From Candidatus Aenigmatarchaeota archaeon (GTDB lineage Archaea > Aenigmatarchaeota > Aenigmatarchaeia > QMZS01), in NCBI GenBank assembly GCA_016932615.1, contig JAFGCN010000003.1, forward strand, positions 1 through 59,614: 59,614 nucleotides of DNA, in the 5' to 3' direction. Shown piece after piece: positions 1 to 59,614 of this stretch (the stretch's first letter is position 1; each line of letters starts with the position of its first letter). The translations under genes were made by a program, and so were the position numbers. The notes beneath the pieces were generated by a model that saw only the letters and a list, made by a program, of their open reading frames with translations, was not told the DNA's origin and made no database searches.

Positions 1-84
1 AACACTACCGTCAATAACACCACAAACACTACCGTCAATAACACCACAAACACTACCGTCAATAACACCACAAACACTACCGTC
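1..84 (+). repeat. 24-base tandem repeat (NTTVNNTT coding)
   Basis: The unit AACACTACCGTCAATAACAC plus CACA is repeated three and a half times without visible mismatch, in frame with the partial gene. It continues beyond the left edge of the window, so the copy number is unknown. Confidence 0.9.
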
Positions 85-264
85 AATTTGATTCCCAAGT
101 TCAGGGAAGACGTAAACAAAAGGCTTTCTCGGGTAAAGGATCAGGTAGAGTCGCTTTCTCAGGGCACCGAAATTAATATAGAGAGGCCGGTTACGGTTCA
201 ACAAATCCCAAGCAGGCCAGTAGTGAGGCATGTTGTACTGCCCACAGTGAACTTGCCGAGGTAG
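1..264 (+). CDS. C-terminal part of an Asn/Thr-repeat protein (partial)
   Basis: The window opens inside this gene; frame 1 is open from base 1 to the TAG at 262-264. The first 28 codons are three and a half copies of an octapeptide NTTVNNTT, encoded by near-exact 24-base repeats, so every unit carries N-x-T sequons. A charged stretch and a Pro/Val/Arg-rich tail follow. The composition suggests the stalk or linker of a surface protein that could be N-glycosylated, but no domain is recognisable and the N-terminus is missing. Exact nucleotide identity of the repeats points to recent expansion by slippage. Confidence 0.6.
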   Translation, partial: NTTVNNTTNTTVNNTTNTTVNNTTNTTVNLIPKFREDVNKRLSRVKDQVESLSQGTEINIERPVTVQQIPSRPVVRHVVLPTVNLPR

Positions 265-294
265 GCACTTTATTTTTTCTAATGTATTTGGCTT

Positions 295-831
295 ATGCGT
301 CTTTTTGTTGCAGTAAATATTCCGGATGCGCTTAAGGCAAAAATCGGAGGAATGGCAAAAACACTGGATATGCCCGGCTTAAGGAGAACTTCCGAGAAGA
401 ACCTTCACCTCACGCTTAAGTTTCTTGGGGATGTCAGCGAAGATAAGCTGACCGGGGTGGTCGCGGCTTTAAGACGGGTTTCACTTCACCCATTCAAGGC
501 GTCGATTGGCGATTATGGCTTTTTCCCGGACTCCAGAAATATCCGGGTCGTGTGGCTTGGCCTTGCGCGTGGCAGGGAGGAAATGGCAAAACTTCACTGG
601 ATAATTGACGAAGCGCTTGCAAGGGAAGGTTTTGCCAGGGAGAGGAATTTTGAGTCACACCTTACGGTTGCAAGAGCCAGTTTTCTGAAAGACAAGGGGC
701 TGCTTTTGCAGCGGATGCAGGGGTTTGATTTTATGGGAGAGTTTGAGGTATCTGGCTTTGACCTTATGGAAAGCTTTCTTAAGCAGGGCGGTCCGGAATA
801 TAGGGTGGTTTCAAGCTTTAATCTGGGCTAG
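295..831 (+). CDS. thpR: RNA 2',3'-cyclic phosphodiesterase (2H family)
   Basis: 178 residues, the usual length of the LigT/ThpR family, which opens 2',3'-cyclic phosphates on RNA such as tRNA halves. The two catalytic H-x-T-x motifs of the 2H superfamily are present: HLTL near residue 38 and HLTV near residue 122. The N-terminal MRLFVAVNIP strand is typical. ATG at 295 follows a T-rich stretch with no clear Shine-Dalgarno site. It leads a run of same-strand genes that includes an RNA methyltransferase and a second 2H protein, fitting RNA processing. Confidence 0.9.
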   Translation: MRLFVAVNIPDALKAKIGGMAKTLDMPGLRRTSEKNLHLTLKFLGDVSEDKLTGVVAALRRVSLHPFKASIGDYGFFPDSRNIRVVWLGLARGREEMAKLHWIIDEALAREGFARERNFESHLTVARASFLKDKGLLLQRMQGFDFMGEFEVSGFDLMESFLKQGGPEYRVVSSFNLG

Positions 832-834
832 AGG

Positions 835-1590
835 ATGATTATTATGAGGTATGAAATTGTTCCCTACCGGGGGCGTAAATCGTCTGTCCGGAGACGGTTT
901 GCACTTATTGGAGCAGCCATTCTTCTGATGGCCGTATTGGTGCTGTTTACGACTTGGTTTGAGTACCCCTTTTTTGGCCAAGAAACAAACAGTTCATCTA
1001 ATCAATCGGATAATAGCACTCAAGCTTTCGGTAGCATGATTTCTTCGGGCTGGACATTAACTTCCTACTGCCTGGCGGATGAGTCTCTTTACCGTGGGCA
1101 GAAGGTTGAGATTTTCGATTCAGATGGCGCAACACTTGGGTTTTACCGGAGCGACTTTATAGAGAAAATCCAGATAGAGGGTTCGGGTATAGGTGATGGA
1201 GACAGAAATCCCGGGCAGTATATCGCTTACGACTTTGAAATTAATGATGGAAAAACTTGCTACCTTACAGATGAAGTCAGGGGCGCGTTTGGATTGGTTC
1301 TTAACGACTGGACTGAAGATTTGCCAAGCATCGCAATAAACCCACCCCTTCCTGCAGGAACAGAGGTTATCCTGGTGGACTTGGGTTCCGATGCTGGTGA
1401 AAATACGGCGGAAACCAACCAGCTTCTTTTGAACAGGACGTTTATTGTTCAGGACACCTTTTTTGGCTTTCCCGAAACAGAAAAGAAAATAGATATTTTT
1501 ATCGGTCGGCAGAAAAGAGTAGACTATTCTGGACCTGAATCATTTTTCATGAAAAATGTCACTGTTTTGATAAAGCTTCCAGAATCTTGA
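835..1590 (+). CDS. Exported or membrane-anchored protein, 3D-domain-like
   Basis: 251 residues starting three bases after thpR (ATG at 835; 844 is possible). A basic N-terminus and a hydrophobic segment (about 24-40) look like a signal anchor, followed by a Ser/Asn-rich linker with N-x-S/T sites. The C-terminal half has features of the bacterial 3D (Asp-Asp-Asp) double-psi barrel found in MltA-type peptidoglycan enzymes: a PAGTEVIL strand, QDTFFG, then KIDIFIG and a final NVTVLI strand. The first Asp of the DP motif appears as Asn. The fold is an inference and an enzyme activity is unproven. Confidence 0.55.
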   Translation: MIIMRYEIVPYRGRKSSVRRRFALIGAAILLMAVLVLFTTWFEYPFFGQETNSSSNQSDNSTQAFGSMISSGWTLTSYCLADESLYRGQKVEIFDSDGATLGFYRSDFIEKIQIEGSGIGDGDRNPGQYIAYDFEINDGKTCYLTDEVRGAFGLVLNDWTEDLPSIAINPPLPAGTEVILVDLGSDAGENTAETNQLLLNRTFIVQDTFFGFPETEKKIDIFIGRQKRVDYSGPESFFMKNVTVLIKLPES

Positions 1591-1717
1591 TTTTTGATGA
1601 TCTATCTTACTGGAGTTCTGGACTTGCGCCGGCTAATCTCTGAGTGTCACATTTTTTGGGGAAGCTTGGATATCGGTCGATGCCAGCTTCTTAATAGGTT
1701 TTATTTGAAACTAGATT

Positions 1718-2593
1718 ATGGAAATTGCCCGAGCAGTTGTTATTGCACTAGGTATAGTTCTATTTCTGGCGGTTATCCTTGCAGTCCCATATTTTGGGCT
1801 TTTTGGTCAAAACTCCAAAAATCCGGAAATTGAATCTAATGCCTCAGTTTCAGATATTGAAGGTCTTTTGAATCAGGATTCCGATTTGCATTTGCCTGAG
1901 GAAGAGGCGCCTTTTGAAGGCAGTCAGGAGGAGGTTTTGGAGCCGGCAGAGGAGACGCTTCCTTCATATACGCCGATTGTACTTCCTGATATTGGCTCGG
2001 ACGTCGTTCTTTACGAGGGCTCAAACGCAACCTGGAACGGAATCTGGATTTACCTGGAGTCTATTGGAGAGTGTGAAGGCGTACCTTATGTGGAGTTCAA
2101 TATAGGTGCCATTGGGGACGATTACGAGGGAGACGATGGATATCTAGAGTATGGGGGGATAGACATTTATGGGGATGGAATTGTCTGGGCCAAGTCTCTA
2201 TCTTACTCAGATTCTGGAGAACCCGGAATCGCAATCTTGCACATCTTCCCAATAGTCCAATTAGATGCTTCAATTGGAGACAATGAAACCCTGACTCTCC
2301 ATGAGGAGGTCTATATCCAGAACGAGACCTCAGAAAAAATATGTGGGTATGAATTTTACTTTGAATCCATCGAGGATGGGCAGGCATTTATGGGTATAGG
2401 GTCGGAAAAGGGACTTTATGAAGCTGGGGAAGTTTATGCTCTTTCCGGTACAGGGCATAAATTTAAGTCTGAAGATGGGGAGTTTGAATATTATGCTACT
2501 GAGCTGAAATTCAGGCCTGAGTTTATGGTTCGGGGAAGCGATGGAAAGGCCTGGGTTGTGATTGATGCAGTTTGCGCCCTTGTTGTCAGTTGA
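1718..2593 (+). CDS. Hypothetical exported acidic protein with N-terminal anchor
   Basis: 291 residues. One N-terminal transmembrane segment (about 5-27) is followed by a Glu/Ser-rich linker and then a beta-rich acidic ectodomain with several N-x-S/T sites. The ectodomain seems to hold two related blocks, each beginning with an Asn-containing turn and an 'I/F-x-L/F-ESI' strand (around residues 105-115 and 210-220), which suggests an internal duplication like those of archaeal surface proteins. No family recognised. Overlapping frames at 1594-2620 are shadows of this gene. Confidence 0.65.
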   Translation: MEIARAVVIALGIVLFLAVILAVPYFGLFGQNSKNPEIESNASVSDIEGLLNQDSDLHLPEEEAPFEGSQEEVLEPAEETLPSYTPIVLPDIGSDVVLYEGSNATWNGIWIYLESIGECEGVPYVEFNIGAIGDDYEGDDGYLEYGGIDIYGDGIVWAKSLSYSDSGEPGIAILHIFPIVQLDASIGDNETLTLHEEVYIQNETSEKICGYEFYFESIEDGQAFMGIGSEKGLYEAGEVYALSGTGHKFKSEDGEFEYYATELKFRPEFMVRGSDGKAWVVIDAVCALVVS

Positions 2594-2659
2594 CTGGGGC
2601 ATTAAGGTGTGCTTATCCAAGGCAATCTGCCAATTTGAAGATTTACACCCAGTTAATTA

Positions 2660-3583
2660 ATGGCAGACCCAATCCTCCCTAAGGGCTTTAAGGAAAAATA
2701 CTCGCAGATTCTTGGAGAGAGAAACCCAGAGTTCCTGAAGTTCTGTGCAATGCCCCTCAAAAAGACCGTGAGGGTCAATACCCTTAAAGTTGATGATGTG
2801 CCTGGATACCTGAAACTTCTGAAGGAAAGGGGCTGGATTCTTGAAAAAATCCCCTGGTGCGATTATGCCTTTAACGTCTCAAACATCGAGCCAGGAAAGA
2901 CGGAGGATTACTTTTTTGGAAAAATCTACGTGCAGGAGGCGGCAAGCTTGCTTCCCTCCCTGGTTTTAGCCCCAAAAGAGCATGAGTTTATTCTTGATAT
3001 GTGCGCAGCGCCCGGAAGCAAGACAACGCACCTGGCGCAGCTTATGAAGAACACCGGCTGCATTGTCGCTAACGACGTCAACTACAAGCGGCTTAAGGCG
3101 CTGGGATTTAATATCGAGCTTACCGGCGCCCTAAATACGGTTCTTACCGAGATGGATGCAACTAGAATAAATCTTGAGGAGCGCTTTGACAGGATTCTTA
3201 TTGATGCCCCCTGCACCTGTGAGGGGACTGTCAGAAAGGACTGGAAGGCGCTCTCGAAGTGGAATCTCAGAGTGTGCCGCTATATGGCTTCCCGTCAAAA
3301 GCAGATGCTGAAAATCGGGGCAAAAGCCCTCAAAGCAGGCGGCACTATGGTTTATTCCACCTGCACCCTTTCACCTGAGGAAAATGAGGGAGTTGTTGAT
3401 TATGGTATAAAAGAGTTGGAGTTGGTTCCCGAAAAGGTTTCCCTCAATGGCCTGAAGACTTCAGATTGCCTAACCGAGTGGGACGGAAAAACCTTTGACG
3501 AGGGAGTGAGAAAAGCAGCGCGGATATGGCCCCAGGATAACGACACTGAGGGATTTTTTTTGGCGAGGTTTAAGAAAGAATGA
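2660..3583 (+). CDS. NOP2/NSUN-family RNA (cytosine-5) methyltransferase
   Basis: 307 residues. The Rossmann SAM site DMCAAPGSKTT lies near residue 113. Motif IV is DAPCTCEG and motif VI YSTCTLSPEENE; their two cysteines are the release and nucleophile cysteines of the NSUN family. It methylates C5 of cytosine in tRNA or rRNA; the exact target cannot be read. It lacks an obvious C-terminal RNA-binding domain, which may be supplied by the next gene, whose ATG overlaps this stop (ATGA). Confidence 0.9.
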   Translation: MADPILPKGFKEKYSQILGERNPEFLKFCAMPLKKTVRVNTLKVDDVPGYLKLLKERGWILEKIPWCDYAFNVSNIEPGKTEDYFFGKIYVQEAASLLPSLVLAPKEHEFILDMCAAPGSKTTHLAQLMKNTGCIVANDVNYKRLKALGFNIELTGALNTVLTEMDATRINLEERFDRILIDAPCTCEGTVRKDWKALSKWNLRVCRYMASRQKQMLKIGAKALKAGGTMVYSTCTLSPEENEGVVDYGIKELELVPEKVSLNGLKTSDCLTEWDGKTFDEGVRKAARIWPQDNDTEGFFLARFKKE

Positions 3584-4020
3584 GCGCGGGAAGGGATTTT
3601 ATGCGGTTTTTGGAGGAACGGTTCGGGCTTCATAAGGGAATCTTCTCCAAGTTTTCATTTCATGAAACAAGTGACAAGGTTTACGTGCTTTCGGTTGACA
3701 TTCCAGGTGTTGACTTGTCGGGCCTTCGGGTATTTAGTATAGGCATAACTGCCGGGAGGCAGTTTGACAAGTCCGCAAGGTACAAGCCGACAACAAACCT
3801 TCTGCAGATTTTCGGGAAATTTGCTACTCGTAATATTGTGGACATTACCGACGAGGAAAAAGAGGATTATATGCGCGGCCTTGACATCGAAAAGGAAGCA
3901 GATGTTGAAGAGGGTTATGTGATTGTTCGGCACGGAAAAGACATTCTCGGTTGCGGGCTTTATTCAAAGGGGAGCATAAAAAACCAGGTGCCAAAGGCAA
4001 AGCGGATGGCATTGAGGTAA
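3580..4020 (+). CDS. PUA-like RNA-binding protein paired with NSUN methyltransferase
   Basis: 146 residues, translationally coupled (4-base overlap) to the methyltransferase. The C-terminal part, with RHGKDILGCGLYSKG followed by IKNQVPKAKR, resembles the PUA or RNA-binding tail found fused to many NSUN/RsmF-type methyltransferases. I infer that a domain normally on one polypeptide is split off as a separate subunit here. The N-terminal half is less clear. The gene ends five bases before the next start. Confidence 0.65.
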   Translation: MSAGRDFMRFLEERFGLHKGIFSKFSFHETSDKVYVLSVDIPGVDLSGLRVFSIGITAGRQFDKSARYKPTTNLLQIFGKFATRNIVDITDEEKEDYMRGLDIEKEADVEEGYVIVRHGKDILGCGLYSKGSIKNQVPKAKRMALR

Positions 4021-4024
4021 GAAT

Positions 4025-4630
4025 ATGGTGTTCAATTGCCCTCCCGAATGTGATTGGGTGCACCCCAAATACTATTCTTATAAAGGAGTGCCTGGAGCGC
4101 ACAGGGGGCTCATATTTGTTTTTGAGGCAGATGCAGGTTTTTGGGAGAAGGTTCTCTCTATTTTTAACAAAGATGACCTTTTAAGCCCCCCGGTAAGGTA
4201 TAGGGAACCTAGGCCTCATTGCACAATCTCAGGCAGGATATATGACGATGTGCCTTTTTCCATTCTGTTGGATGCTTTGCAGGGCTCTTCTTGTTTGGAT
4301 ACTCCGGCTGTTTTTCCAAAAACCCTGGACTTTTTAAGAGATAATGTGGGGGACGCAGTATATCTGAAGCTTGAAGAGGATTCGTTTTGGCACGCCAAGG
4401 ACAGTGTTTTGCCTTGGGATGCGTCTTGCCAGCAATATGTTCCGCACATTACGCTGACACATGTTGGTTCAGGTAAAGGCAAGGACTACTGTGCGGAGCT
4501 TAGTGATTTTGGAGTTAATCCTGCTAAATTAAATGCCTTGGGAATTAAGTACAATCTTTCTCGAAGAATGGATGCTTGCTATAACCTTCGCTCCAAAAAC
4601 GTGACGGTTTATAGGCATAAGGGCCGGTAG
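4025..4630 (+). CDS. Second 2H phosphoesterase-like protein
   Basis: 201 residues with two H-x-T-x motifs about 85 residues apart, PHCTIS and PHITLT, the hallmark of the 2H phosphoesterase superfamily (LigT, CPDase, AKAP-LigT). It is not a close relative of the thpR copy upstream: the N-terminus is Cys/Pro-rich. A purine-rich GAGGTAAG precedes the ATG and it sits four bases after the PUA-like gene, so it is probably cotranscribed with the RNA methyltransferase. A role in RNA end processing is inferred. Confidence 0.6.
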   Translation: MVFNCPPECDWVHPKYYSYKGVPGAHRGLIFVFEADAGFWEKVLSIFNKDDLLSPPVRYREPRPHCTISGRIYDDVPFSILLDALQGSSCLDTPAVFPKTLDFLRDNVGDAVYLKLEEDSFWHAKDSVLPWDASCQQYVPHITLTHVGSGKGKDYCAELSDFGVNPAKLNALGIKYNLSRRMDACYNLRSKNVTVYRHKGR

Positions 4631-4779
4631 TGCCATAAGACTGGCGTGACAGTTCACAATCTACCTCTGGGGGGGTAATGTTTTAGTGTGCTGAGTTGGG
4701 CATTGCGCTGAGCGGGTTTTTCGGGCCTGCAATAAAGATTGGCTATATATAGTGGAGAATTTAAGTATTATTACGCAGG

Positions 4780-5406
4780 ATGGGATACGTCTCTTCAGTT
4801 GTATTTGACTCGGTTGACCGAGGGATGCTAACCGGACCTATAGAGCTGGGCAATTATGGCCATCGTCCGGAAAAATTTAAGTTGCCGGGTTCAGAGAACA
4901 GCTACCTGCATGTGCGTGGTGGTCAGGCCATGGAGATGAATATTGGGCAGAAGGAGACTGGTGTGGTGGTTTCTAGGTACGATTCAACGGGCAAAAAGTT
5001 TGGAGATGTCGTTGGTTGTGTCCTGCCTGCAGGCGAGGACCCTAATAACGCGATTTCTGCGCTTTCTAATGCATTGCCAAAGCCTCTGACCCAGTACAAG
5101 GTCTCTGTTTTGCCGGGACCCCCTGGTAGCATAGCAGGTCGTGACGTAATGGGGTCTGTAAACGCTCTTAGGAGTGTCGAGAACGCACTCCTTGATGCGG
5201 GATTTAGTTACGAAAAGCAGAATCCAGGGGGTGAGGGATTGGTTGGCGAAATTATTCCAAATAAACTCCAACCCAGCGACTTTCCTTCTGCTGACCATTC
5301 AGAGGTGTTAGTTAAGCCGGGCATATACACCAAGATAGAGTATGAGCCCACTCGAAAGGATGGTTCGCCGATTAACCACACAAACATAAACCTCCGTTAC
5401 TGGTAG
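4780..5406 (+). CDS. Hypothetical protein
   Basis: 208 residues, no family recognised. No signal peptide or transmembrane segment; Gly/Pro-rich loops and alternating strands suggest a soluble alpha/beta protein. A TATA-like box (CTATATATAG, about 4742-4751) lies about 30 bases upstream, so it has its own promoter, with a short leader ending AGGATG. It is one of many soluble orphan proteins in this window. Confidence 0.6.
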   Translation: MGYVSSVVFDSVDRGMLTGPIELGNYGHRPEKFKLPGSENSYLHVRGGQAMEMNIGQKETGVVVSRYDSTGKKFGDVVGCVLPAGEDPNNAISALSNALPKPLTQYKVSVLPGPPGSIAGRDVMGSVNALRSVENALLDAGFSYEKQNPGGEGLVGEIIPNKLQPSDFPSADHSEVLVKPGIYTKIEYEPTRKDGSPINHTNINLRYW

Positions 5407-5439
5407 ACCCAAGCTCATTTATTAATCCTCTCTAAAATT

Positions 5440-7029
5440 ATGGGACTTTTAGGCGGAGAAGAGTTAATCGTTCCTGATACGTCGATTTTGATTTCAAGGA
5501 AATTGACGCAGATGATTGACAAGGGAGAACTTAAGAATGTCAAAGTGCTTGTGCCTGAGTTTGTGCTTGACGAGCTTCAGGCGCAGGCAAGCAAAGGCAA
5601 GGAAATTGGTTTTTTGGGCCTCGAGGAAATAAAGGATCTCCGGAAGAGGAAGATAAAGCTGGAATTTGTGGGCAGAAAGCCCACCCTGGACGAGATAAAA
5701 CTTGCCAAGTCCGGCCGGATAGACAATTTAATCAGGGAAGTCGCGCAGGAGAAGAAGGCGACCCTTTACACAAAAGACCTGGTGCAGGCGGTTATCGCTG
5801 AGGTTTATAACGTCAAGGTAAAGTACATTAAAGACGACAAAGCCCCAGAGGAGTTGGACTTTATCCCGCACCTTACAAAGAGCACAATGTCGCTTCATTT
5901 CAAGGTCGGCTGCCTTCCCTACGCAAAGAGGGGAAGCCCTAAGAAGTGGAAGATTGAGCGCATCGGAAAGGAAAAGCTGTCCAAAAAGAAGTTTGATGCG
6001 CTTGCCAATTCCGTCCTGAGATCTATTAGAGGCCAGGAGCACTGCTTTGTGGAGTTCGAGGAGTATGGAGCCATGGTTCTGCAGGTCAGGGACATGCGAA
6101 TTGCCATCACCCGCCCACCTTTTTCTGAAGGCGAAGAGATAACGATTGTCCGGCCGATTGTAAAGCTTACGCTTGATGACTACAAGCTTTCAGACAAGCT
6201 TAAAAACAGAATAGGTAAATCTGCTGAAGGCGTTATTATCGCAGGTCCTCCTGGAAGCGGAAAATCGACTCTTGCGGCAAGCCTGGCGGAGTTCTATCAT
6301 TCACTTGGAAAGGTCGTAAAGACCATGGAGCAGCCAAGGGACTTGCAGGTGAACCCAGAAATCACCCAGTATGCTCCCCTTGCCAAAGACTTTGGGCGGA
6401 CTGCTGAGATTCTTCTGCTTGTCAGGCCGGATTACACAATCTATGACGAGCTTAGGTCTGTTCGGGATTTTCACATCTTCTCCGACATGCGCCTTGCCGG
6501 AGTTGGAATGGTTGGCGTGGTTCATGCGTCGAGCCCTGCTGATGCTGTCCAGAGGTTCATAAACAAGGTTGAGCTTGGAATGCTTCCAAACATAGTAGAC
6601 ACGATAATTTTCGTTGACAAGGGAAAAATCGAGGAGGTTTTTTCACTTAAGATAGCTGTTAAAGTCCCGGCAGGAATGAAAGAGCAGGACCTTGCAAGGC
6701 CGGTAATTGAGGTAAGGTCTTTTGAAACCGAAGAGCTCAGGTACGAGATTTACGTTTTTGGGGATGAAACGGTGGTGATGCCCTTTTCGGCCTCTGGGAA
6801 GGAAGGCGCAATTGATTCTCAGGGGGGATTGGTCGGGCTTGCCGTGAGTGCGATTGAAAGGGAGGTTTCAAAGTACGACAAGCGTCCGATTGTCGAGCCG
6901 CTTTCTGATGGCTCGGTGAGGGTTTATGTTTCAAAGAAGTCAATTGCAAAGATTATTGGAAAGGGCGGAAAGAATATTGAGAAGCTTCAGGAAAAGCTTG
7001 GCGTCCATATTGACTTGGCTGAAAAGTAG
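5440..7029 (+). CDS. PIN-domain/KH-domain ATPase (archaeal PilT-like ATPase)
   Basis: 529 residues with the archaeal PIN-ATPase-KH layout: a PIN ribonuclease domain at about 1-130 (VPDTSIL start), a secretion-type ATPase core with Walker A GPPGSGKS near residue 269, and a C-terminal KH domain (about 480-529) with the [10 protein letters not shown] GxxG loop. The family is widespread in archaea and is thought to act on RNA, perhaps at ribosomes; the precise role is unsettled. TATA-like ATTTATTAATC lies about 25 bases before the ATG, so the transcript is probably leaderless. Confidence 0.9.
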
Positions 7030-7051
7030 ATCCTTTGACAGGAATTTTAAG

Positions 7052-7070
7052 CAGTTTGATTTGCAAACTG
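7052..7070. terminator. Inverted repeat between convergent genes
   Basis: CAGTTTG-ATTTG-CAAACTG forms a perfect 7-base stem with a 5-base loop between the convergent PIN-KH ATPase and PEP synthase genes. There is no adjacent long T-run, so a terminator role is inferred from position only. Confidence 0.35.
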
Positions 7071-7126
7071 GGCACTTGTAAAGGTCAATAAGGTTTTCCT
7101 GAAGAATATTTAAATTTTATCTGGAC

Positions 7127-9397
7127 TTATTTCTTCTTCTTTTCAAGCTTTGCGACATTCAGTTTTGTCTGAAGGAACACGTCCGGGTTGACCGAAATGG
7201 TGTCGATCTTGTTGTCCAGAAGGAACTTTACGTACTCGGGGTACTTTGAAGGCGCCTGTCCGCATATCCCAACCGGCCGCTTGTATTTGTGGGCGACTTT
7301 TATGAGGTTCTCTATTGAAATTTTTACTGCGTCATTTCTTTCGTCAAAAGCGAGGCCCTCATTGTCCCTGTCCATTCCAAGAGTAAGCTGTGTCAGGTCG
7401 TTTGAGCCGATCGAAAACCCGTCAAAGATTTTCGCAAACTGGTCGGCCAAAATGATGTTTGAGGGAATCTCCGCCATCACATATACCTTAAGCTCTTTTC
7501 TGAGCCCTGCTTCCTCGATGATTTTCAGGACATTTTTTCCTTCATCGATTGTCCTGCAGAAGGGAATCATGACATCTACATTCTTAAGCCCCATTTGCCT
7601 TCTGACTTTCTTTATTGCCTCAAGCTCCAGCATGAATGCCGGCTTGAATTTGGGGTCAATGTACCTTGAAGCGCCACGCCAGCCCATCATAGGGTTTGAC
7701 TCCATTGGCTCGTATTCTTTTCCGCCCTTAAGGTTCGCATATTCATTTGTCTTGAAGTCAGAGAACCTTACAATAATCTGCCCCGGATGAACCGAAACTG
7801 CCAAAAGCGCAATGCCTTCTGCAAGCTTGTCGATGTACTCCTGTGACTTTCCGTTCTTTATGGCGTAAAGCGGGTGCATCTCTATGTGAGATGCGATAAT
7901 GTTTTCCTCCCTTGCCAGCCCTACGCCATCCGGCTGGAATGAAGCAAGGTCGAACGCCTTTTCAGGGGTTGCAAGTATAAACATGACTTTTGTCTTGGTC
8001 TTTGGAAGGTCGTCCAGGGAAATCTTATTTACCTCGAAATCAATCTTTCCATTATAAACTGCGCCAGAGGACCCTGTTGTGTCAATGGTTACGACCTGGC
8101 CGTCTTTAAGGACTCTCATGGCTCCTTCAGCGCCGACAATGCAGGGAACTCCAAGCTCCCTCGAAACAATTGCTGCGTGGCTTGTTGAGCCGCCCCTTTC
8201 AGTAATGATGCCGGCTGCAATTTTCATTATTGGCTCCCAGTCGGGGTTTGTAATCGAACTTACCAAAACTTCGCCTGGCTTGAACTTTCCAATCTCACTT
8301 ATGTTCTTGATGATGTGGACTTTTCCGGAACTTATCTTCTTTCCAACTGAAATCCCCTGGAGGATTGTTTTTCCACTTCCCTTAAGTTTGTACTCCTCGA
8401 TGACCTTGTGCTTTGACTTGTTCGAGTGGACTGTTTCAGGCCTTGCCTGGACAATATATAATTTTCCGTCGACCCCGTCCTTTGCCCATTCTATGTCCAT
8501 TGGGGTCTTGTAATGTGCCTCAATTGCCATTGCATATTTCCCGAGCTCTTCAACTTCCTTGTCGGAAAGCACGAATGCCCTGACTTCAGAAGCAGGAACT
8601 TTTGCTTCCTTTGTGCCGGTTTTTCCATAGATAAGCTTGATTTTTTTCTCGGATGGCTTTTTCATTATGACTTTTCCTGTTGGCTTGAAAACATAGAATG
8701 AGTCTGGCTTCACCGTTCCCTGTACAATGTACTCGCCAAGCCCCCAGATTCCGTCAATGCTCACCACATTGTTAAACCCCGTGTTCGGGTCAATCGTAAA
8801 CATGACACCTGAACAGGCAAGGTCAGACCTCACCATTTTCTGGACGGCTATGGAAAGCTTGACTGAGAACTGGTCAAAACCCTTGTCTGCCCTGTAAGAG
8901 ATTGCCCTGTCAGTAAAGAGAGATGCGTAGCCCCTGACGACACATTCCAGAAGCTCCTTTTCGGTCTGGACATTTAAGTAGGATTCCTGCTGGCCTGCAA
9001 AGCTTGCGTCAGGCAGGTCTTCGGCAGTTGCAGACGACCTTACGGCGACACTGCCCTTGCTTCCGGCAAGAAGCCCTTTGAACGCAACCAGGATTTCATT
9101 TTCCAGCTTTTCAGGAAGCTTTGATTTTTCTATGATGGACCTGACCGCTTTTCCCTTGCTCCTCAGGTTGTTCATATTGGTTGTGTCAAGGTCTTTCAAA
9201 AGTTCCTTAATCATCCTGTCAAGGTTGTTTTCCTTTATGAATAAGTCGTAAGCTTCAGCAGTGATTGCAAAGCCGTTTGGAATCCTTACTCCTTTTTTTG
9301 ACAATTTGCAATACATTTCACCAAGCGACGCATTCTTGCCTCCAACAATCGGGACATCCTTGTACGAGATTTGTGAAAAGGGTATTATCAATTTCAT
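7127..9397 (-). CDS. ppsA: Phosphoenolpyruvate synthase (pyruvate, water dikinase)
   Basis: 756 residues, full length for PpsA, which converts pyruvate + ATP + water to PEP + AMP + phosphate at the entry to gluconeogenesis. The N-terminal ATP-grasp domain (about 1-330) has the GGKNASLGEM start and the SVAVRSSATAEDLPDASFAG loop. The phosphohistidine domain has ERGGSTSHAAIV with catalytic His near residue 405. The C-terminal PEP-binding barrel ends with GICGQAPS. The lysine-rich tail is short. An AT-rich stretch with AAAGTATATATAC-type sequence (about 9405-9421) upstream is the likely promoter. Confidence 0.95.
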   Translation of the reverse strand: MKLIIPFSQISYKDVPIVGGKNASLGEMYCKLSKKGVRIPNGFAITAEAYDLFIKENNLDRMIKELLKDLDTTNMNNLRSKGKAVRSIIEKSKLPEKLENEILVAFKGLLAGSKGSVAVRSSATAEDLPDASFAGQQESYLNVQTEKELLECVVRGYASLFTDRAISYRADKGFDQFSVKLSIAVQKMVRSDLACSGVMFTIDPNTGFNNVVSIDGIWGLGEYIVQGTVKPDSFYVFKPTGKVIMKKPSEKKIKLIYGKTGTKEAKVPASEVRAFVLSDKEVEELGKYAMAIEAHYKTPMDIEWAKDGVDGKLYIVQARPETVHSNKSKHKVIEEYKLKGSGKTILQGISVGKKISSGKVHIIKNISEIGKFKPGEVLVSSITNPDWEPIMKIAAGIITERGGSTSHAAIVSRELGVPCIVGAEGAMRVLKDGQVVTIDTTGSSGAVYNGKIDFEVNKISLDDLPKTKTKVMFILATPEKAFDLASFQPDGVGLAREENIIASHIEMHPLYAIKNGKSQEYIDKLAEGIALLAVSVHPGQIIVRFSDFKTNEYANLKGGKEYEPMESNPMMGWRGASRYIDPKFKPAFMLELEAIKKVRRQMGLKNVDVMIPFCRTIDEGKNVLKIIEEAGLRKELKVYVMAEIPSNIILADQFAKIFDGFSIGSNDLTQLTLGMDRDNEGLAFDERNDAVKISIENLIKVAHKYKRPVGICGQAPSKYPEYVKFLLDNKIDTISVNPDVFLQTKLNVAKLEKKKK

Positions 9398-9452
9398 AAT
9401 AATATTGAAAAAAGTATATATACTCTTTGGAGATTTTTTGTTTCAAGAATCG

Positions 9453-9965
9453 CTAGTTTTTGTAAATTCTTTTAATAGCATCAATCCAGAATTTTACAAG
9501 TTCCCTGTCGGTGTCGATGAGGAGAACCTGCCTTAAGCGGGTGGGCTTGTGGAGGGAGATTTCCTGGACCATTATTTCGGCGGCTTTTTCTTTTGGAAAA
9601 TTCCCCACTCCTGTTCCCATGCCGGGAAAGGCAATTTTGTCTGAGCAGTTTTCCTCTGCGCATTTCAGGGCGGCTTGGGTTGCCTTTCGAAGGTCATCTT
9701 CTTTTGCCCTGCTGATTGGTTTTTTCATTGTAGGGGCGTGGATTACGAGCCGGGCTTTTAGCTTTCCGCCGCTTGTGGCAACTGCGCTTCCCACCGGAAT
9801 AGGCGCGTGTCTTACTGCCTCTTCTTCTATCCTGCGCCCGCCTTTATCCAGAATGGCTTTGGCTACTCCTCCCCGCATCGTTCCATAGCTGTTTGCCGGG
9901 TTTACGATAGCATCAACGCCTGCTTCGGTAAGGTCTCCTTGCCATGCCTTGACTTCTAAAATCAT
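9453..9965 (-). CDS. Macro domain protein (ADP-ribose hydrolase/deacetylase type)
   Basis: 170 residues of one macro domain, which binds ADP-ribose or O-acetyl-ADP-ribose. Diagnostic motifs: QGDLTEAGVDAIVNPANS near the N-terminus, GGVAKAI, and the glycine-rich PGMGTGVG loop. The start is fixed by the conserved strand, which means its first 53 bases overlap the 3' end of the upstream pseudouridine synthase gene in another frame. Likely translated from the same message. Confidence 0.9.
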   Translation of the reverse strand: MILEVKAWQGDLTEAGVDAIVNPANSYGTMRGGVAKAILDKGGRRIEEEAVRHAPIPVGSAVATSGGKLKARLVIHAPTMKKPISRAKEDDLRKATQAALKCAEENCSDKIAFPGMGTGVGNFPKEKAAEIMVQEISLHKPTRLRQVLLIDTDRELVKFWIDAIKRIYKN

Positions 9966-10728
9966 CTTTATTTTCTCTTCCTGGAGCCGGCCTTGAACGG
10001 CGAACTTGTTTTTTGCCCTCTTCCTTGCTTTTTATCCCCAGTTCAATCTCCTCTCTTGTGGTTTCCTTCAAGTCACCTTCCTTTATGCCTGTGAGATTAA
10101 TCTCCCCGATTTTTACCCTTATGAGCCGGAGGATTTTGTAGTTCAAGGCCTCCATCATCTTTCGGATAATCCGGTTCCTGCCTTCGTGAATTGTAATTTC
10201 AAAAACCTTGGGGTTTTCATGCACATTGATGCCCGAAACTTCTACAGTTTTCCCTTCAACTTCGACTCCCATGCGGATTTTTCTCTGGTCTTTTTCCTTC
10301 AGGGGCTTTCCCAGGACGACTCTGTAGGTTTTCTTGACTTCGAAGCTTGGGTGGGTAATCCTGTTAGAAAGCGCCCCGTCATTTGTAAGAATTATCAGCC
10401 CTTCAGAGTCGTAATCGAGCCGCCCGACAGAAAATATCCTCTCCCGTATCCCTTTTTCCTTGAGGAGATCCTTTACGCAGGGACGGCCAAACTCGTCGCT
10501 CATGGTTGTCACATAGCCCTTTGGCTTGTACAGGAGGAAATAGAGCTTTTTTTCCAGGCGCAATGTTCTTCCGCTGACGGTTATCCGGTCTGTTTTGGGG
10601 TCAGCTTTCTGCCCCAATTCCGCCACTTTTCCGTTAACTCTCACCTTCCTTGCCATTATCAACTCTTCGGCTTTTCTCCTTGAACAGATTCCCGCCCGCG
10701 CAATGAGCTTTTGAATTCTCTCTTCCAT
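9913..10728 (-). CDS. RsuA/RluB-family pseudouridine synthase (bacterial type)
   Basis: 271 residues. N-terminal S4 RNA-binding domain (about 3-55), then the catalytic core with GRLDYDSEGL; Asp105 is the catalytic aspartate. The family isomerises single uridines in rRNA and is mainly bacterial, so presence here suggests transfer. The basic C-terminal tail, rich in Arg/Lys, is encoded partly in the overlap with the macro gene. It could modify 16S- or 23S-type rRNA; the target cannot be told from sequence. Confidence 0.88.
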   Translation of the reverse strand: MEERIQKLIARAGICSRRKAEELIMARKVRVNGKVAELGQKADPKTDRITVSGRTLRLEKKLYFLLYKPKGYVTTMSDEFGRPCVKDLLKEKGIRERIFSVGRLDYDSEGLIILTNDGALSNRITHPSFEVKKTYRVVLGKPLKEKDQRKIRMGVEVEGKTVEVSGINVHENPKVFEITIHEGRNRIIRKMMEALNYKILRLIRVKIGEINLTGIKEGDLKETTREEIELGIKSKEEGKKQVRRSRPAPGRENKDDFRSQGMARRPYRSRR

Positions 10729-10773
10729 AACTTATTTATCTTCTGCAAGAATAGGCATATGCACTAGAAATAT

Positions 10774-10785
10774 GTATTTATATAG
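10774..10785 (+). promoter_or_regulatory. TATA box, leaderless gene at 10798
   Basis: GTATTTATATAG ends 13 bases, and starts 24 bases, before the ATG at 10798. A transcript starting at normal archaeal TATA spacing would begin at or very near the start codon. No Shine-Dalgarno sequence is visible. Confidence 0.6.
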
Positions 10786-10797
10786 AGATAGTATATA

Positions 10798-11256
10798 ATG
10801 ATAAAGGAAGTATTGTTTATCGGAAGTGGTGAGCAAGAAATGGCCCTTGCAACTTCGCTTGGACCTTCAGTGGATATACGATACGGCTGCCCGGATCTTG
10901 AGTCTAAAGGTTTGGAACCTTTTCATGGGATGGGGGGATACCAAAAAATATATGATTTGTTTAAGTCCGTGCGAAATAATGGTTGCGATGCCATCATAAT
11001 AGGCCAGGGCTATGAAGATGCCCTTTCGCTTACGCCCAATCCCTTGAAGGGCTTGAAGGTTCCGGTTATACACTTCAATCCAGACTATCCCGATGCACTT
11101 GTTTACACGACTGCAAAACCTCCCTATTTCGATGAAGATTCATCAAGGGTTGATACATTCATTGGAGGTTATATTGAGCCAAGCACATTTTATCTGGCCA
11201 TTAAAAGAGCGGGAGGCATTAGGGCTGATAAGCTTATCCAAAAGCGGTTTGGCTAG
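10798..11256 (+). CDS. Hypothetical protein
   Basis: 152 residues, soluble, no family recognised. It starts with a Rossmann-like strand and glycine turn (VLFIGSGEQE), and the C-terminal half is helix-rich. Strand-loop-helix units (DAIIIGQGYED) suggest an alpha/beta fold, possibly nucleotide- or sugar-related, but no catalytic motif is clear. Its stop overlaps the stop of the convergent TspO gene by four bases. Confidence 0.6.
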   Translation: MIKEVLFIGSGEQEMALATSLGPSVDIRYGCPDLESKGLEPFHGMGGYQKIYDLFKSVRNNGCDAIIIGQGYEDALSLTPNPLKGLKVPVIHFNPDYPDALVYTTAKPPYFDEDSSRVDTFIGGYIEPSTFYLAIKRAGGIRADKLIQKRFG

Positions 11257-11735
11257 TTCAGCTGCCAGATGTAGAAATTAAGCACAGTTGCAAAAAGCAC
11301 CCAAACTAGATAGGGCATCATCAGGTACGCCGCCCGCCTGTCAATTATCCAGAATTCCCAGGTCGTGACAATTATTGCAACTACGAGGAGCATTATGCAG
11401 ATAAATGCAGCCGGGGGGCTTTTAAGCCCGAAGAAAAGGATTGACCACAGTATGTTTAGCCCCAGCTGCGCGCCAAAAGCATAAAATCCTCTCTGGGCGT
11501 CCAGCGTTTTCAGCCCGTCTTTTATGATGAGGTATAGGGCGAGGCCCATGAGCGTGTAAAGCAAAAGCCATACGGGCGCGAAAACCCAATTTGGGGGGCT
11601 AAACCACGGCTTGCTAAGCCCTGCGTACCAGGTGGGAATTGCGGGGGTTGTCGCAAAGGAGCCAATGAAGCCAGCCGCCTGGCAGGCAAGTATCGAGCCC
11701 AGAAGCTTTGGCCAATCCACTTTTTCAGCCACCAT
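11253..11735 (-). CDS. TspO/MBR family membrane protein
   Basis: 160 residues with five predicted transmembrane helices. Family hallmarks: WYAGLSKPWFSPPNWVF after the first helix, then WS..FF, and a Trp-rich last helix. TspO proteins bind tetrapyrroles and cholesterol-like ligands and are linked to oxidative and light stress in bacteria and organelles. The ligand in this organism is unknown. Confidence 0.9.
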   Translation of the reverse strand: MVAEKVDWPKLLGSILACQAAGFIGSFATTPAIPTWYAGLSKPWFSPPNWVFAPVWLLLYTLMGLALYLIIKDGLKTLDAQRGFYAFGAQLGLNILWSILFFGLKSPPAAFICIMLLVVAIIVTTWEFWIIDRRAAYLMMPYLVWVLFATVLNFYIWQLN

Positions 11736-11814
11736 AACTTACCTGTGCTTTAATTGTATTCTTTTTGTATGGTTTTGGGGCATAGTTTTATATGCACTTT
11801 CTTGGAACAACTTT

Positions 11815-12603
11815 ATGGCAATTGAGTACATTAAGTCCAGATTAACTCCTCCTGGAATGCCCAGCGAAGGAAATGCCTTGCAGAAGGCAAAAGATTGGTA
11901 TGTTCTTTCGTTTGGAGAAAACCCGCGTAAGGAGTCTCTTGAATCCGGACTGGAGGGGCTGGATACTGGAGTGATGAGCCATAACCTCTGGAAAGCGAAG
12001 TATGGTGCGCGTCTTTTGCCTCCAGGCACAAGAGAAAGGGTTACCGATGAAATTTACAGAAGGGCCGCTTATGGCTCAACAAAGAGGGTTATTGATGCTG
12101 GCAACGTACTTTCGCATGGTGTGTTCAGGCAAGAGGAAAAATGCTGTCCCTGTATTCCCTCTATTAGGGGACTTACCGAAAGATTGCTTTTAGAGGGGTA
12201 TAATTTCAAAACAACCTGCGACCCTCAAGAGATTATTGGACCCATACTTGAGGACCGGGCGGGGTTTTCTGAAGGAAACCTATTTGCAGAAGAGGATTTG
12301 TTTTCAAAATCTTCAAACGATTTTGCAAGAGATTTATTGGAACGTTCTCTTCGCACGGGAAGGTCTAAGGACGCTGGACTTATCCCGCATTATGTAAATT
12401 GGGCGTCATTAGAGAGGTCGAATAAACTTGGAGACTCGGAACTTTCCGAAGAAGTTGCGCGTAATCTCAGAGTTGCACTGGAAGTTGGGATAATCAGCAA
12501 GGAGGACTATCAGAACTATGTGCTCAGGTATGAAGGAGCAATCCTTTCAGCAAAGGATACTCTTGATGATTATTATAGAAGAGAACTGGATTTTTTCAAG
12601 TAG
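11815..12603 (+). CDS. Hypothetical helical protein
   Basis: 262 residues from the ATG at 11815; a longer in-frame reading to 11611 would run into the tspO gene and is rejected. TATA-like TTTTATATG (11786-11794) fits a leaderless start at 11815. No family recognised. The protein is mostly helical, with a Cys cluster CCPC near residue 110 followed by CIPS that could bind a metal. Many acidic and basic residues, no membrane segment. Confidence 0.6.
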   Translation: MAIEYIKSRLTPPGMPSEGNALQKAKDWYVLSFGENPRKESLESGLEGLDTGVMSHNLWKAKYGARLLPPGTRERVTDEIYRRAAYGSTKRVIDAGNVLSHGVFRQEEKCCPCIPSIRGLTERLLLEGYNFKTTCDPQEIIGPILEDRAGFSEGNLFAEEDLFSKSSNDFARDLLERSLRTGRSKDAGLIPHYVNWASLERSNKLGDSELSEEVARNLRVALEVGIISKEDYQNYVLRYEGAILSAKDTLDDYYRRELDFFK

Positions 12604-12629
12604 CATATTTATCAAATTCTATTAATTTT

Positions 12630-13046
12630 ATGCCTAAGACCGTTTTGGTGTTTGGAACCTTTGACATTTTCCACCCCGGCCACGAATTTTTCCTGAAAGA
12701 AGCCAAAAAGCACGGCGACACGCTGGAAGTCGTGGTGGCGCGCGACAAGACCGTGGAAGAGGTCAAGGGAATGGCGCCAAGAAATGACGAAAGAAAGCGG
12801 GTTTTTGTTCTCCAGTCCTTGGACTATATAGATGAGGTCATCCTTGGAAGCTTGGGCGACAAGTATCAGATTATAGAAGCCCTCGAGCCGGACGTAATCT
12901 GCCTTGGCTACGACCAGAAGGCATTTACGGACAATCTGGGAGAGGAAATCAAGAAAAGGGGGCTGAAGGCAGAAGTTATAAGAATAAATAAAGCCCTCGA
13001 GCCGGAGGTCTTCAAGTCCTCGAAGCTTCGCATAAGGGTGGAATAG
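12630..13046 (+). CDS. ribL: FAD synthase / cytidylyltransferase-like protein
   Basis: 138 residues of the HIGH-type nucleotidyltransferase fold. FGTFDIFHPGH near the N-terminus holds the H-x-G-H catalytic motif, and the C-terminal part has a serine followed by LRIR in the position of the usual ISSTxIR motif. Length and sequence match archaeal FAD synthetase RibL; glycerol-3-phosphate cytidylyltransferase is the main alternative. TATA-like CATATTTATC lies about 25 bases upstream. Confidence 0.75.
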   Translation: MPKTVLVFGTFDIFHPGHEFFLKEAKKHGDTLEVVVARDKTVEEVKGMAPRNDERKRVFVLQSLDYIDEVILGSLGDKYQIIEALEPDVICLGYDQKAFTDNLGEEIKKRGLKAEVIRINKALEPEVFKSSKLRIRVE

Positions 13047-13101
13047 CCCGCTTCAGGCCGTCGAGCCGTTTTTTAGAGTTCCTATTTTAAATAGCTATAT
13101 T

Positions 13102-14415
13102 ATGGACATAGCCGTCTTTTTTGCAATAGCTGCGCTAATAATCATCCTTGGTTTTCTCGGCGAGCTGGTGTTCAAAAAGACCAATGTCCCCGACGTCTTG
13201 TGGCTCATGATTTTTGGCATACTTATCGGCCACTTTTTTGGATTTTACCAAACGGACCTTATTGCCGATATCGCCTCAATTTTCACCACCTTTGCTCTTA
13301 TATTCATACTTTTCGAGGGCGGGCTTAACCTTAAAATCCATGAGGTTTTTGAAGGCATGTTTGGCGGCTCCCTTCTAGCAATTGTAACCTTTATCTTTAG
13401 CGTTGTTTCCGTAACCGTGGTTGCGGTTTATTTTGGGTTTGGCCTCGCTCAGGGAGTTCTTTTGGGTATGATTCTGGGAGGCACATCTTCTGCGGTGGTT
13501 GTGCCCATCGTAAAGCGATTAACCATTTCTAAGCAGGCCTCTTCTTCCCTGGTGCTTGAGTCGGCGATTACCGATGTTCTCTGCATTGTTGCGGTTTTGG
13601 CGACAATTGAGATTTACGGAATTGGCTTTGCCAATCTCGATACGGGGCTTCTTTTGAACAGCGTCCTGAGCAAGTTCCTTCTGGCTTTCTTTATCGGAGG
13701 CGTCGGTGGCTATCTATGGCTCCATGTTCTTAACAAGATGTCCGGGCACACCAAATCCTATATGATAACGATTGCCTTTTTGCTGCTAATCTATTCCTTT
13801 ACCGAGTACCTGAAAAGCAGCGGCGCAATGGCATGCCTTGCCCTGGGCGTGATTCTGGGAAACTCCGAGCGGCTAATGAAGCTAGGAAGCAACGGCGAAA
13901 CCCAGACAAGGACATCGATAAGAGAGGCAGAGAGGTTTTTTTACTCGGAAATCTCATTCCTTGTAAAGTCCTTCTTCTTTGTTTACCTGGGGCTTCTTAT
14001 GAACTTTTCAAGTGTGGAGCCGTACCTTATCGCAGGAGTTATAGTTTTGGGTCTGTACCTGATGAGGCCGATTTCAACCCTTGTCGCAGGAAAGAACTTC
14101 ACTCCCGAAGACCGGGCGGTAGTCGACAGCTTGGTTCCAAAAGGCCTTGCCCCCGCCATTCTTGCCGGGATACCTCTGAAAGCTGGCATTCCCGGAACGG
14201 AGTCCTTTGTCAGCATAGTCCTTGCCTGCATACTCATATCTATACTGCTTAGCACAGTGCTTGTGTTCCTTGCTGAAAGGAAGAAATACTGGGGAATCAG
14301 CAATTACCTTCTTGGAAGGGTCGCCAAAAGAAAGGCGCTTGACTTCAAGGGTGCGCCTGATAAAGAGCCCACCACAACACCTTACTCAGAAAAGCCCCCC
14401 AAGAAATCCAAATAG
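13102..14415 (+). CDS. Na+/H+ antiporter, CPA1/NhaP-like
   Basis: 437 residues with about 12 transmembrane segments typical of cation:proton antiporters. The extended-segment regions FEGGLNL and GGTSSAVVVPI, and ESAITDVLCIV with the conserved Asp of the NhaP 'ND' region (here TD), identify the family. A hydrophilic Lys/Pro-rich tail of about 35 residues ends the protein. It should exchange Na+ or K+ for H+ at the cytoplasmic membrane; ion specificity cannot be read. Confidence 0.85.
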   Translation: MDIAVFFAIAALIIILGFLGELVFKKTNVPDVLWLMIFGILIGHFFGFYQTDLIADIASIFTTFALIFILFEGGLNLKIHEVFEGMFGGSLLAIVTFIFSVVSVTVVAVYFGFGLAQGVLLGMILGGTSSAVVVPIVKRLTISKQASSSLVLESAITDVLCIVAVLATIEIYGIGFANLDTGLLLNSVLSKFLLAFFIGGVGGYLWLHVLNKMSGHTKSYMITIAFLLLIYSFTEYLKSSGAMACLALGVILGNSERLMKLGSNGETQTRTSIREAERFFYSEISFLVKSFFFVYLGLLMNFSSVEPYLIAGVIVLGLYLMRPISTLVAGKNFTPEDRAVVDSLVPKGLAPAILAGIPLKAGIPGTESFVSIVLACILISILLSTVLVFLAERKKYWGISNYLLGRVAKRKALDFKGAPDKEPTTTPYSEKPPKKSK

Positions 14416-14485
14416 CGTATGTGGCATAAGTTGGCTTATGGTCCGGGTGAATTTGGCATCATAAGGCAATTCTTTTTATAATAAT

Positions 14486-15091
14486 ATGATAAAGGCAATC
14501 ATATTTGATTTGTTTGGGACACTGACCTGTGGGGGCTGTGACCCTGAAAAGGAGATCATCAGAGTGTTTGCCCTTAGGGAGGACTATAACTTTGTGGAGA
14601 AGGTTGTATCCGGAGCCAAATTTGGGGGCATGGACGCGTATTTAAGCAATATCATTAATCAATTGAATCTCCCGGATAATCCGGAAACAAGAAAAGCCTT
14701 GGAGGATATTTTCGAGCAGGATGTTACCAAGGAAAAAATAAACCCCGAGATGGTGGCTTTGGTAAAGGCCTTAAAATCAAAAGACCTCAAATTAGGGCTT
14801 CTCTCGGATATGCCAAACCCCATCTATGACCTGGTAGGAAAGGCCAATTTGTGCGCTCTTTTTGACGAAATATTATACTCTTACAGTACGGGATTATCCA
14901 AGCCGGACCTAAGATTCTTTGGTATGATGGTTTCCAAGCTTGGCGTGAAAAACGAAGAGATAATCATGGTTGGCGATTCCCTAAGGAGAGATATCAGTCC
15001 TGCAAGAGAGCTTGGCATGAAGCCGATTCTTTTCCAAAGTGCGGATCAATTGAGAAAAGAACTGGCATCTTTTTCAATAAGCGTAGATTAA
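14486..15091 (+). CDS. HAD-superfamily hydrolase
   Basis: 201 residues. Motif I is FDLFGTLT (nucleophile Asp near residue 8), motif II LLSDMP, motif III a lysine in STGLSKPDLRFF, and motif IV GDSLRRDISPA. The DLFGT form is that of haloacid dehalogenase/phosphoglycolate phosphatase-like enzymes. A Cys pair (CGGC) in the cap start is unusual. TATA-like CTTTTTATAA lies directly upstream. Confidence 0.88.
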   Translation: MIKAIIFDLFGTLTCGGCDPEKEIIRVFALREDYNFVEKVVSGAKFGGMDAYLSNIINQLNLPDNPETRKALEDIFEQDVTKEKINPEMVALVKALKSKDLKLGLLSDMPNPIYDLVGKANLCALFDEILYSYSTGLSKPDLRFFGMMVSKLGVKNEEIIMVGDSLRRDISPARELGMKPILFQSADQLRKELASFSISVD

Positions 15092-15164
15092 AGGTTAACC
15101 TCTAACTGATGGAATTTGGCGAAGTTTTGCTGACCAATAATTTACAAACAGATAGACAAAGCAA

Positions 15165-15278
15165 AATTTGGGTCGAGTGAAACGAGCCGCTAAATTCCTG
15201 TTATACGACCGAGCGACCTAAGGGAGTGAGGCAAGCAACTCCGAGAGTTGCGCAGCGTATGACGCAGGGCGGCGGACT
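15165..15278. repeat. Inverted-repeat-rich intergenic region
   Basis: Non-coding segment just beyond the 3' end of the EVE-nuclease gene. It holds a perfect hairpin CAACTC-CGA-GAGTTG (15236-15250), enclosed by a weaker TATACG/CGTATG pairing, and GAGTGA/CGAG-type short repeats. Such palindromic units are often seen beside transferred defence genes; a function is not established. Confidence 0.4.
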
Positions 15279-16397
15279 TTAATCTTCGGAATACTCAGAA
15301 TATTCATCAATTATTGAGTCATTCATGTGTTCTAGTTTCTTTTCTTTTGACAGTTCAATAACGGAATCATAGGAGATAAATGAACATACTTCGGAAAGTG
15401 GGTTTTCCCCCATAAGTACAAAGACTGGCCTAGTGATTTGCTTAAAGACAGCTTCTCTACGTTCAACGGGCGCAACTATGTGAATCCTTATATTGAGCAT
15501 TGGTTGTAAGGCCAACAAGTCTGCCATCCTCAGTATCCCAGAGTATATTGATGTGGTATCTTCTACTTCAAAAGCTCTTACTATTGAGCGCCTCTTTATC
15601 CATAAAACATCTATATTCCGAATCGTCTTTAACGTAGTTTCGTCAAATACTAGTGGAAGGTCCTGCAAGAGAGTATCTTCATCTTTTGGCTTCCAAATAC
15701 CCAAAACTCGTGCTCTGTCTCCGTTTGGAAGCCAAAGTTTTAAGCCAAGTTTTTCTCCAATTTCAGCAAGCTTGGCTTGGACTACAATAGAAGTCCGTTT
15801 TTCCTTTTCGGCAACTTCCCTTTCTGTTTCTTCCATCCCTTCATCATCGGGGACAGAAACTGAAACTTCTTTTTCATCACTTATCCTAATTTTATGAGTC
15901 TTTAACTTCTTTTGTTCATCTTCGCTGAAAGCAAAGTTTTCAAGATTTTTTGATTGAGCCAACAACTCTTTCTCTAAGAATTCACAATCCTTTTTTGGCC
16001 ATGCGCGAGGACTTGAAAAGACCATATATGTCCACTTGTTACTGTCATTGCTCAAATCTTTTGTGAACGATAAATTTTTCCATAGGCGGTCATTATGAAT
16101 GGGTATGGCCTTTTCAAGAGGCAACCACACTACGGGCTTGACCTTAAATCTTAGTACAAATGGGTCTTTTTCCTTGGTAAATATGGGTTTATCCTCTTGA
16201 TAGGGCTCACTCTGAACTTCAAGGACTCCCACAAATCTCTGAATTCTCGTTACATAGCAGATAAATTTATCGCCTGGACCTATCTTTTGGTTTTGAACAT
16301 AAGCCCTCCTAGAGATTCTAAAGCCACTCACATCTCTCATAGAATTTTCAAAGGCCTGTGCAGTTTCTGGAGAAAAGAGGTCTATATAGTAGTTCAT
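15279..16397 (-). CDS. EVE domain - PD-(D/E)XK-like nuclease fusion (probable modified-DNA restriction)
   Basis: 372 residues from the ATG at 16397. A longer reading starts at 16535, but a strong TATA box on this strand (16413-16424) and the family's usual start MNYYIDLFSPET favour 16397. Residues 1-140 form an EVE domain (PUA-like; binds modified cytosines) with GDKFICYVT and WVG-type strand VGVLEV. After a charged linker, the C-terminal domain has IDVLWI and AFEVEDTTSIYSG (about 262-285), resembling the D...ExE core of restriction-endonuclease-fold proteins in which Lys is displaced. Base composition is more AT-rich than the neighbours. Confidence 0.75.
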   Translation of the reverse strand: MNYYIDLFSPETAQAFENSMRDVSGFRISRRAYVQNQKIGPGDKFICYVTRIQRFVGVLEVQSEPYQEDKPIFTKEKDPFVLRFKVKPVVWLPLEKAIPIHNDRLWKNLSFTKDLSNDSNKWTYMVFSSPRAWPKKDCEFLEKELLAQSKNLENFAFSEDEQKKLKTHKIRISDEKEVSVSVPDDEGMEETEREVAEKEKRTSIVVQAKLAEIGEKLGLKLWLPNGDRARVLGIWKPKDEDTLLQDLPLVFDETTLKTIRNIDVLWIKRRSIVRAFEVEDTTSIYSGILRMADLLALQPMLNIRIHIVAPVERREAVFKQITRPVFVLMGENPLSEVCSFISYDSVIELSKEKKLEHMNDSIIDEYSEYSED

Positions 16398-16412
16398 AAT
16401 ATGATGGGGGTC

Positions 16413-16424
16413 TGATTTATATAA
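16413..16424 (-). promoter_or_regulatory. TATA box for EVE-nuclease gene
   Basis: On the minus strand the sequence reads ATATTATATAAA, about 16-27 bases upstream of the ATG at 16397. It decides the start codon: the upstream in-frame ATG at 16535 would lie before this promoter. Confidence 0.6.
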
Positions 16425-16592
16425 TATGGGTAGTAGTCCGCCGCCCAAGTAATATGTTGTATAACACCAATTACCCGAACGAAACATTCGCTTTACCCAC
16501 CCAAATCTGCTATAAAGCGAATATGGCTCCTGCAATATATAGCACAGGTGTTGAGTAATACTTATGGGATTTTGCTATCTGGATTATTTCGA

Positions 16593-17594
16593 TTATCCAA
16601 AAAGAAACTGAAAAGCGCCATCCAAAATGCCAGTCAAGCCGCCCCCTCGTGGAATCTCCTGGCTTGTAAACTCCGCCCAGACAAGGTAATGGTCGCTTAC
16701 GGCGTCTGTGGTAGTTGCTGAGATCCCGTAATTTCCTGTGAAGTGGCGCTTTGCTTCACCCGTGAAAATAAACCTGTCGTAAGCGCAGCTTGTTTTAGCT
16801 GCAGTCGTGTCTTCAGAGTCGCTTACAACCCAGGTGTACCTGGAGTCCCGAAAGCCAATCTGCTGAGTTTGAGGCAGATAATTGCAGTCGGCGTTGAGGT
16901 CTCCCAGTACAATTATACTTGGGGAACCTGCGGATTCCTCTGCCCTGTAGAAATATTCAAGCCCTTCAAGCTCTTCAATGTTTCGGCTCGGGCTTGTGTG
17001 CGCGCTAAGGAGAGTAAAGGTGAAATTATCTTTCTGGAAGACTGCCTTGAAGGGCTGGCGCGCCATCCTGCCGATATTTGAGTCGGCCAGGTCGCATGGG
17101 TAAGACGTGTCGCCCGGGTCCAGGACAAGCCCCGAATACACTAGCGCCACCCGGTCGGGATTGTAAACATAAAGGTACCGTTCGTCCCTCACGGCATCTG
17201 AAAATACAAATCGGTAATCCTGCCCGTATTTTTCGTTAAGGGCGAAGTCAAGGGCAAGGGAGATAAGGCCGCAGTTTTCGTGGCCGGGGCAGGAATCGCG
17301 GTTTCTGGGGCACGAAGCGTCCGATTTTTCATACAGGTTGCTAATCTCCTGGATTGCAATTATGTCGTAACTTTTGATGTTTTCTGCGATAAGCGCCATC
17401 ACGAGAGGGTCATTTGCTTTTTTCTGGCCGAAGTTTTCGATATTCCAGGAGGCAATTCTAATCTTGCTTTCGGGGGCAACTTCAGCATTTGCTGAAAACA
17501 GGCCCGTAAAGGATCCACTCGACCAGGCAAAAACAAGCACTGCAGCAAAGATGATGGCGAGGCTTACGAGAAAGCTCCTAAAAGGCTTCTTCAT
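16593..17594 (-). CDS. Secreted endonuclease/exonuclease/phosphatase-family protein (DNase I-like)
   Basis: 333 residues with an N-terminal hydrophobic segment (about 8-25) acting as signal or anchor. The DNase I-fold catalytic set is present: ASWNIENFG (Asn51), IQEI (Glu83), LGDLNADCN, and the final SDHYLVW His. The family includes secreted nucleases, and the extracytoplasmic location suits nucleic-acid degradation outside the cell. Extra cysteines in the middle may form disulphides. It lies four bases after the M23 peptidase gene on the same strand, so the two are probably one operon. Confidence 0.85.
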   Translation of the reverse strand: MKKPFRSFLVSLAIIFAAVLVFAWSSGSFTGLFSANAEVAPESKIRIASWNIENFGQKKANDPLVMALIAENIKSYDIIAIQEISNLYEKSDASCPRNRDSCPGHENCGLISLALDFALNEKYGQDYRFVFSDAVRDERYLYVYNPDRVALVYSGLVLDPGDTSYPCDLADSNIGRMARQPFKAVFQKDNFTFTLLSAHTSPSRNIEELEGLEYFYRAEESAGSPSIIVLGDLNADCNYLPQTQQIGFRDSRYTWVVSDSEDTTAAKTSCAYDRFIFTGEAKRHFTGNYGISATTTDAVSDHYLVWAEFTSQEIPRGGGLTGILDGAFQFLFG

Positions 17595-17598
17595 AATT

Positions 17599-18183
17599 TC
17601 AGATTATCGGAATATCTATATTTTGATCATCTTCAAGCCCGAGATAAATTTTTGGGTCTATCGGGCTTCCGTCTTTGTCCTTGACTCCAAAATGCAGGTG
17701 CGGGCCTGTGCTCCTACCCGTGTTTCCGACAGCACCAATTACCGAGCCGGCTCCGACATGGTCCTCCAGGGAAATGTTAGCTATTTTAGAGAGGTGCGCA
17801 TAAGTGGTAAATGTCCCGTCGGTATGCTGTATTTCTACCCAGTTTCCGTTTATCTCATGGTTGTAGCCAATGCCCACTATATTTCCGTCCCTAACTGCCC
17901 TCACTGCAGTGCCCTCGCCTGCGCAAATGTCCACCCCCAGGTGAAACGACGGCTCGTTTGTTATGGGGTCGGGTCTTGGCCCGTAATCTGAGCAGACAGA
18001 CATTCTTTCCAGAGGCATGACTGTGTTTCCATTGTAAGGCAGGATCTGCCCCGGGTAGCTGTTTTTCTCCTCGATGAATTGGCCATAAGCTCCAAGGGCA
18101 GTCTGCCTTAGGTCAGGGCTTAATAAAAAAGCCGCAATAATTAGCAGGAGCGAAGCCATTATCGCCAGATAAAGCTTTGGCAT
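17599..18183 (-). CDS. Secreted M23-family metallopeptidase
   Basis: 194 residues: N-terminal signal anchor (about 4-22), then an M23/LytM-type peptidase domain. Zinc ligands are visible: H81-x3-D85 (HLGVD) and the HLH motif (162-164), with H130 in YAHLSK. In bacteria these enzymes cut peptide cross-links of peptidoglycan, a polymer archaea lack, so the target may be a pseudopeptide wall, S-layer protein or another organism's wall. It is the first gene of a pair with the secreted DNase I-like protein. Confidence 0.9.
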   Translation of the reverse strand: MPKLYLAIMASLLLIIAAFLLSPDLRQTALGAYGQFIEEKNSYPGQILPYNGNTVMPLERMSVCSDYGPRPDPITNEPSFHLGVDICAGEGTAVRAVRDGNIVGIGYNHEINGNWVEIQHTDGTFTTYAHLSKIANISLEDHVGAGSVIGAVGNTGRSTGPHLHFGVKDKDGSPIDPKIYLGLEDDQNIDIPII

Positions 18184-18223
18184 AATCCATTATCTCACTA
18201 TTGGTTTTATTGGAAGAACTATT

Positions 18224-19081
18224 ATGGCTTTCGGCACGAAGGTAATTCTTTTGGTATTGTCCATATTGCTGGTTGCGGCCGCTGCTTATTTTCTCTTCTC
18301 GGACCAGGGAGGCAATTCTAAGCCCACCGAAAGCCCTCAGGAAGATGCTATCCATGGCTGCGTCTTGTCGGCAGGGTACGCCTGGTGCGAGTCAAGCCAG
18401 AAATGCATGAAGCCTTGGGAAGGGGACTGCCTTCCATCCGGGGGCACGGAAGAGAACAAAGCGGTCGCTTTTTCTGAGGCCTATGTGAAGGGGCTACCAG
18501 ACTATGTTGATGGAAGTGGACGGGGCCTTAAATTAAAAAGCATCCTGCAAAATGGCTGCCCCGGATGCTGGATAGCTTATCTTGGGTTTGACGCAGATTC
18601 CGCTAAGGGTGCCGACCATGACAAATTAACTCTTAAGCTTATCCTGGATGAGTTTAGGGTGGTTGATTCTGTTATCACAAGGGAAACTGTGGTTGTCCTG
18701 ACTGAGGATGAGTGCAGGAATGCTTCTGGAAGAGTCGCTTTTGTGGCAAATGGCACTGCCTGCTCCGGCGATGAGCTTAATGTGGGCGAAATTTCCGGAC
18801 TTGGCGGGCTCTACGCCTGCTGCGCGTCGCAGAATCTGCAGGAGGACGGAAAATTCTGCTTAAAGGGAGGGGGATTTTATGCCGAGGGCGTGACCCTGAA
18901 CGGACCTGCCGGCTACTGTTTCTTTGCAGATTCCCGCTCCTACTGCCTTTCAAAAGCGTTCATGGATGGCGCCTGCATAGAGGGAGAAGCAAATTACAAG
19001 TGCGACGCTGTCGGGACGGCCGCAGAGGGCTTTTACGACACTTATACAAAAGACCTTGTTGCCTGGTACGATTGTGGCTGA
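18224..19081 (+). CDS. Exported cysteine-rich protein
   Basis: 285 residues. A signal-anchor helix (about 6-23) precedes a small Cys motif C-x3-GYxWC-x4-QKC-x4-E-x2-C (about 43-66) seen in other archaeal and bacterial exported proteins. Two further Cys-rich blocks (GCPGC; the region 185-285) suggest several disulphides. It is divergently transcribed from the M23 gene across only 40 bases, so both promoters share this gap and may be co-regulated. No enzymatic motif recognised. Confidence 0.65.
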   Translation: MAFGTKVILLVLSILLVAAAAYFLFSDQGGNSKPTESPQEDAIHGCVLSAGYAWCESSQKCMKPWEGDCLPSGGTEENKAVAFSEAYVKGLPDYVDGSGRGLKLKSILQNGCPGCWIAYLGFDADSAKGADHDKLTLKLILDEFRVVDSVITRETVVVLTEDECRNASGRVAFVANGTACSGDELNVGEISGLGGLYACCASQNLQEDGKFCLKGGGFYAEGVTLNGPAGYCFFADSRSYCLSKAFMDGACIEGEANYKCDAVGTAAEGFYDTYTKDLVAWYDCG

Positions 19082-19084
19082 ACT

Positions 19085-19729
19085 TTAGCGTATTTTTGAA
19101 GAATTAAGCGATCCATAGAGGTCTTTTCGGGAAATGCTGCCGTTTCCGGAAAGAAACTCTGCAGCTTTCAGGAGAAGAGTGCAGTCCTGGCACACCTTGC
19201 CTTTAGCTACCGTGTCTGCCTTGAATAGCTGGAACAGGTCCATGCGGTCCACAGGGACGCCTTCGAGCAATTTTTCTGCGGTTTCAAGAGAGTCACTTAA
19301 GTTTTCCTGGCTGCTTGCATCCAGGGACTTTATTATTCCAAGCGGCGTATTGTGGTACTCGACAAGCAGTGCTACACTTTCCTGGTTAAGATTAAGTTGT
19401 TCGAATAGTTCTGGCTTTCTTTTTCTCAGCAGGTATGCACCGGCCTCTCCATGCTTTGGAAAGGTATGGCAGAGGACTCCAGGGCAGAGTTCTATATATC
19501 CTTCATCAGTCAAGACCGGCATCGCGGTCATTGGCTTTCCGAGGTCATGAAGGCAGCCGGCGGCGACAAGGTTTCCGTCCCCCGTTTCAATAAGATTTCT
19601 TCCAGTAATCCTGCTGTGGTCATAAACGTCGTAACAGTGGTGGCAGTTTTGCCACAAGCCCCTGCCCAGTTGAATCTCAGGCAAACCCATCAGCGTTCCC
19701 TCCAAGACATCAAAATACCTTTCTTGCAT
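19085..19729 (-). CDS. HD-domain phosphohydrolase
   Basis: 214 residues. YDHSRITGRN and then CLHDLGKP give the H...HD metal site of the HD superfamily, with a later His (CHTFPKHGEAGAYLLR) and Asp downstream. The layout is like CCA-adding-enzyme HD domains or nucleotide-processing HD hydrolases. An extra CxxC..C set (NCHHC; CQDC) is unusual. The substrate cannot be told from sequence; phosphomonoester or cyclic nucleotide is possible. Confidence 0.8.
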   Translation of the reverse strand: MQERYFDVLEGTLMGLPEIQLGRGLWQNCHHCYDVYDHSRITGRNLIETGDGNLVAAGCLHDLGKPMTAMPVLTDEGYIELCPGVLCHTFPKHGEAGAYLLRKRKPELFEQLNLNQESVALLVEYHNTPLGIIKSLDASSQENLSDSLETAEKLLEGVPVDRMDLFQLFKADTVAKGKVCQDCTLLLKAAEFLSGNGSISRKDLYGSLNSSKIR

Positions 19730-19758
19730 AAAACTTGAAAAAATTTACCTATATTTGC

Positions 19759-22179
19759 TTATCTCAAGGCCTTTCTTAGAATCCTTGAAACCTCATCCCT
19801 GGAGTAGATTTTACCGGAAAGGTCTATGCGAAATTCCGGGTAGCCAAGGGCTTTTATGTCAGGCAGGTTTTTGGTGAAGTCCAGCGGATGGCTTCCCCTT
19901 ACTGTTGCCCTGCAGTCCTTTTGGGTTATTATGAACTTGCCGAGCTTTTTTGAGGTTACTTCGATTTCCCCGAAAGTACAGGCGCTTTTCCCGGGGCAGC
20001 CGAACACAGCCGCCTTTGGGCAGGACTCTGAAATGAAGAGCGGAGTGTACTGGTGAACCAGGACTTTCTTGTTTTCGGCGCCGCTTTTCGAAATTGCCTT
20101 TAGCTCGTCGTATCCGTTTTCCGGGGAAAGCACTGCCGACTTTGCGCCAAGACCCTTGAGCGCTTCAAGGGCAAGGTGGTTTGTGGCATAAAGCGGCCAA
20201 TCAGCTGAAATGTCCTTCTCGCCAGGCCCGCTTTTCAGGAACTCAAAGCCGGACAGGTTTGAGACTTCCCATAAGGAGTATCCTGCTTTTGCAAGCTCCC
20301 CGATTTTTTCATAAAGGTCTTCTTTTTCCCATGAGCGTGTTATGGTCGGAAGGGCGAGCCGTATCCCATTTTTTCCGGTAAGGCCCGAAAGGAATTTCAG
20401 ATGGTTTAGGAGCCGGCTTGTGTCCTGTCCTTGTACGCAAATGACAATTTCCTTGAGCCGTTTTATCTCGGAGGCGTCAAGAAGGCAGATTTTTTCTGCG
20501 TCGTCGAACTTGATGGAGTAGGAAACCTTCAATTGGGTGGAATGCGCTTTTTTCTCTGCCTCCTTTTTATGATTGGCTGCGATGAGTCCCTTGACTTTTT
20601 CAGCCCTTTCCACGAGGGCTGAAGAAATCTTTTTCTGGAGCTTCTGGGCAATCTCACGCCTGATGGCGTTGAGTTTTGACGCAGGAATGAAAACCTTGTA
20701 GGGGTTTTTGACTTCGATTTCCTTAAGCGCGAATGGCGTGTCTCCAAGCTTTTCGAAAGCTTCCCTTACCGCTTTCTGGGTTTCGGAGGGGTTTTTTGCG
20801 TCTCCAAGGGAGAGCTTTTCCTCGTGTGTCGCAACAATATCGCTTTCGCCGGCGTGCCTTGCTTTTGCCTTCGCGCTTACCACCACGCCTTTTGCAGAGA
20901 GGCCGACCTGCACGATAACCTCACGCTTAATCTCCAGCTTCCCTGGTTTTGTTGTCTTGTCCAGATATTTTTTCTTAACGCTTATTGAAGAGGAAAGAAA
21001 CACTGTCGTCCCGGCTTTCAGCTTTGGGTGGCGGTCTGGGAGAAGAATGTCTACTTTTGAGTTTGCTGGTGCGCTGAAGATGGTTTTGCCCCGCTCTTTC
21101 AGGAAAAACTCTACCGGGAAGCCATACGGCTTTGCCAGTCCCGGGACTTCGACCTGAAGCCCGTCATGGCGTTCGATTGGAACGCTTGTGACAAACCTAA
21201 TCGCCTCTTTTCCGTGCGGCGTCGGGAGAATTCTTTCGACTTTTCCTATTGCAAGCCCCCGGTGGCCGGTGTTTCTGGGGTCGATTACTTCTTTGTTTTC
21301 TCTTGACCGGTAATATGCTTCTGTCCATGGCCTGCTGAATATCGTCCGGATGTCGCGCTCAAGCCCTTCCATTTCCCGGCGGGAAATTTTTCCGTCAAGG
21401 ATTTTCCGGTAGTATGAAGTTACGGCGGCGACATAGGGGGGGCTTTTTTTTCGCCCCTCAATTTTCATGGAGCTTACGCCTATCTTTTTGAGCTCTTCTA
21501 TGAGCCCTGGCACAGCAAGGTCTTTCATGGAGAACGGAAGCGCCTTTTTGCCCCCGATTTCGAAGACTTCCCTGCAGGGTTGGGTGCACATCCCACGGTT
21601 GGCGCTTCGCCCGGTTTCAGCTGATGAGAGAAGGCACAGGCCGCTGTAGGAGTAGCACATCGCCCCATGTATGAAAACTTCGGTTTCTATTCCGGATTTC
21701 TGGGTGATTTCCTTTATCTCGCCCAGGGTAAGCTCTCTGGCCAAAGTGACTCTTGAAAATCCGAGCTTTTTGAGCGTAAGCGCGCCTTCAAGGTTGTGGA
21801 TTGCCATCTGGGTGCTTGCGTGGAGCCGGATTTCCGGGAAGTGGTCCTGCGCAAGCTTTGCAAGCCCCAAGTCCTGAATGATTAGCGCGTCAACTTCAAG
21901 GTTTGAAAGCTGAGCAAGTATGTCTATGATTTCCCCCAGCTCCTCCTCGTAGATTACTGTGTTCAGCGTGACGTAAACCTTCTTTTTCGGCTGAAGAGAC
22001 CTGGTGTAAGCTATTATCTCGGAGAGCTCTTCAAGAGTGAAATTTTCGGCGTCCGCCCTTGCCGAAAACTTCTGGAGGCCCAGGTAGATGGCATCAGCCC
22101 CAAAGTCAAGGGCTGCGTGCCCAGCGAGCGGCCCTCCCGCCGGGGAGAGCAGTTCCGGAAGCCTTTTTTCATTTGCCAT
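19759..22179 (-). CDS. Peptidase U32 family protein, RlhA-like
   Basis: 806 residues, the long form of U32 proteins. The N-terminal barrel has PELLSPAGG and the U32 signature CYSYSGLCLLSS...NRGMCTQPCR, whose cysteines probably bind an Fe-S cluster. A DUF3656-like middle region and a C-terminal repeat of the barrel follow. In bacteria the closest group (RlhA/YdcP) takes part in 23S rRNA C5-hydroxycytidine formation, rather than proteolysis. Function here is inferred from family only. Confidence 0.82.
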   Translation of the reverse strand: MANEKRLPELLSPAGGPLAGHAALDFGADAIYLGLQKFSARADAENFTLEELSEIIAYTRSLQPKKKVYVTLNTVIYEEELGEIIDILAQLSNLEVDALIIQDLGLAKLAQDHFPEIRLHASTQMAIHNLEGALTLKKLGFSRVTLARELTLGEIKEITQKSGIETEVFIHGAMCYSYSGLCLLSSAETGRSANRGMCTQPCREVFEIGGKKALPFSMKDLAVPGLIEELKKIGVSSMKIEGRKKSPPYVAAVTSYYRKILDGKISRREMEGLERDIRTIFSRPWTEAYYRSRENKEVIDPRNTGHRGLAIGKVERILPTPHGKEAIRFVTSVPIERHDGLQVEVPGLAKPYGFPVEFFLKERGKTIFSAPANSKVDILLPDRHPKLKAGTTVFLSSSISVKKKYLDKTTKPGKLEIKREVIVQVGLSAKGVVVSAKAKARHAGESDIVATHEEKLSLGDAKNPSETQKAVREAFEKLGDTPFALKEIEVKNPYKVFIPASKLNAIRREIAQKLQKKISSALVERAEKVKGLIAANHKKEAEKKAHSTQLKVSYSIKFDDAEKICLLDASEIKRLKEIVICVQGQDTSRLLNHLKFLSGLTGKNGIRLALPTITRSWEKEDLYEKIGELAKAGYSLWEVSNLSGFEFLKSGPGEKDISADWPLYATNHLALEALKGLGAKSAVLSPENGYDELKAISKSGAENKKVLVHQYTPLFISESCPKAAVFGCPGKSACTFGEIEVTSKKLGKFIITQKDCRATVRGSHPLDFTKNLPDIKALGYPEFRIDLSGKIYSRDEVSRILRKALR

Positions 22180-22196
22180 AATAGGAACAATTTTGA

Positions 22197-22610
22197 TTAC
22201 TTTTGCTCCTTAATGGCGTTATATATAAGATTTGGGACTTCCCAGTCGGCTGAAATTAGCTTCAATTTTCCTATCTCGGAAAAGCTGTATAATTTCATGC
22301 CATTTCCTTCCAGAACCCGGAAGTTCTTCATTTTGCCCTCAAGGGGGCTCAAGAAGATATAACAATCGAGGCAGCTTCCATCAACAAGAGCGGATTTGCA
22401 GTTTCCAAGGTACTGAATGTCTTCAAGGTCATAGTCGAGCTCTTCTTTGGTTTCCCTGACAATTGCCTCTTCCGGAGTCTCACCTTTCTCGATGCCCCCT
22501 CCAAAAAAGCCCCACTCCTCGCCATATTTGGACATGCCGCGACGATCCTGGAGCAGTATCCTGCCTTCTTCATCATAGAAGGATATCAGCGCGATTTTTT
22601 GGACTTTCAT
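22197..22610 (-). CDS. Nudix hydrolase
   Basis: 137 residues with the Nudix box G-x5-E-x7-RET-KEEL (GGIEKGETPEEAIVRETKEEL), where the usual Gly after EE is Asp. It hydrolyses nucleoside diphosphates linked to another group; the substrate is not predictable. The start overlaps a divergent reading frame, but the divergent gene more likely starts at 22653, leaving a 42-base shared promoter region. Confidence 0.88.
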   Translation of the reverse strand: MKVQKIALISFYDEEGRILLQDRRGMSKYGEEWGFFGGGIEKGETPEEAIVRETKEELDYDLEDIQYLGNCKSALVDGSCLDCYIFLSPLEGKMKNFRVLEGNGMKLYSFSEIGKLKLISADWEVPNLIYNAIKEQK

Positions 22611-22652
22611 AACAGTAAGCCCATTGCAAATAATATCTGGCTACCTGTATTT

Positions 22653-23063
22653 ATGGGAGAAGCTTCTTTTCTTGAAAAATACGGGCCAGAAATTCTCGAG
22701 GTTATGCGAGAGAAAAGGATCAATGTCTATGACTGTTCTGAATTTGCAGGACGTGAAGACTTGACTGCAGAGGATACAATTCGCTTGGGTCCTGCTAAGA
22801 ACCTAGAGGTAGGTCACCGTTATGTATTCCTGCCGGATGCAGCCAACCCAGCCGACCCCCCAGGAGTTTTTGCGGCTCTTGAAAGATACGCTATTCAGCT
22901 TCAAAGAAGAGGTCCAACTGTAAGCTGCTTTGGAGAAGACCTGCCTTGCATAGGATTTACTCCGCATGAAACAGGCATAACCGTTACCACCGAATGTCCC
23001 TTTGGCCTCCCTTACTGGATGGCGGCTTCTGTCTTAAGAACCTTGCCTAAATTTGAGGCGTAA
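22653..23063 (+). CDS. Hypothetical protein
   Basis: 136 residues from the ATG at 22653; an in-frame TTG at 22599 would overlap the divergent Nudix gene. TATA-like AAATAATATC (about 22628-22637) lies 16-25 bases upstream and supports 22653. Soluble alpha/beta protein with a glycine/threonine-rich C-terminal strand and a final helix; no family recognised. Confidence 0.55.
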   Translation: MGEASFLEKYGPEILEVMREKRINVYDCSEFAGREDLTAEDTIRLGPAKNLEVGHRYVFLPDAANPADPPGVFAALERYAIQLQRRGPTVSCFGEDLPCIGFTPHETGITVTTECPFGLPYWMAASVLRTLPKFEA

Positions 23064-23119
23064 TTTCTGAGGAGAATTTGCATGGCGGCACCTAATTAAT
23101 CTGTAAGCCCTATTGAGTT

Positions 23120-23983
23120 ATGCTTGGCTTTATTTTTGCCTTCCTTTCCACCCTCATGAAGTCCACAGGGGACGTCCTGAACAAGAAAATACTTAAGGAT
23201 TCGGACGAGCACGTGATTGGCACGGGTGTGGTCTTTTGCTCCTTTATTGCAGCATTGCCCCTTCTCTGGATCCAGGGAATTCCCGAAATAGGGGGTGCTT
23301 TCTGGGGGGCGCTTTTTCTAAGTGCGGTCCTGAATGTTGTGACAATCCTTCTTCAGATGAAAGCCCTCAAATGCTCGGACCTGTCTGTAGTTTCCCCGAT
23401 GCAAGCATTCACTCCATTGTTTGTGCTTCTTCTCTCCGCTATTCTGCTTGCCGAAGTGCCAAGTCTTTTGGGGCTGGTGGGAGTTTTGCTGGTGATTGTC
23501 GGCTCTTATTTTCTTCAGCTCAATAATGGGTCACATGGCTTCTTAGGGCCAATCAGAAGCCTGTTCAGCGACAGGGGCGCAAAGATGATGCTTGCAGTGG
23601 CGTTTTTTTGGGGTATTGGCACGATTATTGCCAAGGTGGGAATCCTCAACTCATCACCCATCCTCTGGTCTGTGTGCAATCTAGGGCTTATCTGGGCGGG
23701 GCTTGCGCTGATTATGATATCCCGTTCAAGGCAAAACATCGGGCAGCTGAAACAAAGGGCGGGATTTATCTGCATCATCGGGATTGTCGGGGCGCTTGCC
23801 ACGGTCTTTCAATCATTTGCGCTGGAAGTGGTGCTGGCGTCTTACGTCAGTTCGATAAGGAGGTTTAGCATTGCCCTGAATGTGGTTTTTGGCTATTTCA
23901 TCTTCAGGGAAAAGAATATAAAAGCGCGGCTTCTTGGGACTCTAATCATGTTGCTAGGAATACTCTTCATCGTGTTCTCCTGA
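23120..23983 (+). CDS. EamA/DMT-family transporter
   Basis: 287 residues with ten transmembrane helices in two homologous EamA halves. The N-terminus MLGFIFAFLSTL, the KALKCSDLSVVSP loop and the last helix IMLLGILFIVFS are nearly shared with the gene at 25040, so the two are recent paralogues. The family exports metabolites or takes up nucleotide-sugars; substrate unknown. A third, broken copy lies between them. Confidence 0.85.
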   Translation: MLGFIFAFLSTLMKSTGDVLNKKILKDSDEHVIGTGVVFCSFIAALPLLWIQGIPEIGGAFWGALFLSAVLNVVTILLQMKALKCSDLSVVSPMQAFTPLFVLLLSAILLAEVPSLLGLVGVLLVIVGSYFLQLNNGSHGFLGPIRSLFSDRGAKMMLAVAFFWGIGTIIAKVGILNSSPILWSVCNLGLIWAGLALIMISRSRQNIGQLKQRAGFICIIGIVGALATVFQSFALEVVLASYVSSIRRFSIALNVVFGYFIFREKNIKARLLGTLIMLLGILFIVFS

Positions 23984-24056
23984 CCTCCTGTGTCTTGGTC
24001 TTGAGCAGTATTATGGGGCTTGGCGGGTTCTTTTAGGAACTTTCTGGAATATTCTT

Positions 24057-24110
24057 ATGCTCGGCTTCCTTTTTGCCTTCCTTGCAGCGCTCTTCAAGTC
24101 CACATGTTGA
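24057..24110 (+). pseudogene. 5' remnant of a third EamA transporter gene
   Basis: The 17 codons from the ATG at 24057 read MLGFLFAFLAALFKSTC then TGA. They match the first 16 residues of the paralogue at 25040, and homology ends abruptly at the KST codons. The matching 3' remnant is at 24956-25030, beyond an intact amidotransferase-like gene. Confidence 0.8.
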
Positions 24111-24130
24111 TCCTTAAGCGTTATCACCTG

Positions 24131-24140
24131 ATATTTATAC
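24131..24140 (+). promoter_or_regulatory. TATA box, leaderless gene at 24158
   Basis: ATATTTATAC lies 18-27 bases before the ATG at 24158, inside the segment that separates the two EamA remnants. The inserted gene therefore carries its own promoter. Confidence 0.6.
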
Positions 24141-24157
24141 ACTTGAGTAGTTAATTT

Positions 24158-24931
24158 ATGTCAAAAACTGCTTCAAAGAAATCGGGAGATATTTTGTATT
24201 GTGGCGATGGTGATTTAACTACCGCGGCAAGATTTCCTGCAGCAATTATGACCTATTATGGCCTTTCGTTTGATCATGTTCCAAGTAATGTAGAAGTAAC
24301 CGAAGATCAGTTCGATGGTCGAAAGCTTGTGGTGCTTAGTGATTTTCCTGCCAGACTTATGGATGATAGGACTCAGAAGGCTTTGGGAAAAGAAATTTAT
24401 GGTGGTGTGGGGCTTGCGGTGTTTGGAGGTTGGAACTCGGGCTCTTATGGTGGGTGGAAGGACAGTCTCATAGGAGATTTGCTACCGGTAGAGATGCTCG
24501 AAGGAGATGATAGATTAAACAGTTCCCAGAAGGCAGTAGTTCTGAAGCCCGAGGGAAAGGAGCATCCGATTTACGAAGGAATCGATTGGAAAAGGCCTCC
24601 TTGTGTGGGAGGCTTCAATAAATTTACGGCAAAGCCTGGCTCAGAGGTTTTGTTAAACGTAGTTGATACAATAACAACCTATGAGAAGGGCAATCTTTCT
24701 ATTAAGGAATATGGCCCTCGGTATCCCTTCCTCGTTTTAAGTAGCTATGGTAAGGGAAATATTGGTGTCGTTGCTACCGATATTTCGCCTCATTGGGGTG
24801 GCGTTGATTATGAGCAAAGGCTTAGTGAAGGGAGACTTAAGATTACCGCTGAGGGCGCAAGGGAGGCAGAGTTAGGTTTTGGCCACGCACAGTTTTTTGG
24901 GAATGTCCTGAAATGGACGGGTAGATATTGA
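24158..24931 (+). CDS. Glutamine-amidotransferase-like protein (GATase1-like)
   Basis: 257 residues resembling the putative glutamine amidotransferase family (class I GATase-like, PF07090 type): DILYCGDGD at the start, a FGGWNSGSYGGW loop where the nucleophile elbow would be, and a C-terminal FGHAQFFGNVLKW. No Cys is visible at the elbow, so classical glutaminase activity is doubtful. It sits between two remnants of a broken EamA gene and codon choice is somewhat more AT-rich than its neighbours, suggesting arrival as a cassette. Confidence 0.65.
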   Translation: MSKTASKKSGDILYCGDGDLTTAARFPAAIMTYYGLSFDHVPSNVEVTEDQFDGRKLVVLSDFPARLMDDRTQKALGKEIYGGVGLAVFGGWNSGSYGGWKDSLIGDLLPVEMLEGDDRLNSSQKAVVLKPEGKEHPIYEGIDWKRPPCVGGFNKFTAKPGSEVLLNVVDTITTYEKGNLSIKEYGPRYPFLVLSSYGKGNIGVVATDISPHWGGVDYEQRLSEGRLKITAEGAREAELGFGHAQFFGNVLKWTGRY

Positions 24932-24955
24932 GACAAAACCAGCCTCCACTAATCT

Positions 24956-25030
24956 GAGAAGAATGTTCAGGACCGCTCAATCGGCACACTAATCCGGGTC
25001 CTTGGAGTTATCGTAATCGCCTTTTCTTAG
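24956..25030 (+). pseudogene. 3' remnant of a third EamA transporter gene
   Basis: In frame this reads EKNVQDRSIGTLIRVLGVIV then IAFS and TAG, aligning with the last 24 residues of both intact neighbours (EKN...RLLG.LIMLLG......FS/LS). There is no start or upstream part; the amidotransferase-like gene ends 24 bases before it. With the 5' remnant at 24057 it marks both ends of one original gene. Confidence 0.8.
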
Positions 25031-25039
25031 AAAGTTGTC

Positions 25040-25912
25040 TTGAATCTTATGCTTGGCTTTATTTTTGCCTTCCTTGCAGCGCTCTTCAAATCAACTGGAG
25101 AGGTTTTGAACAAGAAGATTTTAAAAGAGGTCGACGAATATGCTGTCGGCTCTGGTGTCGTGTTCTGTTCGTTTCTTGTGACTTTGCCGCTTCTTTGGTA
25201 CTATGGCATTCCCGAAATCGGGCCTGCGTTTGTTCCTGCCCTCCTGATAAGCGGCGGCATAAATATCGTGACAATCCTTCTTCAGATGAAAGCCCTCAAA
25301 TGCTCGGACCTGTCTGTAGTTTCCCCGATGCAGGCATTTGCGCCGCTTTTTGTTCTTATTCTCTCGCCTTTTATTCTGGGGGAAGTTCCAGGGCCTTTGG
25401 GAGTATTTGGCGTCCTCCTCATAGTTTTTGGCTCGTACTTCCTGCATATAAAATGCCACTCGAGGGGCGTTCTGGAGCCGCTTAAAGCGCTTCTGAAAGA
25501 TCGGGGAGCAAGGATGATGCTGGCTGTAACGATGCTTTGGAGCGTAAGCACAATCTTTGACAAGGTCGGGGTCTTGAATTCTTCCCCCATTTTCTGGTCT
25601 GCCGCCGCCCTTGGCTTTATCGCTATTGGGATGAATCTCCTGATGGCTTTCCACTCGAAGAAAAGTATCCGGCAAATAAGCCCTCATATGGGAAGCTTCT
25701 TTCTAATTGGGCTTGTGGGCGCGCTTACGACAATCTTCCAGTCCGCCGCCCTTGGGCTGATTTTCGCTTCTTACGTCAGCGCCATAAAGCGGTTTAGCAT
25801 AGTTTTGGGCGTCATTTTCGGCTTTTTCATCTTCAGGGAAAAGAATATAAGAGAACGGCTTTTGGGCGCGCTCATAATGCTTCTGGGGGTTGTTTTGATT
25901 GCGCTTTCCTAA
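25040..25912 (+). CDS. EamA/DMT-family transporter (paralogue)
   Basis: 290 residues, ten predicted transmembrane helices, two EamA halves. Shares long identical stretches with the copy at 23120, also at DNA level (for example around 25270-25340), so duplication was recent or gene conversion has occurred. The true start could be 25040 or the ATG at 25049, which matches the paralogue's MLGF start. Its stop overlaps the convergent gene by four bases. Confidence 0.85.
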   Translation: MNLMLGFIFAFLAALFKSTGEVLNKKILKEVDEYAVGSGVVFCSFLVTLPLLWYYGIPEIGPAFVPALLISGGINIVTILLQMKALKCSDLSVVSPMQAFAPLFVLILSPFILGEVPGPLGVFGVLLIVFGSYFLHIKCHSRGVLEPLKALLKDRGARMMLAVTMLWSVSTIFDKVGVLNSSPIFWSAAALGFIAIGMNLLMAFHSKKSIRQISPHMGSFFLIGLVGALTTIFQSAALGLIFASYVSAIKRFSIVLGVIFGFFIFREKNIRERLLGALIMLLGVVLIALS

Positions 25913-26283
25913 AGTGTTGGATTAAGCCAGAAATAAAGTTCAGTCCCTTCCGGAACGTCCGTATAGGTGTAAAGCTTGCGGGTCTCCAGGCCTACCAGCT
26001 TGCACCTTCGGGTGCTAAGCCCATTTGGCAGAATTGCGCCGGGACCCACACGTTCTATCTCAAAACCTTCAATTGGCTCAAGCCATACGTGGGTCCAGCC
26101 ATTCTTTTTGGCAATTTGTGAGGCTTGAACCCAGGAGCGCTGATGTGCACAGTAAGACCCATTTTGAATTCCTTCTAAGCCTGAAGGTAAATCCTTATAT
26201 CTCAAATGATTTTTTTCGTTGAGAGTCCCCATCCGGCACACGTATTCCATACTTCCAGTTGCCCGTAAACATATACTAGCCAA
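25909..26283 (-). CDS. Hypothetical protein
   Basis: 124 residues in the longest reading; a start at MEYVCRM about 11 codons downstream is possible. Several Cys, His and Trp residues, no membrane segment, and beta-rich C-terminus. It has no recognised family. It abuts the YwbE gene directly (stop of one and start of the next adjoin), so they may be cotranscribed. Confidence 0.5.
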   Translation of the reverse strand: MASICLRATGSMEYVCRMGTLNEKNHLRYKDLPSGLEGIQNGSYCAHQRSWVQASQIAKKNGWTHVWLEPIEGFEIERVGPGAILPNGLSTRRCKLVGLETRKLYTYTDVPEGTELYFWLNPTL

Positions 26284-26484
26284 TCATCGGGAATCAATTA
26301 CCATTTGCACTCTCCCGATTTGCCCGTCCTGCAGGCGCACCTTTATGCCCCTGGAGTGAAAGGGGGCGCTTGTCAGCAGGTCTTTTACAACCCCGCGCGT
26401 CAGCTTTCCCGTTTTCTGGTCTTTTTTCAGAATAATGTCCACGGTCAGGCCGGGGCGAATGTCTTTACGGTTTTGCCCGTTCAT
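26284..26484 (-). CDS. YwbE family protein (DUF2196)
   Basis: 66 residues matching the short YwbE family over its whole length: RKDIRPGLTVDIILKKDQ, KLTRGVVKDLLT, and HSRGIKVRL. A small beta-barrel of unknown function, found in many bacteria and archaea. TTAATTATAC-like sequence upstream lies between this gene and the divergent MazG-like gene, so the 39-base gap holds both promoters. Confidence 0.85.
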   Translation of the reverse strand: MNGQNRKDIRPGLTVDIILKKDQKTGKLTRGVVKDLLTSAPFHSRGIKVRLQDGQIGRVQMVIDSR

Positions 26485-26523
26485 TCTTAAATTGGCTTAA
26501 TTATACATAAGGCATGTAATATT

Positions 26524-26880
26524 ATGCCACATCCTCAGGATTACACCTTCAAGGAGCTGGTTGAAATTTCAAGGAGGGTTATAAAGGAATTTGAGAAAAT
26601 CGAGCAGAGGAAGTGGAGCGTGGAAGCAAGCGCAATAGAGCTTACCAAGCAGGTTGGCGACGTCGCGAGGAGGATTATGGTGGCTGAAGGGTATTATCTC
26701 AAGGGCCGGGATGACGACCCGTTTTACCGCACAGGCAAGGCAGAGCTTGCTGATGAGCTGTCGGATGTAATCTGCTGTATTGTCAGGATTGCAGACCACT
26801 ATGGAATCGACCTTGAGGAGGCGCAGCTGGTTTCAAGAAGAAACGAGCTCAGGCGGCTTGGAATCGAGCCGGAGTTTTAA
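26524..26880 (+). CDS. MazG-like nucleotide pyrophosphohydrolase
   Basis: 118 residues, all-alpha. The metal-binding pattern of MazG-like proteins is visible in IELTKQVGDVAR and, after a 40-residue spacer, AELADELSDVICCI. Members hydrolyse non-canonical or surplus NTPs to NMP and PPi. Preceded by TATA-like AATTATACATA about 25 bases upstream, so probably leaderless. Confidence 0.75.
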   Translation: MPHPQDYTFKELVEISRRVIKEFEKIEQRKWSVEASAIELTKQVGDVARRIMVAEGYYLKGRDDDPFYRTGKAELADELSDVICCIVRIADHYGIDLEEAQLVSRRNELRRLGIEPEF

Positions 26881-26929
26881 TCGAGAGAACTGCCTCACTG
26901 TGGTATGTTGGACCTTTGCTGGCTATGCA

Positions 26930-27715
26930 CTACTGCCTGAGCTTTTCGAGATAATGGCAATCCTGCCTCTCTGATGCGTCCCACAGGCACTCAAAGTAGT
27001 TTCTGAACCAGTCCGCCAGGTTCTTGCTCTTCATTTTTATTGTCGTGAGAGGATTTGCCTTGAACAACACCAGCATCACCGTATTTCCATATATCCAGAA
27101 GTTGACTGGGCTGTAAATTTTGCTTGAAAGGTATGCGATTTTTCCATGAAGGAGCTTGTGGTGGGGGTGTTCTTTGTGGTTTATGTCCAGAAGAATTCTT
27201 GATTGGACCCCCATTTTCTTTTTCAGCTTCTGCGTGTACCGGTAAAAACCTTCGCCTATAGTGTCTGCTATTTCCCTTCCATCTCCCAAGAACAGGCATT
27301 CGCAGTCATTTTCTGTGCAGAAACTGAACATTGACAGGAGAGATGTCTTAAAAGCGCCCGAGCCGTAGTAGACCGAAACTTCATTTTCTCCGGGCTTGCT
27401 TTGAAAGTCAGCTATTTTTTTGAAAAAGTCATTGACTTCAAGTTCTCTCTTTTCTGCCTCATGCTTCTTTTCCTCCAGAATGCTCTTGAAAATCTTCTGG
27501 CCGGTAATCTTGTAGTACCTGACACCCTCTCGGTCTATGAAACTTACAAATCCCTTGTCAACAAGGACATTTATGGAGTTGTATACAGTCCCTCTGTGAA
27601 GCCCCGTGCTTTTTATTATCGGCCCTATTCCTGTTTCCCCAAATCTTGTTATCTGCAGGTAGACCTTTGCTTCCGTCTTAGTTATGCCAAAATTACCCAA
27701 GAAACTTATCTCCAT
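26930..27715 (-). CDS. TrmB-family transcriptional regulator
   Basis: 261 residues. The N-terminal winged helix (about 8-75; GITKTEAKVYLQI, then HRGTVYNSINVLVDKGF) is the TrmB signature. A coiled-coil linker (about 80-105) and a C-terminal sensor domain follow. TrmB proteins regulate sugar or central-metabolism genes in archaea. Its own TATA box and four palindromic repeats lie immediately upstream, which suggests autoregulation. Confidence 0.85.
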   Translation of the reverse strand: MEISFLGNFGITKTEAKVYLQITRFGETGIGPIIKSTGLHRGTVYNSINVLVDKGFVSFIDREGVRYYKITGQKIFKSILEEKKHEAEKRELEVNDFFKKIADFQSKPGENEVSVYYGSGAFKTSLLSMFSFCTENDCECLFLGDGREIADTIGEGFYRYTQKLKKKMGVQSRILLDINHKEHPHHKLLHGKIAYLSSKIYSPVNFWIYGNTVMLVLFKANPLTTIKMKSKNLADWFRNYFECLWDASERQDCHYLEKLRQ

Positions 27716-27737
27716 AGTACCATGAGTATCACTATCT

Positions 27738-27750
27738 GAAGCTATATATA
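27738..27750 (-). promoter_or_regulatory. TATA box of the TrmB-family gene
   Basis: CTATATATAAT-type sequence (minus-strand ATTATATATAG) lies about 23-35 bases upstream of the ATG at 27715, next to the palindromic repeat cluster. This is the expected place for the TrmB gene promoter. Confidence 0.6.
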
Positions 27751-27756
27751 ATCTTT

Positions 27757-27864
27757 GTCGCCGCCCATTGCGGCGGTTTTTTTGTCGCCGCCCATTGCGA
27801 CAACGCTTTTGTCACCGCCAGTTACGGCGTTGCTTTTATCGCCGTAGATTACGGCGAAGGCGGT
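27757..27864. repeat. Four 27-base imperfect palindromic repeats, candidate operators
   Basis: Units start at 27757, 27784, 27811 and 27838, each exactly 27 bases. Unit 1 contains CGCCGC-CCATT-GCGGCG and unit 4 contains CGCCGTA-GAT-TACGGCG, both perfect stems; units 2 and 3 are degenerate. They lie between the divergent TrmB gene and the exported-protein gene at 27986, beside the TrmB TATA box. Exact multiples of 27 bases without unique spacers exclude CRISPR. One reading frame is open through all four units but lacks a start. Confidence 0.65.
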
Positions 27865-27985
27865 TGACGCTTCTTACGTCAGTGCCCTATTGCGTGCACC
27901 GCGATAGGCAAAATAGATATATAGGGAAGTGAAATTCCAGTTATAAAGCGATACAATAGCCCGAAAGGGCAAGAGGAAAAGAAAA

Positions 27986-28543
27986 ATGACTAGACAAAAG
28001 ATTTTAGGGATAGTGATTGCAGCGATGTTTCTATTGATGTTTCCGGCACAAGTGTTTGCAGCTACATGTTACCCTCCGGCAAAGACTGATGGCTCAAGGG
28101 TGTACCTAGCAACCATCGGTAAGAGCTACTCGAACAGGATTTATTTGTACGGAACTTTCCCGGCAAATACCCTTACAAAGATAAACCGCGTGGACATGGT
28201 GGGGTATTTATGGACAGGGGCATACTGCACAACCTCAGACACCTATTTTGGTAGGGTTGGATTTAGTATGTATGACAACCCCAAGGACGGCAGGCACTGT
28301 ATAGGAGATTTTTACATACAATACAAAAAGTCTGCAACAAGTTGGCCCACGCTAAAGGCTCCGGTAGGGTGGTGCGGTAAGTGGGAAGATATGCCTATCT
28401 ATGTGACTGTGGCTCTTGCGCCATGGTTAATCCAGCAGGGTGCTTCGGTAGTTGTGCCGTTTGCAAAAGCCCTCTTCGATGGGATTGCACGCCTTCCTTC
28501 TCCTTGGTGGAGAGTTCCGCACCCGGTTCCAACCTACGTCTAG
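27986..28543 (+). CDS. Secreted protein
   Basis: 185 residues with a classical signal peptide: basic start, hydrophobic core (about 7-20), and cleavage after VFA-A near residue 25. Six or so cysteines in the mature part suggest disulphides, and it is rich in Tyr, Trp and Pro. No family recognised. Unlike most genes here it appears to have a leader: a GCCCGAAAGGGC hairpin (about 27959-27970) and a purine-rich AAGAGGAAAAG precede the ATG. Confidence 0.6.
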   Translation: MTRQKILGIVIAAMFLLMFPAQVFAATCYPPAKTDGSRVYLATIGKSYSNRIYLYGTFPANTLTKINRVDMVGYLWTGAYCTTSDTYFGRVGFSMYDNPKDGRHCIGDFYIQYKKSATSWPTLKAPVGWCGKWEDMPIYVTVALAPWLIQQGASVVVPFAKALFDGIARLPSPWWRVPHPVPTYV

Positions 28544-28563
28544 GTCCAGGCAATTTTATTTTT

Positions 28564-29271
28564 CTATTTTTTCATGTATTTTTCTTTCTTGGCTTTATCC
28601 ATCTTCTCAATAGAATACCTTAGCATTGTTCTTGGCATCTCGCGACAGTGCTTCTCCAGAAATTCTTCAAGCGCCCTTTCGTCTTTTTTTCCGATTTCCC
28701 TAAGCATCCAGCCGACAGCTTTGTGAATGAGGTCGTGCCTGTCCTTAATAAGCATTTCTGAAATGTTCAGGGCGTCATCAAATTCTCCCTCTCTGATAAA
28801 CGCAAAAGTCGAGATTATCGAAATTCTCCTTTCCCACAGGTTTTTAGATTCTGCAAGAGTGTAGAGAATTTTCCTGTCTTTGTCAAGAAGCCAGTCCCCG
28901 ACAATTTTCGGGGCTGATATGTCCACCAGGTCCCAGTTGTTGATGTTTCCAAGATGCGCGTTTTTTAGGTAGAACTCGAAAATTTCCTCCCTTTTTGAGA
29001 GGTCTTTTTTGGATTTTTGGTACTGGCCCACAAGTATCACCAGAGCGCAGGACCGCTCCTCGTGGATTTTGGAATTAAGCAGAGTTTGCAGCACTTCAAA
29101 GCCCGCACCAGAATGCTTCTTTGCAACGCCTTTCAATTGCTCTGAAGTAAGCCCTAAGAAAATGTCGCCTTCCCCATACTCTCCGGGGCCGGTCTTGAAA
29201 AACCTTTGCATATCTTTTGCTTTTGTGGGATTTGCAAAGGACCGGAGGTCTTTTTTGACAGGGTTTTTCAT
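28564..29271 (-). CDS. DNA alkylation repair protein (AlkD-like)
   Basis: 235 residues, all-alpha HEAT-like repeats. Family motifs include MQRFFKTGPGEYGEGDIFLG at the start, NINNWDLVD, LWERRISIIST, and HKAVGWMLREIGK. The family removes alkylated bases by a non-flipping glycosylase mechanism. Its start overlaps the stop of the upstream gene by four bases, giving a two-gene unit. Confidence 0.88.
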   Translation of the reverse strand: MKNPVKKDLRSFANPTKAKDMQRFFKTGPGEYGEGDIFLGLTSEQLKGVAKKHSGAGFEVLQTLLNSKIHEERSCALVILVGQYQKSKKDLSKREEIFEFYLKNAHLGNINNWDLVDISAPKIVGDWLLDKDRKILYTLAESKNLWERRISIISTFAFIREGEFDDALNISEMLIKDRHDLIHKAVGWMLREIGKKDERALEEFLEKHCREMPRTMLRYSIEKMDKAKKEKYMKK

Positions 29272-29699
29272 AATTGGGGTGGATATTCTTCCTTAGTCCA
29301 GGGAAGAAGTTTTCTCTCAAGGAGACGTTCAAGTGAATACCCATTATGCCCAGATATTGGAAGTATGAATGCATCAAAGTGCGCCCTTACTTCGTCTCCT
29401 TTGACTCCTCCTGCCCCATCGGCCTGAGAAGATTCCGCAACGACTAGCATCCGGGTTCCTCTCAAGCTGTCAGCAAATTTATAGGTTCCTGCACCACCTT
29501 GTCCGAGGTGCATTATCAGGGCATCATAGGTATTTCTTTCCAGCAGGCCTGAGGTTTCAAAAGGGTCACAGAGGTCCAATTTTAATTCAATCCCGTATCG
29601 GGGAGCTATTTTTTGGCAAATGGACTCCATTAAACGCGAAGTTTGAAAACTGCTTTTGATGTCTGGAGACACTTCATACAAAATTTTTACTTCTTTCAT
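29268..29699 (-). CDS. Hypothetical protein, possibly receiver-like fold
   Basis: 143 residues with alternating strands and helices (KILYEVSP, YDALIMHLG, RMLVVAESS, DAFILPIS), suggesting a flavodoxin- or receiver-like fold. There is no conserved phospho-acceptor set that I can see. It is coupled by a 4-base overlap to the AlkD-like gene downstream, so a link to DNA damage is possible but unsupported. Confidence 0.55.
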   Translation of the reverse strand: MKEVKILYEVSPDIKSSFQTSRLMESICQKIAPRYGIELKLDLCDPFETSGLLERNTYDALIMHLGQGGAGTYKFADSLRGTRMLVVAESSQADGAGGVKGDEVRAHFDAFILPISGHNGYSLERLLERKLLPWTKEEYPPQL

Positions 29700-29719
29700 T
29701 ACTTACAAGATATAAATAG

Positions 29720-30559
29720 CTATTTAAGTGCTTTTACCCCCGGAGTGATGCTTTTCATGTACTCCTCCAAACTAAAAAGCAGGCTCAGGTCAACGTCAGC
29801 GTAGCTGTTCTGGTTTACCTCAAAAGGGCTGTCAACGTCGTTAATGAGGAACACCAAGCTTACCAGGATTGCCGCTGCGACTCCAAGGATTATTGGCGCT
29901 CCAAAGGTAATGTTAAAGTCCACAAAAAGAAGAAGCGATAGGATGGAGATTATCGCGACCTGGGCGATAGTGTACGCCGCTGGAAGGAAGGTCGTTTCAG
30001 TTATCGTGTCAACCCTGTGGCAAATCCTGTCGATAGAGGTAAGCTCTGAGCGGAACTTGGTAAGGTAGCCGGGAGTGACGCCCTTTTCGGCGAGGACGCG
30101 GATGTTGTCTGTTACCATGTCTATTGCCTGGCTTATCTCCTTAAGCTTCCAGACGTTTCTTCGAAAGTTCGAGTTTATTGTGGAGAGAAGCGCCACGATA
30201 TTCACTCTCATTTCGGCAAGAAGCTTCTGGTCTTTTTTGGCCATTGGAATCACTTTTGTGTCAGAGTACATGCTTTTGATTGAAGCTGAAAGCTCGCCGG
30301 GCACTTTTTCGGACTCCTTGTAGTCCGCGATTGCCCCGGCAAAGAGAATACCCATTATGAAGAAAATCCCGCCGACAAGTGAGGTGATGAGGCTGTTCAT
30401 GGGGATTATTGAAAGCCCCATCAGGTCGACATAATATTTCAGCCCTGCGATAGCCGCTGCGATGATTACGGCCTTTATGACGATTCCGTACTTTCTCCTG
30501 AACTGCCGGTATTTTGCTGGGTCAAATATAAATCTTCCGCCAATCCAGCTGTTTTCCAT
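29720..30559 (-). CDS. Four-helix membrane protein, bestrophin-like (tentative)
   Basis: 279 residues with two transmembrane helices near the N-terminus (about 27-45, 55-77) and two near residues 190-235, separated by a long cytosolic helical region. The topology and the DSPFEV motif after the last helix recall bestrophin-like (DUF4239) proteins, which may conduct anions. The match is weak and function is open. Confidence 0.5.
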   Translation of the reverse strand: MENSWIGGRFIFDPAKYRQFRRKYGIVIKAVIIAAAIAGLKYYVDLMGLSIIPMNSLITSLVGGIFFIMGILFAGAIADYKESEKVPGELSASIKSMYSDTKVIPMAKKDQKLLAEMRVNIVALLSTINSNFRRNVWKLKEISQAIDMVTDNIRVLAEKGVTPGYLTKFRSELTSIDRICHRVDTITETTFLPAAYTIAQVAIISILSLLLFVDFNITFGAPIILGVAAAILVSLVFLINDVDSPFEVNQNSYADVDLSLLFSLEEYMKSITPGVKALK

Positions 30560-30624
30560 AACTAAGAAAGCGCAGAAATGCTTTTAAAGGGGCGCTTGTG
30601 GTATACCCTACCGATATAATACTT

Positions 30625-30900
30625 ATGGGGAAAAGCGTAAAGATTGTCCGCTTCAAAAGCGAACCAGACACTACCGGAAAGGTTCATATAGGAATTCAGG
30701 GCGAAAATGGAAAAATCGTCCACACGCTTTGCAGGGGCGAGGTTTTGGGAATTGTTGGAGAAGTTGTTTTCGGCTCGTCTGGCGGCAAAGACTGCTCGCT
30801 TTGCCTGATGAAAAAGCGCTCGCTTGAAGAGGAGTTTGGGACGCTCAAAAAATGGGCTGAAAAGAAGGGCTATTCTGTTGGGGCTGACTTTTCTGACTAG
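30625..30900 (+). CDS. Small conserved-looking protein with CxxC
   Basis: 91 residues from the ATG at 30625; the in-frame GTG at 30598 lies over the TATA-like GTGGTATAC (about 30597-30605) and is rejected. It is beta-rich in the first half, with a CSLC motif near residue 62 followed by a basic helix. No family recognised; the CxxC could be a metal or redox site. Confidence 0.5.
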   Translation: MGKSVKIVRFKSEPDTTGKVHIGIQGENGKIVHTLCRGEVLGIVGEVVFGSSGGKDCSLCLMKKRSLEEEFGTLKKWAEKKGYSVGADFSD

Positions 30901-30958
30901 TTAAGATAGGGAGTTTAAAAAGTAAAAAATAAAGAGGATTTTTCATTGGATTTTTTGA

Positions 30959-31318
30959 TTATTCAGTGCTTGGATTCTTGTGGCAGGTTAGCATCACATT
31001 CCCGCTTGGAGTAATTACTTCCCTGCAGGAGCCAAGCCACTTGCTTTCATATTCGGTGATGTATGCCTTGTCAGGAGGTTCCCAGAACCAAAGCAGCTGC
31101 CCTTTGCAGGTTAATTTATAGATGCCATTTTTATTGTTGACGTCAACTGACTGGCTGTCCCAGGTGACTGCGAGAGGCGCCCAAATGTGGCCTTCCAGGA
31201 AGATAGGGCAGAAAAAGTCTTTGTCAACCTCTGCGGAGTTGTCAGACTCTGCGGCGACTAATGCAAACATTGCGACCAATGCCGTCAAGATTGTTGCCAA
31301 ATATATTTTGCCTTTCAT
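30959..31318 (-). CDS. Small secreted protein
   Basis: 119 residues. Lys start, hydrophobic core (about 5-22) and VAA-E form a signal peptide. The mature part has four cysteines and several Trp residues, suggesting a compact disulphide-stabilised domain. No family recognised. Confidence 0.6.
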   Translation of the reverse strand: MKGKIYLATILTALVAMFALVAAESDNSAEVDKDFFCPIFLEGHIWAPLAVTWDSQSVDVNNKNGIYKLTCKGQLLWFWEPPDKAYITEYESKWLGSCREVITPSGNVMLTCHKNPSTE

Positions 31319-31444
31319 TTGATACCTTCGCCTAACCCCTATTTAATCAGTACTTTTGGCGGTATTACCCCTGAATAGGCATTTGCCGCAAAGAGGAGTT
31401 TTTCGTGCAGTTGGCAGGGATTTTAAATTTTTCCTAAGTAGTGT

Positions 31445-32161
31445 ATGTCTGACTTAGAGTGGGGTGTGTATTTGCCAAATATTAGTGAAGGAGACCTTGA
31501 AAAAGTGAAGAGTGTCCATAAATTGGTTCTGGAGCTTGAAGACGGGCTTTTCAGGGAAGGCCCTGCAAGAAACCTGCTTCTGAATGGCGGGCGCCCTCTT
31601 GGAATCGATGAGCCGCCCCAGTCTTTTCTTGAACTTGGAAGCTCTGTGTGGAACCGGGAAAAAACAAGGGCGCATATATTCTTTCTTGAGGAGGCAATTA
31701 ATCGGGTGCTTTTAAGCGGACCTGTAGAATATGGTGGGGTTTTGGATGTTCCAAAAAGGCCAAACTCAAGTTCAGTTCGGGATGCCTTCCTGACGGACCC
31801 TGACCTTTATTCTGAGGTTTATGGCTTTTCAAACCAGCTTTGGGATGCTCTTGGGTGGTACAACAAACAGGCAGTTCTTGAAAGGATGGACAATGCCCGA
31901 GGCATTTTCATATATGATTCTGACTTTCCGGAGGAGCACAATCTTCAGGGGAGGATAAGGGCTACAGGAATACAGGACAAGGGGATACTTGGGGCGCTGG
32001 ACGGCGCATATTACGAGCTTGGCAATGGTTATTTTAGAAAAGCCGGAGAACCCTGGAGGGCTCTTAACGGCATGCCCCACGGCCAGTTTTTCACCCTGTT
32101 CCCAGATGAAGCTAAGGCATTTGTAAAACTGCTCCGGTCGGGGGCGGAGCCGATTTATTAA
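31445..32161 (+). CDS. Hypothetical protein
   Basis: 238 residues, soluble, no family recognised. Acidic, rich in Tyr and Trp, with a helical N-terminal half. TATA-like TTTTAAATTTTTCC lies about 20-30 bases before the ATG. The asparaginase gene begins 18 bases after its stop, so cotranscription is likely. Confidence 0.55.
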   Translation: MSDLEWGVYLPNISEGDLEKVKSVHKLVLELEDGLFREGPARNLLLNGGRPLGIDEPPQSFLELGSSVWNREKTRAHIFFLEEAINRVLLSGPVEYGGVLDVPKRPNSSSVRDAFLTDPDLYSEVYGFSNQLWDALGWYNKQAVLERMDNARGIFIYDSDFPEEHNLQGRIRATGIQDKGILGALDGAYYELGNGYFRKAGEPWRALNGMPHGQFFTLFPDEAKAFVKLLRSGAEPIY

Positions 32162-32179
32162 GCAAAGAGCTATAAAACT

Positions 32180-33223
32180 ATGGGAAAGAAGAAGATTCTG
32201 TTGATTGGAACTGGAGGGACAGTAACCGCAAAGATGGTCAATGGAAGCTGGAAGCCGGGGTGCTTTTCGGAAGCCGACCTGCTAGAGTTTGCGCCGGAAA
32301 TAAGGGACTTGGCAGAAGTTACAACTCTCGACTTGTTTCATACAGACTCTTCAAACATCCAGCCGCAAGAGTGGCTGGAAATGGCTAAAATTATCAGGAA
32401 AAACTGCGGCAAATATGATGGAATTGTCATAACGCATGGGACTGACACCATGCACTATACCGCTTCAGCCCTTTCTTTTCTGGTCCAGGGGCTTAAAATC
32501 CCGGTTGTCCTTACCGGATCTCAGGTTCCGCCCCATAAGACCGGCTCGGACGCCAGGAGAAACCTGATGGATGCCATAAGGGTTGCAAGCGAAACTGATA
32601 TTTGCGAGATGGTTATTGTATTCAACAGCAAGATTCTTCGTGGCAACAGGGCAAAGAAGTTCAGGGAAGTGGAGTTCGAGGCATTTGAAAGCATTGGGAT
32701 GCTTCCTCTTGGTGTTATTGAGCATGATATTCGGCTTACTGGCGAGCACCTGAGGAAAGGTGAGGAAACGAAGTTTTTCGGAAAGCTGGAGGAAAAAGTC
32801 TGCATCATAAAGCTGACGCCAGGTATGGACCCGAAAATTATCCAAAGTTACGTTGACCTTGGCTACAAGGGTCTTGTAATTGAGGGCTTTGGCGCCGGAA
32901 ACGTCCCTATAGAAAAAAATTCGCTTGTTGAGGAAATCGGCTCTGCTGTCAAAAAAGGAGTCCCTGTGGTTGTTTCAACCCAGTGCGCCATCGGCTCTTC
33001 CTGGATGTACCTGTACGAGACCGGACGGAAGGCACTTGAAGCTGGGGCAATTCCAGGCCACGACATGATAAGCGAGACTGCCATGACCAAGCTTATGTGG
33101 ATTATCGGGAACTTTGGAAACGACCCCAAGGTTGTCAAGGAAATTTTCCTGAAAGACGTTGCCGGGGAAGTGTCTGACGCAAAGACGCCCAAGGAGAAGA
33201 GGATTTGGGAGTATTCGCTTTAG
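32180..33223 (+). CDS. L-asparaginase, type I
   Basis: 347 residues. The two catalytic threonine motifs are GTGGTVTAK near the N-terminus and VITHGTDTMHYTA about 80 residues on, with the Lys in the second triad (KKFREVEFEAF region) also placed normally. It hydrolyses asparagine to aspartate and ammonia. GatD, its tRNA-amidotransferase relative, is longer with an extra N-terminal domain absent here, so plain asparaginase is preferred. Confidence 0.85.
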   Translation: MGKKKILLIGTGGTVTAKMVNGSWKPGCFSEADLLEFAPEIRDLAEVTTLDLFHTDSSNIQPQEWLEMAKIIRKNCGKYDGIVITHGTDTMHYTASALSFLVQGLKIPVVLTGSQVPPHKTGSDARRNLMDAIRVASETDICEMVIVFNSKILRGNRAKKFREVEFEAFESIGMLPLGVIEHDIRLTGEHLRKGEETKFFGKLEEKVCIIKLTPGMDPKIIQSYVDLGYKGLVIEGFGAGNVPIEKNSLVEEIGSAVKKGVPVVVSTQCAIGSSWMYLYETGRKALEAGAIPGHDMISETAMTKLMWIIGNFGNDPKVVKEIFLKDVAGEVSDAKTPKEKRIWEYSL

Positions 33224-33243
33224 GATTTCAGTAATTTAAAAAC

Positions 33244-33375
33244 ATAGCCCCGCCAGGAGATTCGAATTTTTTTCTTTGGGGTTGTAAGACCTTTCTTTCT
33301 TAAAGAAAGGGATTTCTTCGAACCTGGGTCATGAGATCCAGAGTCTCATATGCTTGGCCGCTACACCACGGGGCT
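33244..33375 (-). tRNA. tRNA-Gln(CTG) with intron in the T-loop
   Basis: On the minus strand the acceptor stem AGCCCCG (from 33375) pairs with CGGGGCT (33245-33251), discriminator A. U8 is present, the D-arm GTGT/GCAT fits, and the anticodon stem TGAGA/TCTCA encloses CTCTGGA, giving anticodon CTG. The T-stem CCAGG (33323-33327) pairs with CCTGG (33252-33256), but the loop is interrupted by about 59 bases. CCA is not encoded. The mature tRNA would be 73 bases before CCA addition. Confidence 0.88.
33258..33316 (-). other. Candidate tRNA intron at position 59/60
   Basis: Removing 33258-33316 restores a 7-base T-loop. The insert contains a self-complementary CTTTCTTTAAGAAAG and is bordered by a TTCGAA repeat that also occurs in the T-loop, so the exact splice points are uncertain by a few bases. 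A canonical bulge-helix-bulge was not clearly drawn by eye. Confidence 0.6.
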
Positions 33376-33470
33376 ATAACTTAATTAGCCGTTGCTTTTT
33401 TAAGTGACCTTTTTTGGCGGAAAAACACCCTCCAAATGCAGTAATATACGATTTTGCCGGAAGGTTATCT

Positions 33471-35324
33471 ATGAAGGAAGGGCTTTCGACCCGGAGGATG
33501 AGGAAAAAGAAGGAGAGTTCCAGTAAATATGAGGAAATCCCGCGGGAAGTCAAGACAGGGGGACAGTACCTTACTTACCTGATTGTAGGCGGTTTTGGAG
33601 TCCTGATTAACCTTGCAATTACATTTGCCCTCTCAGAGTTCTTCCTTGGGCGGCAGCTCTACCTGCAGGCATTTGCCATCGGAACCTGCGTAAACTTAAT
33701 CTACAATTTCATTTTTTATTCCCGCTTTGTGTTCAGGAGCGGGCAGATTTCCGGTGAAAACCGCAATTTTTTCTTCATATTCAGCATAACTTCCGTTTTT
33801 GGGCAGATTTTTTCAAGCAAAATTGTCGTGGATTTCCTGGGGCTGGACTATTATATTTTTGGAATCGCTTCGGTGATCCTTGCGTTTTCCCTTATCAGCT
33901 TTTTCATGTTTAAAAAATATGTTTTTGTCTCTAAGCGGATAATCCCGAGGACTTACGCAATTTATGCGGTTTTCCTGGCAGTGGTGCTGATGCTGCGGAT
34001 TGCCTCGATGGGCGGGTTTGTTTTTTGGGACGAGGCGATTTACGTGGGTATGGGGAAGTATTTCTATTCAAACGAGCAACTAGGGCTTTTTGAGGATTTC
34101 CGGCCCCCCCTTCTACCAGTCATTCTCGGCTTTGCCTGGTCTAACGGAATAGACTCGATTGTTTTTGGTAAGGTTCTTGCGCTTATCTTAAGCGCGTCTT
34201 CGGTTTACCTTGTCTATCTCATCGGGAGGGAATTATTCAATGAGCGTGTTGGAGTATTGGCGGCTCTGATGCTTGCGGTTTCACCGACATTTATCTTCTA
34301 CGGGACGAGGATACTCACAGATAACTTTTCCCTCTTCTTTGTCCTGCTCGCGTTTTACCTGCATATATGGAAGCGGAATCCCATTCTTTCCGGCTTTGTC
34401 GCGGGGGTCGGTGTTCTGGTAAGGTTCACAGGCGGGCTTGTCCTGCTACCCATAGCCATGTTTGAGGTTTTTGAGTTTCTCAGGCACAGAAAAGGGCTTG
34501 AGCTATTCAGGAATATATTTTACCTGGGACTTGCGTTTCTCATACCCCTGGCACCATACCTGATGTACAATTACGGGCTTTACGGAAATCCTGTGCACGG
34601 GTTTATTGAGGGAGTGAAGATAATCGGCCTTGTTGGAGCATCTTTTCAGGATCCGGCATGGTACTATGCAGCGGGGCTTCTCGGAGAGTCTGTGTTTTCT
34701 TTTGTGTTCCTTCTTGGACTTGGGTTTCTGGCCCGGGACGGAAAGGGGACAAACAAATATGCCTTCCTCTGCGCCCTTTTCGCTCTTGCAAGCATCTTCT
34801 ACTTTTCGACACTTGGCAGAAAGGAGATGAGGTACACGATTGCCACGCTTCCCTTTATCTATATTGTCTCTGCCTATGCGCTTGACCGGCTCAAGCTAAG
34901 CGACGTTTCAAAGAAAGGAATACTTCTTGTCTGGCTGCTCCTTGCCCTTTTCCAGGGTGTCGTTGGCTCCATGGCTTACCACACTTATATGGTTGCGCCG
35001 TATGACGAGGACCTGTACCAGAATTACTACCACAAACAATCTTCGGGGCTTGTGGTTTTGTCTGACCCCGTTCCGATTGCCTACTCTGACTTTAATCATG
35101 AGATTATCTATCGGATAGGGCCGGATATGTACAGATACTACGAAATTATGGAGCCATCCGAGTACCGCATCAACACCTGCGAGCCGTTCTGCCCGCCGGC
35201 AGATATAAATTGCGAGGAGAACCGGAACAATTTCATAAGCAAGCTGAAGCTCTACCTCAACACGGTCTTCTATAAAGAAGTAAATGGGTGTGAATATTAT
35301 GTCTTCGCCAGGAGATCTTCTTAG
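33471..35324 (+). CDS. GtrA domain - ArnT/PMT-like GT-C glycosyltransferase fusion
   Basis: 617 residues from the ATG at 33471; TATA-like TAATATACG (33442-33450) excludes the earlier TTG at 33414. Residues about 20-145 are a four-helix GtrA domain (VGGFGVLINLAITFALSEFFLG). The rest is a membrane GT-C enzyme of the GT39/GT83 type: FWDEAIYVGMGKY carries the catalytic Asp-Glu after the first helix, followed by RPPLLPVI and GRELFNERVG. It would transfer a sugar from a polyprenyl phosphate donor outside the membrane. First gene of a probable operon with UbiA, PAP2 and GtrA genes. Confidence 0.85.
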   Translation: MKEGLSTRRMRKKKESSSKYEEIPREVKTGGQYLTYLIVGGFGVLINLAITFALSEFFLGRQLYLQAFAIGTCVNLIYNFIFYSRFVFRSGQISGENRNFFFIFSITSVFGQIFSSKIVVDFLGLDYYIFGIASVILAFSLISFFMFKKYVFVSKRIIPRTYAIYAVFLAVVLMLRIASMGGFVFWDEAIYVGMGKYFYSNEQLGLFEDFRPPLLPVILGFAWSNGIDSIVFGKVLALILSASSVYLVYLIGRELFNERVGVLAALMLAVSPTFIFYGTRILTDNFSLFFVLLAFYLHIWKRNPILSGFVAGVGVLVRFTGGLVLLPIAMFEVFEFLRHRKGLELFRNIFYLGLAFLIPLAPYLMYNYGLYGNPVHGFIEGVKIIGLVGASFQDPAWYYAAGLLGESVFSFVFLLGLGFLARDGKGTNKYAFLCALFALASIFYFSTLGRKEMRYTIATLPFIYIVSAYALDRLKLSDVSKKGILLVWLLLALFQGVVGSMAYHTYMVAPYDEDLYQNYYHKQSSGLVVLSDPVPIAYSDFNHEIIYRIGPDMYRYYEIMEPSEYRINTCEPFCPPADINCEENRNNFISKLKLYLNTVFYKEVNGCEYYVFARRSS

Positions 35325-36159
35325 GTTGATGCGACCCAGGCAGTGGTACAAGAACTTGTTTGTTTTCGCTGCCGCTTTCTTTTCAGGAAACCTGTTTGAC
35401 ACTCACCTTATGGCCTTGAGCTTTATCGGATTTGTCTCACTATGCCTGGTTTCGTCCGCCAACTACGCGCTAAATGATGCGATAGATTTTCAAAGGGACA
35501 AGCTGAACCCCGAGAAAAGAATCCGGCCGATTGCTTCCGGCAAGGTTTCAAGACGGGCGGGCACCGCTTTTGCGCTTGTCCTATATGCCATTGGAATGTC
35601 GGCAGGGTATTTTCTGGGCTTGGAATTTCTTTCGATTCTTGCCTTCTTCTCAGCCCTGACAATTTCCTACTCAGTGTACTTCAAGCATGTCGCCTTTCTG
35701 GATATAATCTTCATTGGCATTAACTTTGTCCTGAGGGCAGTTGCAGGCGTTCTGATTATTGGGGTGGCGCTTAGCCCCTGGTTTTTCCTGTCCCTGTTTT
35801 TCCTGTCATTTTATCTGGTGCTTGGAAAGAGGCAGGGAGAACTCCTGTTCCTTGGCAAGAAGGCGCCAAAACATAAGCCGGTCCTGGCGGTTTACGATAT
35901 CGAAATCGTGCGGGACCTCATGCAGGTTTTCATGAGTTGCCTGATAATCCTCTACGGGCTTTACGCATTTTTTACCGAGCGCCTGTTCTTGCTCTTCCTA
36001 TATCCATTCCTCCTATATGCACTTTTCAGGTTCTACTACCTTGCAAAAATCGGCCACCCTGCTTCAAGGGAGCTTGAAAGGGCTTTTCTTGACAGAGGGT
36101 TTCTTGCAAGCGCCGTTCTTTTTGGCATAGGTCTTTTTTTGGGGCTTTATGTATTATGA
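35299..36159 (+). CDS. UbiA-family decaprenyl-phosphate phosphoribosyltransferase-like enzyme
   Basis: 286 residues from the ATG at 35299 (35284 is also possible), overlapping the previous stop. Eight or nine transmembrane helices. The Asp-rich motif NDAIDFQRDKLNPEKRIRP followed by IASG is that of DPPR synthase (mycobacterial Rv3806c), which joins PRPP-derived ribose-5-phosphate to polyprenyl phosphate, rather than that of ubiquinone or heme prenyltransferases. The neighbours (PAP2, GtrA, GT-C) support the same pathway. Confidence 0.82.
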   Translation: MSSPGDLLRLMRPRQWYKNLFVFAAAFFSGNLFDTHLMALSFIGFVSLCLVSSANYALNDAIDFQRDKLNPEKRIRPIASGKVSRRAGTAFALVLYAIGMSAGYFLGLEFLSILAFFSALTISYSVYFKHVAFLDIIFIGINFVLRAVAGVLIIGVALSPWFFLSLFFLSFYLVLGKRQGELLFLGKKAPKHKPVLAVYDIEIVRDLMQVFMSCLIILYGLYAFFTERLFLLFLYPFLLYALFRFYYLAKIGHPASRELERAFLDRGFLASAVLFGIGLFLGLYVL

Positions 36160-36671
36160 AGTGGATGCGGCACCTGGACCACTATGTAAACGAGATTCTT
36201 GAGCAGGTGACAAGCTTTGGCGGGATGTTCTTTCACTTGTTCCTTATTTGCTTCATGTTTGCCTTGGGCGAAATAATTCTCTCTCTTCAGCTTTTTGCTT
36301 CTTTCATTCTTACATATGCAGTTACTTTGGTGCTGCGGCTTGCACACTTTCGGGACAGGCCCAAAAAACTGGCTTACTCGAACATAATCGAGAAGGTTGA
36401 GGCATCCTCCTTTCCAAGTCTCCACTCGATGAGGGTCTCTGCGATTTTCTGCCTGTTCTACCTTTTTTACGGCCCGGGGCTGGTTTCCTTAATCTTTCTT
36501 GGGACCGCTTTGGCGGTTTTTTTGAGCAGGCACTGGCTTAAAAAGCATCACCCAAGTGACATTCTTGCCGGTGCAATTCTGGGCGTCCTTGTGGGAATCT
36601 TTGTAGCCGGGCTTGGGTTTGGTGGCTTGGAATCTCTGGTAGAATCTGTTGTGTTGGGTGTGGCTGGCTGA
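36156..36671 (+). CDS. PAP2-family phosphatase
   Basis: 171 residues, about five helices, ATGA overlap with the UbiA gene. The PAP2 triad of motifs is present: RDRPKK (about 66-71), SSFPSLHSM (about 84-92), and SRHWLKKHHPSD (about 124-135). By position it matches Rv3807c, the phosphatase that removes the 5-phosphate from polyprenylphosphoryl-5-phosphoribose. General undecaprenyl-PP phosphatase activity is the alternative. Confidence 0.85.
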   Translation: MKWMRHLDHYVNEILEQVTSFGGMFFHLFLICFMFALGEIILSLQLFASFILTYAVTLVLRLAHFRDRPKKLAYSNIIEKVEASSFPSLHSMRVSAIFCLFYLFYGPGLVSLIFLGTALAVFLSRHWLKKHHPSDILAGAILGVLVGIFVAGLGFGGLESLVESVVLGVAG

Positions 36672-36696
36672 TGGTTTCTCGAAAGGTTGAGGGGTT

Positions 36697-37140
36697 ATGA
36701 TTATGGTAAGGGGAAGCCTGAGCATAAAAGACCGGATAAGAGACGGCATATTCTGCTACTTTGGAGCCCAGTTCATAAAATATAACCTTCTGGGCATGAT
36801 TGGCTTTTTGCTTAACCTGGGAGCTACCTTTGCGCTGGCGGAATTTTTTCTTGGGCGTGAAAGTTACCTTGTTGCCTTTTTAATAGGAAACATAATCAAC
36901 ACGTTTTATAACTATCTGGTTTATGTCAGGCATGTCTTTCCTGTAAAGGGGCTTAGTGACGTCAAGAAGGCTTTTTTCTTCGTCTATTCGGGAGGGGTCA
37001 TACTCTTGCAGATGTTTTTTGCAGACAGGATTGTATTGTTCGTGGGGCTTGATTGGTACCTTCCCGTTCTGGCCTTGGTGATTGGCGCAATCGGCACATT
37101 CAGCTACTTTGTGTTCAAAAGTCACTTGTTTACTTCCTGA
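36697..37140 (+). CDS. GtrA-family membrane protein
   Basis: 147 residues, four transmembrane helices: KYNLLGMIGFLLNLGATFAL, then two pairs of helices ending FVFKSHLF. GtrA proteins help move polyprenyl-phosphate sugars across the membrane; the mycobacterial Rv3789 relative works beside DPPR synthase. It is clearly related to the N-terminal domain of the fusion protein at 33471. It follows the PAP2 gene by 25 bases; the ATG at 36703 is an alternative start. Confidence 0.85.
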   Translation: MIMVRGSLSIKDRIRDGIFCYFGAQFIKYNLLGMIGFLLNLGATFALAEFFLGRESYLVAFLIGNIINTFYNYLVYVRHVFPVKGLSDVKKAFFFVYSGGVILLQMFFADRIVLFVGLDWYLPVLALVIGAIGTFSYFVFKSHLFTS

Positions 37141-37151
37141 GTGGTGGTCCG

Positions 37152-37160
37152 CATATATAG
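37152..37160 (+). promoter_or_regulatory. TATA box before MscS-like gene
   Basis: CATATATAG lies 21-29 bases upstream of the ATG at 37181. It shows that the ORF's upstream in-frame start at 37082, inside the GtrA gene, is not used. Confidence 0.6.
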
Positions 37161-37180
37161 CCCGCCCGGTTCATATACAT

Positions 37181-38134
37181 ATGAGGCCGAGAATAGTTCG
37201 GATGGCTTTGATACTTCTTCTTGCAGTATCAGTAATCGTACTCAACCAGTATTTTCCAAACCCTCTTTTTCCAAAGCTATACTACAGCACTCTTGCCTTT
37301 GCGGTAACCTATGGGTTTTTCAGCATATTTATCTACTCTTCCGCCAAAAAGCGGCTTGCCGACAAGAAGGCAGTTTATTCCTTCAGGAAAGTTCTTTCAG
37401 CCATTCACCTTCTTGTGCTGTCCGCGCTTCTCATCCTGATATGGGTTGAAGACCCGTTTTCTGTCCTAATAGCTTACGGCATTATCGGTGCCGGCGCGGC
37501 AATAGCTCTTCAGGACGTTTTCAAGAGCGTAGCTGGCGGGATATTCATATTCGTTGCCAAGCCCTTCCGGGTCGGAGACCGGATTTCCATAAACTCCCGC
37601 ACAGGAGATGTGATGGATATTGGGCTTTTCTATACCACTCTTCTTGAAACCGGCGGGTGGATAAAGGGAGACCAGCCATCAGGGCGGCTGATTATCGTAC
37701 CAAACAATGCGGTCCTTTCCCAGGGGCTTGACAACTACACGAAAGACCATGAGTTCATATGGGATGAGATTACTCTCCCGATTACCTATGACAGCGACTG
37801 CAAGGAAGCCCAGAAAATACTGCTTTCTCTTGTTTCCCGTGAGACGAAGCAGGCCGTGGGAAGGGCGAACAAGGAGATTTCGAAGCTTGAGGAAAAATAC
37901 TACCTTGAGGCGAAAGCGACGGAGCCGTCGGTTTTTGTCAAGCTTACCGACAACTGGATTGAGCTGGGGGTGAGGTACATTACTGAAACAAGAAGGAGGC
38001 GCGCTACAAACAGCTATCTGAGCCAGCTAATCCTGGAGGCGATTAAAAAATCGAAAAATGTCAGGATTGCTTCTGAGACAATAGATGTTTCGGTCAGCCG
38101 GGCCGCCCGAAGGAAGAAGAAATCGGGCGTGTAA
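37181..38134 (+). CDS. MscS-family mechanosensitive channel
   Basis: 317 residues from the ATG at 37181. Three or four N-terminal helices, then the MscS pore helix and beta domain: GAGAAIALQDVFKSVAGGIF followed by KPFRVGDRI, and a VPNNAVLSQG strand. The cytoplasmic cage ends with a basic tail. It should release solutes on osmotic downshock. It has its own promoter and probably does not belong to the preceding operon. Confidence 0.9.
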   Translation: MRPRIVRMALILLLAVSVIVLNQYFPNPLFPKLYYSTLAFAVTYGFFSIFIYSSAKKRLADKKAVYSFRKVLSAIHLLVLSALLILIWVEDPFSVLIAYGIIGAGAAIALQDVFKSVAGGIFIFVAKPFRVGDRISINSRTGDVMDIGLFYTTLLETGGWIKGDQPSGRLIIVPNNAVLSQGLDNYTKDHEFIWDEITLPITYDSDCKEAQKILLSLVSRETKQAVGRANKEISKLEEKYYLEAKATEPSVFVKLTDNWIELGVRYITETRRRRATNSYLSQLILEAIKKSKNVRIASETIDVSVSRAARRKKKSGV

Positions 38135-38242
38135 TTTTTAAGAAATATTTCTGAAATGCGATTGTGTTTGTTTTGTGTTCTTTGGGAAATCTGCTTCTCT
38201 TGGGGAATTTAGAGATAACTCTGCTAGTTCAATAGTGGAAAT

Positions 38243-38839
38243 ATGATTCGAACCTGGAAGGATCGGTGGTGGGAAATGGACGGCCTGGCGAAGAGGGCTG
38301 GAGGGTTTGCACTCGAAGCAGGCGGAAACTTCAAAGCGGGGCCCTACTCATTTTTTTTGCGCGAGGGAAGCCCAGAGCGGCTGGGCTATTTCTTTGGCGG
38401 AACGGAGGTGCTCAGGTCTCTCGAGCCGAATCCCTACCTGAAGTGCAACACAGGAAGCGAAATATTTTACGCCCGCCCGGAGGGCTATTCTCTTCGAACC
38501 CGGATTGGCGAGTCTCCTTCTTTTGAAGTGGCGTGGAAAGGAAACTGCATTCTTGTCGAGGGAGATCGCCTTAGAGTTGAGGTGTTTGATAAAAATAGAC
38601 TTCTCCTGTCGTACACTGCTCCCTGGTGGGAGGCAAAAATAGCCGGGGGCAGACCATCTGAAGAGGTATTTTCGGGGCAGTTTCCATTGTCGATAGCTGA
38701 AGCGGACACCTTGGAAGTTCTTGGGGTGGAGGCAATGGCGCCCAGAGTGAAAAAGCCGGCAGATTTTGGGGCGGAGTTTTTGAGCGCATCGGAGCTTAAT
38801 CAGGCACTGGCTACGCTTGAGATGTATCTTGGGAAGTGA
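38243..38839 (+). CDS. Hypothetical protein
   Basis: 198 residues, no family recognised. Predicted beta-rich with many aromatic residues and two Cys (KCNTG; NCILVEG); a short helical C-terminus. Soluble. The following gene has its own TATA box, so this one is probably monocistronic. Confidence 0.55.
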   Translation: MIRTWKDRWWEMDGLAKRAGGFALEAGGNFKAGPYSFFLREGSPERLGYFFGGTEVLRSLEPNPYLKCNTGSEIFYARPEGYSLRTRIGESPSFEVAWKGNCILVEGDRLRVEVFDKNRLLLSYTAPWWEAKIAGGRPSEEVFSGQFPLSIAEADTLEVLGVEAMAPRVKKPADFGAEFLSASELNQALATLEMYLGK

Positions 38840-38890
38840 AGTTTGGAGGTAGAATATGGGCATTGCAATCGTCAAGTCTTTTTTGTATGA

Positions 38891-38899
38891 TTTATATAT
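38891..38899 (+). promoter_or_regulatory. TATA box before exported protein gene
   Basis: TTTATATAT sits 18-26 bases before the ATG at 38917 and rules out the longer in-frame start at 38836. Confidence 0.6.
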
Positions 38900-38916
38900 C
38901 TCTGGCTCTTATTTTT

Positions 38917-39843
38917 ATGGCGTACCTAAATCGGGCTCTTGGTTTTGGAAGTCCACATAATGATGTGGTGCTGGGTGATTTGGCAAAGTATTTTGGAGGC
39001 ACTTATGAAAGCCTTGCTCCAGATGCGAGAGGGCTTCTTCTGCCTCGCGGCGTAAAGCTTACAAAGCGCAGGGCGTTTGAGTTGGGCTTTTTTGGGGCAC
39101 TTTCACTTAGTCAAACCGCGCATGCTGCCGGACTTGATGGATTTAATTATACAGACCCTTCAGCAATAGGTTACAATGGCGACGGCTCTTTGGCACCTGC
39201 AATCGGTCTTGAAGGCGCTTACTTTGACCTAAATGGCCTTCCTTTGACGGGAGACATGCCATTTATGCAGAATGTATTTGGAGCAGAAGCAAAGCTGACC
39301 TTTGGCCAGAATGTCTGCGCCCCCGACGGAACAAACTGCTCTTCACTAGGCACAGCTGATTACTCAGGCAACATTTCAGTTAAGAATATTCTGGGCGGGG
39401 CTGAAGTTTCAGGAGGGCTAAAGCTTCCCACTGGAGTTAGCTACTCTTTTGAGGGAAAAGGCGCTCTGAATGAAACTTCTGGTGTATTTAGTGCGTCAGG
39501 TAAAGTGCTCACTCCAGAGGGCTTGAATGCAGGCAACTTCAGCCTCAGGCCCTTGGAGAATGGGGTCGGGTTTAAGGTTGACCTTTCCACTCCGGAAGGA
39601 AACTTTAGTTTTGATGACGTGTGCATCCTGAAACCGGACGGGGGCATTTTGTGCAATGGCAGTGGAAGGATGGATGGCGCAAATTTCACTCTTAATCATG
39701 ACTGCCGCCCTGTGCAGAACATTGTCGGAGAGCCCAGCTTTTTGTGCTGTGATGAAATCTTGAATGTGTCTCCCGATGGCTTTGATGGAAATGTTTCCCA
39801 AGAGAGGGAGTTTTGCATAAAGAATTTATGGGCGAGCCCTTAG
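38917..39843 (+). CDS. Exported protein with Tat-like signal
   Basis: 308 residues from the ATG at 38917. A polar N-region of about 50 residues precedes TKRRAFELGFFGALSLSQ-TAHA-A, a twin-arginine-like hydrophobic signal with an A-x-A cleavage site near residue 68. The mature part is beta-rich, Gly/Asn-rich, with many N-x-S/T sites and paired cysteines (CAPDGTNC; CC near the end), as in surface proteins. No family recognised; the N-region is longer than usual for Tat substrates. Confidence 0.55.
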   Translation: MAYLNRALGFGSPHNDVVLGDLAKYFGGTYESLAPDARGLLLPRGVKLTKRRAFELGFFGALSLSQTAHAAGLDGFNYTDPSAIGYNGDGSLAPAIGLEGAYFDLNGLPLTGDMPFMQNVFGAEAKLTFGQNVCAPDGTNCSSLGTADYSGNISVKNILGGAEVSGGLKLPTGVSYSFEGKGALNETSGVFSASGKVLTPEGLNAGNFSLRPLENGVGFKVDLSTPEGNFSFDDVCILKPDGGILCNGSGRMDGANFTLNHDCRPVQNIVGEPSFLCCDEILNVSPDGFDGNVSQEREFCIKNLWASP

Positions 39844-39907
39844 ATTCAGGCCTCTAAAGGTTTTCTTAATTGGATTCAGATTCATTTAATATCAGTTTCC
39901 TATCATT

Positions 39908-40909
39908 ATGGCAAAAATCGCCTTTTTTGAAGTCAGGCCCTGGGAGGAGGAATACCTTTCAGGGAAGCTTAAGGGGCATACTTTGCAGTTTTTTTCCGAG
40001 CCGGTTTCTGGCAAGAATCTTGAGAAGGCAGAGGATTCTGAAATTATTGCGGCGTTCATCAGCTCGAAGGTAACGCCAGAAGTCCTTAAAGCCCTCCCAG
40101 ACCTAAAGCTGGTATCAACCATGTCGACCGGCTTTGACCATATTGACCTTTCCGCCTGCTCTGCAAGGGGAATCAAGGTCTGCAACGTGCCCTGCTACGG
40201 CGAAAACACCGTAGCGGAGCACACTTTCGCGCTTATCCTGTCGCTTTCAAGAAACGTCCACAAGTCATATGTAAGAACTTTGAAGGACGACTTTTCGATT
40301 GATGGCCTTGTGGGCTTCGACCTCAAGGGGAAGACAATCGGTATAATCGGCGGCGGCCACATTGGCCTTCACGTCGCAAGGATGGCAAGGGCGTTTGGTA
40401 TGCACGTTCGCGTTTATGACGTCAACAGAAACGAGTTTTTGGCGGAAGTCATAAACTTCAAGTATTCGCCGCTTGGCGAGCTTCTGGCAGAGTCTGACAT
40501 CGTCTCGCTTCACGTGCCTTACAACAAAAACACGCATCACCTGATAAACCGGGAAAACATCGCCAAGATGAAAAAGGGCGCAGTCCTGATAAACACGGCA
40601 AGAGGCGCGGTCGTCGACACTGACGCGCTTTATGAGGCATTGAAGTCGGGAAAGATTTCAGGTGCCGGCCTTGACGTAATCGAGGGCGAAGACCTGATAA
40701 AGGAGGAGCATGCGCTCCTGCACGAGTCCGGAAACCCGGGCAAGTGGCGTGAGATTGTGCGCGACCAGAAGATTTTCAGGATGGACAATGTGGTTTTCAC
40801 GCCTCACAATGCCTTCAATAGCCGTGAGGCCCTGATAAGAATCCTGGACACGACTGTGGAAAACATCGAGGGCTTTTTGAAGGGCGGGAAGGCGAATTTT
40901 GTTGGTTAG
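39908..40909 (+). CDS. D-isomer-specific 2-hydroxyacid dehydrogenase
   Basis: 333 residues. NAD-binding motif IGGGHIGLHVAR near residue 145, then the catalytic set: Arg in NTARGAVVD, Glu in DVIEGED, His in FTPHNAFNS. The layout resembles D-lactate dehydrogenase. It would interconvert a 2-ketoacid and a D-2-hydroxyacid with NAD(H). TATA-like TTTAATAT lies about 25 bases before the ATG. It converges with the MCM-like gene. Confidence 0.9.
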   Translation: MAKIAFFEVRPWEEEYLSGKLKGHTLQFFSEPVSGKNLEKAEDSEIIAAFISSKVTPEVLKALPDLKLVSTMSTGFDHIDLSACSARGIKVCNVPCYGENTVAEHTFALILSLSRNVHKSYVRTLKDDFSIDGLVGFDLKGKTIGIIGGGHIGLHVARMARAFGMHVRVYDVNRNEFLAEVINFKYSPLGELLAESDIVSLHVPYNKNTHHLINRENIAKMKKGAVLINTARGAVVDTDALYEALKSGKISGAGLDVIEGEDLIKEEHALLHESGNPGKWREIVRDQKIFRMDNVVFTPHNAFNSREALIRILDTTVENIEGFLKGGKANFVG

Positions 40910-42736
40910 TTATAATAGCCTAATGTGATCTTTTTTAGTTAAGGGATAGCCAAAAATTAGTCCTTCATCACTTAACCTTTTGATAAGTTTTTCTAAGTTC
41001 TCAATATTGCTTTCGTTTGCTTTTTTGGAAAGTTCTTCAAGAGATACCTCCTTTCCGGGGTCGTTTTTTTCTAAGGATTTTATTAAATCGAAGAGCTTAC
41101 TTAGATTAGAACGGGATTCTGAAGCTACGGGTTCGGGTGCTTTAGCTTCAAAGTTAAATCTCAGGTCTCTTAGATAGGCATTTACAATTCTAATGGCCCT
41201 CCTAGTATCTTCCTCTTCTACTTTGCAGGATAATCTGGCTCTGGCTGAAGCTTCAGAAAGCTTGTGCAGAGTTTCGGTTATTCTCAAGGGATTTAGCCAT
41301 TCGGGAGTTAGGTATTCTTGAAGTGGAATTTTTTTACTTAATCCTTCGCAGAACGCTCCAAGTTGTTTTTGGCGCTCTTCAGTAAACTCAAGAATTCGTA
41401 TATTTGTTTTTGAGTATCTGAGGTATTCCTCTAATTTCTCCTTTTTCAACATATCTTCTTGTTCAGGAGGAGTGGAAGTATCGTTAACCTTTAATTCTCT
41501 TTTAATAAAAATCAGATCAAACAGGGGGGCTAGGTCTTTGAATATTAGTTGTTCATCCAAGGATACATAGTCTGAGATTACACCTCGTCTAGGATATGCA
41601 CACACAATCACTCCAAAATTACCTTCATACCCCATAGTGAATTCCAGAAGTTCCCTTAGTTTTTTGTCTTGTTGGAATTCATCGAAAATTACGGTCCAAG
41701 GTTTTTCTTCTTCGAATTTTTTTCCTATGGCATTTGTGGTGGCTATCAGTGGAATCTCGTAGGTCTTTGGTAAGTTGCTTTGGATATTTTTTAAGAGTGA
41801 GGTTTTTCCTGTGCCAGGATTACCTACGATGAGTATCTTTATATTCCCTTGGAGAATATTTCCATCCTTGCTCTGCTTAGTTATCCCCCCAAAAGAGAGT
41901 AATAATAACGCTTCTGCCAGTTCCTTATAATCCCTGGCACAAGGCATGATTCTTTCTGAAAGCTTTTCAAAGAAATTTGGGGTTTTTGATAGTTCTTGAA
42001 AGTGCTCATATTGTTTGGGGTTCTTGACCACCGCAGGTTCAGTTTCTTCACCTTCAATAGAGTTTACTTCAAAAACGAGGTTAGGCTGATATAGGTTGTC
42101 CTCTGGGAGTCTTTTCAATTCCATTAAGATTCCATTTACCCTTAGGGAATTGCCTGCTTTCATCCTAGAATGTACCTCTGGATTCGATAGGGGTTCATTA
42201 AATCTTAGCTCTAGTTTTTGCTTGGTTTCTGGATCAGAAATAATTATTCTAAACTGGTTCGTTTTTTTATTGTCCTTGATGGGTATATCTTTGAGGTTCT
42301 TGCAAATAGGACACGGTGCATATTCCAGTCGTTCCCTGAGTTGTTTTTGTTCGAAGAGATTGCCACAATTAGCGCATTCATGAATCGTTTTGGTAATTCT
42401 AATATGTATCTCAGAAACTTCAGAGATATATCCCCTTAAGGTCAAAAACTTGCCCAAGTGTTTCATTTTCATGTTTTTTAAGGTTACTTCTTGGCTTTTT
42501 GGGAGGTTCCTGAACTGTATTGCGGGCAGTCTTGGCAGGTCAAAGTCCTCGACAACTTCTCCAAAAAGCGCAATATATTCCTCAGGCGACTCCAGAAGCT
42601 TCTCTCCAATCTCCGGCGCAAACTTATCAAGGTCTGCGAAATTCACCACAAGCGGCTTTCCGTGAGTCGATGCAAATACCAGGGGGTCGTAGTACTCTGC
42701 CCTTATGAAATCGTATATCTGCTCTTTAAGTTCCAT
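40910..42736 (-). CDS. Degenerate MCM-family protein
   Basis: 608 residues. N-terminal MCM domain A (about 1-85), zinc ribbon C121-x2-C124...C142-x2-C145, OB fold, then an AAA+ core with Walker A GNPGTGKT (305-312) and Walker B-like VIFDEF, and a C-terminal winged helix (about 545-608). Unlike replicative MCMs it lacks the helix-2 insert, and the usual SRFDLIF arginine-finger motif reads APLFDLIF (403-410). Bases up to about 42480 are AT-rich, while the first 85 codons match the host composition. It may be a non-replicative paralogue or of mobile-element origin. Confidence 0.75.
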   Translation of the reverse strand: MELKEQIYDFIRAEYYDPLVFASTHGKPLVVNFADLDKFAPEIGEKLLESPEEYIALFGEVVEDFDLPRLPAIQFRNLPKSQEVTLKNMKMKHLGKFLTLRGYISEVSEIHIRITKTIHECANCGNLFEQKQLRERLEYAPCPICKNLKDIPIKDNKKTNQFRIIISDPETKQKLELRFNEPLSNPEVHSRMKAGNSLRVNGILMELKRLPEDNLYQPNLVFEVNSIEGEETEPAVVKNPKQYEHFQELSKTPNFFEKLSERIMPCARDYKELAEALLLLSFGGITKQSKDGNILQGNIKILIVGNPGTGKTSLLKNIQSNLPKTYEIPLIATTNAIGKKFEEEKPWTVIFDEFQQDKKLRELLEFTMGYEGNFGVIVCAYPRRGVISDYVSLDEQLIFKDLAPLFDLIFIKRELKVNDTSTPPEQEDMLKKEKLEEYLRYSKTNIRILEFTEERQKQLGAFCEGLSKKIPLQEYLTPEWLNPLRITETLHKLSEASARARLSCKVEEEDTRRAIRIVNAYLRDLRFNFEAKAPEPVASESRSNLSKLFDLIKSLEKNDPGKEVSLEELSKKANESNIENLEKLIKRLSDEGLIFGYPLTKKDHIRLL

Positions 42737-42818
42737 AACCTATCCACCTATTTACTCTTTCTTAAAAAGACTCTGAAACAGGCGGAACATTTGAAGTAGC
42801 AAGAGTCAGAAATTTGGA

Positions 42819-42826
42819 TTTAAATA
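42819..42826 (+). promoter_or_regulatory. TATA box before SPFH gene
   Basis: TTTAAATA is 21-28 bases before the ATG at 42847 and shows that the earlier in-frame start at 42814 is not used. Confidence 0.55.
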
Positions 42827-42846
42827 ACTATTCTCGTGTAACAATT

Positions 42847-43728
42847 ATGTCAGAAAGCTCAGAGGTTCAGGCGTACGCGAACAAGTTCACAGAGAGCGTG
42901 GTTTCCGGCGCTCCTGCAATCAGCGCAGGCGACAATTTCAGCCCTTATACTTCAGGAGTCCCAAAGGACTACCAGAAAGGGCTTATTGCCATTTCAAACA
43001 GGATAATCCCGGGAGTTTACCCGTTTACTGTCGACCAGTACGACAAGTGCGTCAAGTTCCGGCTTGGAAAATACGTCGGAACCCTTGAGCCGGGGCTTCG
43101 CTGGTATATCCCGGGAATCGATGATATTACCGAGGTTGACATGAGGATTACCCCTATGGACATAAGGACGCAGGAGGTCATTTCTGAGGACAACGTGACG
43201 CTTTACGTCAACGGCGTCGTTTTTTACAGGGTCGAAAGCCCGGAAAAGGCGGTTCTTGGCGTAAGCGACTACAAGGCCGCAGTGGCTCAGCTTGCCCAGT
43301 CGGCTCTTAGGGACATGTGCGGAAAGGCAAACCTTGATGACATCCTGACCAAGAGGGAAGAGCTTGGAAGAAAAATCAAGGAGATTGTCGACAAGGAAAC
43401 TGATGTCTGGGGAATCGACATAGCTGACGTCAAAATTACTGATATTTTCCTGCCTGAAAACATGAAGCGGGCGATGGCAAAGCAGGCGGAAGCCGAAAGG
43501 GAAAGGCGCGCCAAAGTCATTTCAGCCGAAGGCGAAGTCCAGGCGGCAAAGAAGCTCATCGAGGCCGCAAGAACGCTTGAGGGCTCGAAAGTCGCGCAGA
43601 ACCTTCGGGCATACCAGGCACTTGGGGAAATCACAGGGGAAGGAAAGTCCACAATTGTTTTCCCTTACCCGCTTGACCTGTCAGGGATTTCAAATTATCT
43701 TAAGGGGGAGGCAAAGGCCTCGGCGTAA
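42847..43728 (+). CDS. SPFH/Band 7 (stomatin/prohibitin-like) protein without membrane helix
   Basis: 293 residues from the ATG at 42847. The SPFH domain (about 50-230) is clear: IPGVYPFTVDQYDKCV, EPGLRWYIPGID, and the AEAERERRAKVISAEGE helix. Stomatins normally start with a membrane-inserting hairpin; here residues 1-50 are polar, so the protein may be cytosolic or attach through a partner. The next gene starts five bases after its stop, which links it to the paralogue array. Confidence 0.85.
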   Translation: MSESSEVQAYANKFTESVVSGAPAISAGDNFSPYTSGVPKDYQKGLIAISNRIIPGVYPFTVDQYDKCVKFRLGKYVGTLEPGLRWYIPGIDDITEVDMRITPMDIRTQEVISEDNVTLYVNGVVFYRVESPEKAVLGVSDYKAAVAQLAQSALRDMCGKANLDDILTKREELGRKIKEIVDKETDVWGIDIADVKITDIFLPENMKRAMAKQAEAERERRAKVISAEGEVQAAKKLIEAARTLEGSKVAQNLRAYQALGEITGEGKSTIVFPYPLDLSGISNYLKGEAKASA

Positions 43729-43733
43729 ATATT

Positions 43734-44333
43734 ATGGACGGTGATGTTGGAATGGTGATTGAGCTTAAGGGAGATTTTAAGGCCTACGAAGGCCCCTGGG
43801 AGGATATTTCAGACCTTTCCAGGTATTCAAAAAGGGCGCTTCGGGAGTTTGCTCCCAAGACAGGTTTGAGGGATAGAATTGCAAGGAGGGTTGCCGGCTA
43901 TGACGGTTCGCTTAGCAGTGAATTTTTAAGAGGCCTTGAAGTTCCAAAAAGAGGCCAGAGTTTTGAGGATTACAGGGCTTCATATTTCATAGATAAAGAC
44001 ATACCCTTAGGAATTAAGCAGTTCTCTTCGGTTCGGGATTCAGGCGCAAGCCTTTCCTGGGGGAGTGTATTGTCCTATGGAGAAATGGTGGAGATTATGG
44101 CTACCCAAATGAACGTGTTGCAGAATGGGGGTCGTGCTTCAGAGTTTCTTGAGCTAAACCCTGCAGATGCTTTTGTAAGCACTCTACAATTGAAAGAGGA
44201 TTCTTTGAGCATGGGTCTTAGTGGGACAGGCCCCTACAAAAAAACAGCCCTTGAAGTAGGGCACAAGATAGAAGAAAAAGCACGTGACCTGGATATGCGT
44301 ATTTTCAAGAGCCGGAAGCAGTATGGCTATTAG
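43734..44333 (+). CDS. Array family member 1, unknown function
   Basis: 199 residues, probably cotranscribed with the SPFH gene (5-base gap). It shares with the genes at 44445, 45529 and 46106 an N-terminal YxGxWExxSxLxR motif, a middle 'xxVPKRxxSFxDY' segment, and a C-terminal G-x-G-x-Y-x-x-T-A-x-x-V-x-x-I motif followed by a basic helix. LRDRIARRVAGY is nearly identical in member 2. No membrane segment or known domain. I recognise no described family. Confidence 0.65.
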   Translation: MDGDVGMVIELKGDFKAYEGPWEDISDLSRYSKRALREFAPKTGLRDRIARRVAGYDGSLSSEFLRGLEVPKRGQSFEDYRASYFIDKDIPLGIKQFSSVRDSGASLSWGSVLSYGEMVEIMATQMNVLQNGGRASEFLELNPADAFVSTLQLKEDSLSMGLSGTGPYKKTALEVGHKIEEKARDLDMRIFKSRKQYGY

Positions 44334-44343
44334 GAATTAGAGT

Positions 44344-44439
44344 ATGTCAGAAGCAAAAAATATGGGGGCACATTTGGGCGAACTTGAAATGTACAAGGCG
44401 CCACATTATCTTTGGGAACAGGTTAAGGTCTTAGAGTAA
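44344..44439 (+). pseudogene. Truncated array family member, 31 codons
   Basis: A short frame ATG 44344 to TAA 44437-44439 reads a polar start, then LEMYKAPHYLWEQVKVLE. It aligns with the family's YxGxWExxSxL start and then stops. It lies between members 1 and 2 in the same orientation, so it looks like a remnant of an extra copy, though a real 31-residue peptide cannot be excluded. Confidence 0.5.
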
Positions 44440-44444
44440 GCATT

Positions 44445-45014
44445 ATGGGGACAATCTTTAGTGGTTCGTACGGGGGTTCTTGGGAGGAGGTTTCAGAGCT
44501 CCCCAGAACTGCAAGTGGCGCCTTTAAGGAAATTACTCCTGGGACGAAATTAAGGGACAGGATTGCCAGAAAAGTTGCTGGTTATGAGTGTGCGCCCAGT
44601 TGGGCCTTTCAGGAAGGAATCGTCTATCCGGGTACAGACCAGAGCTTTAAGGCATATTCCATGTGTATGCCAAGGGTTGATGGCGGTACCATGGCAGGCC
44701 TTATCGTTAGCTTGACTCATCCAGGATTTGTACCAGCAAGAGGGCACTATTATATTGAGGGAGACTTGCCAAGTGTTTTTAATTTTTCCGTAATCAGGAA
44801 TGAGCCAAAACACCCTTTCCTATCAAGACCTTTCGGCTGTAGCCCCGGAGATACCTTACTGTACTCCCACAATATTGGCGAGGGTTTTTGCAACCTTCGG
44901 CTTATGGGAACCGGACCGTATGAAGAAACCGTTCGTAAGGTGGGCAGTTCGATAGCAGCAAAAGCAAGAGATTTGAGGTTGGATGACCTGGATGAGATAC
45001 CCCATCTGGGCTAA
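44445..45014 (+). CDS. Array family member 2, unknown function
   Basis: 189 residues. Starts MGTIFSGSYGGSWEEVSELPR, then LRDRIARKVAGYE as in member 1, SFKAY in the middle and GTGPYEETVRKVGSSIAAKA near the end. More cysteines than the others (five to six). No known domain; same strand as member 1 and six bases after the truncated copy. Confidence 0.65.
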   Translation: MGTIFSGSYGGSWEEVSELPRTASGAFKEITPGTKLRDRIARKVAGYECAPSWAFQEGIVYPGTDQSFKAYSMCMPRVDGGTMAGLIVSLTHPGFVPARGHYYIEGDLPSVFNFSVIRNEPKHPFLSRPFGCSPGDTLLYSHNIGEGFCNLRLMGTGPYEETVRKVGSSIAAKARDLRLDDLDEIPHLG

Positions 45015-45016
45015 TT

Positions 45017-45454
45017 TTAGGTCCTATTAATCACCGGCTTACTCCTGTAAGCTTTATAGTGTGGGTCTGGCTTTTTTGGGTCAAGTGGTTCCCAGATAAG
45101 TTTATAAGTTCCGCCGCTGGTTGTCAGGGTGGCTTCTTCAAACAGGAATCCTCTCTTGTCTTCAGGTATTGTGGTGTGCTTTAAGGGCACCACACCAATG
45201 CTTTCAACTTTTACTCCGGCCAGCTCTCCCAGTCCTTTTATGGGGGGTTCTTTTGGCGAGTAGGCGCTTGAAACATAGAAGCCATCAGCTGAACCCGGCA
45301 GTATTTCTGGTAGATTTGGGCATCTAAGGTAAAGTGAGGGGTTTTCATTGCCCTCTAGAATAAATCCGTGGTGGCTTTCGGTTGCGCCTACAATTCTTCC
45401 CACAAGTTCTTCTGGAATTTTGACATTACCCCATGAAATGCTTCGATATACCAT
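45017..45454 (-). CDS. Hypothetical protein
   Basis: 145 residues on the opposite strand inside the paralogue array; two bases separate its stop from member 2's stop. Beta-rich, soluble, with Pro- and Gly-rich loops; shares no motif with the array family. An AT-rich region with TATAAATATT-like sequence lies upstream at about 45465-45480. Confidence 0.55.
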   Translation of the reverse strand: MVYRSISWGNVKIPEELVGRIVGATESHHGFILEGNENPSLYLRCPNLPEILPGSADGFYVSSAYSPKEPPIKGLGELAGVKVESIGVVPLKHTTIPEDKRGFLFEEATLTTSGGTYKLIWEPLDPKKPDPHYKAYRSKPVINRT

Positions 45455-45528
45455 AAAGATAGTCTCTAAAATATTTATAACTTTGGGGTGGTTTATATCA
45501 TATTAATCGGCTTTATTAGCGTTTGGTG

Positions 45529-46077
45529 ATGTCATTTATGTTTGAGAAGAAACAAGAATTCTGGGGGACAGGCCTTGAGTGCAGGTTTGGAGGTGACTGG
45601 CAAAAGATGGCAACTTTGAGCAGAATAACTTATAATCAATTGGTCAAGGTGCTTCCCAGGATTCCCACCTACAGCGTTATTCATCCTGAACTGCTCCCGG
45701 GAAAGGTTGGTTCGCCAAGCTTCTTTCTTGAGGGCTACCTTGTACCCAAACGCGAGGAGAGTTTCAGTGATTATCAGGAACGCGCTGCAAATAACGGTCT
45801 GACTACTAGGGATGGTGTGGTCAGGTATATTGACTGCGCCTTTCACACAAACACCCGATTTCCTGCTTTGAAGTCTCGCCTTGGCAAGCCACCTATGGAC
45901 CATTTTTCCTTTCAGTCGGGCATCGGACCGGATAGGTTTGAGCTTAAGATAGAAGGGCTTGGAAATTACGCCCTGCCCGCAGGCCAGGTTGCTTCTGTTG
46001 TTATGAATAATGCCGAATTTGACCCTGGTGTCAAAATAACCTATTTGCGCCCTTCAGAAATGGCTCTTTTTTGCTGA
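45529..46077 (+). CDS. Array family member 3, unknown function
   Basis: 182 residues from the ATG at 45529 (TATA-like TATATTAATC about 25 bases upstream; the in-frame TTG at 45523 is rejected). FGGDWQKMATLSR, LVPKREESFSDYQ and GLGNYALPAGQVASVVM place it in the same family as the genes at 43734, 44445 and 46106. The middle differs, and a C-terminal basic helix is missing. No known domain. Confidence 0.6.
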   Translation: MSFMFEKKQEFWGTGLECRFGGDWQKMATLSRITYNQLVKVLPRIPTYSVIHPELLPGKVGSPSFFLEGYLVPKREESFSDYQERAANNGLTTRDGVVRYIDCAFHTNTRFPALKSRLGKPPMDHFSFQSGIGPDRFELKIEGLGNYALPAGQVASVVMNNAEFDPGVKITYLRPSEMALFC

Positions 46078-46105
46078 AATTTATTAATTCTTAGTGGTTA
46101 TTTTT

Positions 46106-46672
46106 ATGGCAGGAATAGGTTCGGGAAAAGTAGGATTGCTTGCCTACAGGGGCTATTGGGAGAATGTTTCTGGTCTCGCAAGAGAGACTCGAGGTATTTT
46201 GGATAAGTATCGGAATGAAATGCCCCGGTATAGTATACAGAGTTCCAACTTTGGGCATCCATTTGTGATTGCGGCTGGCTTAAGTGAGAAAAATAAGGTA
46301 CCATTCCTTAAAGATTTAAGGGTGCCAGAAGAGGAGCAGAGTTTTAAGGTTTACTGTCTAAGTCTGGGTTTTGATCCGCCCAAGGGATCCAAGGGTGGGC
46401 TGACACAAGTAGACACTGGTGGAAATATTGAAGCCCTACTTGGTGGTTTTAAAGAGGTGGGAGAAGATGTAACTGTAGACCTGATGCGGGTTGGTCTTAG
46501 ATTGAGTCCAAAGCTCTATGAGACACTTCTTATTGGTTTTGGCAATTACGAATCGACCGCAGAAAAAATCGCTTCCGAAATTCTTGATGCAGCAAAAGAA
46601 AGGAATATGGAGCCACTTAAGATGAAGCGGTCTGGTGGGATTGGTCGGACACTGAGAGGTCTTTTTAATTGA
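46106..46672 (+). CDS. Array family member 4, unknown function
   Basis: 188 residues from the ATG at 46106; TATA-like TTTATTAATT at 46080-46089. YRGYWENVSGLAR, RVPEEEQSFKVYC and GFGNYESTAEKIASEILDAA carry the three family motifs. It has a basic C-terminus. The next gene's longest frame overlaps its stop, but that gene probably starts at 46711. Confidence 0.65.
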   Translation: MAGIGSGKVGLLAYRGYWENVSGLARETRGILDKYRNEMPRYSIQSSNFGHPFVIAAGLSEKNKVPFLKDLRVPEEEQSFKVYCLSLGFDPPKGSKGGLTQVDTGGNIEALLGGFKEVGEDVTVDLMRVGLRLSPKLYETLLIGFGNYESTAEKIASEILDAAKERNMEPLKMKRSGGIGRTLRGLFN

Positions 46673-46710
46673 GTGTTCGAAACAAAACTATTTTTACGCC
46701 CAGGTCTATT

Positions 46711-47382
46711 ATGGCCTACAAGCTTTCACCGTCTAGCTTATCCCTGATGGAGGATTGCCCAAGGTGCTTTTGGATTCACTTCAACAGGCACAAGCAGAGG
46801 CCGCAGGGGATTTTTCCGTCTCTGCCTTCGGGAATGGACAGGATTTTGAAGGAGCATTTTGACAGGTTCATGGAGCGGGGCGAGCTTCCGCCGGAACTCC
46901 GGGAAAACGGTAGCTGCAACGGATTTCGCCTCTTTGACAATAAGGGCCTTTTAAAAGTCTGGAGAAACAATTTCCGGGGGATTTCCTGGGCTGACAGCGA
47001 GGAAAACATCCTGCACGGGGCGGTCGATAACATCATGGTTAATGGAAATAAGCTTATAGTTCTTGACTACAAGACGCGGGGCTTTCCTTTGAAGGAGGAC
47101 ACGGCAGAGCACTACCGAAACCAGCTTGACCTGTACAATTTCCTGCTCCGGAAAAACGGGTTTGAAACTGAGGACTTTGCATTCCTTCTGTTTTATGTCC
47201 CAAGGGAGGTCCTTGACAGCGGCTCAGTTGTTTTCGACACGACTCTTGTCAGGATGAATGTAAGCGTGGAAAACGCGGCAAAGATCTGGAACCGCGCGAT
47301 TTCCCTCCTTAAAGGCCCCTGCCCGGAGAATGGGGGCGAGAAGGAATGCGAGTGGTGCCGGCTTCTGGAGGTACCCGACTGA
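46711..47382 (+). CDS. RecB/Cas4-like PD-(D/E)XK nuclease
   Basis: 223 residues from the ATG at 46711 (TATA-like CTATTTTTAC 22 bases upstream). The nuclease core has HGAVDNIMV and then IVLDYKTRG, the D...DYK of the PD-(D/E)XK fold, and a QLDLYNFLL helix typical of RecB/Cas4 relatives. A Cys near the start (CPRCFW) and a C-terminal C...CEWC could bind a 4Fe-4S cluster as in Cas4. No CRISPR array or cas genes lie in the window, so a repair role is more likely. Confidence 0.75.
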   Translation: MAYKLSPSSLSLMEDCPRCFWIHFNRHKQRPQGIFPSLPSGMDRILKEHFDRFMERGELPPELRENGSCNGFRLFDNKGLLKVWRNNFRGISWADSEENILHGAVDNIMVNGNKLIVLDYKTRGFPLKEDTAEHYRNQLDLYNFLLRKNGFETEDFAFLLFYVPREVLDSGSVVFDTTLVRMNVSVENAAKIWNRAISLLKGPCPENGGEKECEWCRLLEVPD

Positions 47383-47415
47383 AGGTTAAATACTGGGGAT
47401 GAGGATAGATGAGTT

Positions 47416-47856
47416 ATGGAGAAAGCCGCGTTTGGCGCAGGATGCTTTTGGCACGCAGAGGAGGCATTTGGAAAACTTTCCGGAGTAAAAAGCACTGAAG
47501 TTGGTTATATGGGCGGCTCGAAGAGGAATCCAACTTACGAAGAAGTATGCCGGGGAAACACGGGGCATGCAGAAGTAGTTTTGGTCGAATATGACCCGAA
47601 AGAAATCACTTATAGAGCGCTTCTGGATGCATTTTGGCAAATCCATGACCCAACCCAGCTAAACCAGCAGGGGCCTGACATTGGCGCCCAGTACCGCTCG
47701 GTTATCTTTTATTACACTGAGCGCCAGAAAAAGGAGTCAAGTGAATCAAGAGACCAGAGGCAGAAGCGTATCGGAAAGAAAATTGTGACGGAAATCCGGC
47801 GGGCAAGCCATTTCTGGAGGGCTGAGGATTACCACCAGAAATACCTTGAAAAGTAA
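47416..47856 (+). CDS. msrA: Peptide-methionine (S)-S-oxide reductase
   Basis: 146 residues, somewhat short for MsrA. The active site GAGCFWHAEEAF holds the catalytic Cys, and GYMGG, NPTYEEVCRGNTGHAEVV, and the DIGAQYRS signature follow. It reduces oxidised methionine. The resolving cysteines usual near the C-terminus are missing, so it would rely on an outside reductant or on Cys in the middle segment. Confidence 0.92.
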   Translation: MEKAAFGAGCFWHAEEAFGKLSGVKSTEVGYMGGSKRNPTYEEVCRGNTGHAEVVLVEYDPKEITYRALLDAFWQIHDPTQLNQQGPDIGAQYRSVIFYYTERQKKESSESRDQRQKRIGKKIVTEIRRASHFWRAEDYHQKYLEK

Positions 47857-47964
47857 GAATCTCTTCCCTGACCCGTGTCGCCAGAAATCTTCATTTCAGG
47901 TTATATCTCTGGCAATGTATTCTCGTCTTCCGGCACCTTTCTAAGTATCTTTCGTTTGCAAGTT

Positions 47965-48381
47965 ATGGGAACAACAACGCTTAATCTAGGACCCAAAGAA
48001 GTTGAAGACAGAGTTTCGGCATACCTCGGTAGATGGGGCAATGATCGGAGAGTAGAATTTTACGACCAGACGGGCAAGTGGGCGATAATGTGCGGCACCG
48101 GGCGGACGGGTGAGGAAGGCAAAAGCGCAAGCTATCGTTTGCCTATAGAAGAGGTCAGTGGAACCTTTGCCGATGCTGTTCGACGTGCAGTAGCCCTGGA
48201 TGAGTTCTACGGAAGGCCTTTTGATGAAACCCTCTATAACGCGGGAGGAACTACAAGCGGATGGGTTAGGCCATTGGAATCCGAAGGAACTTCCTTGCTT
48301 CCGATTACTCCCAAAGAACTTAAAGCTAGGGGTGGCGAACTTGGCTTTCTTTTGCCCGAGTATGTGGCTCAGCTCGGCTAG
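47965..48381 (+). CDS. Hypothetical protein
   Basis: 138 residues from the ATG at 47965; the longer frame to 47875 has no promoter-like sequence for its start. Soluble alpha/beta, with RRVEFYDQTGKWAIMCGTG as its main strand pair and a helical C-terminus. No family recognised. TATA-like AAGTATCTTT lies about 20 bases upstream. Confidence 0.5.
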   Translation: MGTTTLNLGPKEVEDRVSAYLGRWGNDRRVEFYDQTGKWAIMCGTGRTGEEGKSASYRLPIEEVSGTFADAVRRAVALDEFYGRPFDETLYNAGGTTSGWVRPLESEGTSLLPITPKELKARGGELGFLLPEYVAQLG

Positions 48382-48482
48382 TACTATTGGCAGTTTTTGT
48401 TTGTGTTTTTATGTTGATTTTGGCTTGATTGCTCTGTGAAATCGCCCTCTGGCTTCCAAAACCCGCTTTTTTAGCCCTTTTC

Positions 48483-48501
48483 CCAGGAATGCCTTTCCTG
48501 G
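48483..48501. terminator. Hairpin upstream of eL39
   Basis: CCAGGAA-TGCCT-TTCCTGG is a perfect 7-base stem with 5-base loop. It lies between the gene ending at 48381 and the eL39 promoter, so it could be a 3'-end or processing structure. No T-run follows directly. Confidence 0.35.
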
Positions 48502-48534
48502 CAGGGGCTATTTATTTTTAAAAGAAAGGGTTTT

Positions 48535-48699
48535 ATGGCAACCAAAAAACCTTTGTCCAAGAAACTAAAGCTTATAGCAGTCGCAAAGAAGCCGGCTCCA
48601 CGGTGGTGCGACATAAAGAGATTTGGCTTAAAAAGAGCAAGAGGAAGGAGGATAAGGGCTAACGTCAAGAACTGGAGGCGTGACAAGTACAAGATTTAG
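48535..48699 (+). CDS. rpl39e: Ribosomal protein eL39
   Basis: 54 residues, very basic. It begins MATKKPLSKKLKLIAVAKK, has a Trp (RW) where eL39 has AW, and ends with the NVKNWRRDKYKI segment that matches the family's RHWRRSKLK. It lines part of the large-subunit exit tunnel. A GCTATTTATTTTT box (about 48508-48520) precedes the ATG by about 20 bases. The usual eL31 and aIF6 neighbours are not next to it. Confidence 0.88.
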   Translation: MATKKPLSKKLKLIAVAKKPAPRWCDIKRFGLKRARGRRIRANVKNWRRDKYKI

Positions 48700-48732
48700 A
48701 TTTCCTGCCATTTTCCGTACGGTTTTGAATAT

Positions 48733-49158
48733 ATGGTTCACTATTTAGCTTATCTTACTGGCATGATTGTAAACAGTTTGGTTCTGAAAAATGGGCACGC
48801 TCCAAAGAGACTTTCCTGGATGGATTCAAGAGATGACTGGCAGTATATTGAGATAAGGGGCGGCCAAAATAGGTATCAGGGGCAAAAAGAGTTGATGGAA
48901 TATGTTGTGGAAGTTTTTGGCAAGCTTAGGCCGAAAGCCCAGGTAAGGTGCGATTGCAGTGACGGCTGCCACTTGGAGAACCGGTCAAACCCAATTTCCC
49001 CAATCCCATACTTTTCAGTGGAGGCCTGTGGCGAAAATGGCCTCCTGCTCGTGCCGGAAAATCCCAGAAAGGGTCTTCTCCGCTATATTTCGCGAAGGTT
49101 TGCAGAGGCGGTTTTGACTGATTATCCTCAGGTCATTCCGGAAAGGGCAAGGGCTTAA
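48733..49158 (+). CDS. Hypothetical protein with Cys-rich centre
   Basis: 141 residues in the longest reading; TATA-like CTATTTAG (48742-48749) suggests the ATG at 48763 may be the true start (131 residues). A CDCSDGC cluster near the middle may bind metal. C-terminal helix rich in Arg. No family recognised. Confidence 0.5.
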   Translation: MVHYLAYLTGMIVNSLVLKNGHAPKRLSWMDSRDDWQYIEIRGGQNRYQGQKELMEYVVEVFGKLRPKAQVRCDCSDGCHLENRSNPISPIPYFSVEACGENGLLLVPENPRKGLLRYISRRFAEAVLTDYPQVIPERARA

Positions 49159-49254
49159 ATATTTTCCCAAGATATATGAATGGAATTGGACAGAATATCC
49201 GGGATTAGCGCATTTTTCAAGAGCGGCTTTTTTGTCTGGTTTTTTTAGGAGAAG

Positions 49255-49282
49255 GTAACTTCTTCTAACCTAAGAAAGTTAC
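49255..49282 (+). promoter_or_regulatory. Hairpin immediately before the start codon of 49284
   Basis: GTAACTTCTT (49255-49264) pairs with AAGAAAGTTAC (49272-49282), with one bulged A and a 7-base loop, ending one base before the ATG. In an RNA leader it would sequester the start; as DNA it would be an operator. The preceding TTTTTTTAGGAG could be a ribosome site or promoter element. Confidence 0.4.
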
Positions 49283-49283
49283 T

Positions 49284-49916
49284 ATGAAATGCAGCGACAT
49301 ATCTTCGGGTATCTACGTCAAAAATGAGCGGAGCGGAGTTATTCTCCCGAAAGAGGGCTTGAGGTGCAGCGGAAAACCAATAGCGGGGCTTAAGGAAGGG
49401 CTTAAGGACATGTATGTGGGGCTCGGCTTTTCACACCCTACTGACGGAAAAACTCTCCAGAGAATCCTTTACCAGACCGCAGGCGATTATGGCATGCACC
49501 TGGTCGAAAAGGACCGGAAAGAAGGCCTCAAAATTGTGCCTGTTGAGTACAGGAAAGGGGCGGCAAGGATGCCTGAAGGGGAAGACACAATAGTTGGATA
49601 CTATTCCCCCTTCGCAGACAAGCGCCTCAAGGTGCTGATGCCGGTTGGCGGATATTTTGACCCGTCCTGGACATACGCCCGGCTCTCTTTAGCACACGAG
49701 CCCTGGTACGGTTTGGAGTGGGAAGGGCCGAGGTATTCCATGTTTGGAACCGATGGCCACCTTGCAGGGACTCTTCTGGCAGTGGGCAAAAATATTGCCC
49801 GCAGGGTTGATAAACACGCAGAGATTACAGCGAGAGAGGTTTTACTGCCTATTGCGAAGCTTGACGCATTATCCTTAGGCGGGCCGGGATTCCTGGCTGA
49901 AGCAGCGGGGTTATAG
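49284..49916 (+). CDS. Hypothetical protein
   Basis: 210 residues, soluble, no family recognised. Alternating strands and helices with a GTDGHLAGTLLAVGKNIARRV segment near the C-terminus, a glycine turn plus amphipathic helix that is loosely like the end of the array family (43734-46672), though the similarity is too weak to claim homology. A hairpin lies directly before the start. Confidence 0.55.
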   Translation: MKCSDISSGIYVKNERSGVILPKEGLRCSGKPIAGLKEGLKDMYVGLGFSHPTDGKTLQRILYQTAGDYGMHLVEKDRKEGLKIVPVEYRKGAARMPEGEDTIVGYYSPFADKRLKVLMPVGGYFDPSWTYARLSLAHEPWYGLEWEGPRYSMFGTDGHLAGTLLAVGKNIARRVDKHAEITAREVLLPIAKLDALSLGGPGFLAEAAGL

Positions 49917-49973
49917 CGAGCGCCTTTTATTTTCCTTTCTTTTTGTTTTAATGAAATTCTGCTTAATTGCCTT

Positions 49974-50423
49974 ATGGCTTCTTATTTGCCCGGCAAGGCG
50001 CCGCCCGTTCTTGGCATCGAGATTTCTGAAACCCAAAACCGCCCCACTTACATGAGGACTTTTTCGCCGCTTAAGGTAACGGTCAATTTTCCAAAAGACG
50101 GCCTTGGCAGTTCCAGCGGCGGAATGGATTATATAAGAGGCGCTTTGCTTAAAGCCGTCCCAAACAGCGAAAGATGCGGAAGTTGCAGGGTTGGCGGGGA
50201 GTACATAAGAGAAAATGTAAATGGCAGTTCGACAGACCCCAGAACCAGGTTTTCCATAACAGGGACTTCTGAAGGAGACCGGGATAAGGTAATAATAACC
50301 TGTGAGCATATCCCACCTGACCTTGCTTTGCGCTACCTGGGCAGTTTTCTTGGGGGGCTCGAAACGGACCACGGCAATAAAATTCCGATAACCGGAAGGA
50401 ATCTTTTGGGCGGGAAGACTTAG
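49974..50423 (+). CDS. Hypothetical protein
   Basis: 149 residues, soluble. CGSC near the middle may be a metal or redox site, and the C-terminus is Gly-rich and basic. TATA-like GTTTTAATG (about 49945-49953) precedes the ATG by 21-29 bases. No family recognised. Confidence 0.5.
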   Translation: MASYLPGKAPPVLGIEISETQNRPTYMRTFSPLKVTVNFPKDGLGSSSGGMDYIRGALLKAVPNSERCGSCRVGGEYIRENVNGSSTDPRTRFSITGTSEGDRDKVIITCEHIPPDLALRYLGSFLGGLETDHGNKIPITGRNLLGGKT

Positions 50424-50475
50424 CTTCTGATTTGAGTCATATTTACTATCTTAAGGTATTGGCCTTAGAACATTC

Positions 50476-51714
50476 ATGAAGGACATTGTTTATTGCAAAA
50501 CCCCCGCCGAATGGCTGAGAGTCAGTGAGAATCTGGAAGACCCAGTCCACATACCCCTAAACAGGATAATAATCAACTATGAAGGGAGCGACGGTAAAGG
50601 AAGCATTTATCAGGACTTGGACCAGCTTCCTATTGTCGCAAGGCTTAATGACATAAGCCAACTGGGACTAGCTGACCGGTGTACCAAGAGCATCCAGGCC
50701 TGTGGAACCCGATATGGGCACTCAATCATATGCGCAAGCAAGATTGACCGCTTGGCCCAGATACATGACCTTGACAGGGAGCTTGGCGTTTGTGCCGGCA
50801 TGACACACGATGTCGCTACGCCACCCCGTTCAGACTCTTCTGCAGTGGGATTGTCATTAAGCGACGAAGGATGGTTCGGGTATGTTATTGACCAGTGCCC
50901 TGAGCTTGATGCCCTGCTGGACAAATATTCTGTTTCAAGGGGCGAGCTTGTCGATGCGGTTAGGGGCAGAGGCAAGAACCCGATAACGCAGCTTATCAAC
51001 CGCCCCGGCTCTCTTGATGTAGACCGCTGTAGTTATACGGCATATGACTCGCAAAATCTTGGCATGGTCCCGTGGGGCTGTATTGAGGCACAACCAGACC
51101 CTTTCAGCAGTATTGATTTGTACAATGGCGAGATTGTTTTCCTGGACCCTGATTCCGTCGCCAAGTGCCTGGACTCAAGAGTGAACTTGTTTGAGAGGTT
51201 CTATAAGAATCCCTGCCTCAGGGCCAAGGAAGCGTTTGCGGGGGAAGTGGCAAGGGAGTTGATGGACAAAGGAATAATCGACCACAAGTCGATTTTCAGA
51301 ATGGTCGATGTGGAGTACGATAAGCTGGTTTTGAAGCATGGAGGAATACTTGGAGAGCGTCTGTATCGGCTTGATGGATTTGACTCGTACGGCTCGGTTC
51401 AGGCAGGCGAAGCCGAACTCAAAGGTCACCTTCAGCAAATTACAGACCGCCCGTTTGTAATCAAGAGGCACAAGGTCTTTGACCCAGGTGTTGAGACACC
51501 AGTTGTGGTAGATGGAACGGTTATGCCCTATCGGGAATGGAACCCGGTGCATGCAGGACAGCTCAAGCGCAGAATGGGAAAGTGGGACCGCACTTTTGTT
51601 TATGGTTATGAGAACGACAAAGTCCTTGAGAGGGCAGTTGATGGTGCCAGAAGAGAGTTTGGCTTTGATGCGGCGACCCGTATGGAGGAAATGATGGAGT
51701 GCTTTGATTCCTGA
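50476..51714 (+). CDS. HD-domain phosphohydrolase, dGTPase/SAMHD1-like
   Basis: 412 residues. The metal-binding HD set is RYGHSIICASKI, then MTHDVATPPRSD about 40 residues on, and an Asp in SLDVDRCSYTAYDS, which corresponds to the 'DxxDxxxRD' segment of dGTPase/SAMHD1-like enzymes. It may therefore hydrolyse dNTPs or another nucleotide. The C-terminal 200 residues are specific to this protein. It lies convergent with the primase gene. Confidence 0.78.
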   Translation: MKDIVYCKTPAEWLRVSENLEDPVHIPLNRIIINYEGSDGKGSIYQDLDQLPIVARLNDISQLGLADRCTKSIQACGTRYGHSIICASKIDRLAQIHDLDRELGVCAGMTHDVATPPRSDSSAVGLSLSDEGWFGYVIDQCPELDALLDKYSVSRGELVDAVRGRGKNPITQLINRPGSLDVDRCSYTAYDSQNLGMVPWGCIEAQPDPFSSIDLYNGEIVFLDPDSVAKCLDSRVNLFERFYKNPCLRAKEAFAGEVARELMDKGIIDHKSIFRMVDVEYDKLVLKHGGILGERLYRLDGFDSYGSVQAGEAELKGHLQQITDRPFVIKRHKVFDPGVETPVVVDGTVMPYREWNPVHAGQLKRRMGKWDRTFVYGYENDKVLERAVDGARREFGFDAATRMEEMMECFDS

Positions 51715-51764
51715 GGCGCGTATTAAGGGCAGAATATTGAAAGGGCTTTTCTGCGGGGGAAGAG

Positions 51765-53207
51765 CTATGCCTTTTGTTCCCCGGCGGGCTTTTCTGCAGT
51801 TTTTTCACGCTTCACACGCCGTTTCCTCTTCGTTTTCTGCCCATCTTTTTTCTCGCCCTTTCCTGACTTGATGATTGCAAAGTTTATCGGGTTTTTTATC
51901 TTCCCGCAAAGAGGGAGGGGATGGCAGATTGCGATGTCTTTGTAGAACATTCCGTTTTCGCAGTTTGGTGGCAGGACATTTCGCGCCTGCTTTTTGTGCC
52001 AGGCAAGCTGCGCCTTTACAAAGCCCTCTCTCATGCCCATCCTTTTTCCCCAGTCGAGAACTGTTTCCTCGACTTCAGCCCATGTCCAGTTGCAGGACCT
52101 GAGGAAAGCGATAAGCGTGAAGACGCTTCTCTTCCTCCCGTCCTTGAGGTTTGTCAGGATTGCTTCGATGCAGGGCGGGAAATTCTCCCTTGCTATCTTG
52201 TCCTTGAAGGAAACGAACTCTCTCTGGGGCTTTTTGTCCAGGCCCTCTTTTTCTGATTTCCAGGCACCTTCTATTTTCTTGTTCCAGAATATTGCGTCGC
52301 TTATCAGCGCTTCGCCCCCATGTTTGTTGCCGGAGATTTCAATGTCCTTAAAGTCAAAGTTTCCGATTTCAGCCATTTCGGGCAGGAACATTTCAAGGTC
52401 AGAGGGGCTTATCAGCACCGACGCTTTGCCGGTCTTTTCATGGATGGAATAGGGAATCCTGAAGAGGTGGCGGTTACTCCAGTCGATTTCAAGATAATTT
52501 AGCCACCGGTTTTCCTCAAGGCAGAGCTTGATTCTTTCAAGTTCCTGATCCGTTATGAAGCTTGGCAGGTTTTTGAGGATTTTGGAGTCGCTTTGTGTGA
52601 TTTCGGTTGGAGAGAGCAGGTGGATAACGCCTTCAAGGTAGGTGGAGCGGATGCTGTTTGCTTCATTTTGGATAATGTCTTTTGTGAGCTCAAAAGCGGA
52701 CCTGTACCTTAAGAACCTACTCAGGAGTTTTGGAATCTCCGGGTATCTCAAGCGGGTTTCTTTGTAGTCAAAGGCATCCGGCAGGTTTTCCCAGAAAACG
52801 CAGAAGTGAAATCCACGCCTCCCGGAGAACTTGACAATGTACTTAAGCCCGTATCCGTCAAGGATGCTTCTGACAATAAGGGCCGCCTTTTTTGCTTCCT
52901 CGACGCCCTTATCCGAATCTATGTCGATTATCCAGTCAAAGCCCGTCCGAAGTTCGTCCTGGTTTCTTTCATCAATCAGGAGCGGGTTTGTCCACCTCTC
53001 GACAGAAGAGTGGAAGCTTGCAGCCCCTCTCATCACAAGCCCCGGAACATCGTTAGGGTACATCAGAATTGACGGGCGCCTGAAGTAAGCCCCGTCAATC
53101 ATTCTTCCGACCACTTCCCTTCCGCGTCCGAATTCCCAGAGGAGATTCTGGAGGTCCTTGTTCGAGTAATATTGCACCAGTTCCTGCTTAGTGAGTATCC
53201 TCTCCAT
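51765..53207 (-). CDS. priS: DNA primase, PriS fused to PriL-type C-terminal Fe-S domain
   Basis: 480 residues. The catalytic PriS core has WIIDIDSDK (Asp95, Asp97) and SGRRGFHFCVF (about 128-138). Archaeal PriS usually ends near residue 340; here another 140 residues carry FPPC, PPNC and ICHPLPLC cysteines in the spacing of the PriL C-terminal 4Fe-4S domain, followed by a Lys/Arg-rich tail. Single-chain primases of this type are known in Nanoarchaeum. It makes RNA primers for replication. No separate priL is seen in this window. Confidence 0.85.
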   Translation of the reverse strand: MERILTKQELVQYYSNKDLQNLLWEFGRGREVVGRMIDGAYFRRPSILMYPNDVPGLVMRGAASFHSSVERWTNPLLIDERNQDELRTGFDWIIDIDSDKGVEEAKKAALIVRSILDGYGLKYIVKFSGRRGFHFCVFWENLPDAFDYKETRLRYPEIPKLLSRFLRYRSAFELTKDIIQNEANSIRSTYLEGVIHLLSPTEITQSDSKILKNLPSFITDQELERIKLCLEENRWLNYLEIDWSNRHLFRIPYSIHEKTGKASVLISPSDLEMFLPEMAEIGNFDFKDIEISGNKHGGEALISDAIFWNKKIEGAWKSEKEGLDKKPQREFVSFKDKIARENFPPCIEAILTNLKDGRKRSVFTLIAFLRSCNWTWAEVEETVLDWGKRMGMREGFVKAQLAWHKKQARNVLPPNCENGMFYKDIAICHPLPLCGKIKNPINFAIIKSGKGEKKDGQKTKRKRRVKREKTAEKPAGEQKA

Positions 53208-53242
53208 AAATGGCTTTTTAAAGAATAGGGGTAATCTGCCCG

Positions 53243-54238
53243 CTAGAAAAGCCGCATTAGTTCGCTCTCGCTTATTGGCTCTGGAATAGTATTTAGCCCT
53301 CTTTGATAGGCCTTATCAAGCTCTGCAATCTTTTTTGGCTTGCCCCGGCTGTTTCCTCTGAGAAACAGGCCGTTTCCAATTTGCATTTTTTCCATTATTT
53401 CTGCGCCAGGCGGAGTGCCAATCCTTGTCGAGCTATGGTCGGTCTTTAGAAGCCCAAGCCCTGAGCGGGAAATTCTCGACAAAACATAATTGTCGCAGGC
53501 AAGTGAGCCCTCTGAGGGGAGTAATTTTAAGTCACTGTGAAGCTTTGCGCAAAATCCATTCCACTCGGCAAGCTTCAGGTAGACTTCAAAGGCCTCCTCC
53601 GGGTCCGGCTTTTTGCGGGAACTCATGGCGAGCGCTTCCTTTAGCCGGAGGTCGCTTCCGATGCTTGGGATTTCAAGCGCAATGCATGCGGTTGGGGCTC
53701 CTTCAAAGAACAGGTTTTCATAGCTTCCAAGGCACACTGGGGCGTAAGGGGAAGAAAAGCCGAACTGATTGAGGTAGTCCGTAATAAGCCCGCAGGCCTC
53801 TAGCTCATTTTCTGCCTTCTTCCGGCTGAGGACTCCAAACGACCCTGACTGTCTGTATAGTCCACATTCAATATGAGGGTCGCAGGCGTCGCTTTCCTGA
53901 AGCGGAAAATAGTTGCATTCTGGCGAGGCCAACGGGCAAGAAAATATGGAGTCATGCACTGGGCTTGGCATTGAAAGGCCCTTGCGTCTTCTTGAGTGCG
54001 CTTTCCATATGGCTTTGGGAATGTTTCCATGCGGATCAACTCCTTTTAGCTTGTAGGTCTTTTCTCCCTCTTTTAGAATGGCGCCCCGGCTTTCTGAGCT
54101 TATGGCGGAAATATCTCCGTCGCTTCTTACGACAAGCGGAAGCTTGTAGGGAAAGTCATCTGCTTTTCTGGCTCCATATGGCCAGGGTGAAAGTTTTACC
54201 TCTGCTCTCACTTTCCCAATCAGGTCGTCAAATCTCAT
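53243..54238 (-). CDS. Hypothetical protein, kinase-like pattern (tentative)
   Basis: 331 residues from the ATG at 54238; the longer reading to 54295 runs over a TATA-like GATATTTTC. A Cys cluster (CPLASPEC...CDPHIEC) is followed by a region FCAKLHSDLKL...DNYVLSR...LLKTDH, whose order recalls the HxD, N and D residues of kinase-like folds. The match is weak. It starts 35 bases upstream of the primase start, on the same strand, so cotranscription with the primase is likely. It does not look like PriL. Confidence 0.5.
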   Translation of the reverse strand: MRFDDLIGKVRAEVKLSPWPYGARKADDFPYKLPLVVRSDGDISAISSESRGAILKEGEKTYKLKGVDPHGNIPKAIWKAHSRRRKGLSMPSPVHDSIFSCPLASPECNYFPLQESDACDPHIECGLYRQSGSFGVLSRKKAENELEACGLITDYLNQFGFSSPYAPVCLGSYENLFFEGAPTACIALEIPSIGSDLRLKEALAMSSRKKPDPEEAFEVYLKLAEWNGFCAKLHSDLKLLPSEGSLACDNYVLSRISRSGLGLLKTDHSSTRIGTPPGAEIMEKMQIGNGLFLRGNSRGKPKKIAELDKAYQRGLNTIPEPISESELMRLF

Positions 54239-54326
54239 TATTGAGCTTAAGTTTACAGTTAAGTAATGAAAATATCTTTTTTGGCGGTTTTGCAAGGATA
54301 AATACCTTTTTGCCTAATCTTCTGCT

Positions 54327-54815
54327 ATGGCAAAGTCAAAAAAATCTGCTTTTGGCCTTCCCGTTGAGCAATTACGGGACTTTCCCGGCTGGAGTGAGGC
54401 GCCTATCCCATTTTGCCATGATTTTGCGAGGAATGACCCTAATTACAGGATTGACCCCCGGGCCGCTGCCTGGTGCTGCAAAAGGCACGAAAAGGGAAAA
54501 TCCCTCTGCGTAAGGGACGAAATGCTTGAGAAAATGGGGCTCACACCGGAAGAGTTTGTAAAACTAAAGGAGGATTTTTCCAGGGAGGCCGGCCTTGACG
54601 CTGAAACCTGCTATGGCTCGCTTGCTTACTGCTGCGCAAGAAATTGCCCAATTAGGAATAGGGGCGTGTCCTTGGCAGAGGCATTTAAGGGGCTGCCTGA
54701 AGAAAAGAGGATGGAGGAGTATCACCGGCTCAAAAAAGCCCTTGCAGCCAGGATTTTAAGGGCGGCAAAAAACAAGGAGCTGGTGGAGCCGTTTATCGAG
54801 CCAGACTTGAAATGA
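54327..54815 (+). CDS. Cysteine-rich protein
   Basis: 162 residues with about ten Cys: FC, WCC, LC, then CYGSLAYCCARNCP. Paired cysteines and conserved Trp/His suggest Fe-S or zinc binding. The CC...C pattern recalls the domain called methanogenesis marker protein 9, but that is a weak visual match. The C-terminal 60 residues are helical and charged. Confidence 0.55.
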   Translation: MAKSKKSAFGLPVEQLRDFPGWSEAPIPFCHDFARNDPNYRIDPRAAAWCCKRHEKGKSLCVRDEMLEKMGLTPEEFVKLKEDFSREAGLDAETCYGSLAYCCARNCPIRNRGVSLAEAFKGLPEEKRMEEYHRLKKALAARILRAAKNKELVEPFIEPDLK

Positions 54816-54880
54816 CTGCCAATAGTTAGCAAAAACTCTTGTGATTTTAATTCTAAAGCCAATATTCGACAAATGCCGCT

Positions 54881-55189
54881 TTACCTGACCTCAATGGATT
54901 CCTTCTTGAAGCCTTCCTCGACCAGAATATGCCGCACCTTTTCCTTGTGCTCTCCCTGCAGCCAGATTTCGTCCTTTTTTACTGTTCCGCCGCAGGCAAG
55001 GCGCATCTTTAGCGTTTTCTGGAGGTCCCTGAGGTCAACTTGCTTGGGGTCGAGCCCTGAGATGATCGTTATTTTTTTCTTGAATCGCCCAATCTGGGTG
55101 TAAATGATTATCTTCTGCTCCTCCTTGCTCATCGCGCCGCAGGTGCATATATCCCGCGGAAGTCCACAAATCGTGCATATGTCTGCCAT
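54881..55189 (-). CDS. Translation initiation factor aIF1 (SUI1)
   Basis: 102 residues. N-terminal zinc-binding CTICGLPRDICTC, then the SUI1 domain: KKITIISGLDP, LKMRLACGGTVKKDEIWLQGEH. It controls start-codon fidelity on the small subunit. It overlaps the uL29 stop by one base (TAATG), keeping the archaeal uL29-aIF1 gene order. Confidence 0.92.
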   Translation of the reverse strand: MADICTICGLPRDICTCGAMSKEEQKIIIYTQIGRFKKKITIISGLDPKQVDLRDLQKTLKMRLACGGTVKKDEIWLQGEHKEKVRHILVEEGFKKESIEVR

Positions 55190-55380
55190 TATTTAGCCAT
55201 TGTTGTTTTCAACCGGGCAATCGTCCTTCTCATCTCCCTTAGCCGTCCTGGGTTTTTTACTGCTCCCCCGATAGCCACGTTGCTCTTTTCTTTTGCAAGC
55301 TCAAGGGTAAGCTCTCTAAGCTTTTTCTCCTTTTCGTCATCGGTCATTTTTCTAGCATCCTTTGCTCTTACTATTGCCAT
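55189..55380 (-). CDS. rpl29: Ribosomal protein uL29
   Basis: 63 residues. LRELTLELAKEKSNVAIGG followed by NPGRLREMRRTIARLKT is the family core, at the peptide exit of the large subunit. It precedes aIF1 as in other archaea, but uS3 is not upstream and uS17/uL14 are not downstream, so the ribosomal operon is broken here. Confidence 0.92.
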   Translation of the reverse strand: MAIVRAKDARKMTDDEKEKKLRELTLELAKEKSNVAIGGAVKNPGRLREMRRTIARLKTTMAK

Positions 55381-55457
55381 AATGTTATTCTTGAATATTT
55401 AATAGTCTTCAAAAACCTATTTTTGGGGCTTTTTGCCAGTCTTCCGGCCCAAATGGC

Positions 55458-55467
55458 TAATATATAG
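55458..55467 (+). promoter_or_regulatory. TATA box before repeat-protein gene
   Basis: TAATATATAG lies 21-30 bases before the ATG at 55488, so the in-frame start at 55473 is not used. Confidence 0.55.
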
Positions 55468-55487
55468 CCGGCTTGGCGTATAGATAT

Positions 55488-56444
55488 ATGGCTGAAAAGG
55501 TTGAGTCGGGCGATAGAAGCCCATTTTATGAAACCCTTCAGGACCCTGTCAAGCAAAGAGGATATTTTGGCGTTCTAAAAGAGACCCGTGATAGGGAAGG
55601 ATTTGAGAGCTTGTATGGCAATGACGTAAAAGACCATCTTAGGAATAAGGACTTGTATGAGATTGGAGTTACGACGGGGCATGATAGTGGTAATGAGCTA
55701 AATCGTGCCATCGACGATTTTGCGTCGAGAATAGATGTCCAATCGGATAGTTGGAAAGATGAGGTTGCTTCTGAGGGCTGGAAGAGCCCTGAAGAATATG
55801 GCCTTGCGAGGGTAATGGGCTTTGACAACCGCGATGATTTTGTGGATGCTGTACGGGGCGGTTTTGACTCCAGTGCCGATTTTGGGGCGGCTTCCCGCGG
55901 GGGCTTTAGCAATTTCGATGAATGGGCAATGGCAAAAGACGCAGGGTATAGCAGTGCCAGCTCATATGATAGGGCCGTTGAGAAAATTGTCGATGGCCTT
56001 AAGGATGACCCTGAGGAGTTAAATAATATCGAACTGGAGTGGGGAAGCCCTGAGGAATATGCGCATGCAAAACTTGCCGGCTTTGAGTCAACTGAGTTTA
56101 GGGGCTGGGAGAATGCAAAAGAGGCAAAAATTTTTGACAAAGATGCCCTGGATGAGGCGGCTGAAAACCTTCAGCCAAGCGCCCTCAACCGATGGGAATG
56201 GCTGGACTACCAAAGGGATAGAGGTGTTTTGGGTGAGATTAGAGACCACATCGAGTCCTCGCTTGGAAAAGTGGACCTGTCGTCCAAAGGCATTAATTTG
56301 TCTGATGATACTTTAAGCAACATGGAAATTGCGCTTGGCGCTCTTGCAATCCTCGGGGCAGGAGTGACCGGGGCGTATGCACTCAAGAAGTTGACAAGGG
56401 AGAAGGGCTATGTCGCAAGGGCAAAAGACAAGTTCTATCGCTAA
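55488..56444 (+). CDS. Tail-anchored acidic repeat protein
   Basis: 318 residues. Residues about 95-215 hold at least five degenerate units of about 15 residues of the type 'GF-x-S-x-x-E(Y/W)-x-x-A-x-x-x', e.g. WKSPEEYGLARVMGF, FSNFDEWAMAKDAGY, WGSPEEYAHAKLAGF. A C-terminal helix MEIALGALAILGAGVTGAYAL (about 285-305) with a basic tail looks like a tail anchor, with the acidic repeat domain in the cytosol. No function known. A coiled-coil gene follows by ten bases. Confidence 0.65.
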   Translation: MAEKVESGDRSPFYETLQDPVKQRGYFGVLKETRDREGFESLYGNDVKDHLRNKDLYEIGVTTGHDSGNELNRAIDDFASRIDVQSDSWKDEVASEGWKSPEEYGLARVMGFDNRDDFVDAVRGGFDSSADFGAASRGGFSNFDEWAMAKDAGYSSASSYDRAVEKIVDGLKDDPEELNNIELEWGSPEEYAHAKLAGFESTEFRGWENAKEAKIFDKDALDEAAENLQPSALNRWEWLDYQRDRGVLGEIRDHIESSLGKVDLSSKGINLSDDTLSNMEIALGALAILGAGVTGAYALKKLTREKGYVARAKDKFYR

Positions 56445-56453
56445 TCTGAAAAT

Positions 56454-56945
56454 ATGGCAGAAAAAAGGGGGTTTGGCAAAACCGAAACCAGGATAATTGA
56501 GAGCACGTTAAGCGCTTACCAGTCCAAGAAGCCCTGCCTGAGCAGGGTGGAGGAAAAAGGCGCCTATACAAGCAATCTTAAGGAGGTAAGGAAAATTTCT
56601 ACGCTGAGCGCGTCAAAGGAAATTTCGAGGCAAAAGCTTAAGCTCAAGAAATTCCTGGAAAAGGCGGAATCCGGCTATGACAGGGAAATTTCCCACTTTC
56701 TCAGGGAGCTTATAAGGGCAGAAAAGTCCGGAAATATCCAAAAGCTCAGGGCGGGCCGGGAGTTGTCGGACGCATGGGCAAGGTATTTTACTGCCTTTGA
56801 AAGTGGGCTTAAGGGGAAAAAGACAGACCCAAAAGTCCGGGAATTTGCCAAAAGCCAGGTTCTCTTTTTCAATACCCTTTCAGAGTCCATAACTAGCGCA
56901 CTGAACAGCGCAAAATCCGGCTCGATGAGAAAGGTTCTGGAATAG
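56454..56945 (+). CDS. Basic helical protein
   Basis: 163 residues, almost all helix, strongly basic with heptad-like stretches (about 45-100) and few hydrophobic patches. It starts nine bases after the tail-anchored repeat protein stop and is probably cotranscribed with it. A partnership of basic with acidic protein is possible. No family recognised. Confidence 0.55.
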   Translation: MAEKRGFGKTETRIIESTLSAYQSKKPCLSRVEEKGAYTSNLKEVRKISTLSASKEISRQKLKLKKFLEKAESGYDREISHFLRELIRAEKSGNIQKLRAGRELSDAWARYFTAFESGLKGKKTDPKVREFAKSQVLFFNTLSESITSALNSAKSGSMRKVLE

Positions 56946-57069
56946 CTGCCTTTATAAAAACTGCATGGGTTTTTTTCTGTGTTTTTGCTCAGGGGGACTG
57001 AACTGATTGCATTCTGAACCAAAAAATGAACTTTTATTGGATTAGGTTGTCAGTAGGTGATTTATAATC

Positions 57070-57246
57070 TTATCTCTTGCCCATCTTTGACTTGGGCCGG
57101 AAGGTGTTTACCCCACACTTCCTGCAGTGGACTTTCTTGAGCCGGACTGCAAGGGGGTTTGCTCTCTGCTTGCTTTTGCATCTCAGGCAAACAAATACAT
57201 TTTCAAACAGCCGGTGATATACCGGGCCTGTGACTTTCTTTCCCAT
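57070..57246 (-). CDS. rpl40e: Ribosomal protein eL40
   Basis: 58 residues, below the length of most gene-finding cut-offs. ENVFVCLRCKS and then HCRKCGVNTFRPKSK give the two CxxC knuckles of the archaeal eL40 zinc ribbon, with the final LRPK-like segment. A TATA-like TTTAAATTATT lies about 20-30 bases upstream on the minus strand. Confidence 0.85.
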   Translation of the reverse strand: MGKKVTGPVYHRLFENVFVCLRCKSKQRANPLAVRLKKVHCRKCGVNTFRPKSKMGKR

Positions 57247-57323
57247 AAGAGAGTTATTCTAAATAATTTAAACCCTCCCGTCTGAAAGATTTGAAGTATG
57301 TGCGCAAAAGGGGCTTTTTGGGG

Positions 57324-57710
57324 CTAATAGACGTACCCGAGTATGATTCCGCCCTGGCTTCCCTCTATTTCCCTTTCGGTTGTCACCCCGTCTTTAGGGG
57401 TTGAAACAAGAAGATGGCCTACATTTTCGCCTGGAAGGAACCTGAACTTGAATTTCACGATTTCGCTTTTCTTGAACGCAATCCTGGGCTTGACGACCTT
57501 GAGCTCATTGATTTTTCCGTTTAGCTTGACCTTGAAGCTGTGGTAGTTGTTCTCTGGCAGGACTTCATAGCCCTTTATGTAGCCCTTTGCCTTAAGCACC
57601 TCAAGAATGTTCTTTATGAGGTTGCTGCTGCTGATAAGGGTCTCACTTTTACCAACCGCTTCGGCGTTCTTTATTGCCGAAAATGCGTCTGCAAGCAAGT
57701 CATGTCTCAT
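57324..57710 (-). CDS. rps8: Ribosomal protein uS8
   Basis: 128 residues. N-terminal LLADAFSAIKNAE, ISSSNLIKNILEVLKAKGYI, and the C-terminal VSTPKDGVTTEREIEGSQGGIILGYVY are typical of archaeal uS8, which binds the central domain of 16S rRNA. It stands alone, away from uS14 and uL6, its usual partners. Confidence 0.93.
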   Translation of the reverse strand: MRHDLLADAFSAIKNAEAVGKSETLISSSNLIKNILEVLKAKGYIKGYEVLPENNYHSFKVKLNGKINELKVVKPRIAFKKSEIVKFKFRFLPGENVGHLLVSTPKDGVTTEREIEGSQGGIILGYVY

Positions 57711-57810
57711 AAATAGAGTGCTGAAAATAACTTAAATCTCACTTGCCCCTGAGGAGTTAAGTGGTTGCCCGAAGAACTTGTGTCTTTTAATAAAAAGGCG
57801 GATTTTGCAG

Positions 57811-57820
57811 ACATATATTT
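57811..57820 (+). promoter_or_regulatory. TATA box before 28-residue basic protein
   Basis: ACATATATTT lies 20-29 bases before the ATG at 57840, the same spacing as for established genes in this window; it supports the very short reading frame as a real gene. Confidence 0.55.
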
Positions 57821-57839
57821 TTGATTTCTGTTGTAGATT

Positions 57840-57926
57840 ATGCCTTGTGGAAAAAAGAGAAAGAAGGGTAAGATTAAGACACATAAGCTCAAAAAGAGGA
57901 GAAAGTCCCAAAGACACAAGAAATAA
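57840..57926 (+). CDS. 28-residue highly basic protein
   Basis: ATG 57840 to TAA 57924-57926. More than half of the residues are Lys or Arg (MPCGKKRKKGKIKTHKLKKR and a short basic tail ending RHKK). Composition and length recall tiny ribosomal proteins such as bTHX or the AURKAIP1/COX24 (mS38-type) peptides, but homology is not shown. It has a well-placed TATA box and lies among ribosomal protein genes, so a ribosome-associated role is the best guess. Confidence 0.6.
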   Translation: MPCGKKRKKGKIKTHKLKKRRKSQRHKK

Positions 57927-58032
57927 GGGCTTGTTCTTTTTGGTTTGTTCTTTAGAGTGGGTTTTAAACATAGTGGTTTTGGAAGGGTAGGTAGTCCAGG
58001 AAGTGCCTGCTTTTTTATAGGTAGAGTATTTT

Positions 58033-58452
58033 ATGAAACAGGCAGCAGATGTAATGGTGGTTGATAATCAGGGTTGCTGTCTTCTGCTTAAGCGCTCCTT
58101 GCATGCGCAGTATTCTCCAGGTCTATGGGGCTTTCCAGGAGGAAAAGTCGATGGCGGGGAAACGCCTTACCTTGCGTCAGTAAGGGAGCTTGGGGAGGAA
58201 ACGGGAATAGAAGCAATCCCTCAAAAAGAGCCGTTTGCTATATGCTACTATCCCGAAAACAAGAAGGAAGGGGCAATTTTGGAAGTTTTTGTCTACAAAG
58301 TAATGCTATCCGGGCGGCCTGAAGTAAAGCTCTCTTCTGAGCATACAGCATATATCTGGTCTCCTCTGGAGGATTTGCCCGGCCCCGAGGAGATGATACT
58401 TTGCACAAGAGAAGCTTTCCGGAAGATTTTGGGCGGCTTGGCCCAAACTTAA
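58033..58452 (+). CDS. Nudix hydrolase
   Basis: 139 residues. Nudix box GGKVDGGETPYLASVRELGEE-TGIE is complete, and the N-terminal strand with LLLKRS suggests the MutT/NudF-like group, acting on nucleotides or ADP-sugars. TATA-like TTTTTATAGG lies about 15-20 bases before the ATG. Confidence 0.9.
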   Translation: MKQAADVMVVDNQGCCLLLKRSLHAQYSPGLWGFPGGKVDGGETPYLASVRELGEETGIEAIPQKEPFAICYYPENKKEGAILEVFVYKVMLSGRPEVKLSSEHTAYIWSPLEDLPGPEEMILCTREAFRKILGGLAQT

Positions 58453-58600
58453 CGGCAATTGCCGATATCACGCTAAACTTTAAATACTTTTCGCGTAAAA
58501 CCACCTTATGCAATTTGTCGCGGGTAAAGGTTGGAACACTAAGCCAATTTTTACATTGAGATGCTAATCCCGCGCACCTTTCTTAACTTCTTAACGCAAT

Positions 58601-58873
58601 ATGGCAATCGGTCGTTCTCGCGCGGGGGTATATTCTATAGGCAATCTGGATGAGTGTGTGGAGGTTTTCCGGAAAATCCTTCTTCCGGCGGCAGCTCTCA
58701 GGTTTTACCGGAGCAGAAGCTCTGTTCCAAGGGAGCTTGATTTCCACAAGGAGCAGTGTGTTGAGATAATAAGGGAGGCGGAGATTCCCGAGCAGCTTAG
58801 GATAAAGCTGATATTTGACCTGGAAAGGGACTACGAAAAAGTTCTTTCCTGGGCAGAGGTGAAAAATGCCTGA
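58601..58873 (+). CDS. Small hypothetical helical protein
   Basis: 90 residues, mostly helical, with a basic first third and an acidic helix near the C-terminus. No membrane segment or known motif. Upstream promoter signals are weak; the frame might be real given the host-like codon usage but is not certain. Confidence 0.45.
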   Translation: MAIGRSRAGVYSIGNLDECVEVFRKILLPAAALRFYRSRSSVPRELDFHKEQCVEIIREAEIPEQLRIKLIFDLERDYEKVLSWAEVKNA

Positions 58874-59052
58874 ATCTGCAGTTAGGGTCATCAGTGTACA
58901 AAGAGCGAAAGGGTTTGAAGCTCTCCTAAGAGGTGATGGATAGAAAGAGGCAAGTATTCGGTTTCGGGCAACGGGGCGCAGTTTTGTTTCTGCCCGAAAA
59001 AAGCGTCCCGTTTAATTAGTTAAGTAAATCAGCCAACTGGTGAAAACTGCCT

Positions 59053-59451
59053 TTAAACTACAATTGAGGCAAGCTTTCCCACTGGAAGGTACCTCTCTAC
59101 AACCTCCCTTGCTATAGGGCCTTTAATCTCGGTTCCAAGAGGGTTCAGCTTGCTGTCGGTAAGTATGATCGCATTGTCCTCAAAGGCAACCCTTACTCCA
59201 GTGTTTCTCCTGAATTCCTTTTTCTGCCTTACAATAATCCCATAGTGGACCTTGTGCCTGAGCTTAAACTCTCCCTTTGTTACAGCGCAGGTTACTATGT
59301 CGCCGACGCCTCCGCTGGGGTTTCTCCTCTTCCTGCACTGGTAGTGCTTGAAATTGATTATTTTGACCTCTTTAGCCCCGCTATTGTCGGCGCACACCAG
59401 AACACTTTCTGTCGTGAGCCCCCTTGTAATCTTGCTTGCCAGCGCTTTCAT
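59053..59451 (-). CDS. rpl14: Ribosomal protein uL14
   Basis: 132 residues. VLVCADNSGAKEVKIINF, then GVGDIVTCAVTKGEFKLRHKVHYGIIVRQKKE, and the end GPIAREVVERYLPVGKLASIVV define uL14, on the subunit interface of the large subunit. A TTTAAAAATTTAAAATA stretch (about 59464-59480) just upstream is a strong promoter candidate on this strand. Confidence 0.94.
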   Translation of the reverse strand: MKALASKITRGLTTESVLVCADNSGAKEVKIINFKHYQCRKRRNPSGGVGDIVTCAVTKGEFKLRHKVHYGIIVRQKKEFRRNTGVRVAFEDNAIILTDSKLNPLGTEIKGPIAREVVERYLPVGKLASIVV

Positions 59452-59584
59452 TTATACAAATGGTTTAAAAATTTAAAATACCCCCAATATTGGGCTGTTG
59501 GACAGATGTCGGTAACGAGAGGGTCTAGTATTTCGCTAGAGGTAGTTATTTATCTCTAGGTTTGTAGAATTATTGTGAGAAAAG

Positions 59585-59614
59585 ATGGTTCCTCAAGTTC
59601 AGATGTTTAAGGGC
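59585..59614 (+). CDS. Start of a gene running off the window (uncertain)
   Basis: ATG at 59585 opens MVPQVQMFKG and continues past the right edge. A TATA-like GTTATTTATC lies about 30-40 bases upstream. Ten codons are too few to identify it. Confidence 0.3.
   Translation, partial: MVPQVQMFKG

Follow-up and report, generated by a model that had tools for sequence, protein, structure and literature searches.

Positions 33471–37140 of the window, that is, of the 59,614-nucleotide stretch of DNA studied here, carry a compact operon of four genes which, in our reading, synthesizes a polyprenyl-phosphate-linked pentofuranose, flips it and puts it to use. We put the probability of this reading at roughly 60%. 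The window is an entire contig (C3) of an archaeal genome that is 1.26 Mb in size and 97% complete. In bacteria, lipid-linked donors of pentofuranose have been described for walls, O antigens and pili; the route has so far been shown experimentally in bacteria only, and the operon looks like an archaeal version of it. The literature searched yielded no archaeal lipid-linked pentofuranose pathway, no biochemistry on archaeal members of the family, and nothing relevant on archaeal ribofuranose glycans.

In the proposed pathway the UbiA-type enzyme would convert PRPP and polyprenyl phosphate to a 5-phosphoribosyl lipid, a step for which both sequence and predicted fold provide good support. Family and gene order suggest that the PAP2 protein then strips the 5'-phosphate; recycling of the carrier lipid is a possible alternative or additional role. 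Family membership and the fusion with the glycosyltransferase point to the GtrA protein and the fused GtrA domain as the components that would carry the lipid-linked ribose outward. Finally, the GT-C domain, whose fold class is established, would pass the pentose from this putative donor to an outside acceptor, perhaps the N-glycan of an S-layer protein or another surface glycan. The genome encodes a single STT3/AglB, and N-glycans are thus a possible acceptor.

Gene content and layout of the operon

All four genes lie on the + strand, and their ORF coordinates were checked. The first gene (33471–35324, or from 33414 if the upstream TTG is used) encodes a fusion of Pfam GtrA and GT-C domains, a candidate pentosyltransferase that carries a flippase-like domain of its own. 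It is followed by genes for a predicted UbiA-fold polyprenyl-phosphate 5-phosphoribosyltransferase of the DPPR-synthase type (35284–36159), for a PAP2 membrane phosphatase, the candidate 5'-phosphatase of the phosphoribosyl lipid (36156–36671), and for a stand-alone GtrA protein, a candidate component of a lipid-sugar flippase (36697–37140). The GT-C and UbiA genes overlap by 41 bases and the UbiA and PAP2 genes by 4 bases, and 25 bases separate PAP2 from GtrA. The preliminary description of this DNA had named the same four genes, and the Asp motif NDAIDFQRDKLNPEKRIRPIASG that it quoted for UbiA occurs exactly in that protein.

For the first gene, the ATG at 33471 is a likelier start than the TTG at 33414 because a TATA-like AATATA, read by eye, is located about 26 bases upstream of it, as in leaderless archaeal transcripts. 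The MscS gene next downstream, with its ATG at 37181, has a TATA-like stretch of its own (also read by eye).

Genome-wide family searches located the sole PAP2 and the sole two GtrA domains of the genome in the operon. Given that no further copies of these families were found, their grouping with the only DPPR-synthase-like UbiA is no chance co-location of common families. Here and below, statements of absence for the genome rest on family searches that were run alongside control genomes.

The UbiA protein and its archaeal relatives

Profile, fold, tree and PRPP-site residues agree in placing the operon UbiA, with good support, in the Rv3806c (DPPR synthase) branch predicted by the preliminary description. 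The protein matches the Pfam UbiA domain with 87 bits. Among NCBIfam models it scores 178 bits against decaprenyl-phosphate phosphoribosyltransferase (DPPR synthase), and no model for lipid, heme or quinone prenyltransferases gives more than about 50. It does not cluster with the GGGP or menaquinone prenyltransferases. The curated NCBIfam equivalog cut-offs are missed (178.1 of 234 and 166.7 of 207 bits), and that of NF008977 is passed by no genome of the same phylum. Three further UbiA proteins are encoded in the genome, of which one (L041) displays the reversed pattern, scoring 190 bits with the GGGP prenyltransferase model and 34 with that of DPPR synthase. A sequence search of the PDB ranks Rv3806c first (E=1e-29), and the comparison of structures led to the same protein: the AlphaFold2 model of the operon UbiA (mean pLDDT 96) superimposes on donor-bound Rv3806c (8j8j) with a TM score of 0.86 and an rmsd of 2.7 Å, as compared with TM scores of 0.60–0.73 for other UbiA-fold structures.

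The residues of Rv3806c that touch PRPP, Mg and the lipid phosphate were taken from the structure paper (PMC10994848). R22, K28, Y70, N73, D77, D81, K87, R90, Y138 and K191 are conserved without change in the window UbiA and in all of 50 family members, and K143, which is K or R across the family, is likewise kept. Three of these residues, K28, Y70 and K191, are specific for the phosphoribose and the lipid phosphate, and all three are absent from a comparison set of four other UbiA proteins, of which the same genome contributes three; the PRPP-binding residues on which the earlier assignment depended are therefore in place. Y157 is replaced by F, as in almost all family members, and the ribose-contact residue Q135 by T and K208 by P, both at positions that vary across the family.

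Strong matches (at least 177 bits, all others reaching at most 82) occurred in only seven of 156 genomes of the same phylum, the window genome included, and this search detected no strong match in other genomes of the same family. In public genomes a scan with a single sequence gave no relatives, and an alignment-based scan yielded roughly a dozen archaeal relatives alongside numerous bacterial ones. In the tree, all 17 archaeal UbiA sequences used form one clade (96/82), within which the window UbiA belongs to a four-member subclade (95/88) with sequences from archaeon DeMMO3_37 (locus L044), archaeon clean1986 (L045) and genome G122 (L174). A recent gain from bacteria is not supported, as the UbiA lies inside the archaeal clade and the operon differs little from the window in GC content.

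The preliminary description had suggested looking for the same gene neighbourhood in related genomes. In two of the three nearest clade relatives (L044 and L174), UbiA is indeed immediately preceded by a GT-C gene, but neither PAP2 nor GtrA adjoins UbiA in these two loci, and the idea of a PAP2 and GtrA gene set that is fixed in archaea was dropped. Other archaeal loci feature different partners. In Thorarchaeota and at L052, UbiA of the archaeal clade is accompanied by a PHP-domain protein, a membrane protein of the LPG-synthase type and a DUF362 protein; PHP and membrane-protein genes are found by UbiA at L055, and a DUF362 gene at L075. In the PHP-bearing lineages the PHP protein could serve as the phosphatase and the LPG-synthase-type membrane protein as the flippase. 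In G150 (L173), UbiA is followed by a PRPP synthetase gene (TIGR01251, 222 bits) that overlaps it by 43 bases, and this neighbour supports PRPP as the donor independently of the UbiA sequence.

Sugar, donor supply and partner proteins

The preliminary description had seen no DprE1 epimerase, and this observation now extends to the genome: no FAD_binding_4 protein (PF01565, DprE1-type) was found in it, with 13 of 14 control genomes being positive. DprE1-type epimerization to arabinose is therefore unlikely, and arabinose fits less well than ribose or some other epimer. Most simply, the transferred sugar would be ribofuranose. The pathway might be the same except that an enzyme encoded elsewhere epimerizes the lipid-linked ribose prior to transfer, turning it into arabinose, xylose or a different pentose. 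Bacterial systems diversify the pentose via DprE1/E2 or an ORF13-type epimerase (PMC11127046), and in the archaeal genome G043 (L038) two NAD-dependent epimerase-like genes, identified by eye from the sequence, follow UbiA. Set against the missing FAD_binding_4 domain and an operon that comprises no epimerase, we regard prior epimerization as unlikely.

No PRPP synthetase (PF13793) was found in the 97%-complete window genome, nor were a PF00156 phosphoribosyltransferase or NAPRTase (PF04095), which leaves the source of the PRPP donor unexplained. PF13793 is absent also from all five genomes of the same family that were tested. Genomes with an archaeal DPPR-type UbiA are mixed in this respect: PF13793 is present in G024, G043, G046, G150 and G156 and was not found in G056, G122 and G157. 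Either the PRPP synthetase gene lies in the missing 3% of the genome, or it is too divergent to be recognized, or PRPP is obtained from a partner cell.

The PAP2 protein (Pfam, 60 bits) keeps the motifs R-x6-RP, PSLH and SR-x6-HxxxD. It is homologous to an Rv3807c-type profile (E about 2e-6 at Z=1000) and related to the Rv3807c-type proteins that adjoin UbiA in Actinomycetota; a sequence search against the PDB gave nothing significant. In the fusion protein, the N-terminal GtrA domain occupies residues 55–171, counted from the TTG at 33414 (Pfam GtrA, 36 bits). The stand-alone GtrA protein stays under the Pfam cut-off (21 of 26 bits) and is 43% identical to the fused domain (E = 1e-30). The GT-C domain spans about residues 200–550 (PF03901, 68 bits; PF13231, 54 bits) and possesses a DExxY in the first loop as well as an RPP motif. 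Profile comparison by sequence returned ArnT, PIG-M, PMT and AglB, and the fold search ArnT, ALG9, OST, AftB and AftA; since the model is weak (mean pLDDT 65), these fold matches indicate the class only and not the donor. By sequence and model, the domain is thus assigned to the ArnT/PMT/ALG class.

With the donor specificity of GT-C being unreadable from sequence, the operon might instead be a mixed envelope-glycosylation unit in which UbiA makes lipid-phosphoribose and GT-C, GtrA and PAP2 serve Dol-P-mannose or -glucose and the recycling of the carrier. The GT-C profile is about equal for mannosyltransferases and ArnT, PAP2 weakly matches undecaprenyl-diphosphatases (NCBIfam, 42 bits, below cut-off), and the operon copy is the genome's only PAP2, all of which is compatible with such a unit. 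It is rendered rather improbable, however, by the GT-C gene lying directly upstream of UbiA in three genomes of the same UbiA subclade, by the C-terminal C-x-P-x-D-x-x-C region present in the window GT-C and also in those linked to UbiA at L044 and L174, and by the operon comprising no GtrB/DPM-synthase gene. That UbiA should be an ordinary prenyltransferase of archaeal lipid or quinone synthesis, a group with which it has the superfamily and the NDxxDxxxD motif in common, can be dismissed as highly improbable: it is contradicted by the profile, the fold, the tree and the PRPP-specific residues alike, and a separate GGGP-type paralogue exists in the genome.

Relation to known systems and implications

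A pentofuranose pathway as proposed for the operon resembles the mycobacterial route to the arabinan donor (Rv3806c, Rv3807c, Rv3789, DprE1/E2, AftA/AftB/Emb) in its Rv3806c-type UbiA, its Rv3807c-like PAP2, a candidate flippase of the GtrA/SMR type (Rv3789) and a GT-C. It differs in that the genome encodes no DprE1, the carrier lipid is archaeal, and the UbiA proteins belong to separate clades. In loci of Williamsia, Rhodococcus and Nocardia, PAP2 and UbiA are neighbours of a large membrane protein which occupies the GT-C position and which we take to be AftB.

The likeness to the mycobacterial set pointed out in the preliminary description holds for UbiA, but mycobacteria are not alone in this, as the nearest described systems also include bacterial three-component pentofuranose systems such as ORF12–ORF15 (GT136) of Citrobacter youngae O1/O2 (PMC11127046). 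These systems comprise a PRPP-dependent synthase of the UbiA type for polyprenyl phosphoribose, together with a 5'-phosphatase function, a GT-C and a candidate flippase. A synthase, a candidate 5'-phosphatase, a candidate flippase and a GT-C are likewise encoded together in the operon. By contrast, the phosphatase of the three-component systems is a HAD domain fused to the synthase instead of a PAP2 protein, and their flippase is of the MATE type instead of GtrA, one copy of which is fused to GT-C in the operon. Their hosts are bacteria and that of the operon is an archaeon, and the glycosyltransferase of the operon is assigned to the GT-C superfamily only. In the retrieved passages of PMC11127046, archaea are mentioned once, in the title of a reference.

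GtrABC or GtcA-type glycosylation (PMC7389260) also combines a candidate flippase of the GtrA family with a GT-C acting on a polyprenyl-P-sugar. There, however, the donor is made by a GT2 enzyme (GtrB/GtlA) from a nucleotide sugar, as opposed to the predicted UbiA and PRPP in the operon. In Halanaeroarchaeum sulfurireducens, a PHP gene is located beside a gene named decaprenyl-phosphate phosphoribosyltransferase (HLASA_2009/2010; PMC4866403), in line with the PHP neighbours at other archaeal UbiA loci. This name is an automatic annotation only, and the neighbours given in the relevant passage of that paper comprise neither PAP2 nor GtrA.

It is tempting to speculate, at somewhat less than an even chance, that archaea have an old lineage of their own of PRPP-dependent polyprenyl-phosphoribose synthases for surface glycosylation. 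Its partners would vary between lineages, being PAP2, GtrA and GT-C here, a PHP protein, DUF362 and a membrane protein of the LPG-synthase type in Thorarchaeota and elsewhere, and PRPP synthetase in G150, and the archaeon studied here would probably be host-dependent and use the PRPP of its partner. If the pentofuranose pathway operates as proposed, ribose-type sugars are predicted on archaeal surfaces, and an archaeal Rv3806c-type UbiA with Lys28, Tyr70 and Lys191 would be a marker gene for such glycans in uncultured archaea, including Thorarchaeota and Lokiarchaeota. A surface pathway that uses PRPP in a genome without PRPP synthetase would directly signal metabolic dependence on a host.

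Archaeal loci with Rv3806c-type UbiA

At loci L050, L053, L063, L070, L079 and L103, all from records labelled Thorarchaeota/Lokiarchaeota, and also at L052, a conserved cluster combines genes for a DUF362 protein and a UbiA resembling the mycobacterial DPPR synthase Rv3806c with genes for a protein with a PHP domain and a membrane protein of the LPG-synthase type. This cluster may represent another version of the proposed lipid-linked ribose pathway in archaea. At locus L173, the Rv3806c-type UbiA gene overlaps a PRPP synthetase gene (L173:7768-9557), and the pair is adjoined by DUF362 and LPG-synthase-type genes. The UbiA-linked GT-C of archaeon DeMMO3_37 (L044:706-3186) has a DUF2334 domain at its C-terminal end.

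An interrupted tRNA-Gln gene

On the minus strand of the window (33244-33376), the T-loop of a tRNA-Gln(CUG) gene is split by a 56-base insert with TTCGAA repeats on both sides. With the insert included, neither ARAGORN nor Rfam called the gene; ARAGORN did so after scripted removal of the insert. The insert resembles an archaeal tRNA intron of the non-canonical kind.

PRPP metabolism

Across the whole 97%-complete Aenigmatarchaeota genome, neither a PRPP synthetase nor any PF00156 phosphoribosyltransferase was found, and NAPRTase was likewise missing from the matches; this suggests that the archaeon depends on another organism for nucleotides.

Follow-up and report, generated by a model that had tools for sequence, protein, structure and literature searches.

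An apparently chimeric MCM paralog with the host's domain A and a reduced AAA+ motor in an Aenigmatarchaeota genome

The stretch of archaeal DNA analysed here (the window, 59,614 nucleotides, contig C3 of a Candidatus Aenigmatarchaeota genome of 1.26 Mb in 29 contigs, 97% complete) encodes an MCM paralog that looks chimeric: its subdomain A is nearly that of the canonical MCM of the same genome, and the rest is a strongly diverged body whose AAA+ motor lacks both pore hairpins and keeps its nucleotide-binding residues. Taken together, the identity profile, the trees, the shared residues and the base composition favour a recombination that joined the host's domain A to a body of foreign or very old origin; simple duplication is the less favoured history. 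The best reading, which we find plausible but tentative, is that of a chimeric, chromosomally encoded MCM without helicase function, which carries a host docking domain and acts as a non-motor accessory.

The open reading frame is intact, and its profile matches extend across the N-terminal tier, the P-loop and the lid. Against Pfam, MCM (59.8 bits), MCM_lid (30.4) and MCM_OB (25.8) each score above their cut-off, and MCM_N falls slightly below its own (23.6 for a cut-off of 24.9). The NCBIfam MCM model matches with an E-value of 5e-50, but at 170 bits for a cut-off of 940, and the best match in the PDB is an archaeal MCM (E-value 3.8e-35). Judged by these matches, homology to MCM is far above chance. 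The recognizable parts are a zinc ribbon, an OB fold, a P-loop core, a lid and a predicted winged helix, the AAA+ motor being reduced (Table 1). The domain A, zinc ribbon and OB fold announced by the original prediction are present; the winged helix that it also named is seen as a structural prediction.

Table 1. Position of the MCM paralog and of its parts in the window
Feature	Position in window	Strand	Observation
MCM paralog, whole gene, 608 aa	40910..42736	-	Open reading frame; profile and sequence matches
Domain A, aa 1-80	42497..42736	-	Identity with host canonical MCM: 73/80 aa, 205/240 nt; GC3 0.54, host-like
OB fold and zinc-binding part, aa 81-240	42017..42496	-	Diverged AT-rich body begins; identity break at codon 80/81
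Zinc ribbon, C121-x2-C124-x17-C142-x2-C145	42302..42376	-	4/4 Cys retained
Walker A, GNPGTGKT, aa 305-312	41801..41824	-	Lys311 retained; GDP replaced by GNP
Strand 2 and helix 2, aa 325-347	41696..41764	-	Site of helix-2 insert; 17 aa fewer than host
Walker B strand, aa 348-354	41675..41695	-	Asp352 and Glu353 retained
Helix 3/strand 4 junction, aa 362-375	41612..41653	-	Site of pre-sensor-1 beta-hairpin; 15 aa fewer than host
Sensor 1 strand, aa 376-383	41588..41611	-	Asn replaced by Tyr381
Arginine-finger motif, aa 404-407	41516..41527	-	SRFD replaced by PLFD
MCM AAA-lid, aa 433-520	41177..41440	-	Sensor-2 Arg485 retained
C-terminal region, predicted winged helix, aa 540-608	40913..41119	-	AF2 model

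A canonical MCM, which the original prediction had proposed to look for elsewhere in the genome, is indeed present (contig C11, 223-2214, 663 residues), and therefore the paralog need not be the replicative helicase. This canonical copy has the same domain order as the paralog and, unlike it, retains a GDPATAKS Walker A, the helix-2 insert, the pre-sensor-1 hairpin, the sensor-1 Asn and the SRF finger. From the Walker A Lys to the Walker B Asp, the paralog counts 41 residues (K311 to D352) where the host MCM has 58 (K320 to D378): the helix-2 insert, including the conserved WVLEAGALVL, is absent, whereas canonical comparators retain it. Between the Walker B Asp and sensor 1, the distance is 29 residues (D352 to Y381) instead of 44 (D378 to N422), and the beta-hairpin before sensor 1, the mark of the pre-sensor-1 hairpin superclade, is missing as well, a loss that had not been listed earlier. 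Sensor 1 itself has a Tyr where canonical MCMs have an Asn, and in the finger motif (P404-L405-F406-D407) Leu405 occupies the position of the arginine. This Asn and this Arg are each conserved in at least 95% of the 35 canonical MCMs that formed our reference set; at that threshold 71 columns are conserved, and in these the paralog has the conserved residue 32 times, another residue 27 times and a gap 12 times. Retained are Lys311 of Walker A, Asp352-Glu353 of Walker B (VIFDEF) and Arg485 of sensor 2. The departures first read by eye (GNPGTGKT and not GDPGxAKS in Walker A, no helix-2 insert, an altered sensor 1, PLF for SRF) thus all recur in the alignments, none of which contains an overlooked finger or insert. 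The term 'stripped-down', chosen at the time, fits the motor and is incomplete for the whole protein, which looks like a mosaic with the host's domain A, a feature that could not be recognized in the first reading.

An AF2 model of the paralog (pLDDT 75, pTM 0.51), computed from an alignment of 15 canonical MCM sequences, predicts a compact five-strand AAA+ core from which both the helix-2 insert and the pre-sensor-1 hairpin are absent: helix 2 is a single unbroken helix (334-344), and helix 3 (357-368) leads straight into the sensor-1 strand (375-380). The model aligns with the AAA+ part of PfMCM (4r7z) with a Z-score of 27.2 and an rmsd of 2.8 over 267 residues. This general likeness to MCM is partly built in, because the input alignment consisted of canonical MCMs; the missing insertions are not built in. 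Helices of the predicted winged helix lie at 540-558, 566-572 and 578-590. No solved structure was matched by the sequence of the paralog's unique core (residues 326-430).

The likeness of the two host proteins is confined to one end. Residues 1-80 of the paralog are identical to the host MCM at 73 of 80 positions and the remaining body at 145 of 521, and maximum likelihood places the change of identity between residues 80 and 81 (log-likelihood gain 61.8, Fisher p 2.7e-28). This point is the junction of subdomain A and the OB fold, and identity changes there abruptly, at codon 80/81, rather than gradually. GC3 is also lower past this breakpoint (0.35 in the body) than before it (0.54 in domain A); the window mean is 0.52 (SD 0.07). 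Family relatives have a domain A that is 49-57% identical to either copy, and their bodies mostly reach 58-74% identity with that of the host MCM; the body of the paralog is about 20-40% identical to every MCM compared, the host being no closer than other families. In the domain A tree, the paralog and the host copy are sisters with 99% support, joined by a path of 0.091 versus 1.27 to the next relative. In the body tree, the paralog is a branch of length 2.87 without kin (median 0.23), placed with the cellular set. Residues specific to the host MCM are found in the paralog at 22 of 25 sites of domain A and at 9 of 109 sites of the body; elsewhere, viral outgroups have 8-9% of them and family relatives 24-36%. 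Two technical causes were considered. An assembly artefact between the two mcm genes is rejected, since their domains A differ at 35 of 240 bases, mostly synonymously. A contig placed in the wrong bin is unlikely, given that a fused primase gene on it has family-level orthologs in all ten of the other family genomes.

Domain A has been constrained in both copies. Pairwise comparison of paralog and host gives dN 0.041, dS 0.90 and dN/dS 0.045 for this part, against a dN of 0.81 for the body. At residues 15, 21 and 35 (Y15, F21 and D35), the paralog has the state of the relatives or of the wider class, and it is the host copy that appears changed. Low dN/dS and these three residues together indicate purifying selection on both copies since the split.

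The paralog is an extra, degenerate MCM copy, and as such is of a known kind. Its closest precedent is MCM2 of Methanopyrus kandleri (mkaMCM2, PDB 3F8T), an inactive, internally deleted protein that has lost Walker A (PMC2933578). Both carry internal deletions; by the description of 3F8T, the paralog differs in combining them with an intact Walker A, Walker B and sensor 2, in lacking specifically both pore hairpins, and in having the domain A of the host MCM. Haloarchaeal outlier MCMs include N-terminal-only forms of 312-315 residues (PMC3972481). Like the paralog, they are additional to a replicative MCM and some are incapable of helicase function; unlike it, they have either a complete set of Walker A, Walker B and SRF or no ATPase part, and none is described as having an intact P-loop without pore hairpins. 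Archaeal plasmids and viruses repeatedly recruit MCM genes (PMC6972569), and their proteins (BLv36, HJTV-4, Altivir_8, the pT26-2 family and others) are divergent, often host-recruited homologs; those inspected keep the Walker A-B spacing and the hairpins, unlike the paralog, and in two plasmid copies the finger reads SQF. By comparison with these proteins, what appears notable in the paralog is the presence of intact nucleotide-binding residues without pore hairpins, together with a host-derived, selectively maintained domain A.

No relative with the reduced AAA+ core was found among the 156 genomes of the phylum or the 392 archaeal genomes searched, so that instead of a family of reduced MCMs we have a single known sequence with this core. 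The longer hits of the 392-genome search (G206, G226, G336, G353 and G103) are small-GTPase-like proteins and not MCMs. Scans of viral contigs gave canonical MCMs only, a scan of genome contigs gave two distant canonical MCMs, and inserts are kept in all the MCMs inspected from viral contigs (those with readable spacing), phages and plasmids. The two plasmid MCMs with an SQF finger are haloarchaeal (L098, 516-2576, and L100, 507-2588; Salinibaculum and Halorussus) and retain both inserts. Their Walker B is changed too (VIDNM and RLDDL), and from these motifs they are probably catalytically impaired; their fingers suggest that motor decay has also occurred elsewhere among extra MCM copies. A separate observation concerns ten genomes of the class (G011, G019, G022, G037, G041, G047, G051, G055, G085 and G089), in which the MCM open frames reach about 1040-1820 residues. 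In several of them the match ends at Walker A (query residue 308-309), which makes inteins at or near this motif likely.

What could such a protein do? Work on archaeal MCM shows that unwinding is lost when just one of two elements, the helix-2 insert or the pre-sensor-1 hairpin, is deleted, that almost every mutation of a residue in the active site eliminates ATPase activity, and that arginine finger and sensor 2 both function in trans (PMC4619765). Having lost both hairpins, the finger and sensor 1, the paralog should therefore not unwind DNA and is probably helicase-dead; the weak or dead helicase proposed by the original prediction thus gains stronger support than it had then. With finger and sensor 1 gone, its subunits could not complete the ATP site of a neighbour. 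In archaeal MCM from which the insert is deleted, binding to double-stranded DNA is much tighter (about 8 nM) and ATPase activity is raised (PMC4619765). By analogy with these published deletion mutants, the paralog may bind ATP and DNA and yet be unable to unwind.

In archaeal MCM, subdomain A forms a bundle at the periphery that is mobile; its position has been proposed to influence contacts with proteins and with DNA, and DNA binding is reduced when the subdomain is deleted (PMC4619765). Since the host-identical part of the paralog is this outward-facing subdomain, and not the ring interface or the motor, a partner is probably shared with the host MCM. Through subdomain A, the paralog would meet that partner, be it a loader, a GINS-type factor or DNA, and as a non-motor protein it would regulate MCM loading or activation or compete with it, a role that we also consider probable, if less firmly so than the loss of helicase function. 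A mixed, poisoned ring of paralog and host MCM is possible, with nothing particular in the diverged OB and AAA+ parts to favour it. The host genome has an Orc1/Cdc6 gene, and GINS was not detected there by a Pfam search that is insensitive, as it also missed GINS in three of four archaeal controls. The accessory reading can be made more specific: a cellular non-motor MCM, with a host docking domain under purifying selection, would use this domain to regulate or block the loading or activation of the replicative MCM, as a licensing-type regulator derived from a helicase paralog through recombination. In this full form we consider it unlikely. Control of archaeal MCM is generally ascribed to its loading and to the GINS and Cdc45/RecJ partners. 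If the paralog regulated the host ring, it would represent a layer of control of the archaeal DNA replication motor that is undescribed in the literature examined. With its host docking domain kept and only motor parts dropped, it would be a natural separation-of-function mutant, which singles out subdomain A as the portion required to fit host factors and offers a ready probe for the binding partners of this subdomain.

Other histories must be weighed against that of a chromosomal accessory protein. The gene could be the relic of a mobile element, or its domesticated replication protein: a plasmid or virus MCM would have recombined with the host mcm gene, taken the host domain A to recruit host factors, persisted as a chromosomal gene and lost its motor afterwards. 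We judge this somewhat unlikely. The recurrent recruitment of MCM genes by archaeal plasmids and viruses agrees with it, as do the AT-richness that starts exactly at the breakpoint and the finger loss in the two plasmid copies; moreover, the neighbouring dehydrogenase gene has no ortholog in ten family genomes, so that the locus itself is variable. However, no integrase, tRNA, viral hallmark gene, or att-like or flanking repeat was found in the neighbourhood searched, the body is not placed with viral MCMs in the tree, though the AU test leaves a placement with the outgroup standing (p 0.257), and both inserts are kept in every viral, phage and plasmid MCM inspected. The paralog may have any of the three roles initially offered (regulator, loader or mobile-element protein). 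Recombination is dispensed with altogether if a plain duplicate of the host mcm gene had a body that evolved very fast beside a constrained domain A. The dS of domain A allows for heavy change, and the dN of the body is of the same order; the AU test leaves standing a clade of body and host (p 0.064), and 7 of 40 family-specific residues occur in the body, at the upper end of the background range. What makes this quite unlikely is that the body resembles the viral outgroups in its share of host-specific residues and lies far below the family relatives, while domain A has nearly all of them, and that base composition shifts at the very codon where identity changes as a step.

Two further possibilities concern the state of the gene. 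Its long branch, AT-richness and lost motor residues might betray a decaying pseudogene whose frame is open by chance, but this is improbable in view of the 608 open codons and the low dN/dS of domain A, of the retention of the four zinc cysteines, the Walker Lys, the Asp-Glu pair and the sensor-2 Arg, and of a core that, in the model, stays compact and well-formed despite the loss of inserts. Conversely, intact Walker A, Walker B and sensor-2 Arg could serve an active DNA translocase with different pore loops and another residue acting in trans. This we regard as highly improbable: the strongly conserved sensor-1 Asn and finger Arg are both replaced, and both pore hairpins are absent, each of which is required for unwinding in the MCMs tested (PMC4619765).

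On one side of the paralog lies a gene for a 2-hydroxyacid dehydrogenase, the stop codons of the two genes abutting each other, and on the other side one for an SPFH protein. No direct repeats bound the gene, and homology upstream of its start codon is not significant (110 of 1000 shuffles were as good). The fused primase of the contig (51768-53207) joins small- and large-subunit domains in a 480-residue protein. At 43734-46077, several adjacent hypothetical genes for proteins of about 185-200 residues appear mutually related, with common motifs that include WEDISDLSR / WEEVSELPR and LRDRIARRVAGY / LRDRIARKVAGY; searches of Pfam and PHROG gave no match, and these look-alike genes may represent the local tandem expansion of a family without assignment in either database. 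At 46669-47379 is a PD-(D/E)XK (Cas4-like) nuclease, whose best PHROG match is a virus family of unknown function. Besides the MCM paralog, the window has one other strong outlier in composition, an EVE-domain protein at 15279-16535 (GC3 0.36).

Follow-up and report, generated by a model that had tools for sequence, protein, structure and literature searches.

Homology tests show that four neighbouring genes on an aenigmatarchaeal contig encode diverged tandem paralogues of one family. The family is undescribed: it has no convincing match in Pfam, NCBIfam, PHROG or PADLOC, and our literature searches found no published description of such a family. The DNA analysed (hereafter the window) is a contig of 59,614 nucleotides (JAFGCN010000003.1) from a Candidatus Aenigmatarchaeota archaeon, whose MCM helicase and small-primase genes mark it as an archaeon. 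An earlier note on this DNA had described four intact genes in the same orientation, interrupted by one opposite-strand gene and lying downstream of a soluble SPFH protein. This layout was borne out: all four genes (P1-P4) are intact and on the plus strand, a single minus-strand ORF lies among them, and a Band_7/SPFH gene is found directly upstream.

42847..43728, plus strand: SPFH/Band_7 protein (slipin-like, TM-less; Pfam Band_7, E 5e-42), first gene of a putative operon
43734..44333, plus strand: P1 (P0001), family member 1, 199 aa; AF2 model
44344..44439, plus strand: putative 31-codon ORF, from sequence, between P1 and P2 (MSEAKNMGAHLGELEMYKAPHYLWEQVKVLE)
44445..45014, plus strand: P2 (P0002), family member 2, 189 aa; closest to P1
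45017..45454, minus strand: P5 (P0005), 145-aa orphan between P2 and P3; not a family member
45523..46077, plus strand: P3 (P0003), family member 3; probable start ATG 45529
46094..46672, plus strand: P4 (P0004), family member 4; probable start ATG 46106; AF2 model

The probable ATG starts of P3 and P4 replace the TTG/GTG starts originally listed, and SPFH probably starts at ATG 42847, where the ORF finder gave TTG 42814.

Homology and distribution of the family

An all-against-all phmmer comparison of the 219 ORFs in the window linked the four proteins with E-values from 4e-22 to 1.3e-3. The closest pair is P1-P2 (E 4e-22, 34% identity), followed by P1-P4 (1.7e-6), P3-P4 (1.3e-5), P1-P3 (2e-5), P2-P3 (8e-5) and P2-P4 (6e-4 to 1.3e-3). 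For the five weaker pairs the scores are 13.4-21.9 bits, against 6.4-10.8 bits for the best shuffles. As these pairs outscore all 2,000 shuffles and phmmer links the four proteins, we consider the similarity real. The earlier note had held that a lack of significant similarity among the four would speak against a family; instead, every pair is significant, which confirms the proposed family of divergent tandem paralogues. No other ORF in the window matched below E 0.1 in the phmmer comparison. We also considered the nearby orphans at 22599, 48733, 49284 and 49974 as distant members, and rejected them at an hhalign probability below 1% each. The simplest history is that local duplication expanded the array into two pairs, P1/P2 and P3/P4; the P1/P2 grouping follows from identity and both motif spacings (given below), and the P3/P4 grouping from the shorter second spacing.

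A profile built from the four proteins matched only P1-P4 in the organism's own 1.26-Mb genome. Across the other 155 genomes of the class, which are also the whole phylum set and of which 10 belong to the same family, it gave no credible homologue. Weak matches in the class (E 0.005-0.1) were short, partial and at chance level for that many genomes. A candidate fifth member on contig C4 is Gln/Glu-rich and probably coiled-coil, with a leader-like N-terminus, and was judged a chance match. Further searches, which reach mainly close relatives, found no homologue in genome contigs (pattern-based, with P1), in viral contigs (pattern-based, with the profile, P2 and P4) or in plasmids and phages (tblastn with P2). 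Stretches around SPFH from five genomes of the same family also lack a counterpart of the array, and the interrupting P5 has no homologues in the 60 genomes searched. The safe wording is that the family appears to be restricted to this genus.

P1-P4 are thus a genuine undescribed family, but of an ordinary kind. Like other lineage-restricted tandem orphan families, they are taxonomically restricted, locally duplicated and strongly diverged, with no known domain; they differ in their SPFH linkage only. The array adds a well-delimited family without detectable relatives, and its four copies in two subpairs provide enough diversity to model and test.

Conserved motifs and predicted fold

The three motifs given in the earlier note are shared by all four proteins in the same order, although the strings themselves were partly idealised. 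P3, for example, reads FGGDWQKMATLSR, and the "TA" following GxGxY is exact in P1 and P4 only. The invariant columns are, in order, G-x-W, L, R, F, P, S-F-x-x-Y, D, G-x-G-x-Y and a late A. From GxW to SFxxY the distance is 55 residues in P1, P2 and P3 and 62 in P4, while from SFxxY to GxGxY it is 89 residues in P1 and P2 and 66 in P3 and P4. The C-terminal block is nearly free of gaps (gap fraction 0.02), compared with a gap fraction of 0.60 in the variable stretch between SFxxY and that block. None of the invariant residues is His or Cys (P1 has no Cys at all), and we recognised no catalytic motif in P1-P4. The N-terminal GxW segment was also compared with the C-terminal GxGxY segment as a possible internal repeat; 105 of 150 shuffles scored at least as high in the profile comparison, and the repeat was rejected.

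We modelled P1 and P4 with AlphaFold, both from one four-sequence alignment, and the two models are not independent. The P1 model (mean pLDDT 56.7, pTM 0.64) has the order E12-19, H22-43, insert, E147-153, E157-164, H166-185, E189-197, and the P4 model (mean pLDDT 64.9, pTM 0.67) the order E15-19, H22-38, insert, E126-138, E141-149, H150-169, E173-178. With low to moderate confidence, both proteins are predicted to form a two-layer βα-[insert of ~90-100 residues]-ββαβ plait, with much of the insert below pLDDT 50. In the models, the first strand-helix turn (beta1-alpha1) carries GxW, and the turn leading into the last long helix (beta3-alpha2) carries GxGxY. Since these turns adjoin in a plait, GxW and GxGxY may together make up one patch; SFxxY falls in the low-confidence insert, where its position is uncertain.

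The top VIA neighbour of both models is the AdoMetDC-like domain of human spermine synthase (Z 8.1 and 8.3), followed lower down by AdoMetDCs, designed ferredoxin folds and M20 lid domains. A Z of about 8 is in the range where, according to the tool, a common arrangement alone may explain the score. Foldseek with the P1 and P4 models returned nothing below E 0.03, and predicted viral structures gave no match below E 0.04. The VIA and Foldseek scores are compatible with a common arrangement, without demonstrating kinship. The designed ferredoxin folds and M20 peptidase lids have the β-α-β-β-α-β order predicted for P1 and P4 (Z 5-7), but this is a likeness at the level of the fold only; the insert, the GxW and GxGxY turns and SFxxY are features of P1-P4.

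These neighbours raise the question of whether P1-P4 are enzymes that arose from a plait enzyme, AdoMetDC for example, in which SFxxY would be part of a cryptic active site. The AdoMetDC-like spermine synthase domain (PDB 3c6k) heads both structural lists, prokaryotic AdoMetDCs (2iii, 1vr7) come next at Z ~6-7, and all have a two-layer plait of ~100 residues like that predicted for P1 and P4; the Ser and Tyr of SFxxY are also invariant. However, P1-P4 have no sequence relation to these proteins and lack the pyruvoyl Ser/His/Cys signature, and their long insert after the first helix is absent from both the spermine synthase domain and AdoMetDC. The AdoMetDCs of the class are readily detected (E 1e-22 to 1e-39) and keep the signature ESH..H..W.E...C; this signature is absent from P1-P4, and hhalign against the class AdoMetDCs gave a probability of 0.07%. 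No AdoMetDC was found in the organism's own genome or in the 10 same-family genomes searched, and the Pfam scan of the window had no match to PF02675. Judged by sequence, AdoMetDC chemistry is excluded for P1-P4, and the broader idea of a plait-derived enzyme family seems very unlikely.

The SPFH neighbour and gene organisation

As the earlier note had proposed, the SPFH protein is predicted to be soluble. It has no membrane segment, and its maximum 19-residue hydropathy is 0.87, compared with 1.9-2.7 in 14 homologues. All 14 of these homologues have an N-terminal hydrophobic segment; the SPFH in the window instead has a soluble extension of ~60 residues. Over residues 72-292 it is 59-61% identical to TM-anchored homologues from the same family, and the genome encodes a second, TM-anchored SPFH on another contig (C17). 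Only two of 12 prokaryotic SPFH subfamilies (SPFH8 and SPFH9) have been reported without TM (PMC2636767). The layout recalls SPFH operons with NfeD partners, where a stomatin-type SPFH gene is likewise followed directly by a small gene (PMC2636767). However, P1-P4 have no NfeD match (Pfam, at E 1), and the SPFH here differs from that of NfeD-type operons in being TM-less.

Only 5 nt separate SPFH from P1, 10 nt P1 from the 31-codon ORF, and 5 nt the 31-codon ORF from P2, and because of these short gaps the four genes look like one operon. The 31-codon ORF may encode a small protein or be a mere remnant. TATA-like boxes precede SPFH (TTTAAATA, 28 nt upstream of ATG 42847), P5 (25 nt upstream), P3 (at -37 of ATG 45529) and P4 (at -26 of ATG 46106), with none clear before P1 or P2; the scan used a simple consensus, and such boxes are not evidence on their own. 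P3 and P4 appear to lie outside the SPFH operon, with their own promoters. No RNA family was found at its gathering score, and a sub-threshold match to a fluoride riboswitch, on the minus strand inside P5, was taken as chance.

Possible roles of the family

We tentatively suggest that P1-P4 act in the cytosol as soluble binders or adaptors, each built from a constant plait and a variable insert, with the SPFH oligomer as a possible partner. The proteins would be non-enzymatic; the plait and the two turn motifs would provide a constant framework, for self-association or for a shared partner, and the insert (SFxxY and the length-variable stretch) would diversify the target of each copy. The shared order of secondary structure and the same top structural neighbour, obtained with both P1 and P4 as queries, were counted in favour of this reading. 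The TM-less SPFH oligomer would be the most plausible common partner, at least of P1 and P2, because SPFH, P1, the 31-codon ORF and P2 are only 5-10 nt apart, an adjacency known from one genome only. P3 and P4 would then be diverged, separately regulated versions. Counted against this reading were the low pLDDT of models built from four sequences, the lack of a Foldseek match below E 0.03, the modest VIA scores, the position of P3 and P4 outside the SPFH operon, and the weak codon bias of all four genes, whose expression is putative. Binding by P1-P4 and their partnership with SPFH are thus both inferred. Should the SPFH link be real, the array would represent a soluble stomatin system that has partners of its own, and would help to probe SPFH oligomers off membranes; otherwise, it is one more orphan family in small archaeal genomes. 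A more elaborate version, in which the SPFH has lost its membrane anchor to become a cytosolic ring or cage, onto which the diversifying plait partners P1-P4 dock by their constant face to display their inserts, seems quite improbable.

About as likely as the binder or adaptor reading is ordinary orphan churn, in which a young or fast-diverging gene was duplicated in place a few times, the roles of its copies are individual, minor or decaying, and SPFH lies next to them by chance. Codon bias is weak in all four genes, similar to several other orphan ORFs in the window, the neighbouring ORFs at 47875, 48733 and 49974 are also without a convincing library family, and the separate promoters apparent for P3 and P4 fit this picture too. 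However, four intact frames keep their invariant residues at 25-35% identity, which argues for purifying selection on the fold, and the distance of only 5 nt from SPFH hints at co-transcription.

The earlier note had instead suggested diversification for recognition or of a toxin/immunity type. Tandem paralogues whose ends are constant and whose middle varies in length are indeed compatible with recognition, and one could imagine a defence-like module whose middle diversifies against a changing partner, such as viruses, hosts or kin; a PD-(D/E)XK nuclease gene also follows the array. The toxin/immunity part is without support: we found no toxin domain, no defence-system model, no convincing match in PADLOC, PHROG or NCBIfam, and no secretion or mobile context; the composition of the array resembles the remainder of the window, and P5 is itself an orphan. 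The family is also absent from the viral contigs, plasmids and phages searched, and homologues of the nuclease are present in genomes of the class that lack P1-P4. The four copies have diverged too far for selection to be tested within a single genome. On balance, we consider such a conflict role unlikely.

Several other features of the window were noted. The PD-(D/E)XK nuclease (46711-47382; PDDEXK_1, E 1e-10; PHROG 31195, E 4e-39) has a patchy distribution of homologues in the class, with two copies in one genome. Beyond it, 47875-50423 contains four plus-strand orphan ORFs (47875, 48733, 49284 and 49974) without convincing library families. By eye, the ORFs at 48733, 49974 and 22599-23063 seem to have a strand-helix-strand-strand-helix order like that of P1-P4, with no profile similarity. 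A 412-aa protein at 50476-51714 has a weak HD-domain match (E 0.005, below the cut-off), and the proteins encoded at 33414-35324 and 36697-37140 have a common 125-residue segment with 43% identity. At the contig end, positions 1-87 consist of a perfect 24-bp tandem repeat in 3.6 copies (AACACTACCGTCAATAACACCACA), possibly a coding repeat that is cut there.
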